Shown: piece after piece, positions 1 to 64,000 of the stretch
Position numbering within the stretch: the stretch's first letter is position 1
Layout of the letters: each line of letters opens with the position of its first letter
Origin: Citricoccus zhacaiensis
Lineage (GTDB): Bacteria > Actinomycetota > Actinomycetes > Actinomycetales > Micrococcaceae
NCBI RefSeq assembly: GCF_014645315.1
Contig: NZ_BMLQ01000005.1
Coordinates: 124,001 to 188,000, forward strand
Length of the DNA: 64,000 nucleotides
Direction: 5' to 3'
Position numbers and translations under genes: made by a program
Notes under the pieces: model-generated
The model's database searches: none
What the model saw: only the letters and a program-made list of their open reading frames with translations
What the model was told of the DNA's origin: nothing

Positions 1-1383
1 ACCCGCCCCCTCCGCCTCGCCATCATCGGTGCCGGACCGGCCGGCGTGTATACGGCAGACCTGCTGACCAAGGCCGAACGTGACTTCGAGGTCAGCATCG
101 ACCTCTTCGACCGCTACCCGGCTCCCTACGGACTCATCCGCTATGGCGTGGCCCCGGACCACCCGAGGATCAAGGGCATCGTCAAGGCCCTGCACAAGGT
201 CATGGACCGCGGGGACATCCGCTTCCTCGGCGGCGTGGACTTCGGCACCGACCTCACCCTGGAGGACCTGCGCGAGCACTATGACGCCATCGTCTTCTCC
301 ACCGGGGCCGTCCGGGACGCAGACCTGCCCGTTCCCGGCGTGGACCTCGAGGGTTCCTTCGGCGGCGCAGACTTCGTCTCCTGGTATGACGGCCATCCGG
401 ACGTACCGCGCCAGTGGCCGTTGACCGCGAAGGAGGTCGCGGTGATCGGCAACGGCAATGTGGCCCTGGATGTGGCCCGCATGCTCTCCAAGCATGCCGA
501 CGACCTACTGGTCACCGAGATCCCGGAGAACGTCTACGAGGGGCTCAAGGCCTCCCCGGTCACGGACGTGCACGTCTTCGGCCGCCGCGGGCCCGCCCAG
601 GTGAAGTTCACCCCGCTGGAGCTGCGCGAGCTGGCGCACTCCAAGGACGTGGACATCGTGCTGTATCCGGAGGACTTCGAGTTCGATGAGGCCTCGGAGC
701 AGTTGGCAGCGACGAACAACCAGGTCAAGACCATGGTCGGCACCCTGACCAACTGGCTCGTCGAGGACCAGGACTCCGGCGCCTCGCGCCGCCTGCACCT
801 GCACTTCCTGCAGCAGCCGGTAGAGATTCTCGGCGGCGAGGGGGACGAGGCCGGCCAGGTCGCCGGCCTGCGGATGGAGCGCATGGAGCTGGACGGCACC
901 GGCAATGTCAAGGGTACGGGCGAGTACATCGACTACCCGGTCCAGGCCGTGTACCGGGCCATCGGCTACCACGGTTCCCCCGTGCCCGGGCTCGGCTATG
1001 ACGAGCGCAAGGGGGTCATCCCCAACGACGCCGGCCGCATCCTGGACGAGAACGGCATCCCGGTGCCCGGCCTGTATGCCTCCGGCTGGATCAAGCGCGG
1101 CCCGGTGGGCCTGATCGGCCACACCAAGGGCGACGCCCTGGAGACCATCGGCTGCATGCTCGAGGACCAGCCGGACCTGTGGTCTGCGGCGAACCCGGAC
1201 GAGCAGGCGGTCATCGACCTGCTGGAATCGCGCGGCATCGAATACACCACCTGGGAGGGTTGGCTGAAGTTGGACGAGCACGAGCTCGGCCTCGGTGCCA
1301 CCGCCACCGGCTCCGGTCCCGTGCAGCGCGAGCGCGTCAAAGTGGTTCCCCGTGAGGACATGACCCGCATCAGCCGCGGCTGA
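1..1383 (+). CDS. fprA: NADPH-ferredoxin reductase, FprA/adrenodoxin reductase type (5' end cut)
   Basis: Flavoprotein that passes electrons between NADPH and ferredoxin in the cytoplasm. The frame is open from the first base, so the start lies left of the window; 460 residues are visible. The FAD-binding motif IIGAGPAG is at visible residues 8-15. An APYGLIRYGVAPDHP stretch follows. The second nucleotide-binding motif GNGNVALDVAR is near residues 150-160, and GWIKRGPVGLIGHTKGDA near the C-terminus closes the FAD site. These match mycobacterial FprA in order. Length is close to the family norm of about 455 residues, so only a few N-terminal residues are missing. The stop overlaps the next start (TGATG), suggesting translational coupling to the MFS gene. 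Confidence 0.93.
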   Translation, partial: TRPLRLAIIGAGPAGVYTADLLTKAERDFEVSIDLFDRYPAPYGLIRYGVAPDHPRIKGIVKALHKVMDRGDIRFLGGVDFGTDLTLEDLREHYDAIVFSTGAVRDADLPVPGVDLEGSFGGADFVSWYDGHPDVPRQWPLTAKEVAVIGNGNVALDVARMLSKHADDLLVTEIPENVYEGLKASPVTDVHVFGRRGPAQVKFTPLELRELAHSKDVDIVLYPEDFEFDEASEQLAATNNQVKTMVGTLTNWLVEDQDSGASRRLHLHFLQQPVEILGGEGDEAGQVAGLRMERMELDGTGNVKGTGEYIDYPVQAVYRAIGYHGSPVPGLGYDERKGVIPNDAGRILDENGIPVPGLYASGWIKRGPVGLIGHTKGDALETIGCMLEDQPDLWSAANPDEQAVIDLLESRGIEYTTWEGWLKLDEHELGLGATATGSGPVQRERVKVVPREDMTRISRG

Positions 1384-2684
1384 TGGCGCGGCTGCTCGCA
1401 GACCTCACCCCTCTGCGGGTCAGCCCCGCCTACCGGCGGCTCTGGATCGGGAACTCGCTCTCGGCAGTCGGCACGCAACTGACCCTCGTCGCGGTCAGCC
1501 TCGAGGTCTTCCACCTCACCGGTTCATCGCTGGCCGTCGGGATGCTGGGCGCGTTCGCCCTGGTGCCATTGGTGGTGGCCGGGCTCTATGGCGGGGCGGT
1601 GGCCGACCACGTGGACCGGCGCAAGCTCGCCCTGGCCTCCTCCTCCGTGCTGTGGCTGACCGCCGTCCTGATCGCGGCCCAGGCCTGGCTGGGGCTGGAG
1701 AACGTGTGGGTGCTGTACGTGCTGGTGGCCGTCCATTCCGGAGCCTCCGGCATCAATCAGCCCACCCGCGGGGCCATCATCCCCGCACTCGTGGGCCTCA
1801 AATTGCTGCCGGCCGCCAACGCCCTGAACATGATGACGTTCTCGGTGGCCATGATGGTCGGGCCGCTGTTCGCCGGCGTCCTGGTGGCCCAGGTGGGCTA
1901 TGCCTGGACGTACTCCGTGGACGTGGTGACCTTCCTGGCTGCTCTCTATGCCGTGTGGCGCCTGCCCTCCCTGCCGCCGCAGCGGCAGGACGGTGAGGAG
2001 GCTGCCGGGACTCGGCGCCGGGTCGGCTGGGGCTCCGTGGTGGAGGGGTTCCGCTTCCTCGGGTCCCGCCCCAACCTGCGGATGACCTTCATCGCGGACA
2101 TCGTCGCGATGGCCACCGCCTTCCCGCGGGCGCTGCTGCCGGCGATCGGCGCGGTGGTGCTGGGCGGCGGCGAGGCCGCCGTCGGGATCCTGTTGGCGGC
2201 CATGGCCCTCGGCGCCTTTCTCACGGGGCTGTTCTCCGGGCCGCTGACGCGCATCGTCCGGCACGGGGCGGCGGTATATTGGGCCATCGTCGCCTGGGGG
2301 CTGTCCGTGGCCGGCTTCGGCGTGGTGGTTTATCTGGCGGCCCGTGCCGGGGCCTCCGGCGGCGAGCCCCAGCACTACCTGTGGGCGGCCGCGGCCTGCC
2401 TGGCCCTGGCCGGCTGCGCCGACTCCGTCTCCTCCGTCTTCCGCAACACCATCCTGCAGTCGGCCACCCCGGACCATCTGCGAGGGCGGCTCCAGGGCGT
2501 GTTCATCGTGGTGGTGGCCGGTGGGCCGCGGGTGGGGGAGATGCTGACCGGGAGCGCCGCCGAGCTGCTGACCGAGCCGGTGACGCTCATGGCCGGTGGA
2601 GTGCTCTGCGTACTCGGAGTCAGCGCCCTGATGCGCTGGCAGCCCGGCTTCCTGAAGTACGACTCCCGCCGCCCCGTTCCCTGA
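1383..2684 (+). CDS. MFS transporter, MFS_3 / EntS-like exporter
   Basis: A 433-residue integral membrane protein of the major facilitator superfamily. It is hydrophobic throughout, with room for about 12 helices. The N-terminal LRVSPAYRRLWIGNSLSAVG and the loop GGAVADHVDRRK between helices 2 and 3 are typical of the MFS_3 branch, which includes enterobactin exporter EntS and macrolide exporters. A basic hydrophilic loop near residues 195-215 separates the two halves. The start overlaps the fprA stop by one base. The substrate cannot be read from sequence; export of a siderophore or drug is a family-level guess. Confidence 0.85.
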   Translation: MARLLADLTPLRVSPAYRRLWIGNSLSAVGTQLTLVAVSLEVFHLTGSSLAVGMLGAFALVPLVVAGLYGGAVADHVDRRKLALASSSVLWLTAVLIAAQAWLGLENVWVLYVLVAVHSGASGINQPTRGAIIPALVGLKLLPAANALNMMTFSVAMMVGPLFAGVLVAQVGYAWTYSVDVVTFLAALYAVWRLPSLPPQRQDGEEAAGTRRRVGWGSVVEGFRFLGSRPNLRMTFIADIVAMATAFPRALLPAIGAVVLGGGEAAVGILLAAMALGAFLTGLFSGPLTRIVRHGAAVYWAIVAWGLSVAGFGVVVYLAARAGASGGEPQHYLWAAAACLALAGCADSVSSVFRNTILQSATPDHLRGRLQGVFIVVVAGGPRVGEMLTGSAAELLTEPVTLMAGGVLCVLGVSALMRWQPGFLKYDSRRPVP

Positions 2685-2716
2685 GGACCTGCCGTCCGGA
2701 ATTCCCGGCCGGTGAC

Positions 2717-2727
2717 GTACATTGTAC
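2717..2727. promoter_or_regulatory. Short perfect palindrome upstream of htpX
   Basis: GTACATTGTAC is an 11-bp inverted repeat (GTACA-T-TGTAC) about 60 bp before the htpX start. It is a plausible operator by position and symmetry only. No known regulator motif is claimed. Confidence 0.25.
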
Positions 2728-2787
2728 CCACAGACGCGTCATCGACCGTCCCTGAGTTTCCCGCGCCCCTGGAAGGACCGCCCCCGG

Positions 2788-3657
2788 ATGCACCGGCATT
2801 ACAACGGACTGAAGACCACCCTGCTGTTCGCCGGATTGTTCGCCGTGCTGCTGGCGATCGGCGGTGTCATCGCGGCCGGGACCGGCCGGGCCGTGTGGAT
2901 CGGGGTCTTCGCCGTCATCGGTGTGGCGTCCACGGCCTACAGCTACTGGAACAGTGACAAGATCGCGATCCGCTCCATGCGCGCCTATCCGGTCACCGAG
3001 CAGGAGCAGCCGGAGATGTACCGGATCGTCCGCGAGCTCTCCGAGGCGGCCCAGCAGCCGATGCCGCGGCTCTACGTGGCGCCCACCGCCTCACCCAATG
3101 CCTTTGCCACGGGCCGCAATCCGCAGAATGCCGCCGTGTGCTGCACCGAGGGGATCCTGCAGATGCTCAATGCACGCGAGCTGCGCGGGGTGCTCGGGCA
3201 CGAGCTGATGCACGTCTACAACCGGGACATCCTGACGTCCTCCATGGCGGCCGCCGTCGCCGGGGTCATCACCTCGGTGGCCCAATTCATGCTGTTCTTC
3301 GGAGCCGGCCGGGACAACCGCGGTGCGAACCCCCTGGCGATGATCGCGCTGGCACTATTGTCCCCGATCGCGGCCTCGCTCATCCAGATGTCCATCTCCC
3401 GGACCCGGGAGTACGATGCGGACGAGGACGGTGCCCGGCTCACCGGAGACCCTCTCGCCCTGGCCTCGGCCCTCTACAAACTGCAGAACGGCATCCAGGC
3501 CGCCCCGCTGCCCTCCGAGCAGCGGCTGCAGAACACCGCACACCTGATGATCGCCAACCCGTTCCGGAACGTGCAGAAGATGTTCTCCACGCATCCGCCG
3601 ATGAATGAGCGGGTCAAGCGCCTCGAGGGCATGGCCCGGGAGTTGGGCCAGGCCTGA
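2788..3657 (+). CDS. htpX: HtpX-type membrane zinc metalloprotease
   Basis: Membrane-embedded M48 peptidase thought to clear damaged membrane proteins during stress. It has 289 residues, the normal family length. Two hydrophobic segments lie in the first 50 residues and two more around 150-205. The zinc motif HELMH has H138, E139 and H142, and the likely third ligand is E208 in SRTREYDADEDGA. The ATG at 2788 was chosen because GGAAGGA sits 10 bases upstream and the protein then begins like other HtpX proteins (MHRHYNGLKT). An in-frame TTG at 2722 has no ribosome site. Confidence 0.92.
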   Translation: MHRHYNGLKTTLLFAGLFAVLLAIGGVIAAGTGRAVWIGVFAVIGVASTAYSYWNSDKIAIRSMRAYPVTEQEQPEMYRIVRELSEAAQQPMPRLYVAPTASPNAFATGRNPQNAAVCCTEGILQMLNARELRGVLGHELMHVYNRDILTSSMAAAVAGVITSVAQFMLFFGAGRDNRGANPLAMIALALLSPIAASLIQMSISRTREYDADEDGARLTGDPLALASALYKLQNGIQAAPLPSEQRLQNTAHLMIANPFRNVQKMFSTHPPMNERVKRLEGMARELGQA

Positions 3658-3710
3658 CGCGGCGGCTCAGTTGCCCCGGGTCAACTGACCCGGCCGGCCG
3701 CGGGCCATCG

Positions 3711-4199
3711 TCAGGACGTGGGCAGCAGCCCGCCGGCGCGCTCCCAGGCGCGAGCCAGGTGGTCCTTCACCGGAGCGGACAGCAACTCCTCGGCCGCCTT
3801 CTCAGCCTGACGGATCGAACCGCCGGCCGCCTGCCGCGCCTCCTCGGCGATGGCCCGCTGCTGACGGTGCCAGTCGCGGTCCTCGAAGCGCGGTTCAGGC
3901 GCGATCGAGGCCAGCTGCGCGGCGATCCGGTTCTGGTTTCGCTCCGCAGCCCGCAACCGCTCTGGTTCCAGGACCTGATCGATGAAGCCTCCGTGCACCA
4001 CGAGGCCGATGCCCCCGTCGAGGCCGTGGCGTAGGGCCACGGCCAGGACCATCTCTGCGGAGATGCCCGCGAGGCCGGGATCCTGCGCCACCCAGGGCTG
4101 CCGGGACAGTGGCCGTCCACGGCGGGCGTCCACGAGCACGTCGCCGAGGGTGGCCTGCAGGGTGCTGACGAAGCCGTCGGGGGTGATCAGGTAGAGCAT
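3711..4199 (-). CDS. Hypothetical protein, soluble, 162 aa
   Basis: I do not recognise this family. The N-terminus (MLYLITPDGFVSTLQATLGD) and a segment rich in small hydrophobics around residues 50-75 look globular. The C-terminal half is charged and Ala/Glu/Arg-rich, probably helical (residues 85-150). No signal peptide or membrane segment is visible. The ATG at 4199 is preceded by GAGGA. It lies 28 bases downstream of yajQ on the same strand, so the two are probably co-transcribed. Confidence 0.7.
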   Translation of the reverse strand: MLYLITPDGFVSTLQATLGDVLVDARRGRPLSRQPWVAQDPGLAGISAEMVLAVALRHGLDGGIGLVVHGGFIDQVLEPERLRAAERNQNRIAAQLASIAPEPRFEDRDWHRQQRAIAEEARQAAGGSIRQAEKAAEELLSAPVKDHLARAWERAGGLLPTS

Positions 4200-4227
4200 G
4201 GTGTCCTCGGTCGGTCGAACGGGCTTC

Positions 4228-4716
4228 TCAGCGGAAGTTGATGAACTGCAGGTCGGCGTCCTCGAAGTCCTTGAGCATGGCGATGGTCGCCTGCAGGTCG
4301 TCGCGGGACTTGGAGGACACGCGGAGCTCGTCGCCCTGGATGGTGGCCTTGATGGACTTCGGGCCCTCATCGCGGATCAGCTTGGTGATCTTCTTGGCGG
4401 TGGGCTGGTCGATGCCCTCCTTGATGGTCGCCTCCATGCGGTACTCCTTGCCCGAGGCGTAGGGCTCACCGGCCTCGAGGGACTTCAGGGAGATGCCGCG
4501 CTTGACCAGCTTGGACTGGAAGACGTCCAGGACGGCCTTGACGCGCTCCTCGGAGGCGGCCTTCATCAGGATGGACTCGCCGCTGAAATCAACCTCCGCG
4601 CCCACGCCCTTGAAGTCATAGCGCTGGGCTATCTCCTTCTGGGCCTGGTTCAGGGCATTGCTGATCTCCTGCTTGTCGACCTTGCTGACCACATCAAACG
4701 TCGAATCGCTGGCCAT
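4228..4716 (-). CDS. yajQ: YajQ family nucleotide/c-di-GMP-binding protein
   Basis: A 162-residue cytoplasmic protein of the YajQ (DUF520) family, whose members bind nucleotides or RNA; some proteobacterial homologues bind cyclic di-GMP. It starts MASDSTFDVVSKVDKQEISN and contains AQRYDFKG, both diagnostic, and has the family's usual length. GAAGAGGAG lies just upstream of the ATG. A TAGGCT -10 box at 4787-4792 (minus strand) would give a leader of about 65 nt. A role in c-di-GMP signalling is not shown for this lineage. Confidence 0.92.
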   Translation of the reverse strand: MASDSTFDVVSKVDKQEISNALNQAQKEIAQRYDFKGVGAEVDFSGESILMKAASEERVKAVLDVFQSKLVKRGISLKSLEAGEPYASGKEYRMEATIKEGIDQPTAKKITKLIRDEGPKSIKATIQGDELRVSSKSRDDLQATIAMLKDFEDADLQFINFR

Positions 4717-4914
4717 GGCTCCTCTTCACTGTTGTGTCCGCCGCGATGAGAGTGCGGTGGACTCGGGTGGGACGTTCCTCGCGGACAGCCTACCGGTGGG
4801 CCCCGGTGCCGTGGCATACCGTGGCGGTGCCCGAACTCCAGCGCGGAGAAGCGGGCGGGGCAGCCAACGGAAAGCCGGTAGAAATGCAGGCAGAGAAGCT
4901 GGCGAAGGCTCCGA

Positions 4915-4944
4915 TTCGAAATCCTGGCCCGGCTCCGGTAAAGT
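4915..4944 (+). promoter_or_regulatory. Promoter for tRNA-Tyr
   Basis: A -35 like TTCGAA (4915-4920) and a -10 TAAAGT (4939-4944) are separated by 18 bp, about 57 bp upstream of the mature tRNA. The 284-bp stretch 4717-5000 holds only this promoter and the yajQ promoter; no further gene is seen. Confidence 0.5.
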
Positions 4945-5000
4945 GAGGTGTCGCCGACCGAACAGACTGGTTCAAACCAGTTTCGCACGGGAGGGGCCCC

Positions 5001-5082
5001 GGCAGATTACCCGAGCGGCCAAAGGGGGCTGACTGTAAATCAGCTGGCATTGCCTTCACTGGTTCGAATCCAGTATCTGCCA
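5001..5082 (+). tRNA. tRNA-Tyr (anticodon GTA)
   Basis: The acceptor arm GGCAGAT (5001-5007) pairs perfectly with ATCTGCC (5075-5081), with A as discriminator. The anticodon stem GCTGA/TCAGC holds the loop CTGTAAA, with anticodon GTA at 5035-5037. The long variable arm is expected for bacterial tRNA-Tyr. The T loop is GGTTCGAATCC. No CCA is encoded. Confidence 0.96.
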
Positions 5083-5090
5083 CACTGCGG

Positions 5091-5130
5091 AAAACCGCGG
5101 GAGTCACCAGACTCCCGCGGTTTTCTCGTT
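5091..5130 (+). terminator. Rho-independent terminator after tRNA-Tyr
   Basis: A perfect 15-bp stem (5091-5105 with 5110-5124) with a 4-base loop ends in TTTT followed by CTCGTT. The A-tract on the other side lets it also end the convergent oxidoreductase transcript. Confidence 0.9.
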
Positions 5131-5140
5131 TCCGGGATCT

Positions 5141-6073
5141 TCAGAAGGTCAGCACCAGGCGTCCACGGACGCCGCCGGCCTCCAGGCGTCGGTGGGCCTC
5201 CGGGGCCTGTTCCTTCGGCAGGGACGCGGCCACCCGCAGGCTCACCAGGCCGTCCTCCGCCTGTTGCCTGAGCGTGTCCAGCTTCTGCTGTTCCCGGGCG
5301 TAGTCCGCGACCATGATCGGCTGAAACCTGACGCCACGTTCGCCCGGCTCGTCGTAGCCCCGGATGGTGATGACGGTGCCATCATCCCGGACGGCGGGGG
5401 CAACTGCGGCGTGCAGCATCGCTCCGTCGACGGCGCCGTCCACGCCGTCGGGGAACCGCTCACGGACTCGGTCGGCGAATCCTTCGCCGCGGGGAAGCAC
5501 GACGTCGGCCCCCAGGCCGGCGACCAGCTCCTGGTCCTTTGCCGCGGCATCGGCGACGACGGTCAGCCCGTCAGCCTTCGCCAACTGGACCGCGTATCCG
5601 CCCATGGCGCCAGCGGCCCCGGTGACGGCGACGACGCTGCCGGACGGCAGGCCGAGGGTGTCCAGAGCCAACCGTGCGGTGAGGCCGTTCATGGGCAGGG
5701 TGCTGGCCTCCACGTGGCCGGCGCCTCGTGGTGCGGCGGCCACGGATTCGGCGGGCACGACCACCTGTTCCGCGTAGGCGCCGTGGGTGCCGCGCGGCAC
5801 GACGATCGCCATGACGGCGTCACCCACGCGGAGCGGGGTCTCGGTGCCGGGTCCGATCTCCTCCAGTATCCCGGCGACGTCCATTCCGGGGACCAGGGGT
5901 CGAGGCTGCCGGGACAGGTCCCGTTGCCCGGATCGGAGCAGGGTGTCCGTCGGATTGACGGCGGCCGCATGGACGCGGATCCGTACTTCTCCCTCCTCAA
6001 CGGCAGGTTGGGGCAGGTCGACGACGTGCAGGGCGTCCGGTGTTCCTGGGTCATGGATTCCAATGGCTCGCAT
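5141..6073 (-). CDS. Zinc-free quinone oxidoreductase-like NAD(P)H dehydrogenase (MDR family)
   Basis: A 310-residue medium-chain dehydrogenase/reductase. The N-terminal GroES-like part contains VNPTDTLLRSG and PLVPGMDVAG. A Rossmann motif VTGAAGAMGGYAVQLAK lies near residues 148-165. The catalytic and structural zinc cysteines of true alcohol dehydrogenases are absent, pointing to the quinone oxidoreductase branch (NADPH-dependent reduction of quinones or enones). It is divergent from the tannase-like gene across a region with a 13-bp palindrome close to its start. The substrate is unknown. Confidence 0.88.
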   Translation of the reverse strand: MRAIGIHDPGTPDALHVVDLPQPAVEEGEVRIRVHAAAVNPTDTLLRSGQRDLSRQPRPLVPGMDVAGILEEIGPGTETPLRVGDAVMAIVVPRGTHGAYAEQVVVPAESVAAAPRGAGHVEASTLPMNGLTARLALDTLGLPSGSVVAVTGAAGAMGGYAVQLAKADGLTVVADAAAKDQELVAGLGADVVLPRGEGFADRVRERFPDGVDGAVDGAMLHAAVAPAVRDDGTVITIRGYDEPGERGVRFQPIMVADYAREQQKLDTLRQQAEDGLVSLRVAASLPKEQAPEAHRRLEAGGVRGRLVLTF

Positions 6074-6108
6074 AACCGGCGCAACCGGATCAACCTGAGG
6101 ATTATTCC

Positions 6109-6121
6109 GTCACAGTGTGAC
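6109..6121. promoter_or_regulatory. 13-bp palindrome between divergent genes
   Basis: GTCACAGTGTGAC is perfectly symmetric about its central G. It lies about 36 bp upstream of the oxidoreductase start, just upstream of an AATAAT-like -10 region on the minus strand, so it is well placed to be an operator for that gene. Confidence 0.45.
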
Positions 6122-6165
6122 TCACGCCGCCATGCGCCCGGAAAGACCGTTGACGGAATCGACCA

Positions 6166-6195
6166 TTGTCTTTGACAACTGGATGTCCATAGGAT
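6166..6195 (+). promoter_or_regulatory. Candidate promoter of the leader ORF / tannase transcript
   Basis: TTGTCT (6166-6171), an 18-bp spacer, and TAGGAT (6190-6195). The TANNNT -10 form is the one seen before many genes in this window. Confidence 0.45.
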
Positions 6196-6212
6196 GTGTC
6201 CACCACTCGCAC

Positions 6213-6228
6213 TGTGGCCTACATCACA
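6213..6228. promoter_or_regulatory. Crp/GlxR-like binding site
   Basis: TGTGG-N6-TCACA differs from the Crp-family consensus TGTGA-N6-TCACA at one position of ten. It sits just downstream of the TAGGAT box, where a bound regulator could block the start or serve a second promoter. The site call rests on sequence match only. Confidence 0.5.
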
Positions 6229-6282
6229 ATTCAGAGAGGTGCTGGCCAGCGGGTGCTATCCCCTTCCTGAAAGGACATCCCC

Positions 6283-6417
6283 ATGGAACGCCCTGATGGT
6301 CACGCCCCTGACCAAACCGCTCCCGACCGCCCCGCTCCCGACCGCCCCGCTCCCGACCAGACCGCCCGCGGCCGGGCCGTCCCCGAGCGCCGCCCGAGCC
6401 GGCTGGGGAGGTGCTGA
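6283..6417 (+). CDS. Putative 44-codon Pro/Asp-rich leader ORF upstream of the tannase-like gene
   Basis: ATG at 6283 follows GAAAGGACATCCCC, nearly the same start context as the other SLH-protein gene at 34220. It encodes a hydrophilic peptide with repeated APDRP units. Its TGA (6415-6417) is one base before the ATG of the tannase-like gene, the geometry of translational coupling. A leader peptide or a short regulatory ORF is possible, and chance cannot be excluded. The rest of the 345-bp gap 6074-6418 holds the regulatory sites listed separately. Confidence 0.4.
   Translation: MERPDGHAPDQTAPDRPAPDRPAPDQTARGRAVPERRPSRLGRC
6319..6363 (+). repeat. 15-bp tandem repeat, three copies
   Basis: GCTCCCGACCGCCCC occurs at 6319-6333 and 6334-6348, with a third copy at 6349-6363 that differs at its end. 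The repeat length keeps the leader ORF in frame. Confidence 0.85.
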
Positions 6418-6418
6418 G

Positions 6419-8677
6419 ATGAGCCGAGTTCCCCTCCGCCGAGCCGCGGTCGCCGGTGCCGCCGCCGTCGGGCTCCTCCTGAGTTCGTCCGGAATGGCAC
6501 TGGCCGGCACCTCCGTCCCCGCCGCCTCCGCCACATCCACCGCGACCGTGGGCATCGGCACGTCCGCAGCTGCCCCGGACTGCGCGGCGCTGTCCGGATT
6601 CGAGTTCGAGTCCACCACCATCACCGGCGCTGAGGTCGTAGCCGCCGGCACCCTCACCAACCGGGGTGAGGACATCGGTGAGCACTGCCTCGTCACGGGT
6701 CAGATGAACGAGCGGACCAGTCCTGTCGACGGCGAGGAGTATGCCATCGGCTTCGAGATGCGCCTGCCGAAGGACTGGAGCGGGCAGTACCTCTACCAGG
6801 CCAACGGCGGCTTGGACGGCTCCGTCAGCACCGCTCTGGGCCGGGTGGGCGGCGGCGAGAGCGGTCTCCAGATGGGCATGGCGGTCATCAGTTCCGACGC
6901 CGGCCACTCCGGCAGCCAGAACCCCACCTTCGGTCTGGACCCGCAGGCCCGGCTGGACTACGGCTACCAGGCCGTGGGCACCCTGACCCCGATGGCGAAG
7001 GCTCTCGTGGAGGAGGCCTACGGCAGCGCGCCGGAGTACTCCTACCTGACGGGCGGGTCCAACGGCGGCCGGCACACCATGGTGGGCGCCTCCCGCTACA
7101 CCGACGAGTACGACGGCTTCCTCGCGCTGGCACCCGGCTTCAACCTCCCGCAGGCGGCGGTGGCCCAGTTGTGGGGCGCGCAGCAGTGGAACACCGTGGC
7201 CACCAGCGACGATCTGAACTCGGCCCTCACCCCGCCGGAACGGGTGCTGCTGGCGGAGGCCATCCTGGCCCAGTGCGACGATCTGGACGGCCTGGCCGAC
7301 GGGCTGGTCCAGGACCAGGCTGGGTGCGGCGAGATCTTCTCCGTGGCGGACCACGTCCCCACATGTGAGGCCGACCGGGACGGGACGTGCCTGAGCGAGG
7401 AGCAGAAGGCCGTGGTGACGACCGTGTTCGACGGCGCCACCACCAGCGACGGCACCGCCGTCTACAGCTCCTTCCCCTATGATCCGGGCCTGGTGCAGCC
7501 GGGATGGGGCAGCTGGAAATTCGACTCACCGATCTCACGGGACTCCGTGGCCGTGGGGTACATCTTCTCCACCCTGCCCTACGCCCCGGCCCTGAACGAC
7601 CAGGCCCTGCGGGACTTCGTGCTGAACCTTGATATCGACGAGGCCAACGCGTCGATCTACGCCACCGAGGGGATCTACACCGAGAGCGCCATGGAGTTCA
7701 TGACTCCGCCGGACCTGGAGTTCAACGATCTGAAGGCCTCCGGCGGCAAGATGATGGTCATCCACGGTGCCTCGGACGGGGTGTTCTCCTCGGACGACAC
7801 TTCCGCCTGGTACCGGGAGCTCAACGAGGCCCACGGCGGTGACGCCTCCGACTTCGTCCAGTACTACGAGGTGCCGGGCATGGGGCACGTCTCCGGCGGT
7901 CCGGCCACGGACCAGCACGATGCGCTCGCGGCCCTCGTCAGCTGGGTGGAGGACGGCGAGCAGCCGGAGAGGCTCGAGGCCTGGGTCAACCCGGCCAACG
8001 AGCAGGTTCCGGAAGACTGGTCGAGCGAGCGCTCCCGCCCGCTGTGCATCTACCCCGCGGTGGCCACCTACACGGGTGGGGACACCGAGTCTGCTGCCAG
8101 CTTCGAGTGCGTGGAGGACGCCGGCCCCGAGGTGCCGGAATTCTCGGACAACCTCCCAGGCTCGCCGTACTACACCCCGGTGCAGTGGATGGCTCGGACC
8201 GGGCTGTCCCTGGGGTACGCCGACGGGACGTTCCGCAAGAGCCAGGCCGTCACGCGGGCAGAGACCGCAGCCTTCCTCTACCGGTACATTCAGCCCGATT
8301 TCGACGCACCCGAGGAGTCCCCGTTCTCCGACGTCTCCGAGAACTCGGGACACTTCGCCGCGATCGCCTGGGCTGCGGCCGAGGAGATCACCCGAGGGTA
8401 CGCGGACGGGACCTTCCGTCCGGGCACCTCCGTGACGCGCGGGGAGTTCGCCACGTTGCTGTATCGGCTCGAGGCACCGGATCACCATGCGCCGGCCATC
8501 TCCCCGTTCAAGGACCTGCCCGTGGGTGGCTCGAACTATGAGGCCATCACCTGGCTCGCCTCGGAGGGCATCTCCCTGGGGGACACGGATGGCAACTACA
8601 ACCAGACCGCGCCGGTGAGCCGTGGCCACATCTCGGCGTTCCTGCAACGCTATGACGCCTTCGTCACTGGCGACTGA
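6419..8677 (+). CDS. Secreted tannase/feruloyl-esterase family hydrolase with three C-terminal SLH repeats
   Basis: A 752-residue exported alpha/beta hydrolase of the tannase/feruloyl esterase family, which cleaves ester bonds of phenolic acids. The start at 6419 has GGGGAGG 7 bases upstream and gives a classic signal peptide (SRVPLRRAAV, then a hydrophobic core and ALAG). The catalytic set fits: S214 in GGSNGG, D453 in HGASDGVF, H490 in GMGHVSGG. Residues from about 575 to the end form three SLH repeats (GYADGTF, TRAE, FSDV signatures), which tie proteins to the cell-wall polymer. An upstream in-frame ATG at 6296 lacks a ribosome site. The exact substrate is unknown. Confidence 0.88.
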   Translation: MSRVPLRRAAVAGAAAVGLLLSSSGMALAGTSVPAASATSTATVGIGTSAAAPDCAALSGFEFESTTITGAEVVAAGTLTNRGEDIGEHCLVTGQMNERTSPVDGEEYAIGFEMRLPKDWSGQYLYQANGGLDGSVSTALGRVGGGESGLQMGMAVISSDAGHSGSQNPTFGLDPQARLDYGYQAVGTLTPMAKALVEEAYGSAPEYSYLTGGSNGGRHTMVGASRYTDEYDGFLALAPGFNLPQAAVAQLWGAQQWNTVATSDDLNSALTPPERVLLAEAILAQCDDLDGLADGLVQDQAGCGEIFSVADHVPTCEADRDGTCLSEEQKAVVTTVFDGATTSDGTAVYSSFPYDPGLVQPGWGSWKFDSPISRDSVAVGYIFSTLPYAPALNDQALRDFVLNLDIDEANASIYATEGIYTESAMEFMTPPDLEFNDLKASGGKMMVIHGASDGVFSSDDTSAWYRELNEAHGGDASDFVQYYEVPGMGHVSGGPATDQHDALAALVSWVEDGEQPERLEAWVNPANEQVPEDWSSERSRPLCIYPAVATYTGGDTESAASFECVEDAGPEVPEFSDNLPGSPYYTPVQWMARTGLSLGYADGTFRKSQAVTRAETAAFLYRYIQPDFDAPEESPFSDVSENSGHFAAIAWAAAEEITRGYADGTFRPGTSVTRGEFATLLYRLEAPDHHAPAISPFKDLPVGGSNYEAITWLASEGISLGDTDGNYNQTAPVSRGHISAFLQRYDAFVTGD

Positions 8678-8702
8678 GTAGTCCCTGCTGTCCCTTCAGC
8701 TC

Positions 8703-8739
8703 CTGCCCGTGGCCGCACCCATCATGCGGCCACGGGCAG
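8703..8739. terminator. Bidirectional hairpin terminator between convergent genes
   Basis: A perfect 15-bp stem (8703-8717 with 8725-8739) with a 7-base loop. The loop contains the stop codon of the minus-strand hypothetical gene. There is no T-tract, as is common in high-GC actinobacteria. Confidence 0.65.
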
Positions 8740-9219
8740 CGGCATCAGGTCCCAGATGGTGCAATAGGCGTGATCCGGTGCTCCCATGACGGACTCGTAA
8801 TAGGCCCACGCCCAGGCCGGGGCCCCGTTCGAATCGGGAGGGGCGGCCGGGCAGTGCCCGGGCTCCAGCCAGCGGCCGTCCACGCAGATGAAATCGAGAT
8901 AGTCGGCCACGGAGCCGTCCCGGGGCGGCTGGAGGGAGTCCTTGAGGTCCACCGCGAGTGCCACCCCATAGAGCTCCGTGGCGTCGGTGTCCAGAACCAG
9001 TCCGCAGTCCCGCTCGAACGCCTGCACCCACTCCATGGACTCGCGCAGCGCCTGCTCCGCCTCCTCTCGGTCCACCACCACCATGACGGTCGTGCGCCGT
9101 CCGGGGGCCATGCGCCCCGGTCCGGACGGGCCGTGTTTGGGATGGGGTGCCGATCTCGGGAGTTGTGGGGACCGGCGCTGCTCGGAACGGCGGGGTTGCT
9201 GCGGGGCGTCGTGCGACAT
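8722..9219 (-). CDS. Hypothetical protein, 165 aa
   Basis: Not recognised. A Pro/Arg-rich basic N-terminus (residues 1-45) precedes an acidic globular part that begins TTVMVVVDREEAEQALRESM and ends in WDLMPLPVAA. Trp and Tyr are frequent near the C-terminus (AWAWAYYESV). There is no signal peptide or membrane helix. ATG at 9219 follows GAGGAG. The upstream region (gap 9220-9451) carries a perfect 25-bp tandem duplication that may control it. Confidence 0.7.
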   Translation of the reverse strand: MSHDAPQQPRRSEQRRSPQLPRSAPHPKHGPSGPGRMAPGRRTTVMVVVDREEAEQALRESMEWVQAFERDCGLVLDTDATELYGVALAVDLKDSLQPPRDGSVADYLDFICVDGRWLEPGHCPAAPPDSNGAPAWAWAYYESVMGAPDHAYCTIWDLMPLPVAA

Positions 9220-9256
9220 CGGGTGCTCCTCGGCTGATCGATCCAATGGGACGGTC

Positions 9257-9306
9257 TTCTGCTGACCGGATGATCCGACGCTTCTGCTGACCGGATGATC
9301 CGACGC
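9257..9306. repeat. Perfect 25-bp tandem duplication containing palindromes
   Basis: Two identical copies (9257-9281 and 9282-9306). Each contains the palindrome CGGATGATCCG (9267-9277 and 9292-9302). The location, 40-90 bp upstream of the minus-strand gene start at 9219, suits a double operator. Confidence 0.8.
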
Positions 9307-9451
9307 TAGGAAGCCAGCCGGCCCCGCATCAGGGTTCCGTGGGCCAACCGTGGGAAACGCGCGAGGGAGGTGGAGGCTGTGGAGGAGGGGGCCGCCGTCG
9401 CCTGTGGACCAGGCTCCCGCGGCACCGCCGGCGGCGGTTAGGGTGGAAGGC

Positions 9452-9850
9452 ATGGCAACCATCGAGATCACCGAAGCCGGATTCGAACAGACCATCACCG
9501 AGAACGACATCGTCTTCGTCGACTTCTGGGCCGGCTGGTGCGGACCCTGCAAGCAATTCGCCCCGGTCTACGAGCAGGTGTCGGGCGAGCACCCGGACAT
9601 CGTGTTCGGCAAGGTCGACACCGAGGCCGAGCGAGGCCTTGCCGCCGCCGCGAACATCACCTCGATCCCGACCCTCATGGCGTTCCGGGACAAGGTCCTG
9701 GTCTACGCCCAGCCCGGCGCCGTCAACGCCACCCAGCTGCAGGAGCTCGTCACGGCCGTCAAGGGACTGGACATGGACGAGGTCCGCGAGCAGGTCGCCC
9801 AGAACCAGAATCCCGATCAGAACTCAGATCAGAACTCCGACCAGAACTGA
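9452..9850 (+). CDS. Thioredoxin family protein
   Basis: A 132-residue cytoplasmic thiol-disulfide oxidoreductase. The active site WCGPC has C30 and C33. Then come VDTEAERGLAAAANITSIPTL with the cis-proline and a normal thioredoxin C-terminal helix. The last residues are a repetitive DQNSDQNSDQN tail encoded by near-identical 12-base units, not part of the fold. A TAGGGT -10 box (9439-9444) lies 7 bases before the ATG, suggesting a leaderless transcript. Its stop is directly adjacent to that of the convergent glycosylase gene. Confidence 0.92.
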   Translation: MATIEITEAGFEQTITENDIVFVDFWAGWCGPCKQFAPVYEQVSGEHPDIVFGKVDTEAERGLAAAANITSIPTLMAFRDKVLVYAQPGAVNATQLQELVTAVKGLDMDEVREQVAQNQNPDQNSDQNSDQN

Positions 9851-10876
9851 CTACCGCCGCCGGTGGTCCGCCGGTGCCAGCCGCGGGCCGAACCGGCTGA
9901 ACCGGATGCCGGACAGGCCGATGAGCCGGACCACGCGCTGCCGGTGACCGGCCCACGGCTCCAGCAGCCGCAGCATCCCGGCATCGTCCGTGCGCCGGCC
10001 GGTCAGCGCCTCGCCCACCTGATGGGCCAGGTGGTAGTCACCCACCGCCACCGTGTCCGGGGCCCCGTGGGTCCGCTGGACGGTCTCCGCGGCCGTCCAG
10101 ACGCCGACCCCCGGCACGGCGGTCAACATCTGGGCGGCGACACCCGCGGGTAAGCCGGCCAGCCGCTCCAGGGCGCTCGCCCGCTCGGCCACCCGCAGCA
10201 TCGCCCTCGACTGTGCAGGCTGGACCCAGCCGGCGTGCCACGCCCAACTGGGGATGCGCCGGACGGCGTGGGCGGTCGGCGGCAACAACATGCCCGGCGG
10301 CGCCGGAGCCGGAGCCGCCTCGCCGAAGCCCCGCACCAGCCAGCGCCACCCGGACCGGGCCTGGTCATGGGTGACCTTCTGCTCCAGGACCACGGTCAGC
10401 AGCTGGTCCACCATTCTCCCCGTGGCCGGCAGGCGCAGCCCGGGGTTCGCCCGGCGGGCCTGCGACACCGCATGCGGAAGAACGGCTGCCCCCGAGGCCC
10501 CCGCTGAGCGCGGGGCGAGGAGCGCGTCGAAGGCCGACCAGTCGTCGTCGAGCCCCAGCAGCCGGTGCGCGTCCGCCACAGCTGTCTCGGCGCCTGGGCC
10601 CCACGCGAGCACCGGGACCGGGCCCGGGACCAGCGCCGAGGGCGCCGGCCGGACGAGCACCGTCACCGGATCGCCCGAGCTCGGTACCCGGTAGCAGAGC
10701 CAGACCCCATCGGGACGGGACTGCACGGTGGGATCGGCATGTCCGCGCTGCAGGACGCCCAGGGTCAGGCGCACGTCCACGGGGACGCCGGGCTCCAGCA
10801 CCAGGGTGGCGTCCGGGGCGGGCAGGGAACCTAACACCCTGCCATTGTCCCGCGTTGAGTGGTCACGCGGATTCAT
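9851..10876 (-). CDS. DNA-3-methyladenine glycosylase 2 (AlkA-like, HhH-GPD)
   Basis: Base-excision repair enzyme of the helix-hairpin-helix GPD superfamily, 341 residues. The hairpin LTAVPGVGVWTAAETVQ is followed by VAVGDYHLA, in which D280 is the expected catalytic aspartate. The N-terminal half is the variable AlkA-like sheet domain. The start is uncertain: ATG 10876 was taken, but a GTG a few codons later (before LGSLPAPDA) is possible. The open frame continues further upstream antisense to the cbs gene; that extension is not coding. Confidence 0.82.
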   Translation of the reverse strand: MNPRDHSTRDNGRVLGSLPAPDATLVLEPGVPVDVRLTLGVLQRGHADPTVQSRPDGVWLCYRVPSSGDPVTVLVRPAPSALVPGPVPVLAWGPGAETAVADAHRLLGLDDDWSAFDALLAPRSAGASGAAVLPHAVSQARRANPGLRLPATGRMVDQLLTVVLEQKVTHDQARSGWRWLVRGFGEAAPAPAPPGMLLPPTAHAVRRIPSWAWHAGWVQPAQSRAMLRVAERASALERLAGLPAGVAAQMLTAVPGVGVWTAAETVQRTHGAPDTVAVGDYHLAHQVGEALTGRRTDDAGMLRLLEPWAGHRQRVVRLIGLSGIRFSRFGPRLAPADHRRR

Positions 10877-10918
10877 GCTCTTGCCGCCCAAGGCGGCCCC
10901 GGCGGTACCGTTGAGCCC

Positions 10919-12457
10919 ATGAACGCGCAGCCCGAGAACGCCGGCACTCCAGAGACCCCATCCGGCCACCCGCACGGCATGACCTACGCCGAGAACGTCC
11001 TCGGCCTCATCGGCAACACCCCGCTGGTGAAGCTGAACAGGGTCACCGAGGGGCTCAGGGCCACCATCCTGGTCAAGCCCGAGTACCTGAACCCGGGCGG
11101 CTCGGTGAAGGACCGCATCGCGCTGAAGATGATCGAGAACGCCGAGGCCGAGGGCAAGCTCTCCGCCGGTGGCACCGTGGTGGAGCCGACCTCCGGGAAC
11201 ACCGGAGTCGGCCTGGCCATGGTCGCCCAGCTCAAGGGCTACCGCTCCGTGTTCGTCACACCGGACAAGGTGGGCGAGGAGAAGCGGGATGTCCTCAGGG
11301 CCTACGGCGCCGAGGTGGTGGTCACCAAGACCTCCGTGGCCCCCGAGTCCGAGGAGTCCTACTACGGGGTGGCCAACCGCCTCGAACGGGACATCCCGGG
11401 GGCCTACCAGCCCAACCAGTTCTTCAACCCCTCCGCCCCCGAGTCCCACTACGAGACCACCGGCCCGGAGATCTGGCGGGACACCGCCGGCCGGCTCACC
11501 CACGTGGTCATCGGTGCGGGTACCGGTGGCACCATCACGGGCACGGGCCGCTACCTCAAGGAGGTCTCCGCGGACCGCGCCTCCGGCCCCGTCAAGGTCA
11601 TCGCCGCCGATCCGGACGGTTCCGTCTACTCCGGCGGCACCGGCCGGCCCTACTCCGTGGAGGGCGTGGGGGAGGACATGTGGCCCGGCAACTACGACCC
11701 CTCCGTCCCGGACGAGGTCCTCGCCGTGGAGGACGCCGCCTCCTTCGAGATGACCCGCCGCCTCGCGGCCGAGGAGGGCCTGCTCGTGGGCGGATCCTCC
11801 GGGATGGCCGTCGTCGCAGGCCTCCGGGCCGCGCAGGACCTCGGCGAGGACGACGTGATGGTCATCATCCTGCCGGACTCCGGCCGCGGTTACCTCGGCA
11901 AGATCTTCAACGAAGGCTGGATGGACGAGATGGGCTTCGCCATCACCCGGCAGGACTCGGTGCTGCCCGCGGAGCCCACCACTAACACCGCGCACGACGC
12001 CGGCCCCTCGGGCCCCGCGGTGTCCTCGCCCTCCGCGTGGAACGCGACGGTCGCCGACCTCCTGCGGGAGAAGTCCGCCTGGCTGCCCGGCGCCCTGCCG
12101 TCCGTGGTCACCGCCCCGAAGGACGCCACCCTGGCCGAGGCCATCTCCACCATGAACCGCTACGGCGTGGACGCCCTGCCCGTGGTCGGCGCGCCCCGGG
12201 ATGACCTGCGCGTCGGCGAGATCCTGGGCGCCGTGGACGTGGCCACGCTCACCGACCTGCTGGCCACCGGGCGGGCGACCGCCGCGGACACCGTGTTCGA
12301 CCACGTCGGCGCCCCCCTGCCGAAGGTCAACGTCAACGCCCCGCTCTCCACCGTGCGCGAGGCTCTGCGCTCCGCCCACGCCGTGATGGCCACCCACCAC
12401 GGCGTGGTCACGGGCATCGTCACCCTGCACGACCTGCTGGCCCGCGTGGCCCGCTGA
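10919..12457 (+). CDS. cbs: Cystathionine beta-synthase
   Basis: PLP enzyme joining serine and homocysteine to cystathionine, the first step of reverse transsulfuration. It has 512 residues. The core starts at YAENVLGLIGNTPLVKLN. K64 in GGSVKDR binds PLP, TSGNTG binds the substrate carboxylate, and GAGTGGTITG the phosphate. Two CBS domains occupy roughly residues 375-512. TACCGT (10906-10911) lies 7 bases before the ATG at 10919, which supports this start as leaderless over the later ATG at 10979. It is followed 11 bases on by metB, the same pairing seen in mycobacteria. Confidence 0.93.
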   Translation: MNAQPENAGTPETPSGHPHGMTYAENVLGLIGNTPLVKLNRVTEGLRATILVKPEYLNPGGSVKDRIALKMIENAEAEGKLSAGGTVVEPTSGNTGVGLAMVAQLKGYRSVFVTPDKVGEEKRDVLRAYGAEVVVTKTSVAPESEESYYGVANRLERDIPGAYQPNQFFNPSAPESHYETTGPEIWRDTAGRLTHVVIGAGTGGTITGTGRYLKEVSADRASGPVKVIAADPDGSVYSGGTGRPYSVEGVGEDMWPGNYDPSVPDEVLAVEDAASFEMTRRLAAEEGLLVGGSSGMAVVAGLRAAQDLGEDDVMVIILPDSGRGYLGKIFNEGWMDEMGFAITRQDSVLPAEPTTNTAHDAGPSGPAVSSPSAWNATVADLLREKSAWLPGALPSVVTAPKDATLAEAISTMNRYGVDALPVVGAPRDDLRVGEILGAVDVATLTDLLATGRATAADTVFDHVGAPLPKVNVNAPLSTVREALRSAHAVMATHHGVVTGIVTLHDLLARVAR

Positions 12458-12468
12458 AAGGACTGGAC

Positions 12469-13656
12469 ATGACCAACGAGACCCCCCGCTACGAGGGCTT
12501 CAACACCCGCGCCATCCACGCCGGCCAGGCCCACGAGACGGTCTATGGCGCCGTGGTGCCACCCGTGCACCTCTCCACCACCTATGCCCCCGAGGCCGTG
12601 GGGCAGCTGCGCCACGGCTATGACTACGGCCGCGGCACCAACCCCACCCGTGATTCCCTCCAGGAGCAGCTGGCCGCCCTGGAAGGCGGCGTGGATGGCA
12701 GGGCCCGCGCCTTCACCTTCGGCTCCGGCCTGGCCGCCGAGAATGCCCTGATCCACGCCGTGGCCGGCCCTGGCGCCCACATCGTCATGGGCAACGACGT
12801 CTACGGCGGCACCTACCGCCTGATCAACAAGATCCTGGGCCCCTGGGGCGTCACCCACACCGTGGTGGACATGGCAGACGCCTCCGCTGTGGAACAGGCA
12901 CTGGCGGCCACCGACGCCTCCGCTACCCGGATCCTGTGGCTGGAGACGCCCTCCAACCCGATGATGAAGGTCTCGGACATCGCCGCACTGGCGGAGGCGG
13001 CGCACGCGGCCGGGGCGCTGCTGGTGGTGGACAACACCTTCGCGACGCCGTACCTGCAGCTGCCGCTGGAACTGGGCGCCGACGTCGTGGTCCATTCCAC
13101 GACCAAGTACATCGGCGGGCACTCCGATGTGATCGGCGGCGCCGTGGTGGTCAACGACCCGGAGCTCGCCGAGAAGGTGAAGTTCCAGCAGTTCGCTGCC
13201 GGTGCGGTCAACGGGCCGCTGGACGCCTATCTGACCACCCGGGGGCTCAAGACGCTGGGGGTGCGCATGGACCGCCACAATGCGAACGCCGCCACGATCG
13301 CCCAGCACCTGCAGGGCGTCTCCGGCGTGGAGCGGGTGCTGTACCCGGGCCTGCCCGACCACCCCGGCCATGAGCTGGCGTCCCGCCAGATGCGCGGCTA
13401 CGGCGGCATGGTTTCGGTGCAGTTCACCGGCGGGGCGGCGGCCGCCAAGCAGGTCGCCGAGACCACCCGGCTGTTCCAGCTGGCGGAGTCCCTGGGCGGG
13501 ATCGAGTCGCTGATGAACTACCCGGCCGAGATGACCCACGCCTCCGTGGCCGGCACCGAGCTCGCGGTGCCGGACAACCTGGTGCGCCTGTCCGTGGGCA
13601 TCGAGGACGTGGCCGATCTGATCGACGACCTGGACCGCGCCATCGCCTCGCTCTAG
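12469..13656 (+). CDS. metB: Cystathionine gamma-synthase / gamma-lyase (Cys/Met PLP enzyme)
   Basis: A 395-residue PLP enzyme of the Cys/Met metabolism family. It starts GFNTRAIHAGQ, and K213 in STTKYIGGHSD is the PLP lysine. SGLAAENAL and LETPSNP are family motifs. GAAAGGAC precedes the ATG. Downstream of cbs, it would either make cystathionine from O-succinylhomoserine or cleave it to cysteine. Sequence alone does not separate the two, and the pairing with cbs favours a lyase role. The stop overlaps that of the convergent TSUP gene through a shared CTAG. Confidence 0.9.
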   Translation: MTNETPRYEGFNTRAIHAGQAHETVYGAVVPPVHLSTTYAPEAVGQLRHGYDYGRGTNPTRDSLQEQLAALEGGVDGRARAFTFGSGLAAENALIHAVAGPGAHIVMGNDVYGGTYRLINKILGPWGVTHTVVDMADASAVEQALAATDASATRILWLETPSNPMMKVSDIAALAEAAHAAGALLVVDNTFATPYLQLPLELGADVVVHSTTKYIGGHSDVIGGAVVVNDPELAEKVKFQQFAAGAVNGPLDAYLTTRGLKTLGVRMDRHNANAATIAQHLQGVSGVERVLYPGLPDHPGHELASRQMRGYGGMVSVQFTGGAAAAKQVAETTRLFQLAESLGGIESLMNYPAEMTHASVAGTELAVPDNLVRLSVGIEDVADLIDDLDRAIASL

Positions 13657-14435
13657 GCAGCGTCCAGCAGGAGCCGGAGGGCGACGACGTAGCCGAAGAG
13701 CACCACGAGGACCCGGAAGACCGGTCCGGGCAGTCGCCGCCCGATGAGGGCGCCGAGCCAGCCGCCGACCACGGAGCCGATCGCCAGGAGTCCGACGGCG
13801 GCCCAGTCGACGGGAGCGATCCAGACGAAGATCAGGGCGGCCACCACGTTGGCCGCCAGCACGGCCACGTTCTTCAGGGCGTTGATGGTCTGGAGCCGTT
13901 GCTCCAGTCCCAGGGCGAGAAAGGCCACGAGCATGACTCCCTGGCCTGCCCCGAAGTAGCCGCCGTAGACGCCGATGGCCGCTGACACCCAGGCCAGGGG
14001 CGCCGGTAGGCGGGTGCTGGTGCCGCGGGGCGCGTCCCCACGGCGCCTCGCCCGCCGCCGCAGCACCCCGGAGATGGCGGGCTGGGCGCCGACCAGGGTG
14101 GCGGCCAGCAGGATCAGCCAAGGTGCCAGCCGCGAGAAGGCCTCAGAGGGCAGCGAGAGGAGCAGCGCGGCCCCGGCCGCCGCGCCCACGGCGGTGGTCG
14201 CGGCGACGCCGATGACCAGGCCGCGCTGGCCCACGAGCTCGTGGCGATACCCCCAGGTGCCGGTGATGTTCCCCGGCACGAGCCCGATGGTGTTGGAGAC
14301 GTTCGCCACCACGGGCGGCAGGCCGACGGCCAGCAGGACGGGGAAGGTCACCAGGGAGCCGGCCCCGATGGCGGTGACGACCAGGCCACCTCCGAGGCCG
14401 GCCGCGAGGATCGCGAGTGCCGTCAGCACGTCCAC
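13653..14435 (-). CDS. TSUP (TauE/SafE) family membrane exporter
   Basis: A 260-residue membrane protein with about 8 hydrophobic segments. It contains the TSUP hallmarks GGGLVVTAIGAGSLVTFP and NVSNTIGLVPGNITG near the N-terminus, and a related repeat (GYFGAGQGV, NALKNV) in the second half. Family members move sulfite, sulfonates or small carboxylates. It uses a GTG start preceded by a strong GGAGGGAGG. It lies 21 bases after the AccDA gene on the same strand, making it the last gene of the matC operon and a likely exporter of an anionic product. Confidence 0.88.
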   Translation of the reverse strand: MDVLTALAILAAGLGGGLVVTAIGAGSLVTFPVLLAVGLPPVVANVSNTIGLVPGNITGTWGYRHELVGQRGLVIGVAATTAVGAAAGAALLLSLPSEAFSRLAPWLILLAATLVGAQPAISGVLRRRARRRGDAPRGTSTRLPAPLAWVSAAIGVYGGYFGAGQGVMLVAFLALGLEQRLQTINALKNVAVLAANVVAALIFVWIAPVDWAAVGLLAIGSVVGGWLGALIGRRLPGPVFRVLVVLFGYVVALRLLLDAA

Positions 14436-14456
14436 CGGCGCCTCCCTCCGGCCGCG

Positions 14457-15989
14457 TCAGCAGCCCAGTTGATGGAATCTGGCGGCCCTCAAACCGAGCC
14501 GGTCGGCGTCGGGAAGGCAGACCGCCCGTGACAGCTCGTACTCTATGGCCGAGGCCATGGCCGTGCAGAAACCGTGCGGGTCGTGCTCGGCGGGCGGTTC
14601 CTCCGGCACCACGTGGTCCACGAGTCCGATCCGGTGCAGTGCGGCGACGTTGACGTCCTGTGCCTCCGCCAGCTCGGGGGCGTGCAGGGTATCCCGGTGC
14701 ACGATCGCGCTGGCTCCCTCCGGGGGCAGGGGCGAGAGCCACGCATGCTCGGCGGCGATGACCCGGTCGGCGGGCACCAGGGCCAAGGCCCCACCGCCCG
14801 CGCCCTGTCCCCAGAGGACGGACACGCTGGGCACCGGGGTCCCGATCAGGTCGGCGAGGGTCCGGGCGATCTCACCGGCCAGCCCGCCCTCCTCGGCCTC
14901 GCGGGACAGCTCCGCTCCGGCCGTGTCGATGACGGTGAGCAGGGGCAGTCGCAGCTCCTGGGCCACCTGGACGCCCCGCCGGGCCTGCCGGAGGGAGGCC
15001 GGGCCCATCTCCCGCTCCCCGGGGCCAGGCCGCTGGTGCCCGACGACGACGCACGGCTGGGTGCCGAAGCGGGCCAACGCGAGGGTCAGCCCTGGATCGG
15101 CCTCGCCCTGCCCCGTGCCGTGCAGGACCACGGCGTCATCGGCGCCCTCCTCCAGCAGGCGCTGCAGGTCAGGCCGTCCGCGGTGGCGGGACCGCTCGAT
15201 GGAGTGCCAGGTGGAGGTGGTCCCGGGGCCGGCAGCGGCGCTGGCCGGGGCCGGCGTCGGGCAGGCCGGACCGGACCGGCTGGACTGGTTGGACTGGGGC
15301 GCCGGGGCGACGATGCGCAGCACCCGGTCGAACAGGTCCGGAAGGTCCTCGGGGGCGGCGACGCCGTCGATGATCCCCCGGCGGTGGAGGTTCTCCGCCG
15401 TCTGCACCCCGCTGGGGAACGGCTCTGAGTTGAGGGCCTCGAAGACCCGGGGCCCGAGGAAGCCGAGCAGGGCGCCGGGCTCGGCGAGAGTCACGTGGCC
15501 CAGTGACCCCCAGGAGGCCATCACGCCGCCGGTGGTGGGGTGCCGGAGGTAGACCAGGTACGGCAGGCCCCGGTCCTTGTGCCGGTGGATGGCCTGGGTG
15601 ATGTCCACCATGGACAGGAATGCGGGGGTGCCCTCCTGCATCCTGGTGCCGCCGGAGGCCGGGCAGGCGAGCAGGGGCAGGCCCTCCTCGGTGGCGCGTC
15701 GGACGGCGTCAGTGATGCGGCGCGATGCGGCACGGCCGATGGAGCCCGCCAGGAAGCCGAATTCGGAGACGATCACGGCCACCGGTCGGCCGCGGATCAG
15801 CCCCCGGCCGGTCGTGACGGACTCGTCGGCTCCGGTGGCGCGGCGAGCCTTCTCCAGCTCGGCGGCGTACCGGGGGCTGGTGGCAGGTTGCTCGGCCGGG
15901 CGATCCCATGGCGTGAAGGTCCCCTCGTCCAGCACCAGGGCCAGGAGCTGTGCCGCGGACCGCCGCAGCCTCACCTCGGTGCCGGTCAT
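14457..15989 (-). CDS. Fused AccD-AccA carboxyltransferase-like protein (possible malonyl-CoA decarboxylase)
   Basis: A 510-residue fusion of two crotonase-fold carboxyltransferase halves. The beta-like half (residues 1-235) has GRGLIRGRPVAVIVSEFGF and PASGGTRMQEGTPAF. The alpha-like half (residues 265-480) has VIDTAGAELSREAEEGG and WGQGAGGGALALV. The zinc-ribbon cysteines of bacterial AccD are absent. It is annotated in other actinobacteria as acetyl-CoA carboxylase carboxyltransferase (AccD3 type). No biotin carboxylase or carrier gene is nearby, and the neighbours are MatC and a CoA transferase, so a decarboxylase role like MdcD/MdcE is inferred. ATG at 15989 overlaps the upstream stop (ATGA). 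Confidence 0.82.
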   Translation of the reverse strand: MTGTEVRLRRSAAQLLALVLDEGTFTPWDRPAEQPATSPRYAAELEKARRATGADESVTTGRGLIRGRPVAVIVSEFGFLAGSIGRAASRRITDAVRRATEEGLPLLACPASGGTRMQEGTPAFLSMVDITQAIHRHKDRGLPYLVYLRHPTTGGVMASWGSLGHVTLAEPGALLGFLGPRVFEALNSEPFPSGVQTAENLHRRGIIDGVAAPEDLPDLFDRVLRIVAPAPQSNQSSRSGPACPTPAPASAAAGPGTTSTWHSIERSRHRGRPDLQRLLEEGADDAVVLHGTGQGEADPGLTLALARFGTQPCVVVGHQRPGPGEREMGPASLRQARRGVQVAQELRLPLLTVIDTAGAELSREAEEGGLAGEIARTLADLIGTPVPSVSVLWGQGAGGGALALVPADRVIAAEHAWLSPLPPEGASAIVHRDTLHAPELAEAQDVNVAALHRIGLVDHVVPEEPPAEHDPHGFCTAMASAIEYELSRAVCLPDADRLGLRAARFHQLGC

Positions 15990-17161
15990 GCCAGCCACGA
16001 CCGGATGGCCTCGGCGTCCCGGTCCAGCAGTGGCGGCGCGGTGTGGGTCCGCTTCGTGGTCTCCTGCCCCGAGGCCGCGTCGAAGAACCGCAGCGGGGGG
16101 CCGGGGAGGTCGATGCCGCCGAGGAGGGGATGGTCCACCGTGAGGCGCAGGCCCTGGGCCTCGACTTGGTCCCAGGCGTAGACCTCGTCCAGGGACCGCA
16201 CCTTCCCGGCCGGGATGCCGGCCGCCTCCAGCCGTTCCAGCAGTTCGGCGGGCGGGTGGGTGCTGAAGGCTTGTTCGATCACCTGGATGAGCCGGTCCCG
16301 GTGCTCCACCCGCAGCGCGTTCGTGGCGAAGTCCGGGTCCTCGGGATCGAGGCCGACGGTGGTGCAGAACGTCCTCCAGAGCCGCTCGTTGCCGACGCTG
16401 ATCTGGACGCTTCCGCCCTGGCAGTGGAAGAGGCCGTAGGGGGCGATCGAGGGATGGTGGTTGCCCTGGGCCTGCGGGGTCTGCCCGGCCACGGTCTGGC
16501 GGGTCCCCTGGAAGGCGTGGACGCCGACCACCGCGGCGAGCAGTGAGGTCCTCACCACCTGTCCCTTCCCGGTCCGCTCGCGTTCCAGGAGGGCCGCCAG
16601 CAGGCCATAGGCCCCGTACATTCCTGAGAGCAGGTCGGCGATCGGGACGCCCACGCGCTGCGGGTCGTCCGGCCCGGACCCGGTGAGGGACATCAGCCCG
16701 GCCTCGCCCTGCACGATCTGGTCATAACCGCTGCGGGTGGCCTCGGGGCCGTCATGGCCGAACCCGGTGATGGAGAGGATGACGAGCCGGGGGTTGATCT
16801 CGTGCAGGGCCTCCACCGGGAACCCGAGCCGGTCCAGCACACCGGTGCGGAAGTTCTCCAACAGGGCATCGGACCGCCGGACGAGCTCGACCAGGGTGGC
16901 CCGGCCGTCCTCGCTCTTGAGGTCCAGGGCGATGGACTCCTTGTTGCGGTTGCAGGAGAGATAGTAGGTGGCCTGGGGGTCGTCCTCCGGGCCCACGAAC
17001 GGCGGGCCCCAGGACCGGGTGTCGTCGCCGGTGCCGGGGGTTTCGACCTTGATCACCCGCGCGCCGAGGTCGCCGAGCATCATCCCGGCGTGGGGGCCGG
17101 CCAGGGCCCGGGTGAGGTCGAGGACGGTGTAGCCGCTGAGCGGTCCTGCGGTGGTGGTCAT
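15986..17161 (-). CDS. Family III CoA transferase (CaiB/BaiF)
   Basis: A 391-residue cytoplasmic enzyme that moves CoA between carboxylic acids by an aspartyl-anhydride mechanism. D176 in GVPIADLLSGMYG matches the catalytic aspartate of formyl-CoA transferase. LDLTRALAGPHAGMMLGDLGARVIK and NRNKESIALDLK are family motifs. It lies between matC and the AccDA-like gene with a 4-base overlap downstream and about 30 bases upstream. The context suggests it activates the dicarboxylate imported by MatC, for example malonate to malonyl-CoA. The true substrate is unproven. Confidence 0.9.
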   Translation of the reverse strand: MTTTAGPLSGYTVLDLTRALAGPHAGMMLGDLGARVIKVETPGTGDDTRSWGPPFVGPEDDPQATYYLSCNRNKESIALDLKSEDGRATLVELVRRSDALLENFRTGVLDRLGFPVEALHEINPRLVILSITGFGHDGPEATRSGYDQIVQGEAGLMSLTGSGPDDPQRVGVPIADLLSGMYGAYGLLAALLERERTGKGQVVRTSLLAAVVGVHAFQGTRQTVAGQTPQAQGNHHPSIAPYGLFHCQGGSVQISVGNERLWRTFCTTVGLDPEDPDFATNALRVEHRDRLIQVIEQAFSTHPPAELLERLEAAGIPAGKVRSLDEVYAWDQVEAQGLRLTVDHPLLGGIDLPGPPLRFFDAASGQETTKRTHTAPPLLDRDAEAIRSWLA

Positions 17162-17190
17162 AGGATTCCTCTCTCCGGGGCGGTGCCGGC

Positions 17191-18561
17191 TCACATCCAT
17201 CCGGGGGCCACCATGGTCAGCCAGGCGAGCGGCGGGGCGACGACCACCACGATCGCCCCGTAGGTGAGGATCTGCTTGTAGAAGCGGTCGGAGTCCGTCC
17301 CCTCCGGCGCATTCGCGAGCACCAGGGCGCCGTTCGTGGAGAACGGGGACACATCCACCACCGTGGAGGCGACCGCCAGGGCGCAGACGACGCCGATGGC
17401 ACTGACGGACCCGGAATCGAGGAAGGGGACGGCCAGGGGGATCAGGGCGGCGAGGATGGCGGTGGAGGAGGCGAAGGCGGAGACCACGGCACCGATGTAG
17501 CAGATCATCAGGGCGGCGAGCAGCGGCATGCCCATCTGGGCGACGGCGTCGGAGACGTACGTGATGGTCCCGGCCTCCTGGAGCGTGCCGACGAAGGTCA
17601 GCATGCCGCAGATCAGCAGCACCGTCGGCCAGCTGATCTTGTTGACCGCTCCCTTCTGGGCCTTCGGCGAGAGCAGCGCGAGGACCACCGCGATGGTGAT
17701 GGACACGAAGCCGATGTCCACCTGGAAGCCGAGAGCCACCACGGCCAGGGCCACGAGGCCGAGCATGGTGGCGACCTGGGGGAACGTGACCGTCTGCGAG
17801 GAGGATGAGGAGGAGGACGGGCCGTCGCCGGCCGGGTCTCGGGGGCCGTACGTCCCACTGCCGGAGCCCTTGAAGTCGACGCCGGCCGCGCGGGCACCCA
17901 CAGAGGCGTGGAGGCGGGCGTCCGAGACGGACTCGGCGAACTGTGAAACCCGCGTTCCCACGAGGGACCTGCCGCCGAGGACGAGGAACAGAACGACGGC
18001 GATGACTGCGTTGAAGATCAGGGAGCTGAGGAACAGGGCCGTCGGGCTGAACGCGAAGCCCGCGTCGGCGATCAGGCCGTTGACGATCACGCCGTAGACG
18101 GCGATGGGGGAGAAGCCTCCGGCCTGGGCGCCGTGGACGATCAGCATGCCCATCATCAGGGGGTTGATCTTGTACTTGGCGGCGAAGTTGAGGCCGATGG
18201 GGGCCATGATGGCCACCGCGGCCGGGCCGAGCGCGCCCACGGCCGTGATGACCGCGGTGAGGGTGAACATGACCCACGGGATGAGAGCGACCCGGTTGTC
18301 CACGAGTTTCACGGCCCGTCTGACCAGCAGGTCGATCGTGCCGTTGTTCTGGGCGATGGCGAAGAGATAGGTGACGCCGACGAGGGTGAGGAAGAGGCCT
18401 CCGGGGAAGTTGGCCATGATGTCGTCCGCCTCCATCCCCAGGAAGAGAGCCCCGAGGACGAAGGCGCCTACGAACGCCAACGCGCCCATGTTGATGGGCA
18501 GCACGGTGGCGAGGATGAACATGGCGGCCAGGATGATGATCGCGATGATGGGTTCTGACAT
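17191..18561 (-). CDS. matC: Dicarboxylate carrier, MatC family (SLC13/ion transporter superfamily)
   Basis: A 456-residue membrane protein with about 11-12 hydrophobic segments in two halves. They are separated by a hydrophilic linker (residues about 225-260) containing a run of seven serines. The N-terminal half matches the MatC_N domain of Rhizobium malonate/dicarboxylate carriers (IIAIIILAAMFILATVLPIN, PNGLFL-type NFPGGLFLTLVGVTYLFAIA). ATG at 18561 follows GGAAGG; an upstream in-frame start at 18597 has no such site. It heads an operon with a CoA transferase and is divergent from a FadR-type regulator. Malonate is the likeliest substrate by family. Confidence 0.85.
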   Translation of the reverse strand: MSEPIIAIIILAAMFILATVLPINMGALAFVGAFVLGALFLGMEADDIMANFPGGLFLTLVGVTYLFAIAQNNGTIDLLVRRAVKLVDNRVALIPWVMFTLTAVITAVGALGPAAVAIMAPIGLNFAAKYKINPLMMGMLIVHGAQAGGFSPIAVYGVIVNGLIADAGFAFSPTALFLSSLIFNAVIAVVLFLVLGGRSLVGTRVSQFAESVSDARLHASVGARAAGVDFKGSGSGTYGPRDPAGDGPSSSSSSSQTVTFPQVATMLGLVALAVVALGFQVDIGFVSITIAVVLALLSPKAQKGAVNKISWPTVLLICGMLTFVGTLQEAGTITYVSDAVAQMGMPLLAALMICYIGAVVSAFASSTAILAALIPLAVPFLDSGSVSAIGVVCALAVASTVVDVSPFSTNGALVLANAPEGTDSDRFYKQILTYGAIVVVVAPPLAWLTMVAPGWM

Positions 18562-18594
18562 AGGGATGCCTTCCAGAGGGCGTGTGAGGTGGAT

Positions 18595-18645
18595 CACTCT
18601 GCTAGTGGCCTAGCCTCCTAGACTCATGAGCCGGTTGTCAATATG
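18595..18645. promoter_or_regulatory. Divergent operator/promoter region of the matC operon and its regulator
   Basis: The inverted repeat GCTAG-TGGC-CTAGC is at 18601-18614 and the 8-bp palindrome CTCATGAG at 18623-18630. A minus-strand TTGACA (18636-18641) lies upstream of both, so a regulator bound at the repeats would sit over or just after the matC promoter. Assignment to the adjacent FadR-type regulator is inference. Confidence 0.4.
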
Positions 18646-18684
18646 CTGTGACGAACTCACGGACGAGCGCGCGGGAGGTCGCAG

Positions 18685-19398
18685 ATGACGGAACAGGACA
18701 GAGGCCACGGGCCGCGCCGTGTCACGCGTGCCCGGCTGTACGAGCAGCTGATGGAGCGGATCCTTGAGTTCATCGACGAGGAGGGTTTGGCGCCCGGCGA
18801 TCGGCTCCCCTCGGAACGCGACCTGGCCGAACAGTTCGGCGTCTCCCGGGCGACCCTGGCTCAGGCCCTGGTGGCGCTGGAGGTGCTCGGCGTCATCGAT
18901 GTCCGCCATGGCACCGGCGCAGTGCTGGTCTACCGCCCCAATGCGACGACGCTGCTGCGGCAGTTGAATGACCATCGAAGCCTGCTGCCGGAGATCGTGG
19001 AGGCCAGGAGCACTGTCGAGGTCAAGCTCGCGGCCCTGGCGGCCGAGCGACGGACGGAGCAGGACCTGGCGGCAATTGACGCGGCCATCGAGGTGATGGC
19101 CGGCGAGATCGAGCAGGGTGGCCGGGGAGTGGGTGGCGACGAGCGGTTCCACGGGGCCATCACCCAGGCTGCGCATTCCGGGGTCTTGGCGCAGATGATG
19201 GACTTCTTGAGTGAGAGGATCCGGGAGACCCGCATTGAGTCCCTGGGGCAGCCTGGGCGTCCAGAAGTCTCCCTCGAGGCGCACCGGGCTATTGCGGAGG
19301 GCATTCGCCGGGGCGATCCGGACGAGGCGGCCCAGGCGATGCAGCGGCATATCGACGTGGTCTCCGATGTCCCGTTGCTCCGTGACGCCGCGGGCTGA
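18685..19398 (+). CDS. GntR/FadR-family transcriptional regulator (FCD domain), MatR-like
   Basis: A 237-residue DNA-binding regulator. The winged helix-turn-helix is at about residues 15-82 (LAPGDRLPSERDLAEQFGVSR, then HGTGAVL). A helical FCD ligand domain follows (residues 95-225: ARSTVEVKLAALAAERR, DERFHGAI, EAHRAIAEGIRRGDPDEA). GGGAGG lies 8 bases before the ATG. It is divergent from matC. In Rhizobium the mat genes are controlled by MatR of the same family, so it probably senses the operon's substrate. The ligand is not shown. Confidence 0.88.
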   Translation: MTEQDRGHGPRRVTRARLYEQLMERILEFIDEEGLAPGDRLPSERDLAEQFGVSRATLAQALVALEVLGVIDVRHGTGAVLVYRPNATTLLRQLNDHRSLLPEIVEARSTVEVKLAALAAERRTEQDLAAIDAAIEVMAGEIEQGGRGVGGDERFHGAITQAAHSGVLAQMMDFLSERIRETRIESLGQPGRPEVSLEAHRAIAEGIRRGDPDEAAQAMQRHIDVVSDVPLLRDAAG

Positions 19399-19441
19399 TC
19401 ACCGGCGGCTCAGCAGTTCAGCGGCTCAACATCTCAACATC

Positions 19442-20023
19442 TCAGCGCAGGAATCGCCGTAGCGGCGGGAACCACAGCAGGGCGGCCCCGGCCAGTAGCA
19501 CCAGGGCGAGGGTCAAGAGCAGGGGGTGGCCGCGGACGATCAGGGGGACCCCGACGATCACGGCCACGCCGGTCAGCAGGCCGACCGCGCTGCGCCGGGA
19601 CCGCAGCAGCTGGATGGCGCCGGTGCCGGTGGCAACGGCCAGGACGCCGGCCAGCCCCGCCAGGACGAACTGGCCTGTGGCAGTGGCCTCCGGCGTGGCG
19701 AGGTCGAGTCCGCCGGCGGCGCCGGCCGGGGCTTTGAGCCCGGACAGGAGGAAGGCCGTGGCCACCAGGGCGAAGACCGCGGTGGCGATGGCCCACCACC
19801 AGCGGGCCACCTTCAAGGTGGTGGGTGTGGCGGCCTGGCGTTCAGCGGCGGCGCGCTGCTCGGCCGCGCGGCGGTCCTCCTGTTCCTGGCGTTCTGCGCG
19901 GACGCGTTCGGCGTCGTCCCGGGAGGCATCGAGGAAGGAACGGGTCGCACGGCCTGCGGCACGGGCGAAACGATGGTGGGGCTGTGGGCCAGGGGATTGC
20001 GGTCCAGGGGTCTGCTCGGGCAC
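19442..20023 (-). CDS. Hypothetical membrane protein, 193 aa
   Basis: Not recognised. The first 70 residues are hydrophilic with a charged Arg/Glu/Ala-rich helix (DAERVRAERQEQEDRRAAEQR) that could form a coiled coil. Four hydrophobic segments follow from about residue 72 to 187. The basic end FPPLRRFLR suggests a cytoplasmic C-terminus. It uses a GTG start; TAGGCT (20030-20035, minus strand) lies 6 bases upstream of it, which implies a leaderless mRNA. It is divergent from the helicase gene. Confidence 0.75.
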   Translation of the reverse strand: MPEQTPGPQSPGPQPHHRFARAAGRATRSFLDASRDDAERVRAERQEQEDRRAAEQRAAAERQAATPTTLKVARWWWAIATAVFALVATAFLLSGLKAPAGAAGGLDLATPEATATGQFVLAGLAGVLAVATGTGAIQLLRSRRSAVGLLTGVAVIVGVPLIVRGHPLLLTLALVLLAGAALLWFPPLRRFLR

Positions 20024-20071
20024 GTGATGAGCCTAACTGTTCGGCCCGATCCCTCCGCCGCCGTGATGCGT

Positions 20072-20396
20072 TAGACTTGTGGGACCATTCCGGTCAAATC
20101 CCCTGTGCATGCCCCGCTGTTGAATACTGCAGCAAGGCATCAAGTTGTGTGGCCCGCTTTCGGCAACGTGTCGGCTGTGCGGGCGGCCGGTCCTTCAACC
20201 CCCTTCCGTTCCTCCGCTGCTGAACTGTGCCGCCCCTGCGGCCCGGGACGCCAACGGAACCGGCAGGGCGGGGACCGCCAGGAGAAATGGAACGGGCGTG
20301 ATGTTGGACCACGCCACGGGGAGCACCGGAGAGAACCAATCCGATGCGTTGCGGCACCCAACCGGCCGCAATCACCGATCCCCGTGAGGAAATACC
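20072..20396 (+). promoter_or_regulatory. Promoter and about 310-nt 5' leader of the DEAD-box helicase gene, with two short ORFs
   Basis: TAGACT at 20072-20077 is the only good -10 box in the 373-bp gap 20024-20396. Within the leader AGGAG (20280-20284) precedes a 4-codon ORF (ATG 20287), whose TGA overlaps the ATG of a 28-codon ORF (20301-20387). That second ORF stops in the helicase's own GTGAGGA ribosome site. Long leaders are common for cold-shock helicase genes. Regulation here is inferred. Confidence 0.45.
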
Positions 20397-22289
20397 GTGT
20401 CTGAACACGCCCAAAACGAAACCATCCAGAACACCGAGAACGGCGAGAACACCGAGTCGGCAGAGTCGGGTGTCCCCGCGTTCGCTGATCTCGGCATCGA
20501 TGGCCGCGTCCTCGCCGCCATCTCCGACCTCGGCTATGAGAACCCCTCGCCGATCCAGGCCCAGACCATCCCGCTGCTGCTCAGCGGCCGTGACGTGGTG
20601 GGCCTGGCTCAGACCGGCACGGGCAAGACCGCCGCGTTCGCTGTGCCGGCCCTGTCCCGCCTGGCCGAGACCGCTGACGTCAACGGCCCGGCCAGCACCC
20701 CGCAGATCCTCGTGCTGGCCCCGACCCGCGAGCTGGCCCTGCAGGTTGCCGAGGCCTTCACCACCTATGCCAAGCACATCAAGGGCGTGACCGTGCTCCC
20801 CGTGTACGGCGGTGCCCCGTACGGCCCCCAGCTCTCCGGCCTGCGCCGTGGCGCCCAGGTGGTCGTCGGCACCCCGGGTCGCGTGATCGATCACCTGTCC
20901 AAGGGATCCCTGGACCTGTCCAACCTGCAGTACATGGTCCTGGACGAGGCCGACGAGATGCTCCGCATGGGCTTCGCCGAGGAAGTGGACCAGATCCTGT
21001 CCGCCACCCCGGACCAGAAGCAGACCGCGCTGTTCTCCGCCACCATGCCGCGCGCCATCCAACGGATCTCCGGCAAGTACCTCAACAACCCCGTCGAGGT
21101 CACGGTCGCCGCGAAGAACACCACGGCCGGTAACATCCGCCAGCGCTTCATGCAGGTCACCCACCAGTGGAAGCTCGAGGCGATGACCCGCATCCTCGAG
21201 ACCGAGGAGCACGACGGCGTGATCGCCTTCGTCCGCACCCGCAACGCCACCGAGGAGCTCACCACCAAGCTCAACGCCCGCGGCTTCCGCGCCGCCGCCA
21301 TCTCCGGCGACATCGCGCAGAACCAGCGTGAGAAGACCGTGGAGAACCTGCGTGCCGGCCGGGTGGACATCCTGGTGGCCACGGACGTGGCCGCCCGCGG
21401 CCTGGACGTGGAGCGCATCAGCCACGTGTTCAACTACGACATCCCGCATGACACGGAGTCCTACGTGCACCGCATCGGCCGCACCGGCCGCGCCGGACGC
21501 TCGGGCAACGCCGTGCTGTTCATGACGCCGCGGGAGAAGTACCTGCTGCGCGCCATCGAGAAGGCCACCCGCCAGACCGTGGAGCAGATGCCCATGCCGT
21601 CCGTGGCGGACGTCAACAAGACCCGAATGGGCCGCTTCAGCGCCCAGATCACCGAGACCCTTTCCGAGGGCGACCTGGACGTCTTCCGTGAGCTCATCGA
21701 CTCCTACGTGGCGGAGAACGACGTCACCGCCGAGGACGTGGCTGCGGCCCTGGCCAAGATGGCCCAGGGCGGCCGGCCGCTGCTGACCGAGGAGCAGGAC
21801 ATGCCCCCGGCCCGGATGGACCGCGGCGGCCGGGACGACCGCTCCGAGCGGGACGGCCGCGGCTCCCGCGGCCCGCAGCGCGGCCCGGCTGAGGGCAATG
21901 CCACCTACCGGATCGCTCTGGGCCGTCAGGACCGCGTGCAGCCGGGCAACATCGTGGGCGCCCTGGCCAACGAGGCCGGGCTGAAGTCGAGCCAGATCGG
22001 CCACATCGACATCCGCTCCAACCACGCCCTCGTGGAGCTGCCGGCGGACCTGACCAGTCAGCAGTGGGATGCCTTGGGCAACACCACCATCAACGGCCGC
22101 CCGATCGAGATCCAGAAGGATACCGGCCGTCCGACGAACGCCGAGCGCGAGGGCAAGCCCTTCCGCTCCGGTGGCAGCGGCTACAAGGGTGGCCACAAGG
22201 GCGGCTACGGCGGTCACAAGGGTGGCGGCAAGGGTGGATTCAAGGGCGGTCGGAAGTCCTTCGAGAAGCCCTCGCGCGACCGGTACTGA
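20397..22289 (+). CDS. deaD: DEAD-box RNA helicase, CsdA/DeaD type
   Basis: ATP-dependent RNA helicase for ribosome assembly and RNA turnover, 630 residues. The Q motif is YENPSPIQAQTIP, Walker A is AQTGTGKT (K77), the DEAD box is residues 183-186, and SAT and HRIGRTGRAGR follow. A DbpA-type RNA-binding domain is at about residues 500-575 after an Arg/Gly/Asp-rich linker. The tail is a Gly/Lys-rich GGYGGHKGGGKGGFKGG sequence. The GTG start at 20397 follows GTGAGGA. A hairpin with a GAAA loop (22309-22326) after the gene may end the transcript. Confidence 0.94.
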   Translation: MSEHAQNETIQNTENGENTESAESGVPAFADLGIDGRVLAAISDLGYENPSPIQAQTIPLLLSGRDVVGLAQTGTGKTAAFAVPALSRLAETADVNGPASTPQILVLAPTRELALQVAEAFTTYAKHIKGVTVLPVYGGAPYGPQLSGLRRGAQVVVGTPGRVIDHLSKGSLDLSNLQYMVLDEADEMLRMGFAEEVDQILSATPDQKQTALFSATMPRAIQRISGKYLNNPVEVTVAAKNTTAGNIRQRFMQVTHQWKLEAMTRILETEEHDGVIAFVRTRNATEELTTKLNARGFRAAAISGDIAQNQREKTVENLRAGRVDILVATDVAARGLDVERISHVFNYDIPHDTESYVHRIGRTGRAGRSGNAVLFMTPREKYLLRAIEKATRQTVEQMPMPSVADVNKTRMGRFSAQITETLSEGDLDVFRELIDSYVAENDVTAEDVAAALAKMAQGGRPLLTEEQDMPPARMDRGGRDDRSERDGRGSRGPQRGPAEGNATYRIALGRQDRVQPGNIVGALANEAGLKSSQIGHIDIRSNHALVELPADLTSQQWDALGNTTINGRPIEIQKDTGRPTNAEREGKPFRSGGSGYKGGHKGGYGGHKGGGKGGFKGGRKSFEKPSRDRY

Positions 22290-22308
22290 CGGATACTGAC
22301 CGGTAATT

Positions 22309-22326
22309 GGTCGGTGAAAACCGGCC
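22309..22326 (+). terminator. Weak hairpin after the helicase gene
   Basis: GGTCGGT (22309-22315) pairs with ACCGGCC (22320-22326) around a GAAA tetraloop, with one G-U pair and no T-tract. It could equally be an RNA-end or processing structure. Confidence 0.35.
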
Positions 22327-22350
22327 GAACGACCGTGGAACCACCTCGAT

Positions 22351-22379
22351 TTCATTCGTGCGGAAATCGCTGGTAGAGT
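22351..22379 (+). promoter_or_regulatory. Promoter of the tRNA-Thr/tRNA-Met pair
   Basis: TAGAGT at 22374-22379 lies 11 bp before the mature tRNA-Thr. A poor -35 (TTCATT, 22351-22356) sits 17 bp upstream. Confidence 0.45.
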
Positions 22380-22390
22380 TTCACGTCGTT

Positions 22391-22462
22391 GCCCCGATAG
22401 CTCAGTGGTAGAGCGCAGTCTTGGTAAGACTGAGGTCCCGGGATCGATTCCCGGTCGGGGCT
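22391..22462 (+). tRNA. tRNA-Thr (anticodon GGT)
   Basis: The acceptor GCCCCGA (22391-22397) pairs with TCGGGGC (22455-22461), discriminator T. The anticodon arm CAGTC-TTGGTAA-GACTG has GGT at 22423-22425. D and T arms are canonical (TAGCTCAGTGGTAGAGC; CGGGATCGATTCCCG). No CCA is encoded. Confidence 0.96.
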
Positions 22463-22518
22463 CTGAATGAGAGCCCGTGCGTTGCGAGATGTCGCGGCCA
22501 CGGGCTGACTCATTCCAT

Positions 22519-22592
22519 GGCGGCGTAGCTCAGCTGGTTAGAGCGCACGACTCATAATCGTGAGGTCGGGGGATCGAGTCCCCCCGCCGCTA
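22519..22592 (+). tRNA. tRNA-Met (anticodon CAT), elongator type
   Basis: The acceptor GGCGGCG (22519-22525) pairs with CGCCGCT (22585-22591), with G-U as the first pair and discriminator A. The anticodon arm CACGA-CTCATAA-TCGTG has CAT at 22553-22555. It lacks the C1-A72 mismatch and the three G-C pairs of the initiator. A tRNA-Ile with lysidine-modified CAT is the alternative. The Thr-Met order is usual in actinobacteria. Confidence 0.92.
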
Positions 22593-22598
22593 CGGAAC

Positions 22599-22636
22599 AG
22601 GACCTGGACCCTCGGCGAGGATCCGGGTCCTCTTTC
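22599..22636 (+). terminator. Terminator after tRNA-Met
   Basis: A stem of 22599-22608 with 22622-22631 (one mismatch), extended inside by CCTC/GAGG, is followed by CTTTCGTCT. Confidence 0.65.
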
Positions 22637-22695
22637 GTCTCACCGTGTTTTCTCACCCTGTTCCCGGCACCCGGTGAGATTCCTTTTCCCTCGCG

Positions 22696-22723
22696 GAAAT
22701 CTCCCGGCGACGCTGACGGAAAC
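22696..22723 (+). promoter_or_regulatory. Weak GlnR-like half-sites before the nitrate transporter gene
   Basis: GAAAT (22696), GCGAC (22707) and GAAAC (22719) are spaced 11 and 12 bp apart, resembling GlnR half-sites (GTnAC / GAAAC). The match is partial. Confidence 0.25.
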
Positions 22724-22745
22724 ACCCACTTGGCAGGGTGGCGCC

Positions 22746-24155
22746 ATGGCCATCACCCGCACAGCAGCCAGCACGGACCCCACCACTGACACGGCCGAGG
22801 CGCCGCCCACGGACCGGCTCGTGCTGGGCCCGGGCCGCTGGATCAGCAACTGGCAGCCGGAACACCCGGAGTTCTGGAACGGCCCCGGACGGCCGGCCGC
22901 CCGGCGCAACCTCCACTGGTCCGTGTTCTGCGAGTTCCTCGGGTTCGCCGTCTGGCAGCTCTGGTCCGTCACGGTCGTCTTCCTGCCCGCCGCCGGCTTC
23001 GACCTCAGTACCTCACAGCAGTTCTGGCTCGTCTCCCTGCCGCCGCTCGTCGGGGCGGTGCTGCGGGTGCCCTACAGCTTCACCGTGGCCCTGTTCGGCG
23101 GCCGCAACTGGACCGTCATCTCCGCGCTGCTGCTCTTGATCCCGACGACGGCCCTCGCCCTCGCGCTGTCCACCCCCGAGACCCCGGTGTGGGTGCTCTA
23201 CGTCGTGGCCGCCCTCGCCGGCTTCGGCGGCGGCAACTTCGCCAGCTCCATGGCCAACATCACCTTCTTCTTCCCGGCCCGGGAGAAGGGGGCCGCCCTC
23301 GGGCTCAATGCGGCCGGCGGCAACATTGGCGTGGCGGTGGCCCAGTTCCTCGTTCCCCTCGCCGTCACCCTGCTGGCCTTCGGGACCTTCAGTCCGAACC
23401 TGCCCATGGCCGGACTGATCTGGATCCCGTTCATCCTGCTCGCCGCCTGGGGCGCGCACCGCTACATGCACAACCTGTCCCATGCTCGCAACGACCTCAA
23501 GGGCTCCCTGTCCACCCTGCGTGAGCCCCACCTGTGGCTGATCGCCGTGATCTACATCGGGACCTTCGGATCGTTCATGGGCTTCGGCTCTGTGTTCCCC
23601 ACCCTCATCTCGCTCATGTTCCCGGCGTTCACGAGCCTGGACCTCTGGGGCGCCGCCATCTCGATGGCCTTCCTGGGGCCGCTCGTCGGCTCCCTGGCCC
23701 GGCCTCTCGGCGGCAGGCTGGCCGACCGTCGCGGCGGGGCCCGCGTCACCCTAGGCTGCTTCATCGCGATGTCAGCCGTGACCGCCGCTGTGGTGCTCAC
23801 CCTGCCGTGGCAGAACTTCTGGCTCTACCTGGGCCTGTTCCTGGCGTTGTTCACCCTCACCGGCATCGCCAACGGCTCCAGTTACCGGATGATCCCGCTG
23901 GTCTTCCGCCTGACCGTCCCCACCGGGGACCCGGTCGGCCATGAACGCAAAGCCTCCGCCGCCCTGGGCCTGATCGGGGCCGTCGGGGGCTTCGGCGGCT
24001 TCCTGATCCCGCAGGTGCTCAGGGCCTCGCACAGCGCGAACGGGTCCTTCGACGCGGCCTTCTGGGTCCTCGCCGCCCTGTACCTGGGACTGGCCGTGTT
24101 CACCTACCTCGTCTACCGCCGCCCCGGCACGGCACTGGCCCGCGCCAATGTCTGA
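22746..24155 (+). CDS. narK: Nitrate/nitrite transporter, NarK/NasA type (MFS)
   Basis: A 469-residue 12-helix MFS protein that imports nitrate (or exchanges nitrate for nitrite). Signature segments are FGGGNFASSMANITFFFPAREKGAALGLNAAGGN and the matching C-terminal motif GIANGSSYRMIPLVF, with conserved glycines of the nitrate signature. The hydrophilic N-terminus ends in WISNWQPEHPEFWNG, typical of actinobacterial NarK. Its stop is overlapped by the nitrate reductase start, so transport and reduction are co-expressed. Confidence 0.92.
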   Translation: MAITRTAASTDPTTDTAEAPPTDRLVLGPGRWISNWQPEHPEFWNGPGRPAARRNLHWSVFCEFLGFAVWQLWSVTVVFLPAAGFDLSTSQQFWLVSLPPLVGAVLRVPYSFTVALFGGRNWTVISALLLLIPTTALALALSTPETPVWVLYVVAALAGFGGGNFASSMANITFFFPAREKGAALGLNAAGGNIGVAVAQFLVPLAVTLLAFGTFSPNLPMAGLIWIPFILLAAWGAHRYMHNLSHARNDLKGSLSTLREPHLWLIAVIYIGTFGSFMGFGSVFPTLISLMFPAFTSLDLWGAAISMAFLGPLVGSLARPLGGRLADRRGGARVTLGCFIAMSAVTAAVVLTLPWQNFWLYLGLFLALFTLTGIANGSSYRMIPLVFRLTVPTGDPVGHERKASAALGLIGAVGGFGGFLIPQVLRASHSANGSFDAAFWVLAALYLGLAVFTYLVYRRPGTALARANV

Positions 24156-26409
24156 GCTGGCCACCCCCGCGCCCATCTCCGCGCCGACCCCTGCAGCCAC
24201 AGCCACCCGCACCCACTGCCCGTACTGCGCGCTCCAGTGCGCGATGACCCTGACGCTCGAGCCCAGCCCCGCCACCAGCCCCTCCACCAATCCCGTCACC
24301 GTCACGGGCGCCGAGTTCCCGACCAACCGTGGCCGGCTCTGCCGCAAGGGCGCCACCTCCGCCGCCCTGCTGGGGGACCGCCCGGACCGGCTCACCACCC
24401 CGCTGATCCGGGACGGCGCCTCTCTTGGCAGAGCGAACCGGGACAGTGCACCCCTGCGCGAAGCCACCTGGGACGAGGCTCTAGACCTCGTGGCCTCCCG
24501 GATCACGGCCCTCCAGCAGAGCCACGGCCGGGACGCCATCGGGGTCTTCGGCTCGGGCTCGTTGACCAACGAGAAGGCCTACACGCTGGGCAAGTTCGCC
24601 CGGACCGCGCTGCGCACCTCCCGGATCGACTACAACGGGCGGTTCTGCATGGCCTCCGCCGCCAAGGCCGCCACCGAGGTCCTCGGCTTGGACCGGGGCC
24701 TGCCGTTCCCGCTGACGGACCTGGACGCGGCCTGCACCGTGCTGCTCCTGGGATCCAACGTGGCGGACACCATGCCGCCCTTCGTCCAGCACCTGGAGAG
24801 AGCCCGAAGTCACGGCGGACTGATCGTGGTGGACCCCCGCCGCTCGGCCACCGCGCAGCTCACCGGGGACGGCGCCGGGCACCACCTCGCCCCGGCTCCC
24901 GGCGGGGATCTGCCGCTTTTGCTGTCCGTGGCCCACGTCCTCCTCGCCGAGGGACTCGCGGACGAGGACTACCTGTCCCGCCGGACCACCGGACTGGCGT
25001 CGTTCCGCCGGTCCGTCGCCGACTGGTGGCCGGAACGGAGCCAGAGCGTCTCCGGGATCTCGGCCGGGCGCATCCGCTGGCTGGCGAGGCACCTGGCGGC
25101 GGCCGCCCGCGCGTCGAAGGCAGGTGGGGACCCGGTCTTCATCCTTACCGGCCGCGGCGTGGAACAGCACCGGGACGGGACGGACACCGCCAAGGCAGCC
25201 ATCAGTCTGGCCCTGCTCCTCGGCCTGCCCGGAACCCGGCACGGCGGCTACGGCACCCTCACGGGTCAGGGCAACGGCCAGGGCGGACGGGAGATGGGCC
25301 AGAAGGCGGACCAGCTGCCCGGCCTGCGCTCCATCACCGACCCGGCCGACCGCGAGGCCACGGCCCGGCACTGGGGCATCCCGGCGGACGCCTTGCCCGG
25401 ACCCGGCCTGCCGGCCACCCAGCTGCTCCATACCCTCGGGACGGAGCACGGCGTGAAGGCCCTGCTGGTACACGGTGCCAACGTGGCGGTCTCTGCCCCG
25501 GACGTCCAGCACGTCGAGGAGGGGCTGCGGGCCCTGGACCTGCTGGTGGTCTGCGACTTCTTCCGGTCCGAGACGGCGGAGTTCGCGGACGTCGTCCTGC
25601 CGGTCCTGCAGTGGGCGGAGGAGGACGGCACCCTGACCAACCTCGAGGGCCGCCTGCTGCGCCGCTCCCGGGCCGTGGACGGACCGAGGGGGGCCCGCTC
25701 GGAGCTCTGGATCCTCGCGGAGCTCGCCCGCCGCCTGGGCAGCACCGTGCCGCTGGTTTCGGAACCCGCCGAGGTCTTCGAGGAGATCCGCCGGGTCACG
25801 GCCGGCGCCCGGGCGGATTACGCCGGCGTGGCCTGGGACCGTCTCGGCGAGGTCGCCGCCTACTGGCCCCTGGACGAACACGCCCCCGGCACCCACCCCG
25901 GCCCACCGGAGATCACCGTCAGCGGCGAACCGGTGATCGGCACCCCCCGGGTCTTCACGGAGTCCTTCGGCCACCCGGACGGCCGGGCCCATCTGGGGCC
26001 GATCCATGTCCGAGATCCGCAGCCTCCCTCGGCCCAGGGGCTCACCCTGACCACCGGGCGGCTGATGGAGCACTACCAGTCTGGGGCCCAGACGCGCCGG
26101 GTGCCGGACCTGCTCGGCATGCACCCCGAGGCCACCGTCAGCGTCCACCCCGCCACGGCCGTCGGGCTCCGGCTCGTCGAGGGCGCCCACGCCGAGCTGC
26201 GCAGTACGTCGGGGAGCATGCAGGCCCGCGTGGTGTTCGATTCCGGCCTGCGCACCGACACGGTGTTCGTCCCCTTCCACTTCGCCGGCCGGGGCGCCGC
26301 GAACCGGCTGACGGCCGGTCTCTTGGATCCCCTGAGCCAGATGCCGGAGTTCAAGAACACCCCCGTGACCCTGCACCCTGCGCCATCCGTGGACGGGGCA
26401 CGGTCATGA
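24148..26409 (+). CDS. narB: Assimilatory nitrate reductase catalytic subunit (Mo-bisMGD, [4Fe-4S])
   Basis: Cytoplasmic molybdopterin oxidoreductase that reduces nitrate to nitrite, 753 residues. The N-terminal cluster motif has C24, C27, C31 and C65, followed by K67 (CRKG), as in NarB/NasC. SGSLTNEKAYTLGKFAR and DYNGRFCMASAA are conserved; the C in RFCMAS is the usual Mo ligand position. A molydopterin dinucleotide-binding domain occupies about residues 630-745 (LTTGRLMEHYQSGAQTRR). There is no twin-arginine signal, consistent with an assimilatory role. It overlaps narK by 8 bases and the next gene by 4. Confidence 0.93.
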   Translation: MSELATPAPISAPTPAATATRTHCPYCALQCAMTLTLEPSPATSPSTNPVTVTGAEFPTNRGRLCRKGATSAALLGDRPDRLTTPLIRDGASLGRANRDSAPLREATWDEALDLVASRITALQQSHGRDAIGVFGSGSLTNEKAYTLGKFARTALRTSRIDYNGRFCMASAAKAATEVLGLDRGLPFPLTDLDAACTVLLLGSNVADTMPPFVQHLERARSHGGLIVVDPRRSATAQLTGDGAGHHLAPAPGGDLPLLLSVAHVLLAEGLADEDYLSRRTTGLASFRRSVADWWPERSQSVSGISAGRIRWLARHLAAAARASKAGGDPVFILTGRGVEQHRDGTDTAKAAISLALLLGLPGTRHGGYGTLTGQGNGQGGREMGQKADQLPGLRSITDPADREATARHWGIPADALPGPGLPATQLLHTLGTEHGVKALLVHGANVAVSAPDVQHVEEGLRALDLLVVCDFFRSETAEFADVVLPVLQWAEEDGTLTNLEGRLLRRSRAVDGPRGARSELWILAELARRLGSTVPLVSEPAEVFEEIRRVTAGARADYAGVAWDRLGEVAAYWPLDEHAPGTHPGPPEITVSGEPVIGTPRVFTESFGHPDGRAHLGPIHVRDPQPPSAQGLTLTTGRLMEHYQSGAQTRRVPDLLGMHPEATVSVHPATAVGLRLVEGAHAELRSTSGSMQARVVFDSGLRTDTVFVPFHFAGRGAANRLTAGLLDPLSQMPEFKNTPVTLHPAPSVDGARS

Positions 26410-28016
26410 GCGGGCCCCTGCGGATCGTCGTGGTGGGTGGCGGGCCGGTGGCGGCCCGGCTCATCCAGGAGTTGCGCCCAGCCCTGGAGGCGGGTGCGGC
26501 CCACGTGACCGTCCTGGGGGAGGAGCCCGTCCCGGCGTACCAGCGGATCCGCCTGGGGGACGTGGCCAGCGGCCGGGTCGATGGTGCCGCGCTGGCCCTG
26601 CTCGACGTGCAGGACGAGGAGCTGGCCGGCGTCGTGGTCCGTTGTGGGGTCAGGGTGGTGGCCCTCGACCGTGACCGGAAGACGGTGCTTCTCGACAGAA
26701 CCTCGGGAACCCCTGGCCCCTCAGTTCCCTATGACCGGCTGGTGCTGGCGACCGGCGCCCACGCCGTCATCCCGGACTTCCCGGTCTCCGGCACCGTGGG
26801 ACGGGGCATCTCCGTCCCGGCCCACGGCGACGGAGACCATCCGGTCGGCGTCATGGCGCTGCGGGACCTGGGCGAGGCCCGGCGCCTGCACCAGGCGGTC
26901 CGGGACGCCGAGCCGGTGGTGGTGCTCGGTGGCGGCGTCCTCGGTGTGGAGGCGGCCCTGGCGCTCGCCGAAGTCGGTGCCGCGGTCACCCTGCTGCACC
27001 GCGGCCACGTCCCCCTGGGAGGTCAACTCGATCCCGACTCCGGCCGGCTGCTGCTGCGCCAGCTCCTCGCCGCCGGCATCCAGGTCCGGCCGGACTGCGG
27101 GGTGCAGGAACTCGTGGTCGCCGCCCGCGCACAGGACCGGGCCACAGTGCACGACGGCGTCCCCCACCTCACCGCGATCCGCACCACCCAGGGGCGCCGG
27201 ATCCCGGCCGCATTGCTGGTGGCGTGCACGGGGGTTCGCCCCCGTGACGAGCTCGCCGCGGCCGCCGGACTGGACACACTGCCCCGCGGCGGGATCGTGG
27301 TGGACCGGAACGGACGCTGCCCGGATGATCCCTCCGTCTTCGCGGTGGGCGATTGCGCCGCGGTCCTGGGGTCCCGGCCGAGTGGACTCATCGGGCCTGG
27401 GTGGGACCAGGCCCGTGCCGCCGCCGGCGCCTTCCTGGCCGAGGCTGGCGTCCCGGCCGCGGTGGAACGCGATGCCGCTGGCCGTCCCGTCCTCACGCCC
27501 ACTCCAACCCCCACTCCCGCCCCCACCGGCCGCCTGGACCCCATCGTGGTGAAGTCCCACACGCTGTCCGTGGCCTGCGCGGGTGATCTCACGGCAGACC
27601 CGTGGGACCCGCAGGGCCCGAGCGTGTCCACCTGGGCGGACCCGGAGGCGGGACAGTACCTGCGTATCGTCACGCAGGGGACCCGGTTGCTGGGGTTCGT
27701 GTCCATCGGCCTGCCCCGCTCGGCGGCGGAACTCTCGAGGCACGCCCTCACCGGAACCCTGCCCGTGGCGGACCGCTCCGCGTTGCTGGCAATGGAGCAC
27801 GCCGCCGCGGACCGCGAGCTGGGACCGGAGGACGTACTGTGCCGGTGTTCGGGGGCCACGGCCGGACAGGTCCACGAGGCGGCCGTGGAGTGCGCCACCG
27901 TGGACGAGGTCGGCGGCCGCTGCGGTGCGGGAACCGGCTGCGGGACGTGCCGGGGCCGGATCGAGGAGCTGCTGGCGGGACCGCCGGTCAGACAGCCAGC
28001 CGGTAGCCTCGCTTGA
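26406..28016 (+). CDS. FAD/NAD(P)H- and [2Fe-2S]-containing electron-transfer subunit of nitrate reductase (NasB/NirB-N-like)
   Basis: A 536-residue flavoprotein likely feeding NAD(P)H electrons to the nitrate reductase. The FAD motif VVVGGGPVAARL is at the N-terminus. The NAD motif VVLGGGVLGVEAALALA is near residue 175, and SVFAVGDCA closes FAD binding. The C-terminal BFD-type domain has C479 and C481 (LCRCSG) and later GTGCGTC cysteines for a [2Fe-2S] centre. It is equivalent to the N-terminal half of NirB without the siroheme part. A Thr-Pro run lies near residue 365. ATG 26406 overlaps the narB stop. Its 3' end overlaps nnaR antisense by 29 bases. Confidence 0.88.
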   Translation: MSGPLRIVVVGGGPVAARLIQELRPALEAGAAHVTVLGEEPVPAYQRIRLGDVASGRVDGAALALLDVQDEELAGVVVRCGVRVVALDRDRKTVLLDRTSGTPGPSVPYDRLVLATGAHAVIPDFPVSGTVGRGISVPAHGDGDHPVGVMALRDLGEARRLHQAVRDAEPVVVLGGGVLGVEAALALAEVGAAVTLLHRGHVPLGGQLDPDSGRLLLRQLLAAGIQVRPDCGVQELVVAARAQDRATVHDGVPHLTAIRTTQGRRIPAALLVACTGVRPRDELAAAAGLDTLPRGGIVVDRNGRCPDDPSVFAVGDCAAVLGSRPSGLIGPGWDQARAAAGAFLAEAGVPAAVERDAAGRPVLTPTPTPTPAPTGRLDPIVVKSHTLSVACAGDLTADPWDPQGPSVSTWADPEAGQYLRIVTQGTRLLGFVSIGLPRSAAELSRHALTGTLPVADRSALLAMEHAAADRELGPEDVLCRCSGATAGQVHEAAVECATVDEVGGRCGAGTGCGTCRGRIEELLAGPPVRQPAGSLA

Positions 28017-29130
28017 CCACGGTGGCCACCAGCCCCGGAACCGGCAACTGCTGGCGCAGCCGCCAGACCAGCATCTCCAGGGCATGCTCGGATTCGCACT
28101 GGCGCAGGGCCTCCAGCAGGTGCCCGCGAGAGAGGACCGCTCCCTGGGCGTCCACCAGTTCACGGAGCAGGGCCATCGGCCCCGGGGCAAGCTGAACGGG
28201 ATCGGCCGCGTGATCCACCAGGTGCACCTGCGCACCGCGGATCTCCACGGGCCCCCACTGGGTCCGGATGCGCAGGACCTGTTGCTGCTCCAAGTGATCG
28301 CACACCAACCGGATCATCGCCCCGAGGCGCCACCGTGAGGGAATCAGCGGTTGGAGTCCGGCCTCGTGCAGCGGCCCGGCGGTGACCTTCCCGACGACGG
28401 CCGTCGCCACATCCGTCCGCAACGCCTCGAGGAGGGGGTCCAGCCGGCCGTACTGCTGCGCGACGGCGAGGAAGGCCTCCACTGCCGGGGCCGCGGTGAA
28501 GGTGAGCACATCGAGCTGGCGGTCGATGGCGGCCTCGATCATCCGCAGGAGCGCCGAGTCCTCCGCGGGCCGGGCCCACGTGTAGGGCATCACCGTCAGC
28601 ACGCGGGCACCGGCCCTCTCCAGCCGGGCGACCTGGTGATGGTCCAGCATCCCGTGCAGCTGGAACGCCACGGTGCGACCGGACAGGTTCCGGGCCAGGA
28701 GCAGGTCCACCACGGATGCCGTTCGCTCGTCCTCGGGTGAGCCGACGTCGTCGAGCCCGGCGGCTCGGACGGCACCGCGGGCCTTGGCACCCCGGACGAG
28801 GATGGCGGCGGCTGCGAGGGTGCGGTGCAGGTCCGTGCCGAGGCCGTAGGCGTCCGCGGCCTCCATCCACCGGCGCATCCCGTACGCCGTGGTGATGACG
28901 GCGTAGTCCGGCAGGGCCCCGATGACACGGCGGGTGTCCCGGTGCAGGGTCACGGACTCGGTCAGCGGGGCGATCCGCAGGGCCGGGGCGTGCATCACCT
29001 CGGCCCCACGGCGCTCGAAGGCGCTGATGAGCTCCTCGCTGCGACGGTCCGAGGTGACGCCGATCCGGAAGCCGGCGAGCGTCGGGGGCAGGACCGGCGC
29101 CACGGAGGTCACGGTGGCCGGCTCGCTCAT
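27988..29130 (-). CDS. nnaR: NnaR-like regulator of nitrate/nitrite assimilation (HemD-like domain + OmpR-type wing helix)
   Basis: A 380-residue protein with two parts. Residues 20-275 are a uroporphyrinogen-III synthase-like fold (FRIGVTSDRRSEELISAFERRGAEV; TFTAAPAVEAFL). Residues 290-380 are a DNA-binding domain of the OmpR/PhoB class (LAPGPMALLRELVDAQGAVLSRGHLLEAL, KRGYRL). This architecture is that of NnaR, which acts with GlnR on nitrate and nitrite genes in Streptomyces and mycobacteria. It could also have HemD activity for siroheme. ATG 29130 overlaps the stop of the methyltransferase gene upstream in the nirB operon. Confidence 0.88.
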   Translation of the reverse strand: MSEPATVTSVAPVLPPTLAGFRIGVTSDRRSEELISAFERRGAEVMHAPALRIAPLTESVTLHRDTRRVIGALPDYAVITTAYGMRRWMEAADAYGLGTDLHRTLAAAAILVRGAKARGAVRAAGLDDVGSPEDERTASVVDLLLARNLSGRTVAFQLHGMLDHHQVARLERAGARVLTVMPYTWARPAEDSALLRMIEAAIDRQLDVLTFTAAPAVEAFLAVAQQYGRLDPLLEALRTDVATAVVGKVTAGPLHEAGLQPLIPSRWRLGAMIRLVCDHLEQQQVLRIRTQWGPVEIRGAQVHLVDHAADPVQLAPGPMALLRELVDAQGAVLSRGHLLEALRQCESEHALEMLVWRLRQQLPVPGLVATVVKRGYRLAV

Positions 29131-29963
29131 GCGTTGTCCACAAGGTCGGTCAGCCCAGTGAACCCCGCCAAACCTGTCAGCCCGGACCAAGGCAGTTCCG
29201 CCCCGGCGGCCAGCCGCACCACCTCGCCGATGACCAGCACGGCCGGTGAGGCGATGCCCTCCACCGCCGAGGCCAGCAGGATCTGGTCTATCGGAGCCAG
29301 ACAGACCCGCTGCTGAGGGGTGCAGCCACGTTCCACAAGACCTGCCGGGGTCCGGGCATCCAACCCGTGCCGCATCAGGCCGGCGGCGGTGTGGCCCAGG
29401 GTGCCGATGCCCATGAGCACCACCACCGTCCCGCCTTGCCTGCCCAGCTGGGCCAGCCCGGCCAATTCCTCCTCGCTGAGGGGATCGTGGCCGGAGACGA
29501 CCGTGAAGGACTTGCTGATCCCGCGGGCCGTGACGGGGATCCCCGCCGCGGCCGGCACGGACACGGCGGACGTGATGCCGGGGACCACGGTCACGGGCAC
29601 CCCGGCCTGCTCACAGGCGGCGGCCTCCTCGCTGCCGCGGCCGAACACGAAGGGGTCCCCGCCCTTGAGGCGGACCACGCGCAGCCCGGCCAGCGCCGAG
29701 GCCACGAGCAGCCGGTTGATCTCCGGCTGCGGCACCTTGTGGTGCCCGGGCCGCTTGCCGACGTCCTCCAGCCGGGCCCGGGGGGCCCAGACGGCCAGGT
29801 CCTCGGTCGGGGCCAGCCGGTCGAAGTACACGACGTCGGCCTGCCGCAGCAGGCGCAACGCCCGCACCGTCAGCAGGTCGGCCGCACCCGGGCCACCGCC
29901 GACGAGGGCCACGCTGCCGGGGGCGAACTCCGTCTCCGTCGCCGTACCCGTTGCCGGGCTCAT
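29127..29963 (-). CDS. cobA: Uroporphyrinogen-III C-methyltransferase (SUMT) for siroheme
   Basis: SAM-dependent methyltransferase making precorrin-2, the first step to siroheme, the cofactor of NirB. It has 278 residues. Motifs are VALVGGGPGAADLLTVRAL, VVRLKGGDPFVFGRG, and VPGITSAVSVPAAAGIP. ATG 29963 overlaps the nirB stop (ATGA), so translation is coupled to nirB. The C-terminal 25 residues are a low-complexity Gly/Leu/Thr tail (LTGLAGFTGLTDL). No dehydrogenase/ferrochelatase domain is fused; the separate chelatase is at 33135. Confidence 0.92.
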   Translation of the reverse strand: MSPATGTATETEFAPGSVALVGGGPGAADLLTVRALRLLRQADVVYFDRLAPTEDLAVWAPRARLEDVGKRPGHHKVPQPEINRLLVASALAGLRVVRLKGGDPFVFGRGSEEAAACEQAGVPVTVVPGITSAVSVPAAAGIPVTARGISKSFTVVSGHDPLSEEELAGLAQLGRQGGTVVVLMGIGTLGHTAAGLMRHGLDARTPAGLVERGCTPQQRVCLAPIDQILLASAVEGIASPAVLVIGEVVRLAAGAELPWSGLTGLAGFTGLTDLVDNA

Positions 29964-32566
29964 CGCTGGCCTCCCCGCACCGGGATCCGGGGGCCGGCCA
30001 CCACGACGGGGCCGGCCTCTGGTTCGCCCGGTGCGTCCGGCGCGTTGACGAAGCCGCGGAACCGGCGCAGCCGTTCGGGGTCCTCGAGGGTCGCCGCCCA
30101 CTCGTCCCGGTAGGTCTCCAGGTGCTCGGCCACGACCTGCTCCAGGTCAGCGGCGATCCCAAGGGTGTCCTTGACCACCACATCGTGGACGTGGTCGAGA
30201 CCCCCGGGCAGTTCCTCCATCCACCGGGCGGTGCGCTGGAGCCGTTCGGCGGTGCGGATGTAGTAGACCACGTACCGGTCGATATACCGCAGCAGCGTCT
30301 CATCGTCGAGGTCCTTGGCCAGCAGCTGGGCGTGGGCCGGGGTGGCGCCGCCATTGCCGCCCACGTACATGTTCCAGCCCTCACTCGTGGCGATGACGCC
30401 GACGTCCTTGCCGCGCGCCTCGGCACACTCGCGGGCGCAGCCGGAGACCCCGAACTTCATCTTGTGGGGGGAGCGCAGGCCCCGGTACCGCTCCTCGAGC
30501 GTGATGGCCATGGCTACCGAGTCCTGCACGCCGAAGCGGCACCACGTGGAGCCCACGCAGGACTTCACGTTGCGCAATGCCTTGCCGTAGGCCTGGCCGG
30601 ACTCGAACCCGGCCGCCACCAGGCGCTCCCAGATGCCCGGCAGCTGATCCAGGCGGGCCCCGAACAGGTCGATCCGCTGGGCGCCGGTGATCTTGGTGTA
30701 GAGCCCGTAGTCCCCGGCGACCTCGGCGATCACGGCGAGCTTGGCGGGCGTGATCTCGCCGGCCGGGATGCGGGGAACCACCGAGTAGGTACCGTCCTTC
30801 TGCATGTTCGCCAGGGCGCGGTCATTGGTGTCCTGCAGGCCGCCGCGGTCCCCGCCGAGGATGTACTCCCCATGGAGCGTGGCCAGTACCGAGGCCGCCA
30901 CTGGCTTGCAGAGGTCACAGCCGAGGTTCACGGACGGGTCCGCCGGGGTGCCGAAACGGGCGACGATCTCGCTGAACGTGGTCAGCCGCGTGGTGCGGAC
31001 GGCCTCGAACATCTCGGACCGGGACAGGGCGAAGTGCTCACACAGCGCCGTGGAGACCTCCATGCCCAGCTCGGCCATCTGCTGCTCCATGACCTTCTGG
31101 GCCGCAGGAAGACAGGAACCACACTGGGTCCCGACGCCGGTACACGCCTTGAGTGCCCCGAGGTCCGGACACCCGCCGCACACGGCGGCGCGCAGATCGC
31201 CGGCACTGACGTCCCGGCAGGAGCAGATCTGGGCGTCGTCCGGCATCTGCAGGTCCACGGGCGCCCCGTTACCGGCGGCGGACAGGAAGGCCCCGGCCTC
31301 CCCGGGAAGCTCCCGCCCCAGCAGCGGCCGCAAGGACGCGTAGGGGGCCGCATCGCCCACGAAGATCCCCCCGAGCAGCGTGCGGGCATCCTCGGAGACC
31401 ACGAGCTTCTGGTAGAGGCCACCGGTGGGGTCCGCGTAGACGACCTCGAGGGCGCCGGGGGCTGAAGCGAAGCCGTCGCCGAAGCTGGCCACGTCCAGCC
31501 CGGAGAGCTTGAGCTTGGCCGCCGTGTCGAAGCCGGGAAACGTGCCGGTCCCGCCGCACAGCCGATCGGCGACCACCTCAGCCATCGTGTTGGCCGGTGC
31601 CACCAGGCCCATGCACTCGCCTTCGAAACTGGCGGCCTCGCCGATGGCCCATACGTGCGGCGCCGAGGTGGCGCACCGCTCGTCGATGGCGAACCCGCCC
31701 CGTGGACCGAGCTCGAGGATCCCTGCCCCGAGCTCGTCCCGCGCCGTGATCCCCGTGGCCGCCACCACCAGGTCCACCTCCAGGTCCTCGCCGGAGGGGA
31801 AGCGCAGGAGCTCTCCCCGGGTCGTCCTCTCGAGGGCGCTTGGGCGTTCGCCGAGCCTCAGGACGTATCCCTGACCGCGCAGCAGCCGGTTCAGCGTCCG
31901 TCCGCCGAACTCGTCCAGCTGGGCGTTCATGACCCAGGTCCGGGAGTGGACCACGGTGACGTCCGCGCCGAGCACCCGCAACCCGCCGGCGGCCTCCAGG
32001 CCCAACAGGCCGCCGCCGATCACCGCCGCGCGTGGCGTGCGCCCGAGCCGCTCGGCCAGGTCCGCCACGTGCTCCCGCAACCGGTCCACGTCCTCGATGG
32101 TCCGGTAGACGGTCATGTCCTCGGCTCCGCGGATCGCCGGCCGGGCGGCGTCACTGCCGGTGGCCAGGACGAGCTCGTCCCAGGAGAGGACGGATTCGTC
32201 TCCGGCGGCCTTCCCGGTGCTGCCGACCGTGAGGGCCGTGAGGGTCCGCGCCTCGGGGTCGATCCCGGTGACCCGGCAGCCGATATGCAGCTCGAGGCGG
32301 GCGTCCCCGGTGGGCAGGGGCTCCAGGGCCAGTGCGTCCTGGGGATCCGTGAACCGCCGGGACAGCGCCACCCGGTCATAGGGTGCCCAGGGCTCCTCGG
32401 CGAAGACCTCGATCCGGAGGTCATCCCCGCTGCGGGCCAACAGGGCCTCGACCAGCCGATGGGCAGCCGGGCCGCCGCCGATCACGGCGATCGTCCTGGC
32501 GGTCGGCCGCTCAGTGGATCGCCCGGTGGTTCGCCCAGAGGGTTGCTGGTCGGGTTGCACGGTCAT
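29960..32566 (-). CDS. nirB: Assimilatory nitrite reductase [NAD(P)H], large subunit
   Basis: Siroheme/[4Fe-4S] flavoprotein reducing nitrite to ammonium, 868 residues. The N-terminal FAD motif is VIGGGPAAHRL and the NAD motif VIGGGLLGLEAAGGL. BFD-type cysteines (CSCRDVS, GTQCGSC) and a second CDLCKP segment lie in the middle. The siroheme/cluster ligands are C670 and C676 (CVGSTWC) and C710 and C714 (CAREC). It is divergent from nirD, which is unusual because the two are normally adjacent in one operon. The shared 185-bp region carries GlnR-like boxes. Confidence 0.95.
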   Translation of the reverse strand: MTVQPDQQPSGRTTGRSTERPTARTIAVIGGGPAAHRLVEALLARSGDDLRIEVFAEEPWAPYDRVALSRRFTDPQDALALEPLPTGDARLELHIGCRVTGIDPEARTLTALTVGSTGKAAGDESVLSWDELVLATGSDAARPAIRGAEDMTVYRTIEDVDRLREHVADLAERLGRTPRAAVIGGGLLGLEAAGGLRVLGADVTVVHSRTWVMNAQLDEFGGRTLNRLLRGQGYVLRLGERPSALERTTRGELLRFPSGEDLEVDLVVAATGITARDELGAGILELGPRGGFAIDERCATSAPHVWAIGEAASFEGECMGLVAPANTMAEVVADRLCGGTGTFPGFDTAAKLKLSGLDVASFGDGFASAPGALEVVYADPTGGLYQKLVVSEDARTLLGGIFVGDAAPYASLRPLLGRELPGEAGAFLSAAGNGAPVDLQMPDDAQICSCRDVSAGDLRAAVCGGCPDLGALKACTGVGTQCGSCLPAAQKVMEQQMAELGMEVSTALCEHFALSRSEMFEAVRTTRLTTFSEIVARFGTPADPSVNLGCDLCKPVAASVLATLHGEYILGGDRGGLQDTNDRALANMQKDGTYSVVPRIPAGEITPAKLAVIAEVAGDYGLYTKITGAQRIDLFGARLDQLPGIWERLVAAGFESGQAYGKALRNVKSCVGSTWCRFGVQDSVAMAITLEERYRGLRSPHKMKFGVSGCARECAEARGKDVGVIATSEGWNMYVGGNGGATPAHAQLLAKDLDDETLLRYIDRYVVYYIRTAERLQRTARWMEELPGGLDHVHDVVVKDTLGIAADLEQVVAEHLETYRDEWAATLEDPERLRRFRGFVNAPDAPGEPEAGPVVVAGPRIPVRGGQR

Positions 32567-32612
32567 GAGTCCATCCCCTTGCGTCGTAGGCCATTCACGC
32601 TAGGAGCCAGCG

Positions 32613-32650
32613 GTTTCCCGGCCGTGTCCCTCGTGTAACGGCTGCATGAC
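32613..32650 (-). promoter_or_regulatory. GlnR-type box array in the nirB promoter
   Basis: Read on the minus strand, GTCAT, GTTAC, GACAC and GAAAC are each separated by 6 bases, i.e. exactly 11-bp phasing (plus-strand starts 32646, 32635, 32624, 32613). The GlnR consensus is GTnAC-N6-GAAAC repeated. GTTAC and GAAAC are perfect half-sites. It lies 47-84 bp upstream of the nirB start. Confidence 0.65.
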
Positions 32651-32691
32651 GTGGGTCTCACACCGGTGGCCGGGGGCGGGGAGAGCACAAC

Positions 32692-32729
32692 GTTGCACGC
32701 GCGAAACATCCCGCGAGACTCATGGAAAC
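32692..32729 (+). promoter_or_regulatory. Second GlnR-like site facing nirD
   Basis: GTTGC (32692), N6, GAAAC (32703), then GAGAC (32715) and GAAAC (32725). The two GAAAC half-sites are exactly 22 bp apart, one full GlnR repeat. It overlaps the region just before the nirD start. Confidence 0.5.
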
Positions 32730-32751
32730 AACCGATTCCTACGGTGGGTCC

Positions 32752-33138
32752 ATGACACTCACCGCTGTGTACCCCGAAATTCACGCCTCCACTGACTCCG
32801 CTACGAACTGGCAGCCGGTCTGCCTGCTCGAGGCGCTCGAGCCCCTGTGGGCGGAGGCGGCCCTCGTGGACCACGAGCAGGTCGCCGTGGTGCGGTTGCC
32901 CTCGGACGAGGTTGTCGCCGTCTCACATTGGGATCCGTACGCGAAGGCACACGTGATGGCCCGCGGGATCGTCGGCTCGCGGGGCGGCCGTCCCACCCTG
33001 ACCTCGCCCCTGCACAAGCAGGTCTACGACCTGGCCACGGGGGAGTGCCTCACCGATCCGGCGCTGAGACTGGCCACTTTTCCCGTGCGGGTGCGGGACG
33101 GGATCGTCGCCGTCGGATGCCATGAGCAGGCCGCATGA
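32752..33138 (+). CDS. nirD: Assimilatory nitrite reductase small subunit
   Basis: A 128-residue Rieske-fold small subunit needed for NirB activity. NWQPVCLLEALEPLWAEAALVDHEQVAVVRL opens the fold. The Rieske Cys-His pairs are missing (VSHWDPYAKAHVMARG; SPLHKQVYDLATGEC), as is normal for NirD. Start 32752 was chosen for the GGTGGG site just upstream; ATG 32722 is in frame but lies in the putative GlnR site. It is transcribed away from nirB and overlaps the chelatase start by 4 bases. Confidence 0.9.
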   Translation: MTLTAVYPEIHASTDSATNWQPVCLLEALEPLWAEAALVDHEQVAVVRLPSDEVVAVSHWDPYAKAHVMARGIVGSRGGRPTLTSPLHKQVYDLATGECLTDPALRLATFPVRVRDGIVAVGCHEQAA

Positions 33139-33911
33139 CGGAGCAGAGTCATGACCAACCCCTCACCCTCGTCGCCGTCTCGCACGGGACCGCGGACCCG
33201 GTGGGACAGGCGCGGATCGCCGCCCTCGCCCGGGCCGTCCGGCAGCAGGCCGAAGCCGAGGTCGAGGTCCTGCTGACGCACGTGGACGTCCAGACGCCGC
33301 AGGTGGGGGAGGTCCTGGTGGGCCTGCCGGCGGACCGGAGCGCCGTCGTCGTGCCCCTGCTGTTGTCCGGCGGCTACCACGTCAAGGTGGACCTCCGGGA
33401 GGCCGCCCAGGGGATTCCCGTGGCCCCCGCGCTGGGTCCGGACGAGCTCCTCGTCGACCTGCTCGCGCGCCGGGCCGTGGACGCCGGCTTCGTGCGCGGG
33501 TACCACCAGGTGGTCCTCGGCGCGGCCGGATCCACCGACGCCGGCGCCGTCGCCGACTGCCGCGACGTCGCGTACCGCCTGGCCGAACGGCTCGGCACGC
33601 CCGTGGCCGAGGCCTACCTCTCGGCCGCGCAGCCCCGGGTCGCGGCCGCCGTCGGGAACCTGTGTGTTCGGGAACCTCGACGGCCGGTTCTGGTGCTGAG
33701 CTACCTCATGGCGCCCGGATACTTCCAGTCGCTGCTGGTCTCCGAGGCCGCCGCTGCAGGGGCCGAGGCCACCACGATTCCGCTGCTGGGGCAGGCCGGC
33801 CCGGTGCCCGAAGAGCTCGTGGATCTCGTGTTGAGGCGATTCAGGGATACGGTGGACCGGTGTTCAATCCCTGGGACAACGGCTCGAAGGCCTATCGCAT
33901 CACCCTGCTGA
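33135..33911 (+). CDS. Sirohydrochlorin chelatase (CbiX/SirB-like)
   Basis: A 258-residue class II chelatase expected to insert iron into sirohydrochlorin for siroheme. The N-terminal LVAVSHGTADPVGQARI carries the metal-binding histidine. VPLLLSGGYHVKVDLREA carries the second histidine. The second half repeats the fold with degenerate ligands (LSYLMAPGYFQSLL). ATG 33135 overlaps nirD (ATGA). The last 17 codons overlap the next gene in another frame and encode an atypical tail, so the natural end may have been changed by a small frameshift. Confidence 0.88.
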   Translation: MTEQSHDQPLTLVAVSHGTADPVGQARIAALARAVRQQAEAEVEVLLTHVDVQTPQVGEVLVGLPADRSAVVVPLLLSGGYHVKVDLREAAQGIPVAPALGPDELLVDLLARRAVDAGFVRGYHQVVLGAAGSTDAGAVADCRDVAYRLAERLGTPVAEAYLSAAQPRVAAAVGNLCVREPRRPVLVLSYLMAPGYFQSLLVSEAAAAGAEATTIPLLGQAGPVPEELVDLVLRRFRDTVDRCSIPGTTARRPIASPC

Positions 33912-34099
33912 CCGGCACGGGACTCATCCTGCTCGGCATCGTGCTGGCGCTGATCGGCGGCGGGGTGCAGGTCCAGCCCATCCAGTGGGCCGCGATCGGC
34001 CTCATCGGCTTCGGACTCGTCACCCACCTCGTGGCGCAGGTGCTGCGCGCGCGGGACGCCCAGCGCCGCCACCGGCAGGCGCGGCAGGCCGGACGCTAG
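33860..34099 (+). CDS. Small hypothetical membrane protein, 79 aa
   Basis: Not recognised. It starts FNPWDNGSKAYRI. Two hydrophobic segments (about residues 13-33 and 40-58) are followed by a basic tail (RARDAQRRHRQARQAGR), so both ends are probably cytoplasmic. The GTG at 33860 follows GGTGG. The first 52 bases overlap the chelatase gene. Being last in the nirD transcript need not imply a role in nitrogen metabolism. Confidence 0.7.
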   Translation: MFNPWDNGSKAYRITLLTGTGLILLGIVLALIGGGVQVQPIQWAAIGLIGFGLVTHLVAQVLRARDAQRRHRQARQAGR

Positions 34100-34219
34100 T
34101 CCCGTCACCGTCCGCTGGCCCAGCGTTCACCCGGTGGACTCCTGGCGGCCACGGAAGGAGGGGGCGCGGGGGATTGGATGGTGAGGTCCCCTCCCGTCCC
34201 CCGAAAGGGTATCCCCGAC

Positions 34220-37135
34220 ATGAGCACTCACCGCCGCCTGTCCGGTGCCGTGGCACTCGGCCTCTCCGCCGTGCTGACCGGCGCTTTTGCCGCCCCGACC
34301 TTCGCCGCGTCTGCAGACGCGGCCCCAGCAGAAGCCGCTGCGCCCGCCGGCGAGACCGCTGAGGGCCAGTCCTTCCACCGCTTGGCCACCCTGCCGGCCT
34401 TCGAGAACCAGCTGGCCGCGGACCCCGAGGCGGACCCGTCCGCCCCCACGGTCGCCGAGATCTCCACCGTCACCGCGGACGGCAACACCGTGATCCACAC
34501 CGATGCCGAGGCCGGGGGCATCGGCTTCGTGGACATCACCGACCCGGAGAACCCGCAGGCGGCCGGGTTCAAGGCCACCGACGGATCCCCGACCTCCGTG
34601 TACGCCACCGAGGCCTTCATCATCGTGGTCACGGACACCTCCGAGGACTTCACCCACCCGAGTGGCAAGGTCGAGTACTGGGACCCGGAGACCCTCGAAC
34701 TGATCCACGGCGTTCAGCTGAAGGGCCAGCCCGACTCGATCGACGTCTCGCCCGATGGCACCACCGCGATGATCGCCGTGGAGAACCAGCGCGACGAGGA
34801 CCGGGAGGACGTGGACGGCGGGCTGCCGCAGCTGCCCGCCGGCGAGTTGGCCGTGATAGACCTGTCCGCCCAGGACATCACCGCACTGACCGCCGAGACG
34901 ATCCAGTACACGGACCTGACCGGGTTGGCCGGCCTGGACACCCCCGAGGACCCGGAGCCGGAGTACATCAAGTTCTCCCCGGACGGCACCAAGGCCGCCC
35001 TGACCCTGCAGGAGAACAACGGCGTCGTCATCCTGGATGCGTCCACGGGCGAGGTCATCGACCACTTCAGCGCCGGCGCCGTCTCCGTGGAGGGCATCGA
35101 CACCGCCGAGGACGGCAACCTGTCCCTGGACGGTTCGATCACGGACGCCGTGCGAGAGCCGGACGCCATCGGCTGGATCGGCGACGACCACGTGGCCACC
35201 GCCAACGAGGGCGACTGGAAGGGCGGCAGCCGCGGCTGGACCGTCTTCAACGCCGATCCGGAGTCCGCGGAGTTCGGCGATGTGGTCTGGGATGCCGGCA
35301 ACTCCTTCGAGAACCTCGCCCACCGCTACGGCCAGTTCCCCGAGCACCGCTCCGAGAATAAGGGCTCCGAGCCCGAGGGCCTGACCGTGGAGACCTACGG
35401 GGACACCACCTACGCCTTCGTCGGCTCCGAGCGCGGCAACTTCGTGGCCGTGTACAACGTCAACGACCCGGCCAACCCCGTCTTCACCCAGCTGATGCCC
35501 TCCACCAACGGCCCCGAGGGCCTGCTGGCCATCCCAAAGCGCAACCTCATGGTGGTCTCCTCCGAGGAGGACGACGCCGAGGTGGGCGTCCGCGCCACCG
35601 TCCAGGTCTTCGAACTCGGGGACGGTCCCGCGGCGGTCCCGACCCTGAAGTCCGCCGATGCGGCCGGGCCGGCCGGAACGGAGGGTCAACCCATCACCTG
35701 GTCCGCCCTGGGCGCCCTGTCCGCCGTGCCGGGCGAGGAGGACCAGCTCTATGCGGCACCGGATGACTTCCTGTCCCCGTCCCGGATCTACACGGTGGAC
35801 ACCACCACCGCTGACGACGGCGGCCCGGCCACCATCACCTCCGAGCTCACCCTGGAGCACGGGTACGACATCGAAGGCCTGTGGGCCGATGCGGACGGCA
35901 CGTTCTGGCTGGCCGTCGAGGGCACCGCGATCGCCGACGGTGAGGTCGGCTCCGAGGGCAACCGGCTGGTCCACGTGGACGCCGAGGGCCAGGAACTCAC
36001 CTCGGTCGACCTGCCCGCCGAGATTGCCGCAGGATTGAGGGGCCAAGGCCTCGAGGGCGTCACCGGCCTCGGTTCCGGTGAGGACGCCGTGCTCTACACC
36101 GCCGTCCAGCGCGAGGCCGCCGGCGAGGACTTCGCCCGCATCGGCCGCTTCACGGTGGCCACCGGTGAGTGGGAGTGGTTCGGCTACGAGCTCGAGTCCA
36201 CCGACGTCGAGGGTGACTGGATTGGCCTCAGTGAGATCACCGCGGTGGACGAGGACACCCTGGCCGTCATCGAGCGGGACAAGCTCAACGGCCCGGACGC
36301 GGCCCTGAAGAAGGTGTTCACCGTGGACGTGCCGGAGGGCGGCGCTGCGGCCGAGGAGATTCCCGTGCTCGAGAAGACCGAGGCCGTCGACGTGCTGCCC
36401 CAACTGCAGGACCTCAACGGCTGGACCCAGGAGAAGCTGGAGGGGCTGGCGATCGCTGGCAACGGGAACGTCTACGCCGTCACGGACAACGACGGGGTGG
36501 AGGACGCCACCGGCGAGACCGTCTTCCTGAACCTCGGCCCGGCCGCGGACGTCTTCGGCGACTCCGGGGAGCCGGTGGCGGACTTCTCGGACAATCAGCC
36601 CGGTTCGGTGTACTACGCACCGGTGCGGTGGATGCAGGCCGCCGGGGTGACCACCGGCTACACCGATGGCACCTACCGCAAGGCGGCCGAGATCACCCGT
36701 GGGGAGTCCGTGGCCTTCCTGCAGCGCTACCTGGCCCCGGACTACACCACCGACCCGGCGGAAGCAGTGTTCCCGGACGTGCCCGCCGGCGCCCCGCACT
36801 TCACCCCGATCGCCTGGGCCGCTGACGACTCCGACGGCGCCCCGGTCTCCAAGGGCTACACGGACGGCAACTTCCGCCCCGGCCAGGACGTGACGCGGGC
36901 GGAGTTCGTGACCTTCCTCTACCGGGCAGTGGATCCTGAGGGCTTCACCGCTCCCGAGGCCTCGGTGTTCCCGGACGTGCCGGCGACCGGCTCGTACTAC
37001 GAGGCGATCTCCTGGGCCGCCGCCGAGGGACTGGTCAACGGCTACCGGGACGGTGACTACCGCCCGTACGAGCCGATCAGCCGCGGCGAGGTCGCCAAGG
37101 TCATGTACCAGCACGACCTCGTGCAGGAGGACTGA
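34220..37135 (+). CDS. Secreted esterase-like phytase family protein with three SLH repeats
   Basis: A 971-residue exported protein. The signal peptide is at residues 1-30 (STHRRLSGAVALGLSAVLTG, cleavage near FAASA). Two beta-propeller-like regions follow. The first (about 60-480) resembles the choice-of-anchor I / alkaline-phosphatase-like repeats (SPDGTKAALTLQENNGVVILD, NEGDWKGG). The second (about 490-780) resembles the esterase-like activity of phytase domain (HGYDIEGLWADADGTFWLAVEG; LQGLEGVTGL-type). Three SLH repeats fill residues 790-971. It would be tethered to the cell wall and hydrolyse phosphate esters or similar. Activity is unproven. ATG 34220 follows GAAAGGG. Confidence 0.85.
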   Translation: MSTHRRLSGAVALGLSAVLTGAFAAPTFAASADAAPAEAAAPAGETAEGQSFHRLATLPAFENQLAADPEADPSAPTVAEISTVTADGNTVIHTDAEAGGIGFVDITDPENPQAAGFKATDGSPTSVYATEAFIIVVTDTSEDFTHPSGKVEYWDPETLELIHGVQLKGQPDSIDVSPDGTTAMIAVENQRDEDREDVDGGLPQLPAGELAVIDLSAQDITALTAETIQYTDLTGLAGLDTPEDPEPEYIKFSPDGTKAALTLQENNGVVILDASTGEVIDHFSAGAVSVEGIDTAEDGNLSLDGSITDAVREPDAIGWIGDDHVATANEGDWKGGSRGWTVFNADPESAEFGDVVWDAGNSFENLAHRYGQFPEHRSENKGSEPEGLTVETYGDTTYAFVGSERGNFVAVYNVNDPANPVFTQLMPSTNGPEGLLAIPKRNLMVVSSEEDDAEVGVRATVQVFELGDGPAAVPTLKSADAAGPAGTEGQPITWSALGALSAVPGEEDQLYAAPDDFLSPSRIYTVDTTTADDGGPATITSELTLEHGYDIEGLWADADGTFWLAVEGTAIADGEVGSEGNRLVHVDAEGQELTSVDLPAEIAAGLRGQGLEGVTGLGSGEDAVLYTAVQREAAGEDFARIGRFTVATGEWEWFGYELESTDVEGDWIGLSEITAVDEDTLAVIERDKLNGPDAALKKVFTVDVPEGGAAAEEIPVLEKTEAVDVLPQLQDLNGWTQEKLEGLAIAGNGNVYAVTDNDGVEDATGETVFLNLGPAADVFGDSGEPVADFSDNQPGSVYYAPVRWMQAAGVTTGYTDGTYRKAAEITRGESVAFLQRYLAPDYTTDPAEAVFPDVPAGAPHFTPIAWAADDSDGAPVSKGYTDGNFRPGQDVTRAEFVTFLYRAVDPEGFTAPEASVFPDVPATGSYYEAISWAAAEGLVNGYRDGDYRPYEPISRGEVAKVMYQHDLVQED

Positions 37136-37162
37136 AGGGCCTGGGTGAGGGGCGCCGGACGG

Positions 37163-37196
37163 TAGGCTGTCAGTCGATGTCACCGGACCTGAGGAG
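37163..37196 (+). promoter_or_regulatory. Promoter and ribosome site that set the start of the MaoC gene
   Basis: TAGGCT (37163-37168) followed by GAGGAG (37191-37196), 7 bases before the GTG at 37204. This favours GTG 37204 over the ATG at 37177. Confidence 0.55.
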
Positions 37197-37203
37197 TACC
37201 GCA

Positions 37204-37653
37204 GTGGGCGTGAACCCGGACCTGCAGGGGCGGACCTATCCACCCACCGAGCCCTACGTCGTCGGGCGGGAGAAGATCCGCGAGTTCGCCGCGGCCGTCC
37301 AGGCCACGCACCCCGCGCACACGGACCTCGCCGCCGCCCGGGACCTCGGCTACGCCGACCTGGTGGCCCCGCCCACCTTCCTGGTGACGCTCGCGCAGAG
37401 GGCCGAGGCAGCCGTCGTGGCCGATCCGGACGCCGGCATCGACTTCTCGAGGGTGGTCCACGCGGACGAGCGCTTCACCCACCGGCGCCCGGCCGTGGCC
37501 GGCGACGAGCTTCTCGGGGCCACCACGGTCGAATCGGTCAAGTCGCTGGGCGGCCACACCATGGTCACGACCGCCACCGAGATCACCACCACCGGCGGCG
37601 AAGCCGTCTCCACCGTGCGGTCCACCCTGCTGGTCCGCGGAGAGGACGCCTGA
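37204..37653 (+). CDS. MaoC-like dehydratase subunit (HadA-like, FAS1-dehydratase N fold)
   Basis: A 149-residue hot-dog fold protein: GRTYPPTEPYVVGREKIREFA at the N-terminus and a substrate-loop region APPTFLVTL. It resembles HadA, the non-catalytic, substrate-binding partner in (3R)-hydroxyacyl-ACP dehydratases. It overlaps the next gene by one base (TGATG), and that gene encodes the catalytic partner. The order HadA-HadB-MurB is typical of actinobacteria, where mycobacteria use it in fatty and mycolic acid synthesis. Here a general fatty-acid role is likelier. Confidence 0.87.
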   Translation: MGVNPDLQGRTYPPTEPYVVGREKIREFAAAVQATHPAHTDLAAARDLGYADLVAPPTFLVTLAQRAEAAVVADPDAGIDFSRVVHADERFTHRRPAVAGDELLGATTVESVKSLGGHTMVTTATEITTTGGEAVSTVRSTLLVRGEDA

Positions 37654-38087
37654 TGACCGAGCTCAGCAAGGGCGATTCGATCGGCTCCACCACCGTCACC
37701 CTCACCCGTGCCGACCTGGTCCGCTATGCGGGGGCCTCGGGCGACTTCAATCCGATCCACTGGTCTGAGTCCACCGCCCGCTCGGTGGACCTGCCGGGCG
37801 TGATCGCCCACGGCATGCTGACCATGGGCGCCGCCGTCCAGCTCGTCACCGACTGGTGCGGGGACCCCGGCGCCATCCTCGACTATCAGACCCGCTTCTC
37901 CGCCATGGTCCCCGTGGACGAGGCCGGGGGCGCCACCCTGACCGTCTCCGGCAAGGTCGGCAAGATCGATGACGACGCCGGCACGGTCCGGATCGACCTC
38001 AGCGTCACCGATGCCGGGCACGGGGACGCCAAGGTCCTGACCAAGGCGCAGGCCGTCGTCCGGGTCTCGGAGGGGACCGCCGCGTGA
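37653..38087 (+). CDS. MaoC-like dehydratase, catalytic subunit (HadB-like)
   Basis: A 144-residue hot-dog fold hydratase. The catalytic motif is YAGASGDFNPIHW, with the Asp and His of the hydratase-2 signature, and PGVIAHGMLTMGAAVQLVTDW forms the acyl tunnel. It pairs with the preceding HadA-like protein. ATG at 37653 overlaps the upstream stop, and the 3' end overlaps the murB GTG by 4 bases, so all three are translationally coupled. Confidence 0.9.
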   Translation: MTELSKGDSIGSTTVTLTRADLVRYAGASGDFNPIHWSESTARSVDLPGVIAHGMLTMGAAVQLVTDWCGDPGAILDYQTRFSAMVPVDEAGGATLTVSGKVGKIDDDAGTVRIDLSVTDAGHGDAKVLTKAQAVVRVSEGTAA

Positions 38088-39205
38088 GTGGGCGGGTGGC
38101 CACCTCGGGGCCTGCGGAGATCGAGGCGGGCGTCCGCCTGGCCGAGTACACCACGAGCCGGGTCGGAGGCCCCGCCGCCGGGTGGGTCGCGGCCGGGTCG
38201 GCTGAGGAGGCCACCGAGGCCATCCGGGCCGTCGACGCTGCCGGCACGCCCCTGTTGATCCTGGGCGGCGGCTCGAACACCCTGATGGCCGACGCCGGCT
38301 TCCCCGGCACCGTGGTCCAGCTCGCCTTCCACGGGGTCCAGGTTGTGGAAGAGACAGGAGATTCAGTCGTTGTTCGGATGGCCGCCGGTCAGGACTGGGA
38401 TGAAGCCGTCGCCTGGACGGTGGCCCAGGGCCTGACGGGGCTCGAGGCGCTCTCCGGCATCCCGGGCTCCGCCGGTGCCACCCCGGTGCAGAACGTCGGC
38501 GCCTATGGCTCGGATGTCTCCCGCACCCTGGTGTCCGTCCAGGCCTGGGACCGCCAGGCGGACGAGCTGGTCGAGTTGAGCCACGAGGACCTGCGGTTCG
38601 GATACCGGGACTCCGTCATCAAGCGGAGCATGCTGGACTCCACTCCCCGCTGGGTGGTGCTCTCCGTGGACTTCCGGCTGCACCGCTCGGGCAGCATCGC
38701 CCCGGTCCGCTTCGCCCAGCTGGCCCAGGCCCTCGGCGTGGACGAGGGGGAGTCCGCCCCACTGGAGACGGTCCGCCACCAGGTGCTGCGGTTACGGGCC
38801 GGCAAGGGCATGGTCCTGGACGCTCAGGACCAGGACACCTGGTCCACGGGTTCCTTCTTCACCAATCCCATCGTCCCCGCGTCCGTCCGGGCGCACCTGC
38901 CCGCCGACGCCCCGGCCTACGGCGCCGGGCAGGACGAGGACGGAGAGAAGCTGGTCAAGCTCTCCGCCGCATGGCTCATCGACCGCGCCGGTTTCGGCAA
39001 GGGCTTCGGGCTGGGACCGGACGAGCAGGGCATCGCCGGCGCCCGCGCGTCGTTGTCCACGAAGCACACGCTCGCCGTGACCAATCGGGGCACTGCGAGC
39101 ACGGCGGACCTGTTGGCCATCGCGCGCACGGTGCGGGACGGCGTCGAGGCCCAATGGGGCGTACGCCTGCACCCCGAGCCGGTGCTCGTGGGGTGTGAGC
39201 TCTAA
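38084..39205 (+). CDS. murB: UDP-N-acetylmuramate dehydrogenase
   Basis: FAD enzyme reducing UDP-GlcNAc-enolpyruvate to UDP-MurNAc in peptidoglycan synthesis, 373 residues. FAD-binding segments are ILGGGSNTLM and SGIPGSAGATPVQNVGAYG. The catalytic serine is in STGSFFTNPIV (type I arrangement) and the glutamate in HPEPVLVG at the C-terminus. The GTG start overlaps the HadB-like stop (GTGA). Confidence 0.95.
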   Translation: MSGRVATSGPAEIEAGVRLAEYTTSRVGGPAAGWVAAGSAEEATEAIRAVDAAGTPLLILGGGSNTLMADAGFPGTVVQLAFHGVQVVEETGDSVVVRMAAGQDWDEAVAWTVAQGLTGLEALSGIPGSAGATPVQNVGAYGSDVSRTLVSVQAWDRQADELVELSHEDLRFGYRDSVIKRSMLDSTPRWVVLSVDFRLHRSGSIAPVRFAQLAQALGVDEGESAPLETVRHQVLRLRAGKGMVLDAQDQDTWSTGSFFTNPIVPASVRAHLPADAPAYGAGQDEDGEKLVKLSAAWLIDRAGFGKGFGLGPDEQGIAGARASLSTKHTLAVTNRGTASTADLLAIARTVRDGVEAQWGVRLHPEPVLVGCEL

Positions 39206-39221
39206 CTCGCTCTCGGCGGAT

Positions 39222-39235
39222 TTGCCATTCGGCAA
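39222..39235. promoter_or_regulatory. Inverted repeat upstream of the TrxR-like gene
   Basis: TTGCC-ATTC-GGCAA is a perfect 5-bp dyad. A related sequence GATTGCCAATC follows at 39240-39250. The 70-bp gap is AT-richer than its surroundings, as expected for a promoter with operator. Confidence 0.4.
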
Positions 39236-39275
39236 GAATGATTGCCAATCGGGGCATGGGTTCGATCATGGTGTC

Positions 39276-40250
39276 ATGAACCAGAACCAGACCTTTGATA
39301 TCCCTGATACCCGTCGCAGTCCTCAAACCCTGGACGTCCTCATCGCCGGCGGCGGTGCGGCCGGCCTCGCCGCCGCCGTGACCCTGGCCCGGTCCCGGCG
39401 CTCCGTCACCGTGGTGGACGGCGGCCACCCGCGCAACGCCCCCGCTGACGGCGTGCATGCCCTGCTGGGCCGCGAGGGCGTCAGCCCTGCCGAGCTGCTC
39501 GCCGCAGGGCGCCAGGAGGTCACCGGATACGGGGGACAGGTCCTGGACGGGGAGATTGCCGCGGTGCGCCGGCTGGAGGACGGACGTTTCGAGGCGACTC
39601 TGGCGGGGTCGGCGGGACCAGCGGGTTCAGCGGGGATGGTCCTCACGGCCAACAACCTGCTCATCGCCACGGGTCTCGTGGACGAGCTGCCGGAGGTCCC
39701 GGGCCTGGCCGAGCACTGGGGCCGGGACGTGATCCACTGCCCCTACTGCCACGGATGGGAGGTCCGGGACCATTCGATTCTGGTGCTGGGGACCAGCCCC
39801 AACTCGGTGCATCAGGCCATGCTGTTCAGCCAGCTCAGTGACGACGTGACGTTCCTGGCCCACTCCGGCCCCGTGGACGCGGAGGGCGCCCGGACGCTGC
39901 AGACCCTGGGTATCGAGGTCGTGGAGGGGCATGCTGCCGGCGTCGAGGTCCGGGAGGGACGGGTGGCCGGGATCCGGCTGGCGGACGGCACCGTGGTCCC
40001 GGCCGAGGTGATCGTGGTGGCGCCACGGATGCTGGCCCGGAGCGAGGTCTTCGAGGACCTGGGGCTCCGGATGGATCAGAACCCGATGGGCCGCTTCATC
40101 TCGGTGGACGCCACTGGCTGGACGGGTGTTCCCGGCGTCTGGGCCGCCGGCAACGTAGCGGACCTCTCGGCCCAGGTCGGCGCTGCGGCGGCCGCCGGGA
40201 CCATGGCCGCGGCCCGGCTCAACGCGGAACTGGTGATGGAGCGGCTGTAG
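39276..40250 (+). CDS. Thioredoxin-reductase-like NAD(P)/FAD oxidoreductase
   Basis: A 324-residue flavoprotein of the class II disulfide reductase fold. The FAD motif is VLIAGGGAAGLAAAVTLA. HCPYCHGWEVRDH holds the CxxC pair, and VWAAGNVADLSAQV closes FAD binding. The sequence around the second nucleotide-binding site (LVLGTSPNSVHQA) is degenerate from GxGxxA, a feature of ferredoxin-independent or low-activity relatives and of small-molecule oxidases such as GliT/HlmI. It has no adjacent thioredoxin. Start 39276 (MNQNQTFDIPD) was chosen by homology of the N-terminus. Confidence 0.85.
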   Translation: MNQNQTFDIPDTRRSPQTLDVLIAGGGAAGLAAAVTLARSRRSVTVVDGGHPRNAPADGVHALLGREGVSPAELLAAGRQEVTGYGGQVLDGEIAAVRRLEDGRFEATLAGSAGPAGSAGMVLTANNLLIATGLVDELPEVPGLAEHWGRDVIHCPYCHGWEVRDHSILVLGTSPNSVHQAMLFSQLSDDVTFLAHSGPVDAEGARTLQTLGIEVVEGHAAGVEVREGRVAGIRLADGTVVPAEVIVVAPRMLARSEVFEDLGLRMDQNPMGRFISVDATGWTGVPGVWAAGNVADLSAQVGAAAAAGTMAAARLNAELVMERL

Positions 40251-40325
40251 GACGTGTGTGGCAACCTTCGGCCGCGCTTCACGTGGCCGTCACCGGCTGG
40301 TCACGGTGCTGACCGGTGGCGTGCC

Positions 40326-40331
40326 TATCGT
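40326..40331 (+). promoter_or_regulatory. -10 box of a leaderless promoter
   Basis: TATCGT ends 8 bases before the ATG at 40340. No ribosome site is present, so transcription probably starts at the initiation codon. Confidence 0.45.
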
Positions 40332-40339
40332 CACCGACC

Positions 40340-41143
40340 ATGGGCGGATTGTTTGTGGCCATCGGCGACTCCTTCACCGAAGGGGTCGGGGACTGGGAGC
40401 CCCGGCACCCCAACGGGGTGCGCGGCTGGGCGGACCGGGTGGCCAAGCAGTTGTCCAAGGCGGATCCGAGCAGCCGCTACGCGAACCTGGCGATCCGTAG
40501 CCGGCGCCTCGCCGGTGTCGTCGAGGAGCAGATCGAGCCGGCCCTGGACATGCATCCAGACCTCATCAGCTTCTATGCGGGCGGAAACGACCTCCTCGAG
40601 GTGCGCCAGGACCTCGGCCTGGTCCTGGCGAACTACACGCGGGCGGTCGAGCGCCTCGTGTCCTCCGGGGCGCAGGTGCTCCTCTTCACGGGGTTCGACG
40701 TCCCGTTGCATCCCCTGCTGGAACCGTTCAAGCGCCGGAACTGGGCCTTCAACGACAACGTGCGCCGGCTCGCCCGCCAGTACCCGGACTCCGTCACGCT
40801 CGTGGACTACTGGGCGTGGGACGCCTATGGTGATCGCCGCATGTGGGACATCGACAAGCTCCACATGAACCGCGCCGGGCACCGCTACATGGCCATCCAG
40901 ATCCTCAACATCCTGGGAGTGCGGCACCAGCTGGAGTTCGAGCCCTTCGGGCCCAGCGAGCGGGTGGGGCTGCTCCACTCCGTCAACCGGGACGTGGAGT
41001 GGCTGCGCCAGTGGGTGCTGCCCATGTTCGGCCGCCGGATCCGGGGGATCACTCTCGGCGACGAGCTGCAGCCCAAATGGCCCGAGCCCTTCCTGCCGGC
41101 GGACGGCATGAAGAAGACGTACCGCAAGCGACGTAAACCCTAG
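40340..41143 (+). CDS. SGNH/GDSL-family hydrolase
   Basis: A 267-residue cytoplasmic esterase/lipase-like protein. Block I is AIGDSFTEG with S11, block III is [10 protein letters not shown], and block [15 protein letters not shown] carries the Asp and His. There is no signal peptide. ATG 40340 gives the GDSL motif its normal position 8 residues in. The C-terminal 70 residues ([17 protein letters not shown], basic end [10 protein letters not shown]) are a lineage extension. The stop shares CTAG with the convergent asd gene. Confidence 0.88.
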
Positions 41144-42297
41144 AGGTTCCCGGTGGCGATCGCCAGCATGCGGCGCACCGGCTCGGCGGCGCCCCACAGC
41201 AGCTGGTCGCCCACGGTGAACGCGGAGAGGTACTCGGGGCCCATCTCCATCTTGCGCAGGCGGCCCACCGGGATGGTCATGGCGCCGGAGGCGGCGATCG
41301 GAGTCAGGTCCGCCATGGAGGCCTCCTTGGTGTTCGGCACCACGGAGACCCACTCGTTGTCTGCGGCGATGATCTGCTCGATCTCGTCCAGCGGGACGTC
41401 CCGCGTCAGCTTCAGGGTCAGGGCCTGGGAGTGCGAGCGCAGGGTGCCGATGCGCACGCAGAGGGAGTCGAAGGGCACCCGCTGGGCTGCCGAGTGACCC
41501 AGGATCTTGTTCGTCTCGTCCCCGGCCTTCTTCTCCTCCTTGGACATGCCGTTGCCGAGGTCCGCGTCGATCCAGGGGATGAGGGACCCGGCCAGCGGCG
41601 TGCCGAACTGGGAGGCGTCCAGGGAGCCGTCACGCTGGGCGGCGGTGACCTTGCGGTCGATCTCGAGGATGGCGGAGGCGGGATCGGCCAGCTCGTTCGC
41701 CACCACGCCGTGGAGGTCGCCGAACTGGGTGAGCAGCTCACGCATGTGGCGGGCACCGCCGCCGGAGGCCGCCTGGTAGGTCATGGCGGTGCCCCACTCC
41801 ACGAGGCCGGCCTTGAACAGTCCGCCCAGGCCCATGAGCATGCAGGAGACGGTGCAGTTGCCGCCCACGAAGTCCTTGACGCCCGCGGCCAGGCCGGCGT
41901 CGATGACGTTCCGGTTCACCGGGTCGAGCACGATGATGGAGGAGTCCTCCATGCGCAGCGTCGAGGCGGCGTCGATCCAGATCCCGTCCCAGCCGGCGGC
42001 GCGCAGCTTCGGGTAGACCTCGGAGGTGTAGCCGCCGCCCTGGGTGGTGAGGATGACGGGCAGCTTGGCCAGCGTCTCGATGTCATAGGCGTCCTGCAGG
42101 GTGCCGGAGTCGCGGGGCGCCGCCTGACCGGCGGCAGAGGTGGAGAAGAACACCGGGTTCAGGCGGTCGAAGTCGCCCTCCTCGGCCATCCGCTGCAGGA
42201 GGACGGAGCCGACCATGCCGCGCCAGCCGATGAGGCCGACCGTGGGGTTGGCGGCGGAGTCGGAAGCGGTCTGGAGTGCTGAATCTGGGGAAAGCAT
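41140..42297 (-). CDS. asd: Aspartate-semialdehyde dehydrogenase (E. coli-like type)
   Basis: NADPH enzyme making aspartate semialdehyde for lysine, DAP, threonine and methionine, 385 residues. [17 protein letters not shown] is the NADP site, the catalytic cysteine is in [17 protein letters not shown], and [16 protein letters not shown] follows. These motifs and the length (E. coli 367) fit the Gram-negative type rather than the shorter type found in many Gram-positives. TAGACT (42305-42310, minus strand) lies 7 bases before the ATG. It is not linked to lysC here. Confidence 0.94.
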
Positions 42298-42307
42298 GCC
42301 CCCCAGT

Positions 42308-42529
42308 CTACTGGCCGGAGCTGTCCTCGGTCAGTGACTTGCGTTTCAGGGTGGCCCACAGCCCGCCGAAGATGAACACCTGGGTGAGCACCACCAGGAA
42401 GACGACCCCCATCACCACATTGTCCGTGAAGATCATGACCAGGCCCATCACGGCGGTCACCAGGCCCAGGATCGGGCAGGCGACGAAGGCGATGAACGTC
42501 AGGGTGGTCTTGTTCAGCAGCTGGTTCAT
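42308..42529 (-). CDS. Small hypothetical membrane protein, 73 aa
   Basis: Not recognised. Two hydrophobic segments (about residues 9-30 and 34-58) and a charged tail ([13 protein letters not shown]). The start overlaps the folA stop by 4 bases, so it is the last gene of the thyA-folA transcript and is translated by coupling. No assigned function. Confidence 0.75.
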
Positions 42530-43077
42530 GAGTGGTCCTCGTGGTCGTCCTGGGCGCGTTCCCACCGTTCGAAGCGGTACCCGGTGCCGGAGTCGGTGCG
42601 GTGTTCCTCGAGAGAGGTCCGCGTCCATTGGCCGTCCAGTGCGGGGGCGTACGTGTCACCGGCGGCGTCGGTCTCGATCACGGTGATCTCGGCCAGGGTC
42701 GCCACATCGAGCGCCTGCTCGTACAGCGTGGCCCCGCCGATCACCCAGATCAGGTCCAGTCCGTCTGCCTCGCTCGCGGCCTCGAGGGCCTCCTGGAACC
42801 CGGGGACGACGACGGCGCCCGCCGCCCGCATGGCGTCCGCCGACTGCTGGCGACGGGAGACGACGATGTTCGTCCGTCCCGGCAGGGGCCGGAACCTCTC
42901 CGGGAACGAGTCCCAGGTGCGCCGGCCCATGATGACCGGGTGGCCGTGGGTGCGGTCCCTGAAGTGGGCGAGGTCCTCGGGCAGGTGCCACGGCATGGAG
43001 CCGTCGGCGCCGATGACACGATCCGGGGTCTGGGCCCAGATCATGCCGATGCGGGTGGGGGTACTGTCAGACGGCAA
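42526..43077 (-). CDS. folA: Dihydrofolate reductase
   Basis: NADPH-dependent reduction of dihydrofolate, 183 residues. [32 protein letters not shown] holds the folate site and acidic residue, [22 protein letters not shown] the cofactor site, and [12 protein letters not shown] the late glycine motif. It overlaps the 3' end of thyA by 11 bases, the standard pairing: thymidylate synthase produces the dihydrofolate this enzyme recycles. Confidence 0.95.
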
Positions 43078-43885
43078 TGGGGGCCTTGATCGTCGGGTGG
43101 TGCTGGTAGTCGACCAGCTCGAAGTCCTCGAGGGCGTAGCTGAAGATGTCCTCCGGGGTCCGGCGGAGCCTCAGCTGCGGGTAGGGGAACGGCTCCCGGG
43201 AGAGCTGCTCGGTGACCTGGTCCACGTGGTTGTCATAGATGTGGCAGTCGCCGCCGGTCCAGACGAAATCGCCCGGTTCCAGCCCGGTCTGCTGCGCCAT
43301 CATGACGGTCAGCAGGGCGTAGGAGGCGATGTTGAACGGCACCCCGAGGAACAGGTCCGCCGAGCGCTGGTACAGCTGGCAGGAGAGCTTGCCGGGGCCG
43401 TTCTCCTGCGGGGCCACGTAGAACTGGAACATCGCGTGGCACGGGGGCAGGGCCATCTGGTCCACCTCTGCCGGATTCCACGCGGTGACCAGGTGGCGGC
43501 GCGAGTCCGGGGCGGTCTGGAGGGAGTCCACGACCTTCGCGATCTGGTCGATCTGCCCGCCGTCCGGAGTGGGCCAGGACCGCCACTGCACGCCGTACAC
43601 CGGGCCCAGCTCACCGTCCTCGTCCGCCCACTCGTCCCAGATCTTCACGCCGCGCTCCTGCAGCCAGCGGACGTTGGAGTCGCCGCGCAGGAACCACAGC
43701 AGCTCCAGCGCCACGGACTTGAAGTGCACGCGCTTGGTGGTGATCAGTGGGAACGATGCGCTGAGGTCGAACCGCAGCTGCCGGCCGAACACGCTACGCG
43801 TCCCGGTGCCGGTGCGGTCTGCCTTGGCGGCGCCGGTGGCCATGACATCGGCCAGCAGGTCCTCATACGGGGTGGAGATGCTCAC
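43067..43885 (-). CDS. thyA: Thymidylate synthase
   Basis: Makes dTMP from dUMP with methylene-tetrahydrofolate, 272 residues (E. coli 264). [31 protein letters not shown] opens the enzyme. The catalytic cysteine is in [13 protein letters not shown], and [35 protein letters not shown] holds the dUMP-binding residues. ATG 43885 overlaps the stop of the GntR gene, so it is coupled to a regulator and a membrane protein upstream. Confidence 0.96.
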
Positions 43886-44286
43886 TGCCCCAGTCTACGG
43901 TGCGCGTCCTGGACCAGCTCCACGGTCTGCTCTGGGCTGAGTCCCGCCGCCCTCGCCCGGCGCGCGAGGTCCTCGGCAGCCTGCACGACGTCGGCCGGCC
44001 AGTCCCGCTGTGTCCGCGCCTCCCTGACGTCCTGCCCCGGGGGCGACTCTGCCACGGTGGTGCCGTGCCGGCGCCGGGACACCACGTACCCGGCCGCCTC
44101 CAATTCCCGGTAGGCCCGGGCCACGGTCCCGACGGCGATCCCCAAGTCCGCGGCCAGCGCCCGGACCGAGGGGAGTCGGGAGCCGGGGGTGAGGGATCCG
44201 TCATCGACCAGGGCGGCGATGCGCGCCCGCAACTGCTCGAACGGCGGCACCGGTGAGGACAGGTCGAGGACGATCTCAGCGCTCAT
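43882..44286 (-). CDS. GntR-family regulator, short YtrA/YhcF type
   Basis: A 134-residue DNA-binding protein. The winged helix is in residues 10-75 ([55 protein letters not shown]). A short helical tail follows instead of a ligand domain, as in YtrA-type regulators, which commonly control a neighbouring membrane protein. It is coupled on both sides by 4-base overlaps: to the 623-aa membrane protein upstream and thyA downstream. It is the obvious candidate to bind the palindrome at 46161-46211. Confidence 0.9.
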
Positions 44287-46154
44287 GTGCGGGGGATCTC
44301 GGAGGTCACTTCCCGCTCGGCCTCCCGCTCGGCCTGGCGGGGCCGGAGCCGGACCCCGGGCACGTCGGGGGCCGGGGCCATCACGCAGGCCGTGATGAGC
44401 CCGAACAGGGCGAAGACGATGAGGGTGCGGATCAGGAGCAGGCCGCCCGGCAGGTCATGGACGGCGAGGTTGACGATGCTGGTGCTGATAAAGCCGTGCC
44501 AGACTTGGACGCCCGCGAGGAGGGCGGCACCGGTGACGGACAAAACGCCCGCGGCGCCGACGGCCAGCAGTCGGTTGGCCCCGCCGGCACGGATTGCGGC
44601 ATCCTGCTCGGGCGTGGCATGGCCGAGGGGCGGGCGGTGCAGGGCCATCCGGGCCAGGGCTACGGCGGTCAGCGTGAAGACGGCGGTCGTCATGGCCAGG
44701 GCGATGGCCAGTTCGGTCTGCTGCCACGTCGTGGTCAGGCAGAGCACGCACCACACCGCCGCCAGGAGCACGGACACGCCGAGGGCGTAGACCGGCCAGC
44801 GGGACGGCCTGCCGGTGGTGGCCGGCTCCCGAGACGGGCTGTGCCCCCGGCGGACGCCGAATTCGGTGAAGCCCAGGATGACCAGGGCTGCCGCGCACGG
44901 CACGGCGGACCACAGCAGCATCGACCACGTGTCCCACGCGGACCCCCAGGCTGGACCGGCAGACCCGTCCATGGACGAGCCGGTGTGGGGAATGGCCCAC
45001 TGGAAGAACGCGACCAGCGCCGCGATCGGTGCCGCTACCATCCAGGCCAGGGTGGCCCCGTCCAGGCGCAGGCGCAGCACGGCGCGGGCGGTACCCGGAG
45101 GGGACGGTGCGCGAGCGGGCCGAGGCGACGGGCCGGCGTCGTACGCTTCCGGGTGCTGCACCGTGTGGGAGCCGAGCTCGGAGACGAATGGTGACCGCCA
45201 GAAGAGCAGGACCAGCATCACGAGAATCGAGCCCAGACCGAGCCAGGGCATGAAGGGGGTGGAGTAGCGATCCTCAGCCTGGCGGGCCAGGGATGCGTCA
45301 GCATTCGCCCAGGCGTTGAACCCCGCGGCGCCGATGCCCAGCATCATGACCGCCACGGTGCGCAGGGCGCGGTTGACGGCGATGCGCCGCACGAGGTCGT
45401 CGTCGAGGGGATGCAGGCCCGTCAGCGTGGGGCGCCGGGCGATGATCCGCAGCACGATCACGAAGCCGACGGCGGCCAGGACCAGGGCCAGCAGCAGCCA
45501 GGGGGCGATGTCCTCACCGCCGCGGGATCCCGGCTCGAACCAGCTGCTCTCCGAGCCGCCGTACTCGTCGCTCCACGTCTCACTCCACGTCTCCGTGATC
45601 TCTCGCGCCTCCACCGCCGGGGTCTGCCAGGCCAGCGCCACCAACCCGGCGGAGGCCAGCATGATGACGGCGGTGGCGCCGGTCAGGTAGCGGGGGAGGA
45701 GGTCGGTGGCGCGGCGGTCGCTCAGACGGGCCATGCGCACGGCGCCGGTCTGCCGGGGCCACGTGTACTGCGCCACGGCGTACACCAGGACGAAGGCCAT
45801 CACCGGGCCGAGGGCGATCCCGAGCGACTCGTACCACGGCAGGGGAGGCAGCGGAGCGCTGATGATGCTCCGGACGGTCTCCCCGTCGGTCTCGGTGGCG
45901 ACCGGGAACGCGCCGTTGCTGAGCCCGTTGCTGAAGACCTCCGCCTGCTCCGGGGTGGCCAGGGTGGACAGCCTGGAGGTGCCGGAGGCGAAGAGGGCGA
46001 TGAGCGCCGCGATCATCGCGTGGGTGCGCACGGCCCGCACGGGGTCGCCGCGGCCGGGGCTCCACGCCGTGCCGCGCAGGACGACGTAGAGCAGGCCCAG
46101 TCCCACGGCCAGTCCTATACCGGTGGACCCGACCCATCCCATGGCGTTGCCCAT
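44283..46154 (-). CDS. Large hypothetical multi-pass membrane protein, 623 aa
   Basis: A family with DUF1648-like features is possible, but I do not recognise it firmly. About 12-13 hydrophobic segments are spread along the chain. A hydrophilic loop with acidic/aromatic residues (ETWSETWSDEYGGSESSWFEPG, near residues 190-215) and another after residue 320 would be outside or inside. The C-terminus is charged. It starts at ATG 46154 close after an AT-rich palindrome. It is followed by a YtrA-type regulator, thyA and folA through 4-base overlaps. Role unknown; the arrangement resembles GntR-regulated membrane-stress operons. Confidence 0.72.
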   Translation of the reverse strand: MGNAMGWVGSTGIGLAVGLGLLYVVLRGTAWSPGRGDPVRAVRTHAMIAALIALFASGTSRLSTLATPEQAEVFSNGLSNGAFPVATETDGETVRSIISAPLPPLPWYESLGIALGPVMAFVLVYAVAQYTWPRQTGAVRMARLSDRRATDLLPRYLTGATAVIMLASAGLVALAWQTPAVEAREITETWSETWSDEYGGSESSWFEPGSRGGEDIAPWLLLALVLAAVGFVIVLRIIARRPTLTGLHPLDDDLVRRIAVNRALRTVAVMMLGIGAAGFNAWANADASLARQAEDRYSTPFMPWLGLGSILVMLVLLFWRSPFVSELGSHTVQHPEAYDAGPSPRPARAPSPPGTARAVLRLRLDGATLAWMVAAPIAALVAFFQWAIPHTGSSMDGSAGPAWGSAWDTWSMLLWSAVPCAAALVILGFTEFGVRRGHSPSREPATTGRPSRWPVYALGVSVLLAAVWCVLCLTTTWQQTELAIALAMTTAVFTLTAVALARMALHRPPLGHATPEQDAAIRAGGANRLLAVGAAGVLSVTGAALLAGVQVWHGFISTSIVNLAVHDLPGGLLLIRTLIVFALFGLITACVMAPAPDVPGVRLRPRQAEREAEREVTSEIPRT

Positions 46155-46160
46155 GTGCTC

Positions 46161-46211
46161 CCCCTTCGACTATGTGTCAATGTATCAATCCATTGACACA
46201 TTCGAAAGGGG
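46161..46211. promoter_or_regulatory. Large AT-rich inverted repeat (operator/promoter) upstream of the GntR operon
   Basis: A perfect 10-bp dyad TGTGTCAATG (46173-46182) / CATTGACACA (46191-46200) has an 8-base centre. Outside it CCCCTTCGA and TCGAAAGGGG continue the symmetry with one extra A. The core is far poorer in GC than its surroundings and contains TTGATA/TTGACA on the minus strand. It lies 7 bases from the start of the membrane-protein gene. It might also serve to end the GNAT transcript. Confidence 0.7.
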
Positions 46212-46217
46212 TGTGAA

Positions 46218-46577
46218 CTACTGGTTGCCCTCGAATCCGCCCTTGAAGACCAACGGCTCGTACTCGGGGTAGCGCCGCAGGTAGTCCTGCACGTAGGAGC
46301 ATTCCGGCACGATCAGGAAGCCCTCGGCCTTGAGTCGCTCCAGCACGATCGTCACCAGCGCGCGGGCGTAGCCGCGGCGCCCGAAGGCCTCATCGATGAT
46401 GGTGTGCTGCAGGATCACCACGGTCTCCTCGCCCACGGTCTGCTCCGTGTAGCCGAGGAAGCCGATGAACTGCTCCTTCTGCCACAGTTCGATCCGGCCG
46501 CGGTCCGGGTCGCGCTCCACGCGCAGGTCGTCATGGACGATCTTGGGGGTCTCGGTACTGCTGCCCTGGGTGCTCAT
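46218..46577 (-). CDS. GNAT-family N-acetyltransferase, short YidJ-like form
   Basis: A 119-residue member of the small GCN5-related family: IVHDDLRVERDPDRGRIELW, then IGFLGYTEQ, ILQHTIIDEAFGRRGYARALV (acetyl-CoA-binding loop) and VPECSYVQDYLRRYPEY. The length equals stand-alone GNAT domains of unknown substrate that acetylate small molecules or proteins. It is 14 bases after the Nudix gene on the same strand. Confidence 0.88.
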   Translation of the reverse strand: MSTQGSSTETPKIVHDDLRVERDPDRGRIELWQKEQFIGFLGYTEQTVGEETVVILQHTIIDEAFGRRGYARALVTIVLERLKAEGFLIVPECSYVQDYLRRYPEYEPLVFKGGFEGNQ

Positions 46578-46591
46578 GCGATGAGGCTACT

Positions 46592-47593
46592 TCAGTCGTC
46601 CCAGACGTCGTAGACCTCGATCGACACGATCTTCCCGCCGGCATCCAGGGCCTGGTGGGCCACGATGACCGCACCGGGCTTCAGGTAGGGATCCTTGCGG
46701 GGCAGGGCGGCCAGCACGGCGTCCTGGGAATCCGGCACCCCGTCCGCCAGCACCCCGTCCTTGAGCACCTCGAGGATCTCCGGCAACACCGGTCGATGGG
46801 TGCACAGCAGGGTCGAGCGCTGCTTGCCGAGCCGGGTCGCCATCTCCTTGCGCGACCTCTTGGGCTTGTTCTTCGCCGTCTTCTCGGTGAAGGCAGCCAT
46901 CTCCTTGAACCCGCGCTTGGTGTCCTTCACGTACGGGGTCACCGTCTCCACGCAGCGCAGGTAGGGCGAGGTGATGACCTTGTCCGGGTTCCAGGCTCCC
47001 AGCAGGCGACGCACGGACATCGCCTGTCGCTGTCCCGTGGCCGCGAGGGGCCGTTGGTCCTCCGCGCGCGACCAGGAGGAGCGCGGCTTCGCCTTCGCGT
47101 GGCGCAGGATGATGAACGGGGCGGTGCGCAGGGTCTTGTTGCGGTGGGCTGCGAACAGGGCCTCCAGCGGCTCGCGGTCCGTGGCATTGGTCAGGGCGGC
47201 GCGGGCCTTCTTGACGCTCATCCACTCGGTGCGGTCCACCTCCCGGCCGTCCGGGACCGGGGTGGTCCGGGAGGCCTCGGCGGCCCAGTACCAGACCTCC
47301 TTGGGCGTCTTGGCGGCGCCGATGGTGTAGCGGGTCGTCGGCAGCGGCAGCCCCAGGTCGACCACCAGCCCGATCTCCTCGCGGACCTCCCGCACCGCGC
47401 ATTCCGGCAGGGTCTCGCCGTCGTCCAGCTTGCCCTTGGGCCAGGACCAGTCGTCGTACTGGGGGCGGTGGATCAACAGGACTTCGAGCCCCTGCCCCGA
47501 GGTGCGCCAGGGCACCACTCCTGCAGCGAGGACCGGGGCGGTGGGTGCAACGTCGTGGAAGTCGGCGGTCGAGCGGGCTGCAGTCTGGGGCAT
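46592..47593 (-). CDS. Nudix hydrolase fused to a histidine-phosphatase domain (MutT1-like)
   Basis: A 333-residue two-domain enzyme. The Nudix box GKLDDGETLPECAVREVREEIGL is in the N-terminal half. The phosphoglycerate-mutase-like RHG motif (ILRHAKA) is near residue 170, with a second catalytic-type histidine in LLCTHRPVLPEIL. This is the layout of mycobacterial MutT1, which removes oxidised nucleotides (8-oxo-dGTP, diadenosine polyphosphates). ATG 47593 was chosen with GGAAAG about 12 bases upstream; an ATG 13 codons earlier has a weaker context. Confidence 0.9.
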   Translation of the reverse strand: MPQTAARSTADFHDVAPTAPVLAAGVVPWRTSGQGLEVLLIHRPQYDDWSWPKGKLDDGETLPECAVREVREEIGLVVDLGLPLPTTRYTIGAAKTPKEVWYWAAEASRTTPVPDGREVDRTEWMSVKKARAALTNATDREPLEALFAAHRNKTLRTAPFIILRHAKAKPRSSWSRAEDQRPLAATGQRQAMSVRRLLGAWNPDKVITSPYLRCVETVTPYVKDTKRGFKEMAAFTEKTAKNKPKRSRKEMATRLGKQRSTLLCTHRPVLPEILEVLKDGVLADGVPDSQDAVLAALPRKDPYLKPGAVIVAHQALDAGGKIVSIEVYDVWDD

Positions 47594-47670
47594 GCGGGAT
47601 CCACTTTCCGAAAAAGGGGCGTGGCGGCCCATCGTATCCGGCGCTGAACGCCCGGTGGCCTCGAGATGGA

Positions 47671-48657
47671 CTACCCGCGCGGGGTGTACATCACATCGGT
47701 GTCCCAGCGGACGAAACCGAGCTTGCGGTAGAGCTCCACGGCCGCGGTGTTGTCCGCGTCCACATAGAGCATCACCGCCTCCACGCCCTGCTGTTGCAGG
47801 TAGCGGATGCCCGCCACCGTCAGCACCCGGCCCAGGCCGCGGCCCTGCGCCTGGGGACTGACGCCGACCACATAGACCTCGCCGAGCGGCGGATGCCCGT
47901 CGGCGCCGGGGTGGATCTTCGTCCAGTGGAAGCCCAGCAGCGTCCCATCGGCGTCCTCGGCCAGGATGAACCCGGACGGATCGAACCATGGCTCGGACTT
48001 CCGGGCGTCCAAGTCGGTCTGGTCCAGCGAGCCCTGCTCGGGGTGGTGGGCGAAGGCTGCGGCGTTCGTCTCCAGGAACGCGGCATCGTCCGCGCCGGGC
48101 ACGAAGGACCGCAGGGTGATGCCCTCGGGGGCGGTGCCGTCCCACACGCTGGTGCGGTGGGAACCGTTCTCCACGTCGTCCTGGGCCACCTGGTGGGTGA
48201 GGCGCAACCGCAGCAGCTCGCGGACCGGCGTGTAGCCGAACTGCTCGGCCAGCCGGGCCGCCGCGGCATGGTTGCCATGCGCCCAGGCGTTGTACTTCTC
48301 GGTCAAGCCGGCATCCAGCTCCCGGGCCAGGGCGGTCGCCACGCCCTGGGAGCGGCAGCTGGGGTGCACCACCAGTTCGAGGGTTCCGGGTCCGGCGTCC
48401 GGCCCCGCGGAGATGGCCACGGCGGCGCCCGCCAGTTCACCGTCGCGGCCATCCTGGTGGTCCAGCCACGCGGTGACGGTCCGGACCTGGTCCAAATCGT
48501 CCGTGGTGCGCAGCTCGACCCAGGTCTGGTCGGAGAACGGGGGATTGCCGTCGGCGGACTCGGCCGCCTCGGCCAGGGCGGTCAGGTCGCGCAACAGCCC
48601 GGAATCCAGGCGGCCGGCACTGGTGGACAAGGACGGGGATTCGTGCGGGTGGTCCAT
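47671..48657 (-). CDS. mshD: Mycothiol synthase
   Basis: Last step of mycothiol synthesis: acetylates Cys-GlcN-Ins with acetyl-CoA. It has 328 residues with two GNAT domains. The N-terminal one (LELVVHPSCRSQGVATALAREL) is degenerate and the C-terminal one (EVYVVGVSPQAQGRGLGRVLTVAGIRYL) is active-type. DADNTAAVELYRKLGFVRWDTDVMY is near-identical to known MshD ends. TAGGGT (48664-48669, minus) lies 6 bases before the ATG. It is next to glnR, the same order as in Mycobacterium tuberculosis. Confidence 0.95.
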   Translation of the reverse strand: MDHPHESPSLSTSAGRLDSGLLRDLTALAEAAESADGNPPFSDQTWVELRTTDDLDQVRTVTAWLDHQDGRDGELAGAAVAISAGPDAGPGTLELVVHPSCRSQGVATALARELDAGLTEKYNAWAHGNHAAAARLAEQFGYTPVRELLRLRLTHQVAQDDVENGSHRTSVWDGTAPEGITLRSFVPGADDAAFLETNAAAFAHHPEQGSLDQTDLDARKSEPWFDPSGFILAEDADGTLLGFHWTKIHPGADGHPPLGEVYVVGVSPQAQGRGLGRVLTVAGIRYLQQQGVEAVMLYVDADNTAAVELYRKLGFVRWDTDVMYTPRG

Positions 48658-48682
48658 GGGCCAACCCTAGTCGTTGTGCGGG

Positions 48683-49366
48683 TTATTCTCCCGAGCTGTC
48701 GCGCGGAACGAAGCGGTATCCCACGTTCCGCACGGTGCCGATCAACTGCTCCTGGTCCGGGCCCAGCTTGGCGCGCAGTCGGCGCACATGGACATCCACC
48801 GTGCGCGTGCCGCCGTAGTAGTCGTAGCCCCACACCTCGTGGAGGAGTTGTTCACGTGTAAAGACCCGGCCCGGGTGCTGCACGAGGTGCTTGAGCAGCT
48901 CGAACTCCTTGAAGGTGAGGTTCATCGGCACGCCGTTGACCTGGGCCGTGTAGGTGGTGGCATCCACAAAGATCCCGGAGGCGCGGATCGGCTGGTCCGC
49001 GCCCTGGTCGTCCCCGGGGGCGGGGAGGGTGGCCAATCGCAGCCGGGCCGTCACCTCGGCCGGGCCCGCCGTGTCCAGCAGGAAGTCGCGGGCCCCCCAC
49101 GCGGGGGAGAAGCCTGCCAGGCCGCCTTCGGTCAGCACCGGGAGCAGGGGCAGCCCAGGAGAGGCGGTCGAGAGGGCCCGGCACAGGTTGCGGGCGCCGG
49201 TCAGGTCGCGGCGCGCGTCCACCAGGACGACGTCGGCCTCGGGGTGGCGCAGCAGCGCCTCGGCCCGCGGTGGGCCGGCCACGGTGCGGTGGTCGAGGAA
49301 GGCGAGAGACTCGAGAATCGATTCGGGTTCGGCGGACGCTCCGGAGAGCAACAGCAACAAGGCCAA
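48683..49366 (-). CDS. glnR: GlnR, orphan OmpR-family nitrogen regulator
   Basis: Global nitrogen-limitation activator/repressor of actinobacteria, 227 residues. The N-terminal receiver-like domain starts ALLLLLSG and has D50 in DVVLVDAR but lacks the usual acid pair and lysine of true receivers (atypical response regulator). The winged helix (residues 130-225) is [55 protein letters not shown]. There is no partner kinase. It uses a TTG start with GAGAGGAG 6 bases upstream. Its binding boxes are seen at nirB/nirD in this same window. Confidence 0.93.
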
Positions 49367-49392
49367 GGTGGACTCCTCTCCGGGTCAGGACG

Positions 49393-49398
49393 ATTATA
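49393..49398 (-). promoter_or_regulatory. -10 box of the glnR promoter
   Basis: A perfect TATAAT on the minus strand, 27 bases upstream of the TTG start. The -35 region is poor, so an activator is possible. Confidence 0.5.
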
Positions 49399-49426
49399 CG
49401 GACCTGGACAATGGCAGGATGGACGC

Positions 49427-50221
49427 GTGAAGCATCCACTGTTGGCCACCGCGGCCGCGATCACCGCCGTGCTCGTGGGAGCCGCCTCCCTCGGCGGACC
49501 GTGGTTCTCGGTCGGAATCGCCGCGGTCCTGGTCATCGCGGCCGCGCTGGGATGGCCCCAGATGCTAGGGGCACCGGCCCGGAAGTCACTCACGGCTGTT
49601 CTCGGCGTGTCCGGGCTGGCGGCCGTCGGAGCCGTGTCGCTGTGGCCCGGTCAGGGTCCCGGAGAGGGACCCACCGCCTTCGGGGCGTCGTTGATCGAAC
49701 CCATTGCCGTCTGCGTGGCGCTGGGCGTGGTGGCTGCCTTCATGGTCCAGCTCTTCCGCGGCTCCGGCAGCCCCCAGCGGCTGGAGTCCACAGCCGGCAC
49801 CATCACCGGTGTGGTCGTCATCTGTGCCGGCGCCGGGTGGGTCGCCCTCGCCCGGTACGACGCCGGCCCGCTTGCCCTCTCCGTCGGTCTCTCAGTGGCG
49901 CTCGCGGCCCTGGCGGGGCTGGTGCCGTTCCCGAGCCGGGGCGGCCGCGGTCTGGCCGCTGGACTCTCGCTGGTGCTGGCCGGCGTCGTTCCCCTGGTTC
50001 TGGAGCCGCTGTGGCCGGCTTCCTGGGGCGTGCTGCCGCTGCCCGCTGCCGTGGTGGCCGGATTGCTGGGCGGGCTGGTGCTCGTCCTGACCGGACGCAC
50101 CGCCCCGGACCGCGGGATGGGCAGGCCGCTGGGGAACCGTGCCGCGGTGGCCCTGGGCGTGGCACCCGTGGCGGTCGTGGGACTGCTGACCTATTTTGTG
50201 TTCAGGATCATGCCGGTCTGA
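49427..50221 (+). CDS. Hypothetical membrane protein, 264 aa
   Basis: Not recognised. About eight hydrophobic segments, basic loops, no soluble domain. GTG 49427 is in frame at the start of the hydrophobic region (KHPLLATAAAITAVLVGA). It is divergent from glnR across only 60 bases and ends 18 bases before the next gene. Similar unassigned membrane proteins sit beside glnR/mshD in other actinobacteria. Confidence 0.75.
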   Translation: MKHPLLATAAAITAVLVGAASLGGPWFSVGIAAVLVIAAALGWPQMLGAPARKSLTAVLGVSGLAAVGAVSLWPGQGPGEGPTAFGASLIEPIAVCVALGVVAAFMVQLFRGSGSPQRLESTAGTITGVVVICAGAGWVALARYDAGPLALSVGLSVALAALAGLVPFPSRGGRGLAAGLSLVLAGVVPLVLEPLWPASWGVLPLPAAVVAGLLGGLVLVLTGRTAPDRGMGRPLGNRAAVALGVAPVAVVGLLTYFVFRIMPV

Positions 50222-50239
50222 CCGGCGGGAGGAGAAACC

Positions 50240-50587
50240 ATGTCTGAGGAAATGGCCGCCGCGAACTACACGGTGGCGTTGGAAGAGGGCGGTGACGACG
50301 CCTTCGAGCGGGTCTTCCGCTTCGTCGGCGGCGTGCTGACCCAAGTCCTGGGGGGCTCCGGTGCGGACGTCGTCGGAGTCTCCGTGGTGGTGCGTCGGCG
50401 CAGCGACGAGGAGGAGGTCCTGCGGATCGACGCCGTGGACCAGCAGGACGGGGACCAGATCCTGCAGGCGATCCAGAGGGATCTGGACACCTACCCCTCC
50501 AACGAGTTCGTCACCTTCTGGCTCGAGCAGGTTCAGCACGGACGCCATGTGGCAGGCCGGGACGCGGACGGCACGCGGCTCGAGTAA
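50240..50587 (+). CDS. Hypothetical protein, soluble, 115 aa
   Basis: Not recognised. The N-terminus SEEMAAANYTVALEEGGDDAFERVFRFVG is acidic. The middle (VVVRRRSDEEEVLRIDAVDQQDGDQILQAIQRDLDTYP) looks alpha/beta. There is no membrane segment. A strong GGCGGGAGGAG precedes the ATG. It is in line with the upstream membrane-protein gene. Confidence 0.75.
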   Translation: MSEEMAAANYTVALEEGGDDAFERVFRFVGGVLTQVLGGSGADVVGVSVVVRRRSDEEEVLRIDAVDQQDGDQILQAIQRDLDTYPSNEFVTFWLEQVQHGRHVAGRDADGTRLE

Positions 50588-50616
50588 TCCCGCACGCGGC
50601 GCCCGCCCGTCTGGAG

Positions 50617-50622
50617 TAGGAT
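50617..50622 (+). promoter_or_regulatory. -10 box of a leaderless promoter
   Basis: TAGGAT ends 6 bases before the ATG of the 37-aa gene. Confidence 0.5.
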
Positions 50623-50628
50623 CGGGGC

Positions 50629-50742
50629 ATGTCCCTTCTTGCACTCGAGGTCTTCTTCACTGTTCTTCTCGTCATCGCCGGGCTGGCCATGGCCGCATTC
50701 GCCGTGCTCGTGGTCTCCGGCCTGTACAAGGGCCAGCGCTGA
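50629..50742 (+). CDS. Small single-pass membrane protein, 37 aa
   Basis: A short gene below common annotation cut-offs. MSLLALEVFFTV is followed by a hydrophobic stretch to about residue 31 and the charged end YKGQR. It has its own -10 box 6 bases before the ATG and ends 6 bases before the nitrobindin-like gene. Codon use is high-GC like its neighbours. Function unknown; a membrane anchor or partner for the next product is a guess. Confidence 0.6.
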   Translation: MSLLALEVFFTVLLVIAGLAMAAFAVLVVSGLYKGQR

Positions 50743-50748
50743 GCCTTC

Positions 50749-51393
50749 GTGCCCACTGAACTGCCTTTTGACCTGACCCCGGAGCTCGCTCCGCTGTCCT
50801 GGCTCATCGGCGCGTGGGAGGGGCAGGGCCGCCTCGGTTCCGGCGAGGACGGGACCGAGATCTTCTACCAGCGGGTCGACTTCACCGACCATCGTCTGCC
50901 GTTCATCGAGTACCGCGCCGAATCCTGGCTGTGTGAGGCCGACGGCACCCTACTCCGGCCGCTGACCGTCGAGAACGGCTTCTGGTCGCTGGACCGTGAC
51001 CGCCGCGATGGCGACGTCGGGCCCGGCATGAGCCCCGGGGACGTGGTTCCGGTCCTCCGGTCCGCTGATGATGTGGAGGCCTTCCGCCGTGAGGACGGGT
51101 CCTTCCCCATCACCGCGCAGATCTCCCATCCTGGTTCCCTGACCGAGCTCTACTACGGTGTCATCAAGGGCCCGCAACTGCAGCTGAAGACCGATTCCGT
51201 GCTGCGCGGTTCGGCGGCCGGCCCCTACGAGGGTGGCTCCCGGATCATGGGCCTGGTCAACGGGCAGTTGTTCTGGCGGTGGGACGCCACCCACCACGCC
51301 GGTGCCGGTGAAGAACCGCACGCCTCGGCCATCCTGGACCGGATGCCCGATCCCACCCAGGGGCGCCTGGCCCCCGGCACGCCCCGTACCTGA
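50749..51393 (+). CDS. Nitrobindin-like heme-binding beta-barrel protein (FABP-like)
   Basis: A 214-residue cytoplasmic protein. PLSWLIGAWEGQGRL carries the GxWxGxG motif of nitrobindins. SWLCEADGTLLRPLTVENGFW and the C-terminal LFWRWDATHHAGAGEEPHASAILDRM follow the family pattern; the His-His pair may include the proximal heme ligand. Homologues isomerise peroxynitrite or handle nitric oxide. The GTG start is 6 bases after the 37-aa gene. Confidence 0.85.
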   Translation: MPTELPFDLTPELAPLSWLIGAWEGQGRLGSGEDGTEIFYQRVDFTDHRLPFIEYRAESWLCEADGTLLRPLTVENGFWSLDRDRRDGDVGPGMSPGDVVPVLRSADDVEAFRREDGSFPITAQISHPGSLTELYYGVIKGPQLQLKTDSVLRGSAAGPYEGGSRIMGLVNGQLFWRWDATHHAGAGEEPHASAILDRMPDPTQGRLAPGTPRT

Positions 51394-51411
51394 CTGAGAC
51401 TGAGGCCCCGC

Positions 51412-52578
51412 ATGTTGTCTGTTCCTGGAGCAGTGGCCGGCAACGGCCCCGACGCCCCCGTGGCCGCCCATTACGGCCAGCCCACTGCTGAGCAGCGGGC
51501 CCTAGAAGCCGGCACCGCCGTCGTCGATCTCTCCCACCGCGGTGTCGTGACCGTCTCCGGGCCGGACCGCCTGACCTGGTTGCACGTGCTGACCAGTCAG
51601 AAGCTCGACCGACTGGCGCCGGGTGTGTCCACCGAGACCCTCTTCCTGGACGTCCAGGGCCGCATCGAATTCGACTGCCACCTGGTGGACGACGGCGAGA
51701 CCACTTGGCTCACCGTCGAGCCCGGGGAGAATGCCGGCCTGGCCGACTGGCTGCAGAAGATGAAGTTCGCCTCCCGCGTGGAGATCGCGGACCGCACCGG
51801 CGAGATCGCCGTGGTGGGATCCACCGCCGCGGTTCCCGGGTGGGATGAGCGGGAAGACATCACCCGGTGGGAGGACCCGTGGCCGCGCATCGGCGAGGGC
51901 GGCTTCCCCTACACCGATGATCCGGATCCTGCCCAGCACCCCGCCGCGGACTGGTCCTGGAACGAGTACCTGGTGCCGGTGCCGTTGCTGGAGGAGTTGG
52001 CTGAACCATCGAGTCGTACAACGCCGCGAGAGGGCTCCGCCCTGCCCGAGGGGTGGACCCTCGCCGGGACGATGGCCTCCGAGGCGTTGCGCATCGCCGC
52101 CCTGCGGCCGCGGCACGGGATGGACACCGATGAGCGCACGATCCCGCATGAGATCGATCTGGTCCGCACCGCCGTGCACCTGGAGAAGGGGTGCTACAAG
52201 GGCCAGGAGACGATTGCCCGCGTGCACAACCTGGGACGCCCTCCTCGTCGGCTGACCTTCCTGCAACTCGACGGCTCCGGCCACACCTTGCCTGCCCCTG
52301 GATCTGACGTCATTGTGCGTCCCGAATCCGAGGCGGAGGCTGCCACGGCCCGTTCGGTCGGCACGGTCACCTCGGTGGCCCAGCACCACGAGATGGGCCC
52401 GATTGCCTTGGCCATCCTCAAACGCAACACCGACCCCACGGCCGAGCTCCTGCTCCGTGACGGCAACGCCGAGGACGGATGGTCCTTCACCGCGGCCACC
52501 CAGGAGACCGTGGTCTCTCCGCAGGCCGGCCAGGTCGTCGGGCGTCAGTCCGGGTTCCTGCGCAAGGGTGCCCGCTGA
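51412..52578 (+). CDS. ygfZ: YgfZ/GcvT-like folate-binding protein
   Basis: A 388-residue tetrahydrofolate-binding protein that helps assemble or repair iron-sulfur enzymes. The diagnostic KGCYKGQETIARVHNLG is present. LEAGTAVVDLSHRGVVTVSGPDRLTWLHVLTSQ is the GcvT-like N-terminus. An Fe-S helper fits this window's many Fe-S proteins, but it is not operon-linked to them. It is 18 bases after the nitrobindin-like gene. The region 52579-52703 behind it has an imperfect repeat. Confidence 0.92.
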   Translation: MLSVPGAVAGNGPDAPVAAHYGQPTAEQRALEAGTAVVDLSHRGVVTVSGPDRLTWLHVLTSQKLDRLAPGVSTETLFLDVQGRIEFDCHLVDDGETTWLTVEPGENAGLADWLQKMKFASRVEIADRTGEIAVVGSTAAVPGWDEREDITRWEDPWPRIGEGGFPYTDDPDPAQHPAADWSWNEYLVPVPLLEELAEPSSRTTPREGSALPEGWTLAGTMASEALRIAALRPRHGMDTDERTIPHEIDLVRTAVHLEKGCYKGQETIARVHNLGRPPRRLTFLQLDGSGHTLPAPGSDVIVRPESEAEAATARSVGTVTSVAQHHEMGPIALAILKRNTDPTAELLLRDGNAEDGWSFTAATQETVVSPQAGQVVGRQSGFLRKGAR

Positions 52579-52589
52579 GCCGGCCCTAA

Positions 52590-52703
52590 CTCAGTCGGTC
52601 CAGCTGGCCTCGGCCTAGTCGATCCTTCCTCAGTCGGACCTGCCCCGGCCGGCCCCCATCTCAGTCGGTCCAACCCCAGCCGGCCTCGGCCTGGCCGGTC
52701 CGC
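52590..52703. repeat. Imperfect repeat of about 70 bp behind ygfZ
   Basis: CTCAGTCGGTCCA recurs at 52590-52602 and 52660-52672 (70 bp apart), with a partial copy at 52629-52640. GGCCTCGGCCT follows each full copy. It lies between two convergent stop codons. No gene is seen in it. Confidence 0.6.
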
Positions 52704-54728
52704 CTAAGCAGCCCTCGCGTATTCCACCCGTGTTCCGGGCCGGATCCGTGGCCTCATATGGTCAACGTTTCTGATGTGCTCTTTGGTTCTGAGGCAGTCA
52801 GCGGCTCTGAGGCCTTCGTGATCCCTGCGCCAGCCCCCTGTGAGGAGCGGCGTGGATGCAGGCAGCCTCACCGTCACGGGGGATGCCGTGGCGCAGGCCG
52901 GGTCCCTTGTTCCGCGCCGACGTCCGGCAACTCCATCGTCAGCGCCGGCGCCTCCTTCACCGCCAATGACAGGAATGACAGGGTTGGGCTCCGGGGAGCG
53001 GGCAGCGGTGATGGCAGGTGCGGACGCACTGGGTGGTGCGACTGCATGCGGCGTTGCGGACGAATCAGGTACGGATGCGTTGGGTGGTGCGGAGAGTGGC
53101 CGGGACCGACTGGAATAGCGGTGCCCCGTTGGGGTCGTGATCTCGAGTTCGTCCGGGGATGCTCGATGAGACCATCCAGGGTGTTCCTTGGTGTAGTTGC
53201 AGCGAGCGCAGAGGCCGGAACCATTGCTGTAACTGGTGGGGCCGCCCTGGCGATGAGGCATGGCATGGTCGATATGGCGGATGGGCGCCCCGCAGTACGG
53301 CGTGCGGCAGATATTGTCCCGCAGAACGATCATGCGACGTAGCTTTCCGGAGAACTCGCGGCGCTGCGAGTCCATTGCCACCAGCTGTCCGGTCTCGGGT
53401 GACGTGTAGAGCCGGCGCAGGAACACCCTGGCCTCGGCGATCTCCGCGGTCTCGGCGATCTCGGCGGCCTCGGGGTGCGCGGATGGTCCGGTGGCGGATG
53501 GTCGATCGGCGAGATCGACGTCGCGGGTGCTATGGGTCGACCCGTCTGACGCTTCATTCGAAGTCCTGCCCGCAGTCCCGTCCGAAGCCCCGCCTGAAGC
53601 ACCGTCCGAAGGCCCGCCTTGAGGGATGCTGCCGGCGAGTAGTTTCCGGGCGACGGCGGCCGGGAGGGGCCCGTGACCGGGGATCCACGCAGGTTCGTTG
53701 TCACCGGCGAACAGGGCGGCGTCCGTCATGATGAGCTGGACTTCCACCGGTGAGGCCTCGTCCGTGCTGCGGCCGGTGAGGCGTTCGACCATGACGTCAG
53801 TGAGGACCTGCTGGGGGCTGCGCCCCTCTGCTTCTCCGAAGGCCACCGCCGACCCTGCCTGGTCGGTCAGGGCCTGATAGCAGGCAGCGGCTTCCAGGGC
53901 GGGCAGGAGAGCCGTCAGGTAGGCCATACCGTTTTCAGCGGGCTTGAGGTTCACATGCCGGGTGGCCACGGCTTGGTCGTATTGCTCCGCTGCCGTCTCG
54001 GGATCTGCGCGATGTGCCAGCGCTTGGGTCTCCAGCTTGAGATCGTGGATTCCCAGCACGGGGAGTCGGTCTGCCAGCGTGGAATCGACGCTCCGGCGGG
54101 CCTGCTCGGGAAGCCAATGGGTGTGCCGTTCCACCGTAGCGGCATGTTCCTCGCTGATCTGGCCGCATTGCAAGGCGGAGAGGGTGTTCGTCAGATCCCC
54201 GGTGAAGTGGAGGGCCTGGCGCAGTTGGATGCTGCCGCGCTGTTGGCTCACGCGGCGAGCCAGCGCGACCTCAGCTCCCAGTCCGCGCCCTCGCTGGGAC
54301 GCCGGTATGCCGCGAGCCGCCTCATCGCGGTGCCGATGCTGGTGGAGGGCTGCCGTCTCGCGGGCTTGGGCCGCAGCACAGGCGGCCTTGAGATCCTCCA
54401 AGGCGCGGATCCGGGTGATGGCCTCGGCCTCGCGTGCTACGGCAGCCAGGTCCTCGTCGCTCGGCCCGAAGCGACGCTGGGGAGTGTGCGCTGCATCAGG
54501 GTCGGCAGGGTTGGCGGTGGTGGAATCCTGATCGCAGGACCCAGGGCCGACCTCGAGGTTGGCGGATATCGTGGCGGCGGGAATCATGCCAGCGAGGGAC
54601 GCGCGAAGGGCGATGAGCGACCGGGCGTCCTCGATTGTGACTACCGTCAACATCTCGGCTGTTTGGCTGGCATCGGCGCGCCCGGAGGTGTCTCCTGGGA
54701 TTGGTGCGCGTTCCGCCGATTCGAACAT
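52704..54728 (-). CDS. DUF222 domain - HNH endonuclease family protein
   Basis: A 674-residue protein of a family found in many copies in actinobacteria, function unknown. DUF222 spans about residues 80-385. An HNH domain follows: CRTPYCGAPIRHIDHAMPHRQGG and GLCARCNYTKEHPGW, including Zn-type cysteines. Between them is a low-complexity insert of PSDGASGGASDGTAG type repeats and EIAETAEIAEA. The C-terminal 150 residues are Pro/Ala-rich. TAGAGT (54736-54741) and TTTACC (54759-54764), 17 bp apart on the minus strand, place the transcript start at the ATG 54728 (leaderless). The GTG at 54758 is then excluded. Confidence 0.85.
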   Translation of the reverse strand: MFESAERAPIPGDTSGRADASQTAEMLTVVTIEDARSLIALRASLAGMIPAATISANLEVGPGSCDQDSTTANPADPDAAHTPQRRFGPSDEDLAAVAREAEAITRIRALEDLKAACAAAQARETAALHQHRHRDEAARGIPASQRGRGLGAEVALARRVSQQRGSIQLRQALHFTGDLTNTLSALQCGQISEEHAATVERHTHWLPEQARRSVDSTLADRLPVLGIHDLKLETQALAHRADPETAAEQYDQAVATRHVNLKPAENGMAYLTALLPALEAAACYQALTDQAGSAVAFGEAEGRSPQQVLTDVMVERLTGRSTDEASPVEVQLIMTDAALFAGDNEPAWIPGHGPLPAAVARKLLAGSIPQGGPSDGASGGASDGTAGRTSNEASDGSTHSTRDVDLADRPSATGPSAHPEAAEIAETAEIAEARVFLRRLYTSPETGQLVAMDSQRREFSGKLRRMIVLRDNICRTPYCGAPIRHIDHAMPHRQGGPTSYSNGSGLCARCNYTKEHPGWSHRASPDELEITTPTGHRYSSRSRPLSAPPNASVPDSSATPHAVAPPSASAPAITAARSPEPNPVIPVIGGEGGAGADDGVAGRRRGTRDPACATASPVTVRLPASTPLLTGGWRRDHEGLRAADCLRTKEHIRNVDHMRPRIRPGTRVEYARAA

Positions 54729-54792
54729 GTGTACTACTCTATGGTTGATGGCGGACACGGTAAAGAGGCGCGGTCCCGACTGGGGATAAGTT

Positions 54793-54816
54793 GCTTCCCT
54801 GCTTCCCTGCTTCCCT
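54793..54816. repeat. 8-bp tandem repeat, three copies
   Basis: GCTTCCCT three times (54793-54800, 54801-54808, 54809-54816) and then GCTTTCC. It lies in the 171-bp gap between the HNH gene and the VOC gene, where nothing else is seen except the HNH promoter. Confidence 0.85.
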
Positions 54817-54899
54817 GCTTTCCGCTCGCTGTGGAGGACCTGGTCCCGCCGGATGGTGGGCGTGGTTGCGCCAGTGGAGTGTCTGGTCTTGCCGGTCGG

Positions 54900-55298
54900 C
54901 TACTCGTCGCGAGCGGACAGCACGCAGAATTCATTGCCATCCGGATCGGCGAGGACAGTCCAGGTGGCGTCCTCCGGTTCGCCGACGTCGATGAGGGTGG
55001 CCCCCAGCGCCTCCAGACGGTGGATTTCCGCGTCCCGGTCGTCCGAGGTATGGGGCGCGAAATCCCAGTGCAGGCGGTTCTTGCCGGACTTCTGCTGCTC
55101 CACCGGGACGAAGACCATGCCGGGCGGAACGCGGTGGAACGGCAACGAGTCCGAGAGTTCGGCCGACCAGCGGGGGATCACCACGGACTCGAGATTGGAT
55201 TCATAGGCGATCTCCCAGTCGAGCGTCGTCGCCCACCACCGCGCCAGGGCCCGGTGATCCGTTGATTCCACCACTGTCGAATACCATCTCAGGGACAT
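54900..55298 (-). CDS. VOC-superfamily (glyoxalase/bleomycin resistance-like) protein
   Basis: A 132-residue metal-binding-fold protein: WYSTVVESTDHRALARWWATTLDWEIAYES and LHWDFAPHTSDDRDAEIHRLEALGATLIDVGEPEDATWTVLADPDGNEFCVL. The HWD and EFCVL segments supply candidate metal ligands. No substrate can be named. TACCCT (55305-55310, minus) lies 6 bases before the ATG, so the transcript may be leaderless. Confidence 0.87.
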   Translation of the reverse strand: MSLRWYSTVVESTDHRALARWWATTLDWEIAYESNLESVVIPRWSAELSDSLPFHRVPPGMVFVPVEQQKSGKNRLHWDFAPHTSDDRDAEIHRLEALGATLIDVGEPEDATWTVLADPDGNEFCVLSARDE

Positions 55299-55374
55299 GT
55301 CAACAGGGTAGGGCGGGACCCGGCTGAGCGACCAGCACCGACTGAGTGACCAGCACCGACGGTCCCGCGAGCCC

Positions 55375-56136
55375 CTACTGGTTGAACAGCACCGTCGTCT
55401 GCGAGCCGGCGAGTTCAAATCCCAGCGACGCCGCCACCCGCTGCGCGCCGGTGTTGCCCAGGGCGGCCCGCCACTGGGGGATGAGCCCCTCGGTGAAGGC
55501 CTCCTCCATGGCGATCGCCCCCGCGTAGGCACCGAGGCCCTTGAGGCGGACATCGGGCCGGACCAACACCCCGAGATGGCCTATCAGGCCCTGCCATTCC
55601 TCGTACCCCGCGCCCGCGACCGGCTGGCCGGTCGGGGTGCCCGTGCCGTCGTCGGGAATGAGGGTGAAGGTGGAGTCCAGGCCGGACAGGCCCACCTCGG
55701 TGACGTCGTCCGCGGGGCACTGGGCCTCGAGTTCCCGGGCGTCGGAGGCCTCGTAGGACACCGAGACGGAGGAGGAGCGGGCGATGTCCGGGATGTCCTC
55801 GGCGTAGTAGAGCACCCACTCGCCGAGGGAGCGGGCGGAATGACCGGCACCCAGCCGGATCATGGTGGACTCGAGGGCGAGCTCCTCGTCGTGCAGGCCG
55901 CGGGCGGCCTCCAACAGCCAGGCCGGCCCGTACAGCACGGAGGACCCGTACAGCCGGACGAACGTGGCGATCTGGTCGTCCTCGCCCGGCTGCGAGTCGG
56001 CATCCGTCGGCACCTCGATCCGGCGCCCGCCAGAGGGTGAAGAGGATGAGGCAGCAGTGAAGGCACCGTCGTCCAGCCCCAGGATTCGGGACCAGGCCAA
56101 CTCGATGATCTGGCGGGTGTGGGCGTTGACGGGCAT
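55375..56136 (-). CDS. GNAT-family N-acetyltransferase, 253 aa
   Basis: A long GNAT-like protein. HTRQIIELAWSRILGLDDGAF is at the N-terminus. The acetyl-CoA loop region is GHLGVLVRPDVRLKGLGAYAGAIAMEEAFTEGLIPQWRAALGNTGAQRVAASLGFELAG. A preceding FTLIPDDGTG strand completes the half fold. The substrate is unknown. TAGCGT (56144-56149, minus) lies 7 bases before ATG 56136, consistent with a leaderless start; a GTG three codons earlier is the alternative. Confidence 0.8.
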   Translation of the reverse strand: MPVNAHTRQIIELAWSRILGLDDGAFTAASSSSPSGGRRIEVPTDADSQPGEDDQIATFVRLYGSSVLYGPAWLLEAARGLHDEELALESTMIRLGAGHSARSLGEWVLYYAEDIPDIARSSSVSVSYEASDARELEAQCPADDVTEVGLSGLDSTFTLIPDDGTGTPTGQPVAGAGYEEWQGLIGHLGVLVRPDVRLKGLGAYAGAIAMEEAFTEGLIPQWRAALGNTGAQRVAASLGFELAGSQTTVLFNQ

Positions 56137-56175
56137 GCCCTCCACGCTACCCCGGGCACGACGCCGGCTCGCCGG

Positions 56176-57207
56176 CTACCGGCCGAACAGCACCTTGGCC
56201 TCGTCGTAGCGGTGCTGGGGGACCTCCTTGAGGCCGTCCAGGGCGGCGCCCAGGGACACCTGGACGATCTCGGTCCCGTTGAGGGCGACCATCTGGCCGA
56301 ATCGGCCCTGCGCCACCAGGTCGATCGCGCCCATGCCGAAGCGGGTGGCCAGGACGCGGTCGAAGCCGGTGGGTGCCCCGCCGCGCTGGATGTGCCCGAG
56401 GACGGTGCTGCGGGTCTCGATGCCGGACATCTCCTCGATCTGCTGCGTGACCCACTCGCCGATCCCGCCCAGCCGAGCGCGCCCCGAAGCGTCCGCGCCG
56501 GCTTCGGACAGGGGATCGTCGTGGCCCTCGGGGATGAAGCCCTCGGCCACCACCACGAGCGGTGACCGTCCACGGTCGTGCACCTGCTTCACCCACTCGC
56601 ACACCTGCTCCATGGAGGTGCGCTGTTCCGGGATGAGGATCGCGTGCGCGCCGGCGGACATGCCCGAGTGCAGGGCGATCCAGCCGACATGGCGGCCCAT
56701 GACCTCCGCGACCATGCAGCGGTGGTGGGACTCGCCCGTGGTGCGCAACCGGTCCATGGCATCGGTGGCGATGGAGACCGCGGTGTCGAAACCGAAGGTG
56801 TAGTCCGTGGCCTTGAGGTCGTTGTCGATGGTCTTCGGCACGCCGACCAGGGGCACGCCGTCGTCGGACAGCCGCTTCGCGCCGGCCAGCGTGCCCTCGC
56901 CGCCGATGGCGACCACCGCGTCCAGGCCCAGCTCTGCCATCCGCGCCGTGATGTTCTCCGGCCCACCGCCCGGGTGGTCGTACGGGTGGGTGCGGGACGT
57001 GCCGAGGATGGTGCCGCCCGTCCGGGCCAGCCCCCGGACCTTCTGGCGCGGAAGGTCCTCGACGTCGCCCTCGATCAGCCCGCGCCAGCCGTCCCGGATG
57101 CCGACCAGTTCGTAGTCGTAGGACTTGATCCCGTGCAGGACCGCGGAGCGGATGACGGCGTTGAGACCGGGGCAGTCCCCGCCGCTGGTGAGGAGACCGA
57201 CGCGCAT
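56176..57207 (-). CDS. pfkA: 6-phosphofructokinase
   Basis: Glycolytic kinase phosphorylating fructose 6-phosphate, 343 residues. MRVGLLTSGGDCPGLNAVIR is the phosphate loop. AIGGEGTLAGAKRL has a Gly at the residue that distinguishes ATP-using from PPi-using enzymes, but Glu replaces the usual preceding Asp. PKTIDNDLKATDYTFGF carries the catalytic Asp and an Ala at the position of the ATP-type Gly. MGRHVGWIALHSG and HIQRGGAPTGFDR complete the site. It belongs to group III (actinobacterial) PFKs. GAAAGG is 6 bases before the ATG. Confidence 0.92.
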   Translation of the reverse strand: MRVGLLTSGGDCPGLNAVIRSAVLHGIKSYDYELVGIRDGWRGLIEGDVEDLPRQKVRGLARTGGTILGTSRTHPYDHPGGGPENITARMAELGLDAVVAIGGEGTLAGAKRLSDDGVPLVGVPKTIDNDLKATDYTFGFDTAVSIATDAMDRLRTTGESHHRCMVAEVMGRHVGWIALHSGMSAGAHAILIPEQRTSMEQVCEWVKQVHDRGRSPLVVVAEGFIPEGHDDPLSEAGADASGRARLGGIGEWVTQQIEEMSGIETRSTVLGHIQRGGAPTGFDRVLATRFGMGAIDLVAQGRFGQMVALNGTEIVQVSLGAALDGLKEVPQHRYDEAKVLFGR

Positions 57208-57238
57208 GTGGTGCCTTTCTGAAGGGGATGAGGGCGGG

Positions 57239-57493
57239 CTAGAGCGGGCGTTGCGTTCCGGGGAACACACGCTCCAACGGAATCGTGTTGTCCTGCCACG
57301 GCAGCAGCACCCATGCCACCAGGTATGTGGCAACGCCGATGAACGGCAGGATGAAACTGAGCAGAATAACGATTCTGACCAGCGTGGGGTCCCAGCCGAA
57401 TTTTGCCGAGAGTCCGCCGGCAATGCCGCCGACCCACCGCTTCGGGCCGCGGCGGAAGGGGATGCTCCTCAGGGAACGGTAGAAGGTGTCCAT
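57239..57493 (-). CDS. PspC-domain small membrane protein, 84 aa
   Basis: A phage-shock-protein-C-like protein. RGPKRWVGGIAGGLSAKFGWDPTLVRIVILLSFI is the PspC core, and a second hydrophobic stretch ends in LVAWVLLPWQD. It lies between pfkA and the PspC genes of the Esr-type locus on the same strand. It probably responds to envelope stress together with them. Confidence 0.9.
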   Translation of the reverse strand: MDTFYRSLRSIPFRRGPKRWVGGIAGGLSAKFGWDPTLVRIVILLSFILPFIGVATYLVAWVLLPWQDNTIPLERVFPGTQRPL

Positions 57494-57532
57494 GGTGCTC
57501 CTCGATGCGTTTTGGTTTGTGGTTTGGGTGGA

Positions 57533-57877
57533 CTAGGAGGACTTGCTGCGGGCCGCGCCGGCGATGCCACCGGCGACCAGGGCCACGCCGCCGACCACGG
57601 CCAGGCCGATCATCACCAGAACCGGGTCGAGGTTCCAGTCAAGCACGGTCACGGACAGTGACCACAGGGCCAGCAGCAGGGCAATCACACCCCACACCAG
57701 GGTTCCGGTGCGGAGGGCGGATTTCTCCGGCCCGACGTCGGCCGGCTGGCTATCGCTGTCCGTGCGGTGGGCGGCGTAGTCCCGGTCGTGGATGGTGCCG
57801 CGCGTGATCTCGTCCTCGAGGGCCTGGTCCTCGTCGTGGGTGGGGTCGTAGGAGAAGTCGTGGGGATGGGTGCTCAT
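57533..57877 (-). CDS. Hypothetical membrane protein, 114 aa
   Basis: Not recognised. The first 60 residues are hydrophilic and acidic (DPTHDEDQALEDEITRGTIHDRDYAAHRT). Two hydrophobic segments follow (about residues 62-80 and 88-106). AGGAG stands 8 bases before ATG 57877 and only 3 before the ATG at 57886, so 57877 was chosen. It sits between two PspC-domain genes, and co-regulation is likely. Confidence 0.75.
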   Translation of the reverse strand: MSTHPHDFSYDPTHDEDQALEDEITRGTIHDRDYAAHRTDSDSQPADVGPEKSALRTGTLVWGVIALLLALWSLSVTVLDWNLDPVLVMIGLAVVGGVALVAGGIAGAARSKSS

Positions 57878-57912
57878 GTCATTCACTCCTGGGCAGTCCT
57901 AATTAATCGACG

Positions 57913-59301
57913 TCAGTTCTGGGTGGTGCTGGTGGTGGTCGGGGCCTCGGCGCGCACGTTCAGGGTGGAGAAGGAAACGTCCGCCTCCACCACGATCTGC
58001 TCGTCCCCGGGGGCGTCCACCACCTGAAGGCGGCCGGCGTCGTCGGTCCCGACGGAGGGGGAGTTGACGCTGCCGAAGGAACTGTCTGCCTCCAGGAAGA
58101 CGTCCACGTTGTTCGGGACCACGAGGTCGGCCGTGGAGAAGCTCAGGTTCACGTCCACCGGGGTGGCCTCGGCGGCACTGGTTCCGGTGAGCTGCCGCAG
58201 GTCGATGGTGCCCTCGCCAAAGCTCAGCTCGTATCCCTCGGTGACGTTGCCGGTGACCACGCCGCCGTCCCAGTTGCCGGTGTCCGTCCAGGTGGTGCCC
58301 CACGGGCCGTCCTGGACGTAGGAGCCGGCGGTCGCACCCACCACGGGGATCGCGAGGATCGCGGTGGTGACGGTCAGTCCGCCACCGCCACGGCCGGCGA
58401 TGGCCCCTGCGATGATGCCGATCGCCATGACGGCCAGCACCGTGGCCAGGCTGGCGGCCCAGATGATGGGCCAGGACGCCGTGAAGACGTCGAGATAGCG
58501 CAGCAGTGAGACCGCGGCGCCGGCCAGCACCGCCAGCCCGACGACGACCAGCTGGGTCGCGCCGGAGAGCGACGGCGGGGTGCGGTCGACCGGGGGAGTC
58601 GGCGGCACTGTCGAAGCCGGGTGAGCAGGGTCGGTGCGTCGGTAGTCGGGCTGGTGGGGGTACGAGGCGGTGGCGCTCATGGGTTCGGGTCCTTCCGAGG
58701 AACGGGGGGAAGTTTCAGCCGGGGTCGAGTACCAACCGGTATCCGTGGGAGCCACGTAGAGTGGCTGGGTGGGCTGGGCGCTGGGCTGATTTTCGAGGTG
58801 GGAGGGTTCCGAACCGGCAGCCGGGTCGGTGCCGGACGGAAGCTCCCGAGGGCGGCCGCGCTCGCCGTTCTGGGACAGGACCAGCCAGACGAAGAAGCCG
58901 ATGATGCCCAGGCCGATCACGCTGCCGAAGCTCCAGAAGCCGTCACTCCTGCCGAGGAAGCCAGGCCAGTTGAAGAGGTTGCCGATGCCGAGCACGGTGA
59001 AGACGAGGGCTCCGGTCATGCCGCCGGTCCACCGTCCCTGGCCCGCCTCCCGGGAGTGGACGCGGCCGTCCGGCTCGGGCAGGAACATCCAGGCGAGGCC
59101 GTAGAACAGCACGGTCAGTCCGGAGGTGAGCAGGGTCAGGACCACGAACAGGGCGCGGCCCAGGGTGCGGTCCATGCCGATACGGTCGGCCAGGCCGGCG
59201 ACGACGCCACCCATCCAGCGGTGGGGGGAGCGCACGGTGTGCAGCGAGTCGATCCAGGTGTAGAAACCGCTGGTGCTGCTGGGGGCGGGGTTCTCGTTCA
59301 T
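57913..59301 (-). CDS. PspC-domain membrane protein with C-terminal adhesin-like domain (EsrI-like)
   Basis: A 462-residue envelope protein. The PspC domain (residues 12-75: RSPHRWMGGVVAGLADRIGMDRTLGRALFVVLTLLTSG) is followed by further helices near 85-140 and 240-320. A Pro/Ser/Thr-rich linker (about 150-235) and a C-terminal beta domain (340-462: GNVTEGYELSFGEGTIDLRQLTG, FSTADLVVPNNVDVFLEADSSFG) end the chain. It is divergent from the histidine kinase gene as EsrI is in Corynebacterium glutamicum, where EsrI restrains the EsrSR system. Confidence 0.82.
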   Translation of the reverse strand: MNENPAPSSTSGFYTWIDSLHTVRSPHRWMGGVVAGLADRIGMDRTLGRALFVVLTLLTSGLTVLFYGLAWMFLPEPDGRVHSREAGQGRWTGGMTGALVFTVLGIGNLFNWPGFLGRSDGFWSFGSVIGLGIIGFFVWLVLSQNGERGRPRELPSGTDPAAGSEPSHLENQPSAQPTQPLYVAPTDTGWYSTPAETSPRSSEGPEPMSATASYPHQPDYRRTDPAHPASTVPPTPPVDRTPPSLSGATQLVVVGLAVLAGAAVSLLRYLDVFTASWPIIWAASLATVLAVMAIGIIAGAIAGRGGGGLTVTTAILAIPVVGATAGSYVQDGPWGTTWTDTGNWDGGVVTGNVTEGYELSFGEGTIDLRQLTGTSAAEATPVDVNLSFSTADLVVPNNVDVFLEADSSFGSVNSPSVGTDDAGRLQVVDAPGDEQIVVEADVSFSTLNVRAEAPTTTSTTQN

Positions 59302-59326
59302 GACTCCATCGTCCCGTCTGCGCGTC

Positions 59327-59397
59327 CCGGGTGGTATCCGGGGAGCCCCTGATCGGACCCGGAGAACCCCCGGATCTCCGTCCGTGGCACCACCCGG
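59327..59397. promoter_or_regulatory. Dyad-rich divergent control region of the Esr-type locus
   Basis: CCGGGTGGT (59327-59335) and ACCACCCGG (59389-59397) are exact inverses. ATCCGGGG (59336-59343) and CCCCGGAT (59368-59375) form a second inverse pair nested inside. CCCGGAT also recurs at 59393-59399. This is a plausible target of the adjacent response regulator. Confidence 0.4.
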
Positions 59398-59425
59398 ATG
59401 CCGCCGACTGAGGCAGGATGGAGAC

Positions 59426-60694
59426 ATGACCACTGTCCTCACCCGACCCCGGGAGCACCGGGCCATCGCCGGCGTCTGCGCCGGCCTGGCCCGCTATCTC
59501 GGTCTGCCCGTGGCCTGGGTGCGGTTCGGGGTCGTGGCCCTGGCGCTGCTCAGCGGGGTCGGCGTGGTGTTCTACGCCTGGTTGTGGATCTTCGTCCCGG
59601 ATGAGCAGGAGGCCGTCGTCGGGGCAGCCGAACCCGTGCGTGGAGCCGCCGAGCAGACCCGGACGTGGGCCCTCGGGGACCGGCTGGGCGACCGGCTCGG
59701 CAGTTCTGCCGGCCGCGGCTGGCAGGTCATCGTCGGCATCGTGCTCCTCGTGCTGGCCGCGGCCCTCGGTCTGCAGATGACCGGAATCCGGCTGAACTGG
59801 GGCCTGATCGGGCCGGTCGCCGTCGTGCTCCTCGGGGTGGCGCTGGCCTGGCTGCAGCTCGACTCCCTCCGGGGCGATGCCACGGACCGGGCCGGGAGGA
59901 CCCACCGCATCACCTCCCTCGTGCTCGGCCTGCTGCTGGTCATGGCCGGCATCCTGGCGCTCGCCGCCGGGCTCGTCGGTGCCCAGGACATGTGGCTGGG
60001 TCTCGTGGTCGCCATCGTCATCCTGGCCGGCGTCGTGCTCGTGGCCGCACCGTGGGTGATCAAGCTGTGGCGGGACGCCGCTGCGAAGTCGTCCGCGCTC
60101 GCCGTGCAGACCGAACGCGCGGAGATCGCCGCGCACCTGCACGACTCCGTACTCCAGACCTTGGCGCTGATCCAGAAGAACGCGGACCACTCCGCCATGG
60201 TCGCCCGGCTGGCCCGTGCCCAGGAACGGGACCTGCGCCAGTACCTCTACGCCGACCCGACCCGCCCCGACGGCAGCCTGACGGACCGGCTGCAGGACCT
60301 GGCGGCCGCCATCGAGGACGACCACGGCCAGCCGATCGAGGTCGTCACGGTCGGCGTGGCCGCCGGGCCCTGGCTCGACCCGCTGCTGCAGGCCGCCCGA
60401 GAGGCCATGCTCAACGCGGTGCGTCACGCGGGGCCGGCGCGCGTCTACGCCGAAGCCGGCCCGGCCGCCGTCGAGATCTTCGTCAAGGACCGGGGCGACG
60501 GCTTCGACCTGGACGCCATCCCGCAGGATCGGCTCGGCATCCGCGAATCCGTGATCGGCCGCATGGAGCGCGCCGGCGGCACGGCCACCATCTCCACCGG
60601 CGCGGGCGGCACGGAGGTGCGCCTGCACCTTCCGGTGCCCGAGCACGCAGCAGGCCGTGCCACAGAAGAGACCACAGAAGGGGCAGCACCATGA
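59426..60694 (+). CDS. PspC-domain sensor histidine kinase (EsrS-like)
   Basis: A 422-residue kinase of the NarL-partner (HisKA_3) class. The PspC domain is at residues 1-55 (REHRAIAGVCAGLARYLGLPVAWVRFG). Four hydrophobic segments lie to about residue 215. The phosphoacceptor is H239 in AAHLHDSVLQTL. The ATPase domain has AAREAMLNAVRHAG (N box) and DRGDGFD, but the glycine-rich end is short. In C. glutamicum the EsrI-EsrS-EsrR set controls envelope stress, and this locus has the same composition. The stop overlaps the regulator start. Confidence 0.9.
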   Translation: MTTVLTRPREHRAIAGVCAGLARYLGLPVAWVRFGVVALALLSGVGVVFYAWLWIFVPDEQEAVVGAAEPVRGAAEQTRTWALGDRLGDRLGSSAGRGWQVIVGIVLLVLAAALGLQMTGIRLNWGLIGPVAVVLLGVALAWLQLDSLRGDATDRAGRTHRITSLVLGLLLVMAGILALAAGLVGAQDMWLGLVVAIVILAGVVLVAAPWVIKLWRDAAAKSSALAVQTERAEIAAHLHDSVLQTLALIQKNADHSAMVARLARAQERDLRQYLYADPTRPDGSLTDRLQDLAAAIEDDHGQPIEVVTVGVAAGPWLDPLLQAAREAMLNAVRHAGPARVYAEAGPAAVEIFVKDRGDGFDLDAIPQDRLGIRESVIGRMERAGGTATISTGAGGTEVRLHLPVPEHAAGRATEETTEGAAP

Positions 60695-61338
60695 CCACAC
60701 GCGTTGTCATCGTCGACGACCACGCCATCTTCCGCACCGGCCTGAAGGCCGACCTGGATCCGGCGGACATCGCGGTGGTGGGGGAGGCCGGTGACGTCGA
60801 CTCGGCCATCCGGATCATCCACGAACTCGAGCCGGAGGTGGTGCTGCTGGACGTGCACCTGCCCGGCGGCAAGGGTGGCGGCGGGGCCGAGGTCGCGGCG
60901 TCCTGCCAAGACCTGGCCCCGGAGGTCAGGTTCCTGGCGATCTCCGTGTCCGACGCCGCCGAGGACGTGGTCTCCGTCATCCGCGCCGGCGCCCGCGGCT
61001 ACGTCACCAAGACCATCTCCGGGGCCGAGGTGTCCGCGGCCGTGCAGCGGGTGGCCGGCGGCGACGCCGTGTTCTCGCCCCGGCTGGCCGGCTTCGTCCT
61101 GGACGCCTTCGGCACCGCGGACGTGGCCGTGCGGGACGAGGAGCTCGACCTGCTCTCGGCCCGTGAGCTCGAGGTCATGCGGCTGATCGCCCGTGGCTAC
61201 ACCTACCGCGAGGCCGCGAAGGACCTGTTCATCTCCGTGCGCACCATCGAGACCCATGTGTCCAACGTGCTGCGCAAGCTCCAGCTCTCCAACCGCCACG
61301 AGCTCACGCGCTGGGCGGGGGAGCGGGGATTGTTGTAG
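60691..61338 (+). CDS. LuxR-family response regulator (EsrR-like)
   Basis: A 215-residue two-component regulator. The receiver has VVIVDDHAIFR with the acidic pair, D54 in VVLLDVHLPGG as phosphorylation site, and AGARGYVTKTISG with the lysine. The LuxR helix-turn-helix covers about residues 150-212 (LSARELEVMRLIARGYTYREAAKDLFISVRTIETHVSNVLRKL). ATG 60691 overlaps the kinase stop (ATGA), confirming the pair. Its 3' end overlaps modC antisense by 35 bases. Confidence 0.92.
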   Translation: MTTRVVIVDDHAIFRTGLKADLDPADIAVVGEAGDVDSAIRIIHELEPEVVLLDVHLPGGKGGGGAEVAASCQDLAPEVRFLAISVSDAAEDVVSVIRAGARGYVTKTISGAEVSAAVQRVAGGDAVFSPRLAGFVLDAFGTADVAVRDEELDLLSARELEVMRLIARGYTYREAAKDLFISVRTIETHVSNVLRKLQLSNRHELTRWAGERGLL

Positions 61339-61966
61339 CCGCATCCGCCAGCGCCACCACGTCCGCCTCGTGGTGCGTGACGAGCACCGTGGTCCGCCCG
61401 GTCAGGACCTCGGCCAGCAGCTCGCGGATCTGCGGGACCACCTGGGCGTCCAGGGCGGACAACGGCTCGTCCAGCAGCACCAGCTCCGGCCCTGAGGCCA
61501 GCACCCGGGCGATCGCCGTGCGCTGCGCCTGGCCGCCGGACATCTCCCCGGGCCGGCGTGAGGCCAGCTGCCCCACGCCCACCCGCCCGAGCCAGTCCCG
61601 GGCCACGTCCCGTCGGTTCCTCCGGCCCACGACGCCGGCGCGGGCCAGCCCGAAGGCGACGTTCGCCTCGGCCGTGAGGTGGGGGAAGAGCAGGGGGTCC
61701 TGCGTCAGGTAGCCGACATTCCGGCGTCGTGCCGGGATCCAGGTGTGCTCGTCGAAAAGGGTCCTGTCCCCGAGCTGGGCGTGCCCGGTCTCCGGGCGCA
61801 GCCAGCCGGCGAGGGCGGACAGCACCGTGGACTTGCCGGAGCCGTTGGGCCCGGTCAGGGCCATGGTCTGGCCCTCGTCCACGGTGAAGGTGACGTCCAC
61901 CCCGCGTTCGGGGACGACCACGCTGCAGTCCAGGGCTGTCCCGGCTCCCGCCCTCCACCCCGTCAT
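61304..61966 (-). CDS. modC: Molybdate ABC transporter ATPase, short form without TOBE domain
   Basis: The ATP-hydrolysing subunit of molybdate import, 220 residues. Walker A GPNGSGKS has K45. The signature is MSGGQAQRTAIARVLA and Walker B LVLLDEPLSALD; the H-loop is VTHHEAD. ModC of other bacteria has about 350 residues with a C-terminal molybdate-binding TOBE domain, which is absent here; a Mop-type TOBE protein is encoded instead at the right edge. It is the last gene of the mod operon, coupled to modB by ATGA. Confidence 0.88.
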   Translation of the reverse strand: MTGWRAGAGTALDCSVVVPERGVDVTFTVDEGQTMALTGPNGSGKSTVLSALAGWLRPETGHAQLGDRTLFDEHTWIPARRRNVGYLTQDPLLFPHLTAEANVAFGLARAGVVGRRNRRDVARDWLGRVGVGQLASRRPGEMSGGQAQRTAIARVLASGPELVLLDEPLSALDAQVVPQIRELLAEVLTGRTTVLVTHHEADVVALADAATTIPAPPPSA

Positions 61967-62835
61967 GCCCGTGCGCCCGTCTGCCGGTCGTCCCGGCGTC
62001 TATCCCGGCGCCCATAGGCCACGGTGATGACCACGAGGGCGACCACCACGAGCACGAGGGAGAGGGCGACGGCCGCCTCCGGATCGGTCTCGCGCTCGAG
62101 GTAGACCTGCAGCGGCAGGGTGCGCGTGGTGCCCTGCAGGGAGCCGGCGAAGGTGATCGTCGCCCCGAACTCGCCCAGGGCGCGGGCGAAGGTCAGCACC
62201 AGTCCGGCGACGAGCCCGGGTACCAGGAGCGGCAGCGTCACGGTGAGGAACGTGCGCAGGGGGGAGGCCCCCAGGGACAGCGCGGTGCGCTCATGGGCCT
62301 CACCGCGGGTCAGCAGGGCGCCTTCGAGCGCCACCACCAGGAACGGCAGGGACACGAAGACCTGGGCCATGACCACGGCAGCTGACGTGAACGCGATGTC
62401 GATCCCGAGCAGTTGCAGATGCTCGCCGATCAGTCCGCGCCGCCCGAACGCCTCGGTCAGCGCGATCCCGCCGACCACGGGCGGGACCACCAGCGGCAGG
62501 AGCACCAGGGACCGGGCGAAGCTGCGGCCCGGGAAGTCCAGCCGGGTGAGCACGAGGGCCAGCGGGGTGCCGATCACCAAGCAGATCGCGGTGGCCGTCA
62601 GCGCGGTCCGCAGGGAGAGCCCGAGGGCGTCCAGGGCGGAGGGTGAGCTGAGCAGTCCGGGCAGCCGGGTGAGGTCCACGCCGGCCACCAGGGCGACGAA
62701 CGGCACCAGGAGCACAGCCCCGCCCAGGATCCCGACGACGGCCAGCCCGGCCGGCGGGCGGACCCGCACCTCTCGGTTCCGTGCCTCTCGGCCCCGTGTC
62801 AACCCTGCCGCGCGCCTCGGACGAGCCGTCGTCAC
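61963..62835 (-). CDS. modB: Molybdate ABC transporter permease
   Basis: A 290-residue inner-membrane permease with about six helices. The cytoplasmic EAA-type loop is LALSLGASPLRTFLTVTLPLLVPGLVAGLVL, where ATPase contacts are made. ALTEAFGRRGLIG and ARALGEFGATITFAG are ModB motifs. An Arg-rich N-terminal extension of about 25 residues is present. It is coupled to modA and modC by 4-base overlaps. Confidence 0.92.
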   Translation of the reverse strand: MTTARPRRAAGLTRGREARNREVRVRPPAGLAVVGILGGAVLLVPFVALVAGVDLTRLPGLLSSPSALDALGLSLRTALTATAICLVIGTPLALVLTRLDFPGRSFARSLVLLPLVVPPVVGGIALTEAFGRRGLIGEHLQLLGIDIAFTSAAVVMAQVFVSLPFLVVALEGALLTRGEAHERTALSLGASPLRTFLTVTLPLLVPGLVAGLVLTFARALGEFGATITFAGSLQGTTRTLPLQVYLERETDPEAAVALSLVLVVVALVVITVAYGRRDRRRDDRQTGARA

Positions 62836-63650
62836 GGAGCGCCGAACCCGTCGGCCTCGAGCACCGACTGGCCCTCCTCGGAGAGCACATAGTCGACGAA
62901 GCGCTGGGCCAGTTCAGGGTGCTCCGAGCCGTTCTCCGCGGCAGCGGCCAGCACGGTGATGGGGTAGGTGTTGACGGCGGAGTCGGCGTTCTCGAGCTCG
63001 ATGGCGTTGACTGACTCACCGGCTCCCAGGGCGTCCGTGACGTAGACCAGGCCGGCGTCGGCCTCGCCGGAGGTGACCTTGCCGAGCACGTCGGTGACGC
63101 TGGCCTCCTCGCTGACCGGGGAGAGCTCCACGCCGGCGTCCTCTGCCAAGGCGAGGGCGGCGCGGCCACACGGGACCTGGGGGGCGCAGACCACGAGCTT
63201 CACGCCCTCGGCCGTCGCGTCCTCGAGGGAGGTGATGCCGGGGGTATTGGCCGGGGTGTCGGCGGGGATATCAGCGGGGGTGACGAGCGTCAGGACGTTG
63301 GTGGCGAACGGTTCCGGCTCCCCGGAGTTCTCCCCGGCCGCCACCACCGTGTGCATGTTCGGCTCGTCGGCCGAGGCGAAGACGTCCGCGGGGGCGCCGG
63401 CCAGGATCTGCTCCGCGAGGGAGGACGAGCCGGCGATGTTGTACTCGACCTCGACTCCCGGGTTCTCCTGCTCGAAGCCGTCCGCCAGCTCCTCGAAGGA
63501 GTCGCCCAGGGACGCTGCCGCGAAGACGGTGAGGGTGGTGCCGGATTCCGCGGAGCCACTTGAGGGCGCGCTGCAGCCGGCCAGGACCACACCGGATCCC
63601 ACGATGAGACCGAGGGCGACACCCAGATGGTGTCCGGTACGGCCCCGCAT
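62832..63650 (-). CDS. modA: Molybdate-binding lipoprotein
   Basis: The extracellular substrate-binding component, 272 residues. The lipobox VLAGC lies near residue 26 after a basic and hydrophobic signal. TVFAAASLGDSFEELADGFEQENPG and NIAGSSSLAEQILAGAPADVFASADE are ModA motifs with anion-binding Ser residues. GEADAGLVYVTDAL is the late motif. It contains a Pro/Thr-rich insert (PADIPADTPANTPG). Supply of molybdenum serves the nitrate reductase of this window. ATG 63650 overlaps the upstream stop. Confidence 0.93.
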   Translation of the reverse strand: MRGRTGHHLGVALGLIVGSGVVLAGCSAPSSGSAESGTTLTVFAAASLGDSFEELADGFEQENPGVEVEYNIAGSSSLAEQILAGAPADVFASADEPNMHTVVAAGENSGEPEPFATNVLTLVTPADIPADTPANTPGITSLEDATAEGVKLVVCAPQVPCGRAALALAEDAGVELSPVSEEASVTDVLGKVTSGEADAGLVYVTDALGAGESVNAIELENADSAVNTYPITVLAAAAENGSEHPELAQRFVDYVLSEEGQSVLEADGFGAP

Positions 63651-64000
63651 CAGCCGTCCGCCCGTCCTGTGCGTTCCGTGCGTTCCGTGCGTTCCATTTT
63701 TTCCACGATGACGGTGGTCGCCTTCACGACGGCCACGGCGGGCATCCCGGGCTCGAGACCGAGTTCCCGGGCTGCCTCCGCGCTCATGAGGGAGACCACC
63801 CGGAAAGGGCCGCACTGCAGCTCCACCTGGGCCATGACGGTGTCCATGACCACGTCCGTCACCAGCCCGTGGAAGCGGTTCCGTGCTGAGGAGGGGACGC
63901 CGTCGTCATCGGAGTCGTTGAGGGTGCTGTTGCCGTCCTTGACCAAGTGGGCCACCTCGACACCGTCGACGGCGGCCCGGCCGGTCCCGTCCGTGTGGGC
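63650..64000 (-). CDS. Mop/TOBE-domain molybdenum-binding protein (start beyond right edge)
   Basis: The frame is open to the edge; 116 residues are visible. The visible N-terminal part (AAVDGVEVAHLVKDG) looks like the end of an excisionase-like helix-turn-helix, as in actinobacterial HTH-TOBE proteins. RFHGLVTDVVMDTVMAQVELQCGPFRVVSLMS to ATTVIVEK is the TOBE domain that binds molybdate. It may regulate the mod operon and/or store molybdate. The tail MERTERTERT is encoded by a 9-bp repeat after a six-A run. It is coupled to modA (ATGA). Confidence 0.8.
   Translation of the reverse strand, partial: AHTDGTGRAAVDGVEVAHLVKDGNSTLNDSDDDGVPSSARNRFHGLVTDVVMDTVMAQVELQCGPFRVVSLMSAEAARELGLEPGMPAVAVVKATTVIVEKMERTERTERTGRADG
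63669..63695. repeat. 9-bp tandem repeat, three copies
   Basis: GTGCGTTCC at 63669-63677, 63678-63686 and 63687-63695, directly followed by ATTTTTT (six A on the coding strand). It keeps frame in the Mop-protein tail. Confidence 0.85.

What the first reader, a model, noticed from the sequence alone, without database searches (positions are those of the whole stretch)
13653..19398. Probable malonate-type catabolic operon built from MatC, a family III CoA transferase, a fused AccDA protein and a TSUP exporter
Seen: matC, CaiB-type transferase, fused carboxyltransferase and TSUP gene on one strand with gaps of -4 to about 30 bases, divergent from a FadR-type regulator. Known: Rhizobium matC imports malonate and is controlled by a GntR/FadR regulator (MatR). 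In malonate decarboxylase, MdcD and MdcE, relatives of the two carboxyltransferase halves, decarboxylate malonyl thioesters without biotin. No matA or matB, and no biotin carboxylase or carrier, occurs here. Inference: malonate enters by MatC, becomes malonyl-CoA by CoA transfer, and the fused AccDA works as a biotin-free malonyl-CoA decarboxylase. This would be a route distinct from both mat and mdc systems. The TSUP protein might export acetate or a related anion; if the true substrate is a sulfonate, it could export sulfite.
Basis: partly seen in the sequence, partly recalled or inferred. Interest (0 to 1): 0.75.

Follow-up and report, generated by a model that had tools for sequence, protein, structure and literature searches.

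The report
Malonate operon with biotin-free-looking decarboxylase
A small actinobacterial operon most likely imports malonate, attaches it to coenzyme A and decarboxylates it with an enzyme that looks like half of acetyl-CoA carboxylase but seems to work without biotin; this would give a job to a widespread protein family whose function is unknown.

Summary
The genes are real and correctly placed: MatC, a family III CoA transferase (CaiB type), a fused AccD-AccA-like protein (AccDA) and a TSUP protein on one strand, divergent from a FadR-type regulator. The malonate reading gains independent support. (1) MatC is 52.6% identical to the protein beside matA-matB in a Rhizobium leguminosarum plasmid. 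(2) In other actinobacteria the CaiB-AccDA pair sits beside a barbiturase-like gene, whose pathway ends in malonate (recalled); locus L209 holds FadR|MatC-CaiB-AccDA-ArcC-barbiturase together. (3) The own genome has no mdcA or malonyl-CoA decarboxylase match. (4) 0 of 148 relatives lie near a biotin carboxylase; 0 of 110 keep the zinc ribbon or AccA loop that most biotin-linked AccDA keep. By gene order the family seems to include mycobacterial AccD3, reported to bind no partner tested (PMC4347857, passages). A promoter/operator-like pattern occurs once in the 3.69-Mb genome and in 24 of 30 FadR|MatC spacers. Best reading: malonate + acyl-CoA -> malonyl-CoA -> acetyl-CoA + CO2, an alternative to mat and mdc. 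No activity is shown, the biotin-free step is inference, TSUP's role is unknown.

The parts
17191..18561 (-). matC-like dicarboxylate (malonate) importer, 456 aa
   Evidence: PF07158 MatC_N 195 bits; 52.6% identical over 96% to the protein beside annotated malonyl-CoA decarboxylase and synthase genes in Rhizobium leguminosarum plasmid CP050081
15986..17161 (-). family III (CaiB-type) CoA transferase, 391 aa; catalytic Asp at residue 176 by homology (codon 16634-16636)
   Evidence: PF02515 395 bits; best solved match 4ed9 (no named activity), then succinate-hydroxymethylglutarate CoA-transferase 9br6 and a formyl-CoA transferase; Asp in 69 of 69 aligned sequences
14457..15989 (-). fused AccD-AccA-like carboxyltransferase-fold protein (AccDA), proposed malonyl-CoA decarboxylase
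   Evidence: PF01039 174 bits and PF03255 147 bits; AlphaFold2 model pLDDT 91.4; no zinc ribbon and no AccA NFGM/PEGYRKA loop
13653..14435 (-). TSUP (TauE/SafE) transporter, role unknown
   Evidence: PF01925 137 bits; homologues at 49-66% in six MatC loci, there beside the regulator
18685..19398 (+). FadR-type GntR regulator, divergent
   Evidence: PF07729 and PF00392; FadR homologue near 27 of 148 relatives, MatC near 28
18606..18615 (-). GGCTAGGCCA, proposed operator of the FadR-type regulator
   Evidence: GGCTAGGCCA in 24 and CTAGGCCA in 25 of 30 distinct FadR|MatC spacers; in the window this is the one match with up to 1 mismatch, where chance expects 4.8
18636..18641 (-). TTGACA, proposed -35 box of the matC operon
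   Evidence: TTGACA-N(15-26)-CTAGGCCA occurs once in the 3.69-Mb genome, here; reversed-pattern control 0; same pattern in 24 of 30 spacers

Best explanation
A malonate catabolic operon under a FadR-type regulator. MatC brings malonate in (inferred from homology and operon context). The CaiB-type enzyme moves CoA from an acyl-CoA donor such as acetyl-CoA or succinyl-CoA onto malonate (inferred from family and conserved Asp). AccDA, with one AccD-like and one AccA-like half in one chain, binds malonyl-CoA between the halves and decarboxylates it to acetyl-CoA without biotin, as MdcD-MdcE does in malonate decarboxylase (inferred). With acetyl-CoA as donor the net reaction is malonate -> acetate + CO2, the logic of Mdc with free CoA in place of the carrier protein. 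In other actinobacteria the same pair removes malonate made inside the cell by oxidative pyrimidine (barbiturate) degradation (inferred). TSUP may move acetate or another anion (open).
For: MatC homology to a mat-operon protein. CaiB beside AccDA in 52 of 148 distinct relatives; of 49 with CaiB directly upstream on the same strand, 30 overlap by exactly 4 bases. Barbiturase-like gene beside 14 of 148, 13 of them with CaiB; L209 joins FadR|MatC-CaiB-AccDA-ArcC-barbiturase. The one such protein compared with solved structures scores 683 bits to 'Barbiturase' 5hwe against 325 to the best cyanuric acid hydrolase. In 396 genomes of the order PF09663 (barbiturase/cyanuric acid hydrolase) and AccDA co-occur: AccDA in 18 of 30 with PF09663 against 65 of 366 without, Fisher p 1.2e-6, not corrected for phylogeny. 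MCD in 2 of 396; mdcA over cut-off in 0 of 396. No biotin carboxylase near any of 148. Zinc ribbon, NFGM, PEGYRKA: 0 of 110 in the family, 6, 5 and 6 of 7 in AccBC-linked relatives. MdcD-MdcE decarboxylates malonyl-CoA in vitro (PMC5534430, passages). [quoted passage not shown]
Against: No activity is measured. Both halves score far nearer to AccA/AccD than to MdcD/MdcE, and the solved chains nearest in fold are biotin-dependent carboxyltransferases. In the tree sample 70 of 110 family rows have no CaiB called within three genes, 96 of 148 have none within two. 6 of the 21 genomes searched hold no CaiB at 60% or more. 12 of 30 PF09663 genomes lack AccDA. NCBIfam names the barbiturase-like protein cyanuric acid amidohydrolase. 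In one unnamed genus the pair lies between histidine and tryptophan genes without a transporter. A paper suggests a mycolic acid role for the EchA6-AccD cluster (PMC5501465, passages).
Confidence: 0.62

Rival explanations
1. AccDA is biotin-dependent after all: it borrows the housekeeping biotin carboxylase/carrier and runs as a carboxylase or as carboxylase in reverse.
For: Fold and sequence are nearest to ACC carboxyltransferases; both glycine-rich halves are kept; the own genome has four biotin carboxylases, and actinobacterial carriers can be shared (recalled).
Against: 0 of 148 lie near a biotin carboxylase. The four own biotin carboxylases have likely partners: one lies in a LamB/YcsF-CT operon, two lie within 9 kb of another CT, one is in a 1205-aa open frame with a biotin/lipoyl hit. 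Family-wide loss of zinc ribbon and AccA loop. AccD3 bound no partner used (PMC4347857, passages).
Confidence: 0.16
2. The substrate is another short diacid, such as methylmalonate, hydroxymalonate, oxalate or a five-carbon diacid.
For: The CoA transferase is nearest to succinate-glutarate-type and oxalate enzymes; MatC belongs to a broad dicarboxylate family.
Against: Two independent malonate links, the mat-operon MatC and barbiturase.
Confidence: 0.12
3. The pair feeds malonyl-CoA to biosynthesis or recycles stray malonate, a succinate dehydrogenase inhibitor, rather than serving growth on malonate.
For: One genus carries the pair without a transporter in a biosynthetic region; AccDA without CaiB nearby is common.
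Against: The importer and the divergent regulator in Micrococcaceae point to an external substrate.
Confidence: 0.1
4. A sulfonate pathway with TSUP exporting sulfite.
For: The TSUP family includes TauE/SafE.
Against: TSUP is near only 4 of 148 AccDA relatives, each with MatC, plus two CaiB-MatC loci without AccDA; no sulfonate gene was recognised among the neighbours annotated.
Confidence: 0.03

Closest known systems
Rhizobium mat operon (GntR regulator, MatA malonyl-CoA decarboxylase, MatB malonyl-CoA synthetase, MatC)
   Same: GntR-type regulator and MatC; malonate -> malonyl-CoA -> acetyl-CoA logic
   Different: ATP-using MatB is replaced by a CoA transferase, MatA by an unrelated carboxyltransferase-fold protein
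Biotin-independent malonate decarboxylase (MdcACDE)
   Same: Transferase plus a decarboxylase of two crotonase-fold halves without biotin
   Different: No acyl carrier protein, no MdcA; free CoA; family III instead of MdcA-type transferase; halves fused and nearer AccD/AccA
Acetyl-CoA carboxylase carboxyltransferase AccA/AccD, and fused AccDA next to a biotin carboxylase
   Same: Fold, both halves, 35-36% identity to four fused AccBC-linked proteins
   Different: No zinc ribbon, AccA loop lost, no biotin carboxylase gene nearby
Mycobacterial AccD3 (Rv0904c), function unknown
   Different: Not beside MatC or CaiB; membership rests on gene order, not on a direct sequence comparison

Membership tests
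mat operon | MatC importer | tested here: met
   PF07158 195 bits; 52.6% identity to the mat-linked protein
mat operon | MatA malonyl-CoA decarboxylase (PF05292) | tested here: not met
   no match in the own genome
mat operon | MatB malonyl-CoA synthetase | not tested
   none in the operon; no genome-wide search made
biotin-independent malonate decarboxylase (mdc) | MdcA transferase | tested here: not met
   TIGR01110: no match in own genome; of 396 genomes 19 have a weak match (18-28 bits against a cut-off of 789), 0 over cut-off
biotin-independent malonate decarboxylase (mdc) | MdcD/MdcE at equivalog level | tested here: not met
   TIGR03133 53.7 of 278 bits; TIGR03134 22.3 of 237 bits
acetyl-CoA carboxylase carboxyltransferase | AccD/AccA curated score | tested here: not met
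   TIGR00515 163.6 of 317 bits, NF041504 155 of 300 bits
acetyl-CoA carboxylase carboxyltransferase | AccD zinc ribbon and AccA NFGM/PEGYRKA loop | tested here: not met
   absent in all 110 rows of the family, window included; zinc ribbon 6, NFGM 5, PEGYRKA 6 of 7 AccBC-linked relatives
acetyl-CoA carboxylase carboxyltransferase | works with a biotin carrier | not testable with these tools
   indirect only: 0 of 148 near a biotin carboxylase
family III CoA transferase | family domain and catalytic Asp | tested here: met
   PF02515 395 bits; Asp in 69 of 69, aligned with an Asp of solved enzymes; that it is the catalytic one is recalled
AccD3 family | orthology to mycobacterial AccD3 | tested here: inconclusive
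   gene order only

The most novel reading that the evidence does not exclude
AccDA and its relatives, including mycobacterial AccD3, are a new family of biotin-free malonyl-CoA decarboxylases. With a family III CoA transferase they form a third, carrier-free malonate route that serves both malonate uptake and oxidative pyrimidine catabolism across the class.
Probability: 0.48. Interest if true: 0.76.

Novelty: new variant of a known kind. Interest (0 to 1): 0.63.

Why it matters
It proposes a testable function for a protein found in 130 of 384 genomes of the class and annotated, in the three annotated plasmid records I opened, only as 'carboxyl transferase domain-containing protein'. It offers a missing end to oxidative pyrimidine degradation and shows how a carboxyltransferase could lose biotin. 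If right, mycobacterial AccD3, whose metabolic function 'awaits further study' (PMC5311964, passages), would consume malonyl-CoA rather than make it.

Full report
OBSERVATION. The four minus-strand genes and the divergent regulator are present as described. Start sites: matC 18561, CoA transferase 17161, AccDA 15989. The transferase stop and the AccDA start overlap by four bases. The window lies in a 3.69-Mb, 23-contig genome, 99.98% complete; its nearest named relatives in the AccDA tree are Arthrobacter.

MALONATE LINK 1: MatC. In plasmids, the window MatC matches 119 records, 55 of them Rhizobium. I opened one, Rhizobium leguminosarum CP050081: the 52.6% identical protein (annotated hypothetical) follows a GntR regulator, malonyl-CoA decarboxylase and malonyl-CoA synthase. 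MatC of R. trifolii was used to import malonate into E. coli (PMC12303837, passages). In the window, CaiB and AccDA take the place of matA and matB.

MALONATE LINK 2: barbiturase. In many relatives the CaiB-AccDA pair is followed by a carbamate-kinase-like protein (ArcC) and a ring-opening amidohydrolase. I compared one of these (L136) with solved structures: 683 bits to 'Barbiturase' 5hwe, 325 to the best cyanuric acid hydrolase. The others are 72-98% identical to it. NCBIfam names the four that I scanned cyanuric acid amidohydrolase, above cut-off, which is against my reading. Barbiturase belongs to pyrimidine catabolism (PMC4051656, passages); that ureidomalonate is then cleaved to malonate is recalled. 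In 396 genomes of the order, PF09663 (both enzymes) occurs in 30 and AccDA of this family in 83 (88 less five with only 35-38% matches). Both occur in 18; odds ratio 6.9, p 1.2e-6 without correction for phylogeny. By the coordinates they lie within 3.3 kb of each other in 10 of the 18. L209 has FadR|MatC-CaiB-AccDA-ArcC-barbiturase in one stretch. CaiB keeps these partners even away from AccDA: one search lists 12 CaiB loci with no AccDA called nearby; two (L122, L183) do have an AccDA that my caller missed; of the other ten (nine from Nocardioides genomes, one from G342), five have barbiturase-ArcC and three MatC near, two neither.

COUNTS OVER ALL LOCI. One search took 179 loci (L037-L232 with genes called; number) and kept 148 distinct AccDA with at least 45% identity to the window's and over 440 aa, the window itself not counted. 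Near them: CaiB (within 2 genes) 52, MatC (3) 28, FadR (4) 27, barbiturase (5) 14, ArcC (4) 13, TSUP (5) 4, biotin carboxylase (5; at least 40% to that of L139) 0. In one search the only genes whose best match was that biotin carboxylase lie in L138-L144. The sample is biased: it holds many Nocardioides (the best 80 of 363) and loci that I picked for odd contexts. TSUP homologues are seen in six MatC loci besides the window, two of them without AccDA.

WHY PERHAPS NO BIOTIN. The only fused AccDA relatives seen next to a biotin carboxylase are seven at 33-37% identity (domain checked in L139); they form one clade. Of these seven, 6 have the zinc ribbon, 5 NFGM, 6 PEGYRKA. Of the 110 others, window included, none has any; in the rows shown their AccA loop is six or more residues shorter. 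The model is confident (pLDDT 91.4). Its best structural matches are ACC carboxyltransferases; MdcD lies lower. So sequence and fold alone do not settle the matter. MdcD-MdcE decarboxylates malonyl-CoA in vitro, 14-fold slower in kcat than human MCD (PMC5534430, passages), which makes the step plausible. The own genome's four biotin carboxylases have likely partners elsewhere: one lies in a LamB/YcsF-CT operon, two lie within 9 kb of another carboxyltransferase, and one is in a 1205-aa open frame that also has a biotin/lipoyl hit. Sharing is not excluded.

AccD3. Four genomes of one class-level family (f22, which I guess to be mycobacteria; L193-L195, L197) show AccDA divergent from a 243-244-aa gene, then a 368-372-aa, a 488-530-aa and a 796-800-aa gene. 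In L197 the first is an enoyl-CoA hydratase, the second a metallo-beta-lactamase-fold protein, the last a P-type ATPase. A paper states that Rv0905 (EchA6) and the accD gene Rv0904c are in one cluster (PMC5501465, passages); that the next Rv genes match in size is recalled. One of these genomes, G450, also has FadR|MatC-CaiB-AccDA (L196), in line with the report that M. smegmatis has a second accD3 homologue (PMC5311964, passages). [quoted passage not shown] This fits a biotin-free enzyme, but the link is by gene order and a negative interaction test is weak. PMC5501465 suggests instead a link of this cluster to mycolic acid synthesis; in M. smegmatis loss of accD3 left fatty and mycolic acid synthesis undisturbed (PMC5311964, passages).

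REGULATION. Of 30 distinct FadR|MatC spacers (window included), 25 hold CTAGGCCA and 24 TTGACA-N(15-26)-CTAGGCCA; 8 have the full inverted repeat TGGC-TAG-GCCA and 16, the window among them, AGGC-TAG-GCCA. The TTGACA pattern occurs once in the whole genome, at this promoter, with 0 for the reversed control, and in 0 of 100 shuffles of the window (spacing 15-24). The short word alone is no rarity: with one mismatch allowed, chance expects 4.8 in the window and 1 is found. It looks like a FadR-family operator over the promoter (inference).

WHAT SPEAKS AGAINST. AccDA without CaiB nearby is common: 70 of 110 family rows, 96 of 148. Of the 21 genomes searched, six (G033, G034, G107, G190, G201, G286) hold no CaiB at 60% or more. 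A Tsukamurella plasmid has AccDA with no CoA transferase annotated near it. Twelve of 30 PF09663 genomes have no AccDA. In genus g20 (which I guess to be Microbacterium) the pair sits between histidine and tryptophan genes in the five loci read (domains scanned in L120 only). Perhaps AccDA also serves alone as malonyl-CoA decarboxylase.

DISTRIBUTION. 88 of 396 genomes of the order (E up to 1e-60) and 130 of 384 of the class (E up to 1e-90). Malonyl-CoA decarboxylase PF05292 is in 2 of 396; mdcA is over cut-off in 0 of 396, with 19 weak matches far below it.

VERDICT. A new variant of malonate catabolism, well supported for malonate, moderately for CoA transfer, by indirect evidence only for biotin-free decarboxylation.

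Noticed in passing
L046 (WNZI01000003.1): A record titled Vibrio cholerae strain 35D carries the Arthrobacter-type FadR|MatC-CaiB-AccDA locus and groups inside Arthrobacter; the record is probably mislabelled or contaminated.
   Followed up: partly
L136, L205, L206, L222, L223, L176: Hydantoinase/oxoprolinase genes (HyuA and HyuB; in L176 HyuB), a carbamate-kinase-like gene and barbiturase recur with CaiB; this may be an ATP-linked oxidative pyrimidine pathway with its own ureidomalonate step.
   Followed up: partly
L119-L121, L123, L150: CaiB-AccDA lies inside a histidine-tryptophan biosynthesis region (hisG, hisA-type, trpE-type, trpC-type genes scanned in L120) without a transporter; in L150 (G086) AccDA matches in two pieces.
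   Followed up: partly
L138-L144: A fused AccDA with a biotin carboxylase and, in six of seven, a small gene that is ACP-like in L139: apparently a separate fatty acid or polyketide-type carboxylase cluster.
   Followed up: partly
L132, L133, L184: CaiB-AccDA beside an M20 amidohydrolase, with a DUF5058 protein in L132 and L133; perhaps it releases malonate from a malonyl-amide.
   Followed up: no
L137, L127, L131: CaiB-AccDA beside a carboxylesterase (L137) or a flavin monooxygenase with DUF3500 (L127, L131); other possible sources of malonate.
   Followed up: no
window 22746-24155: NarK-type nitrate/nitrite transporter gene downstream of the regulator, unrelated to this operon.
   Followed up: no
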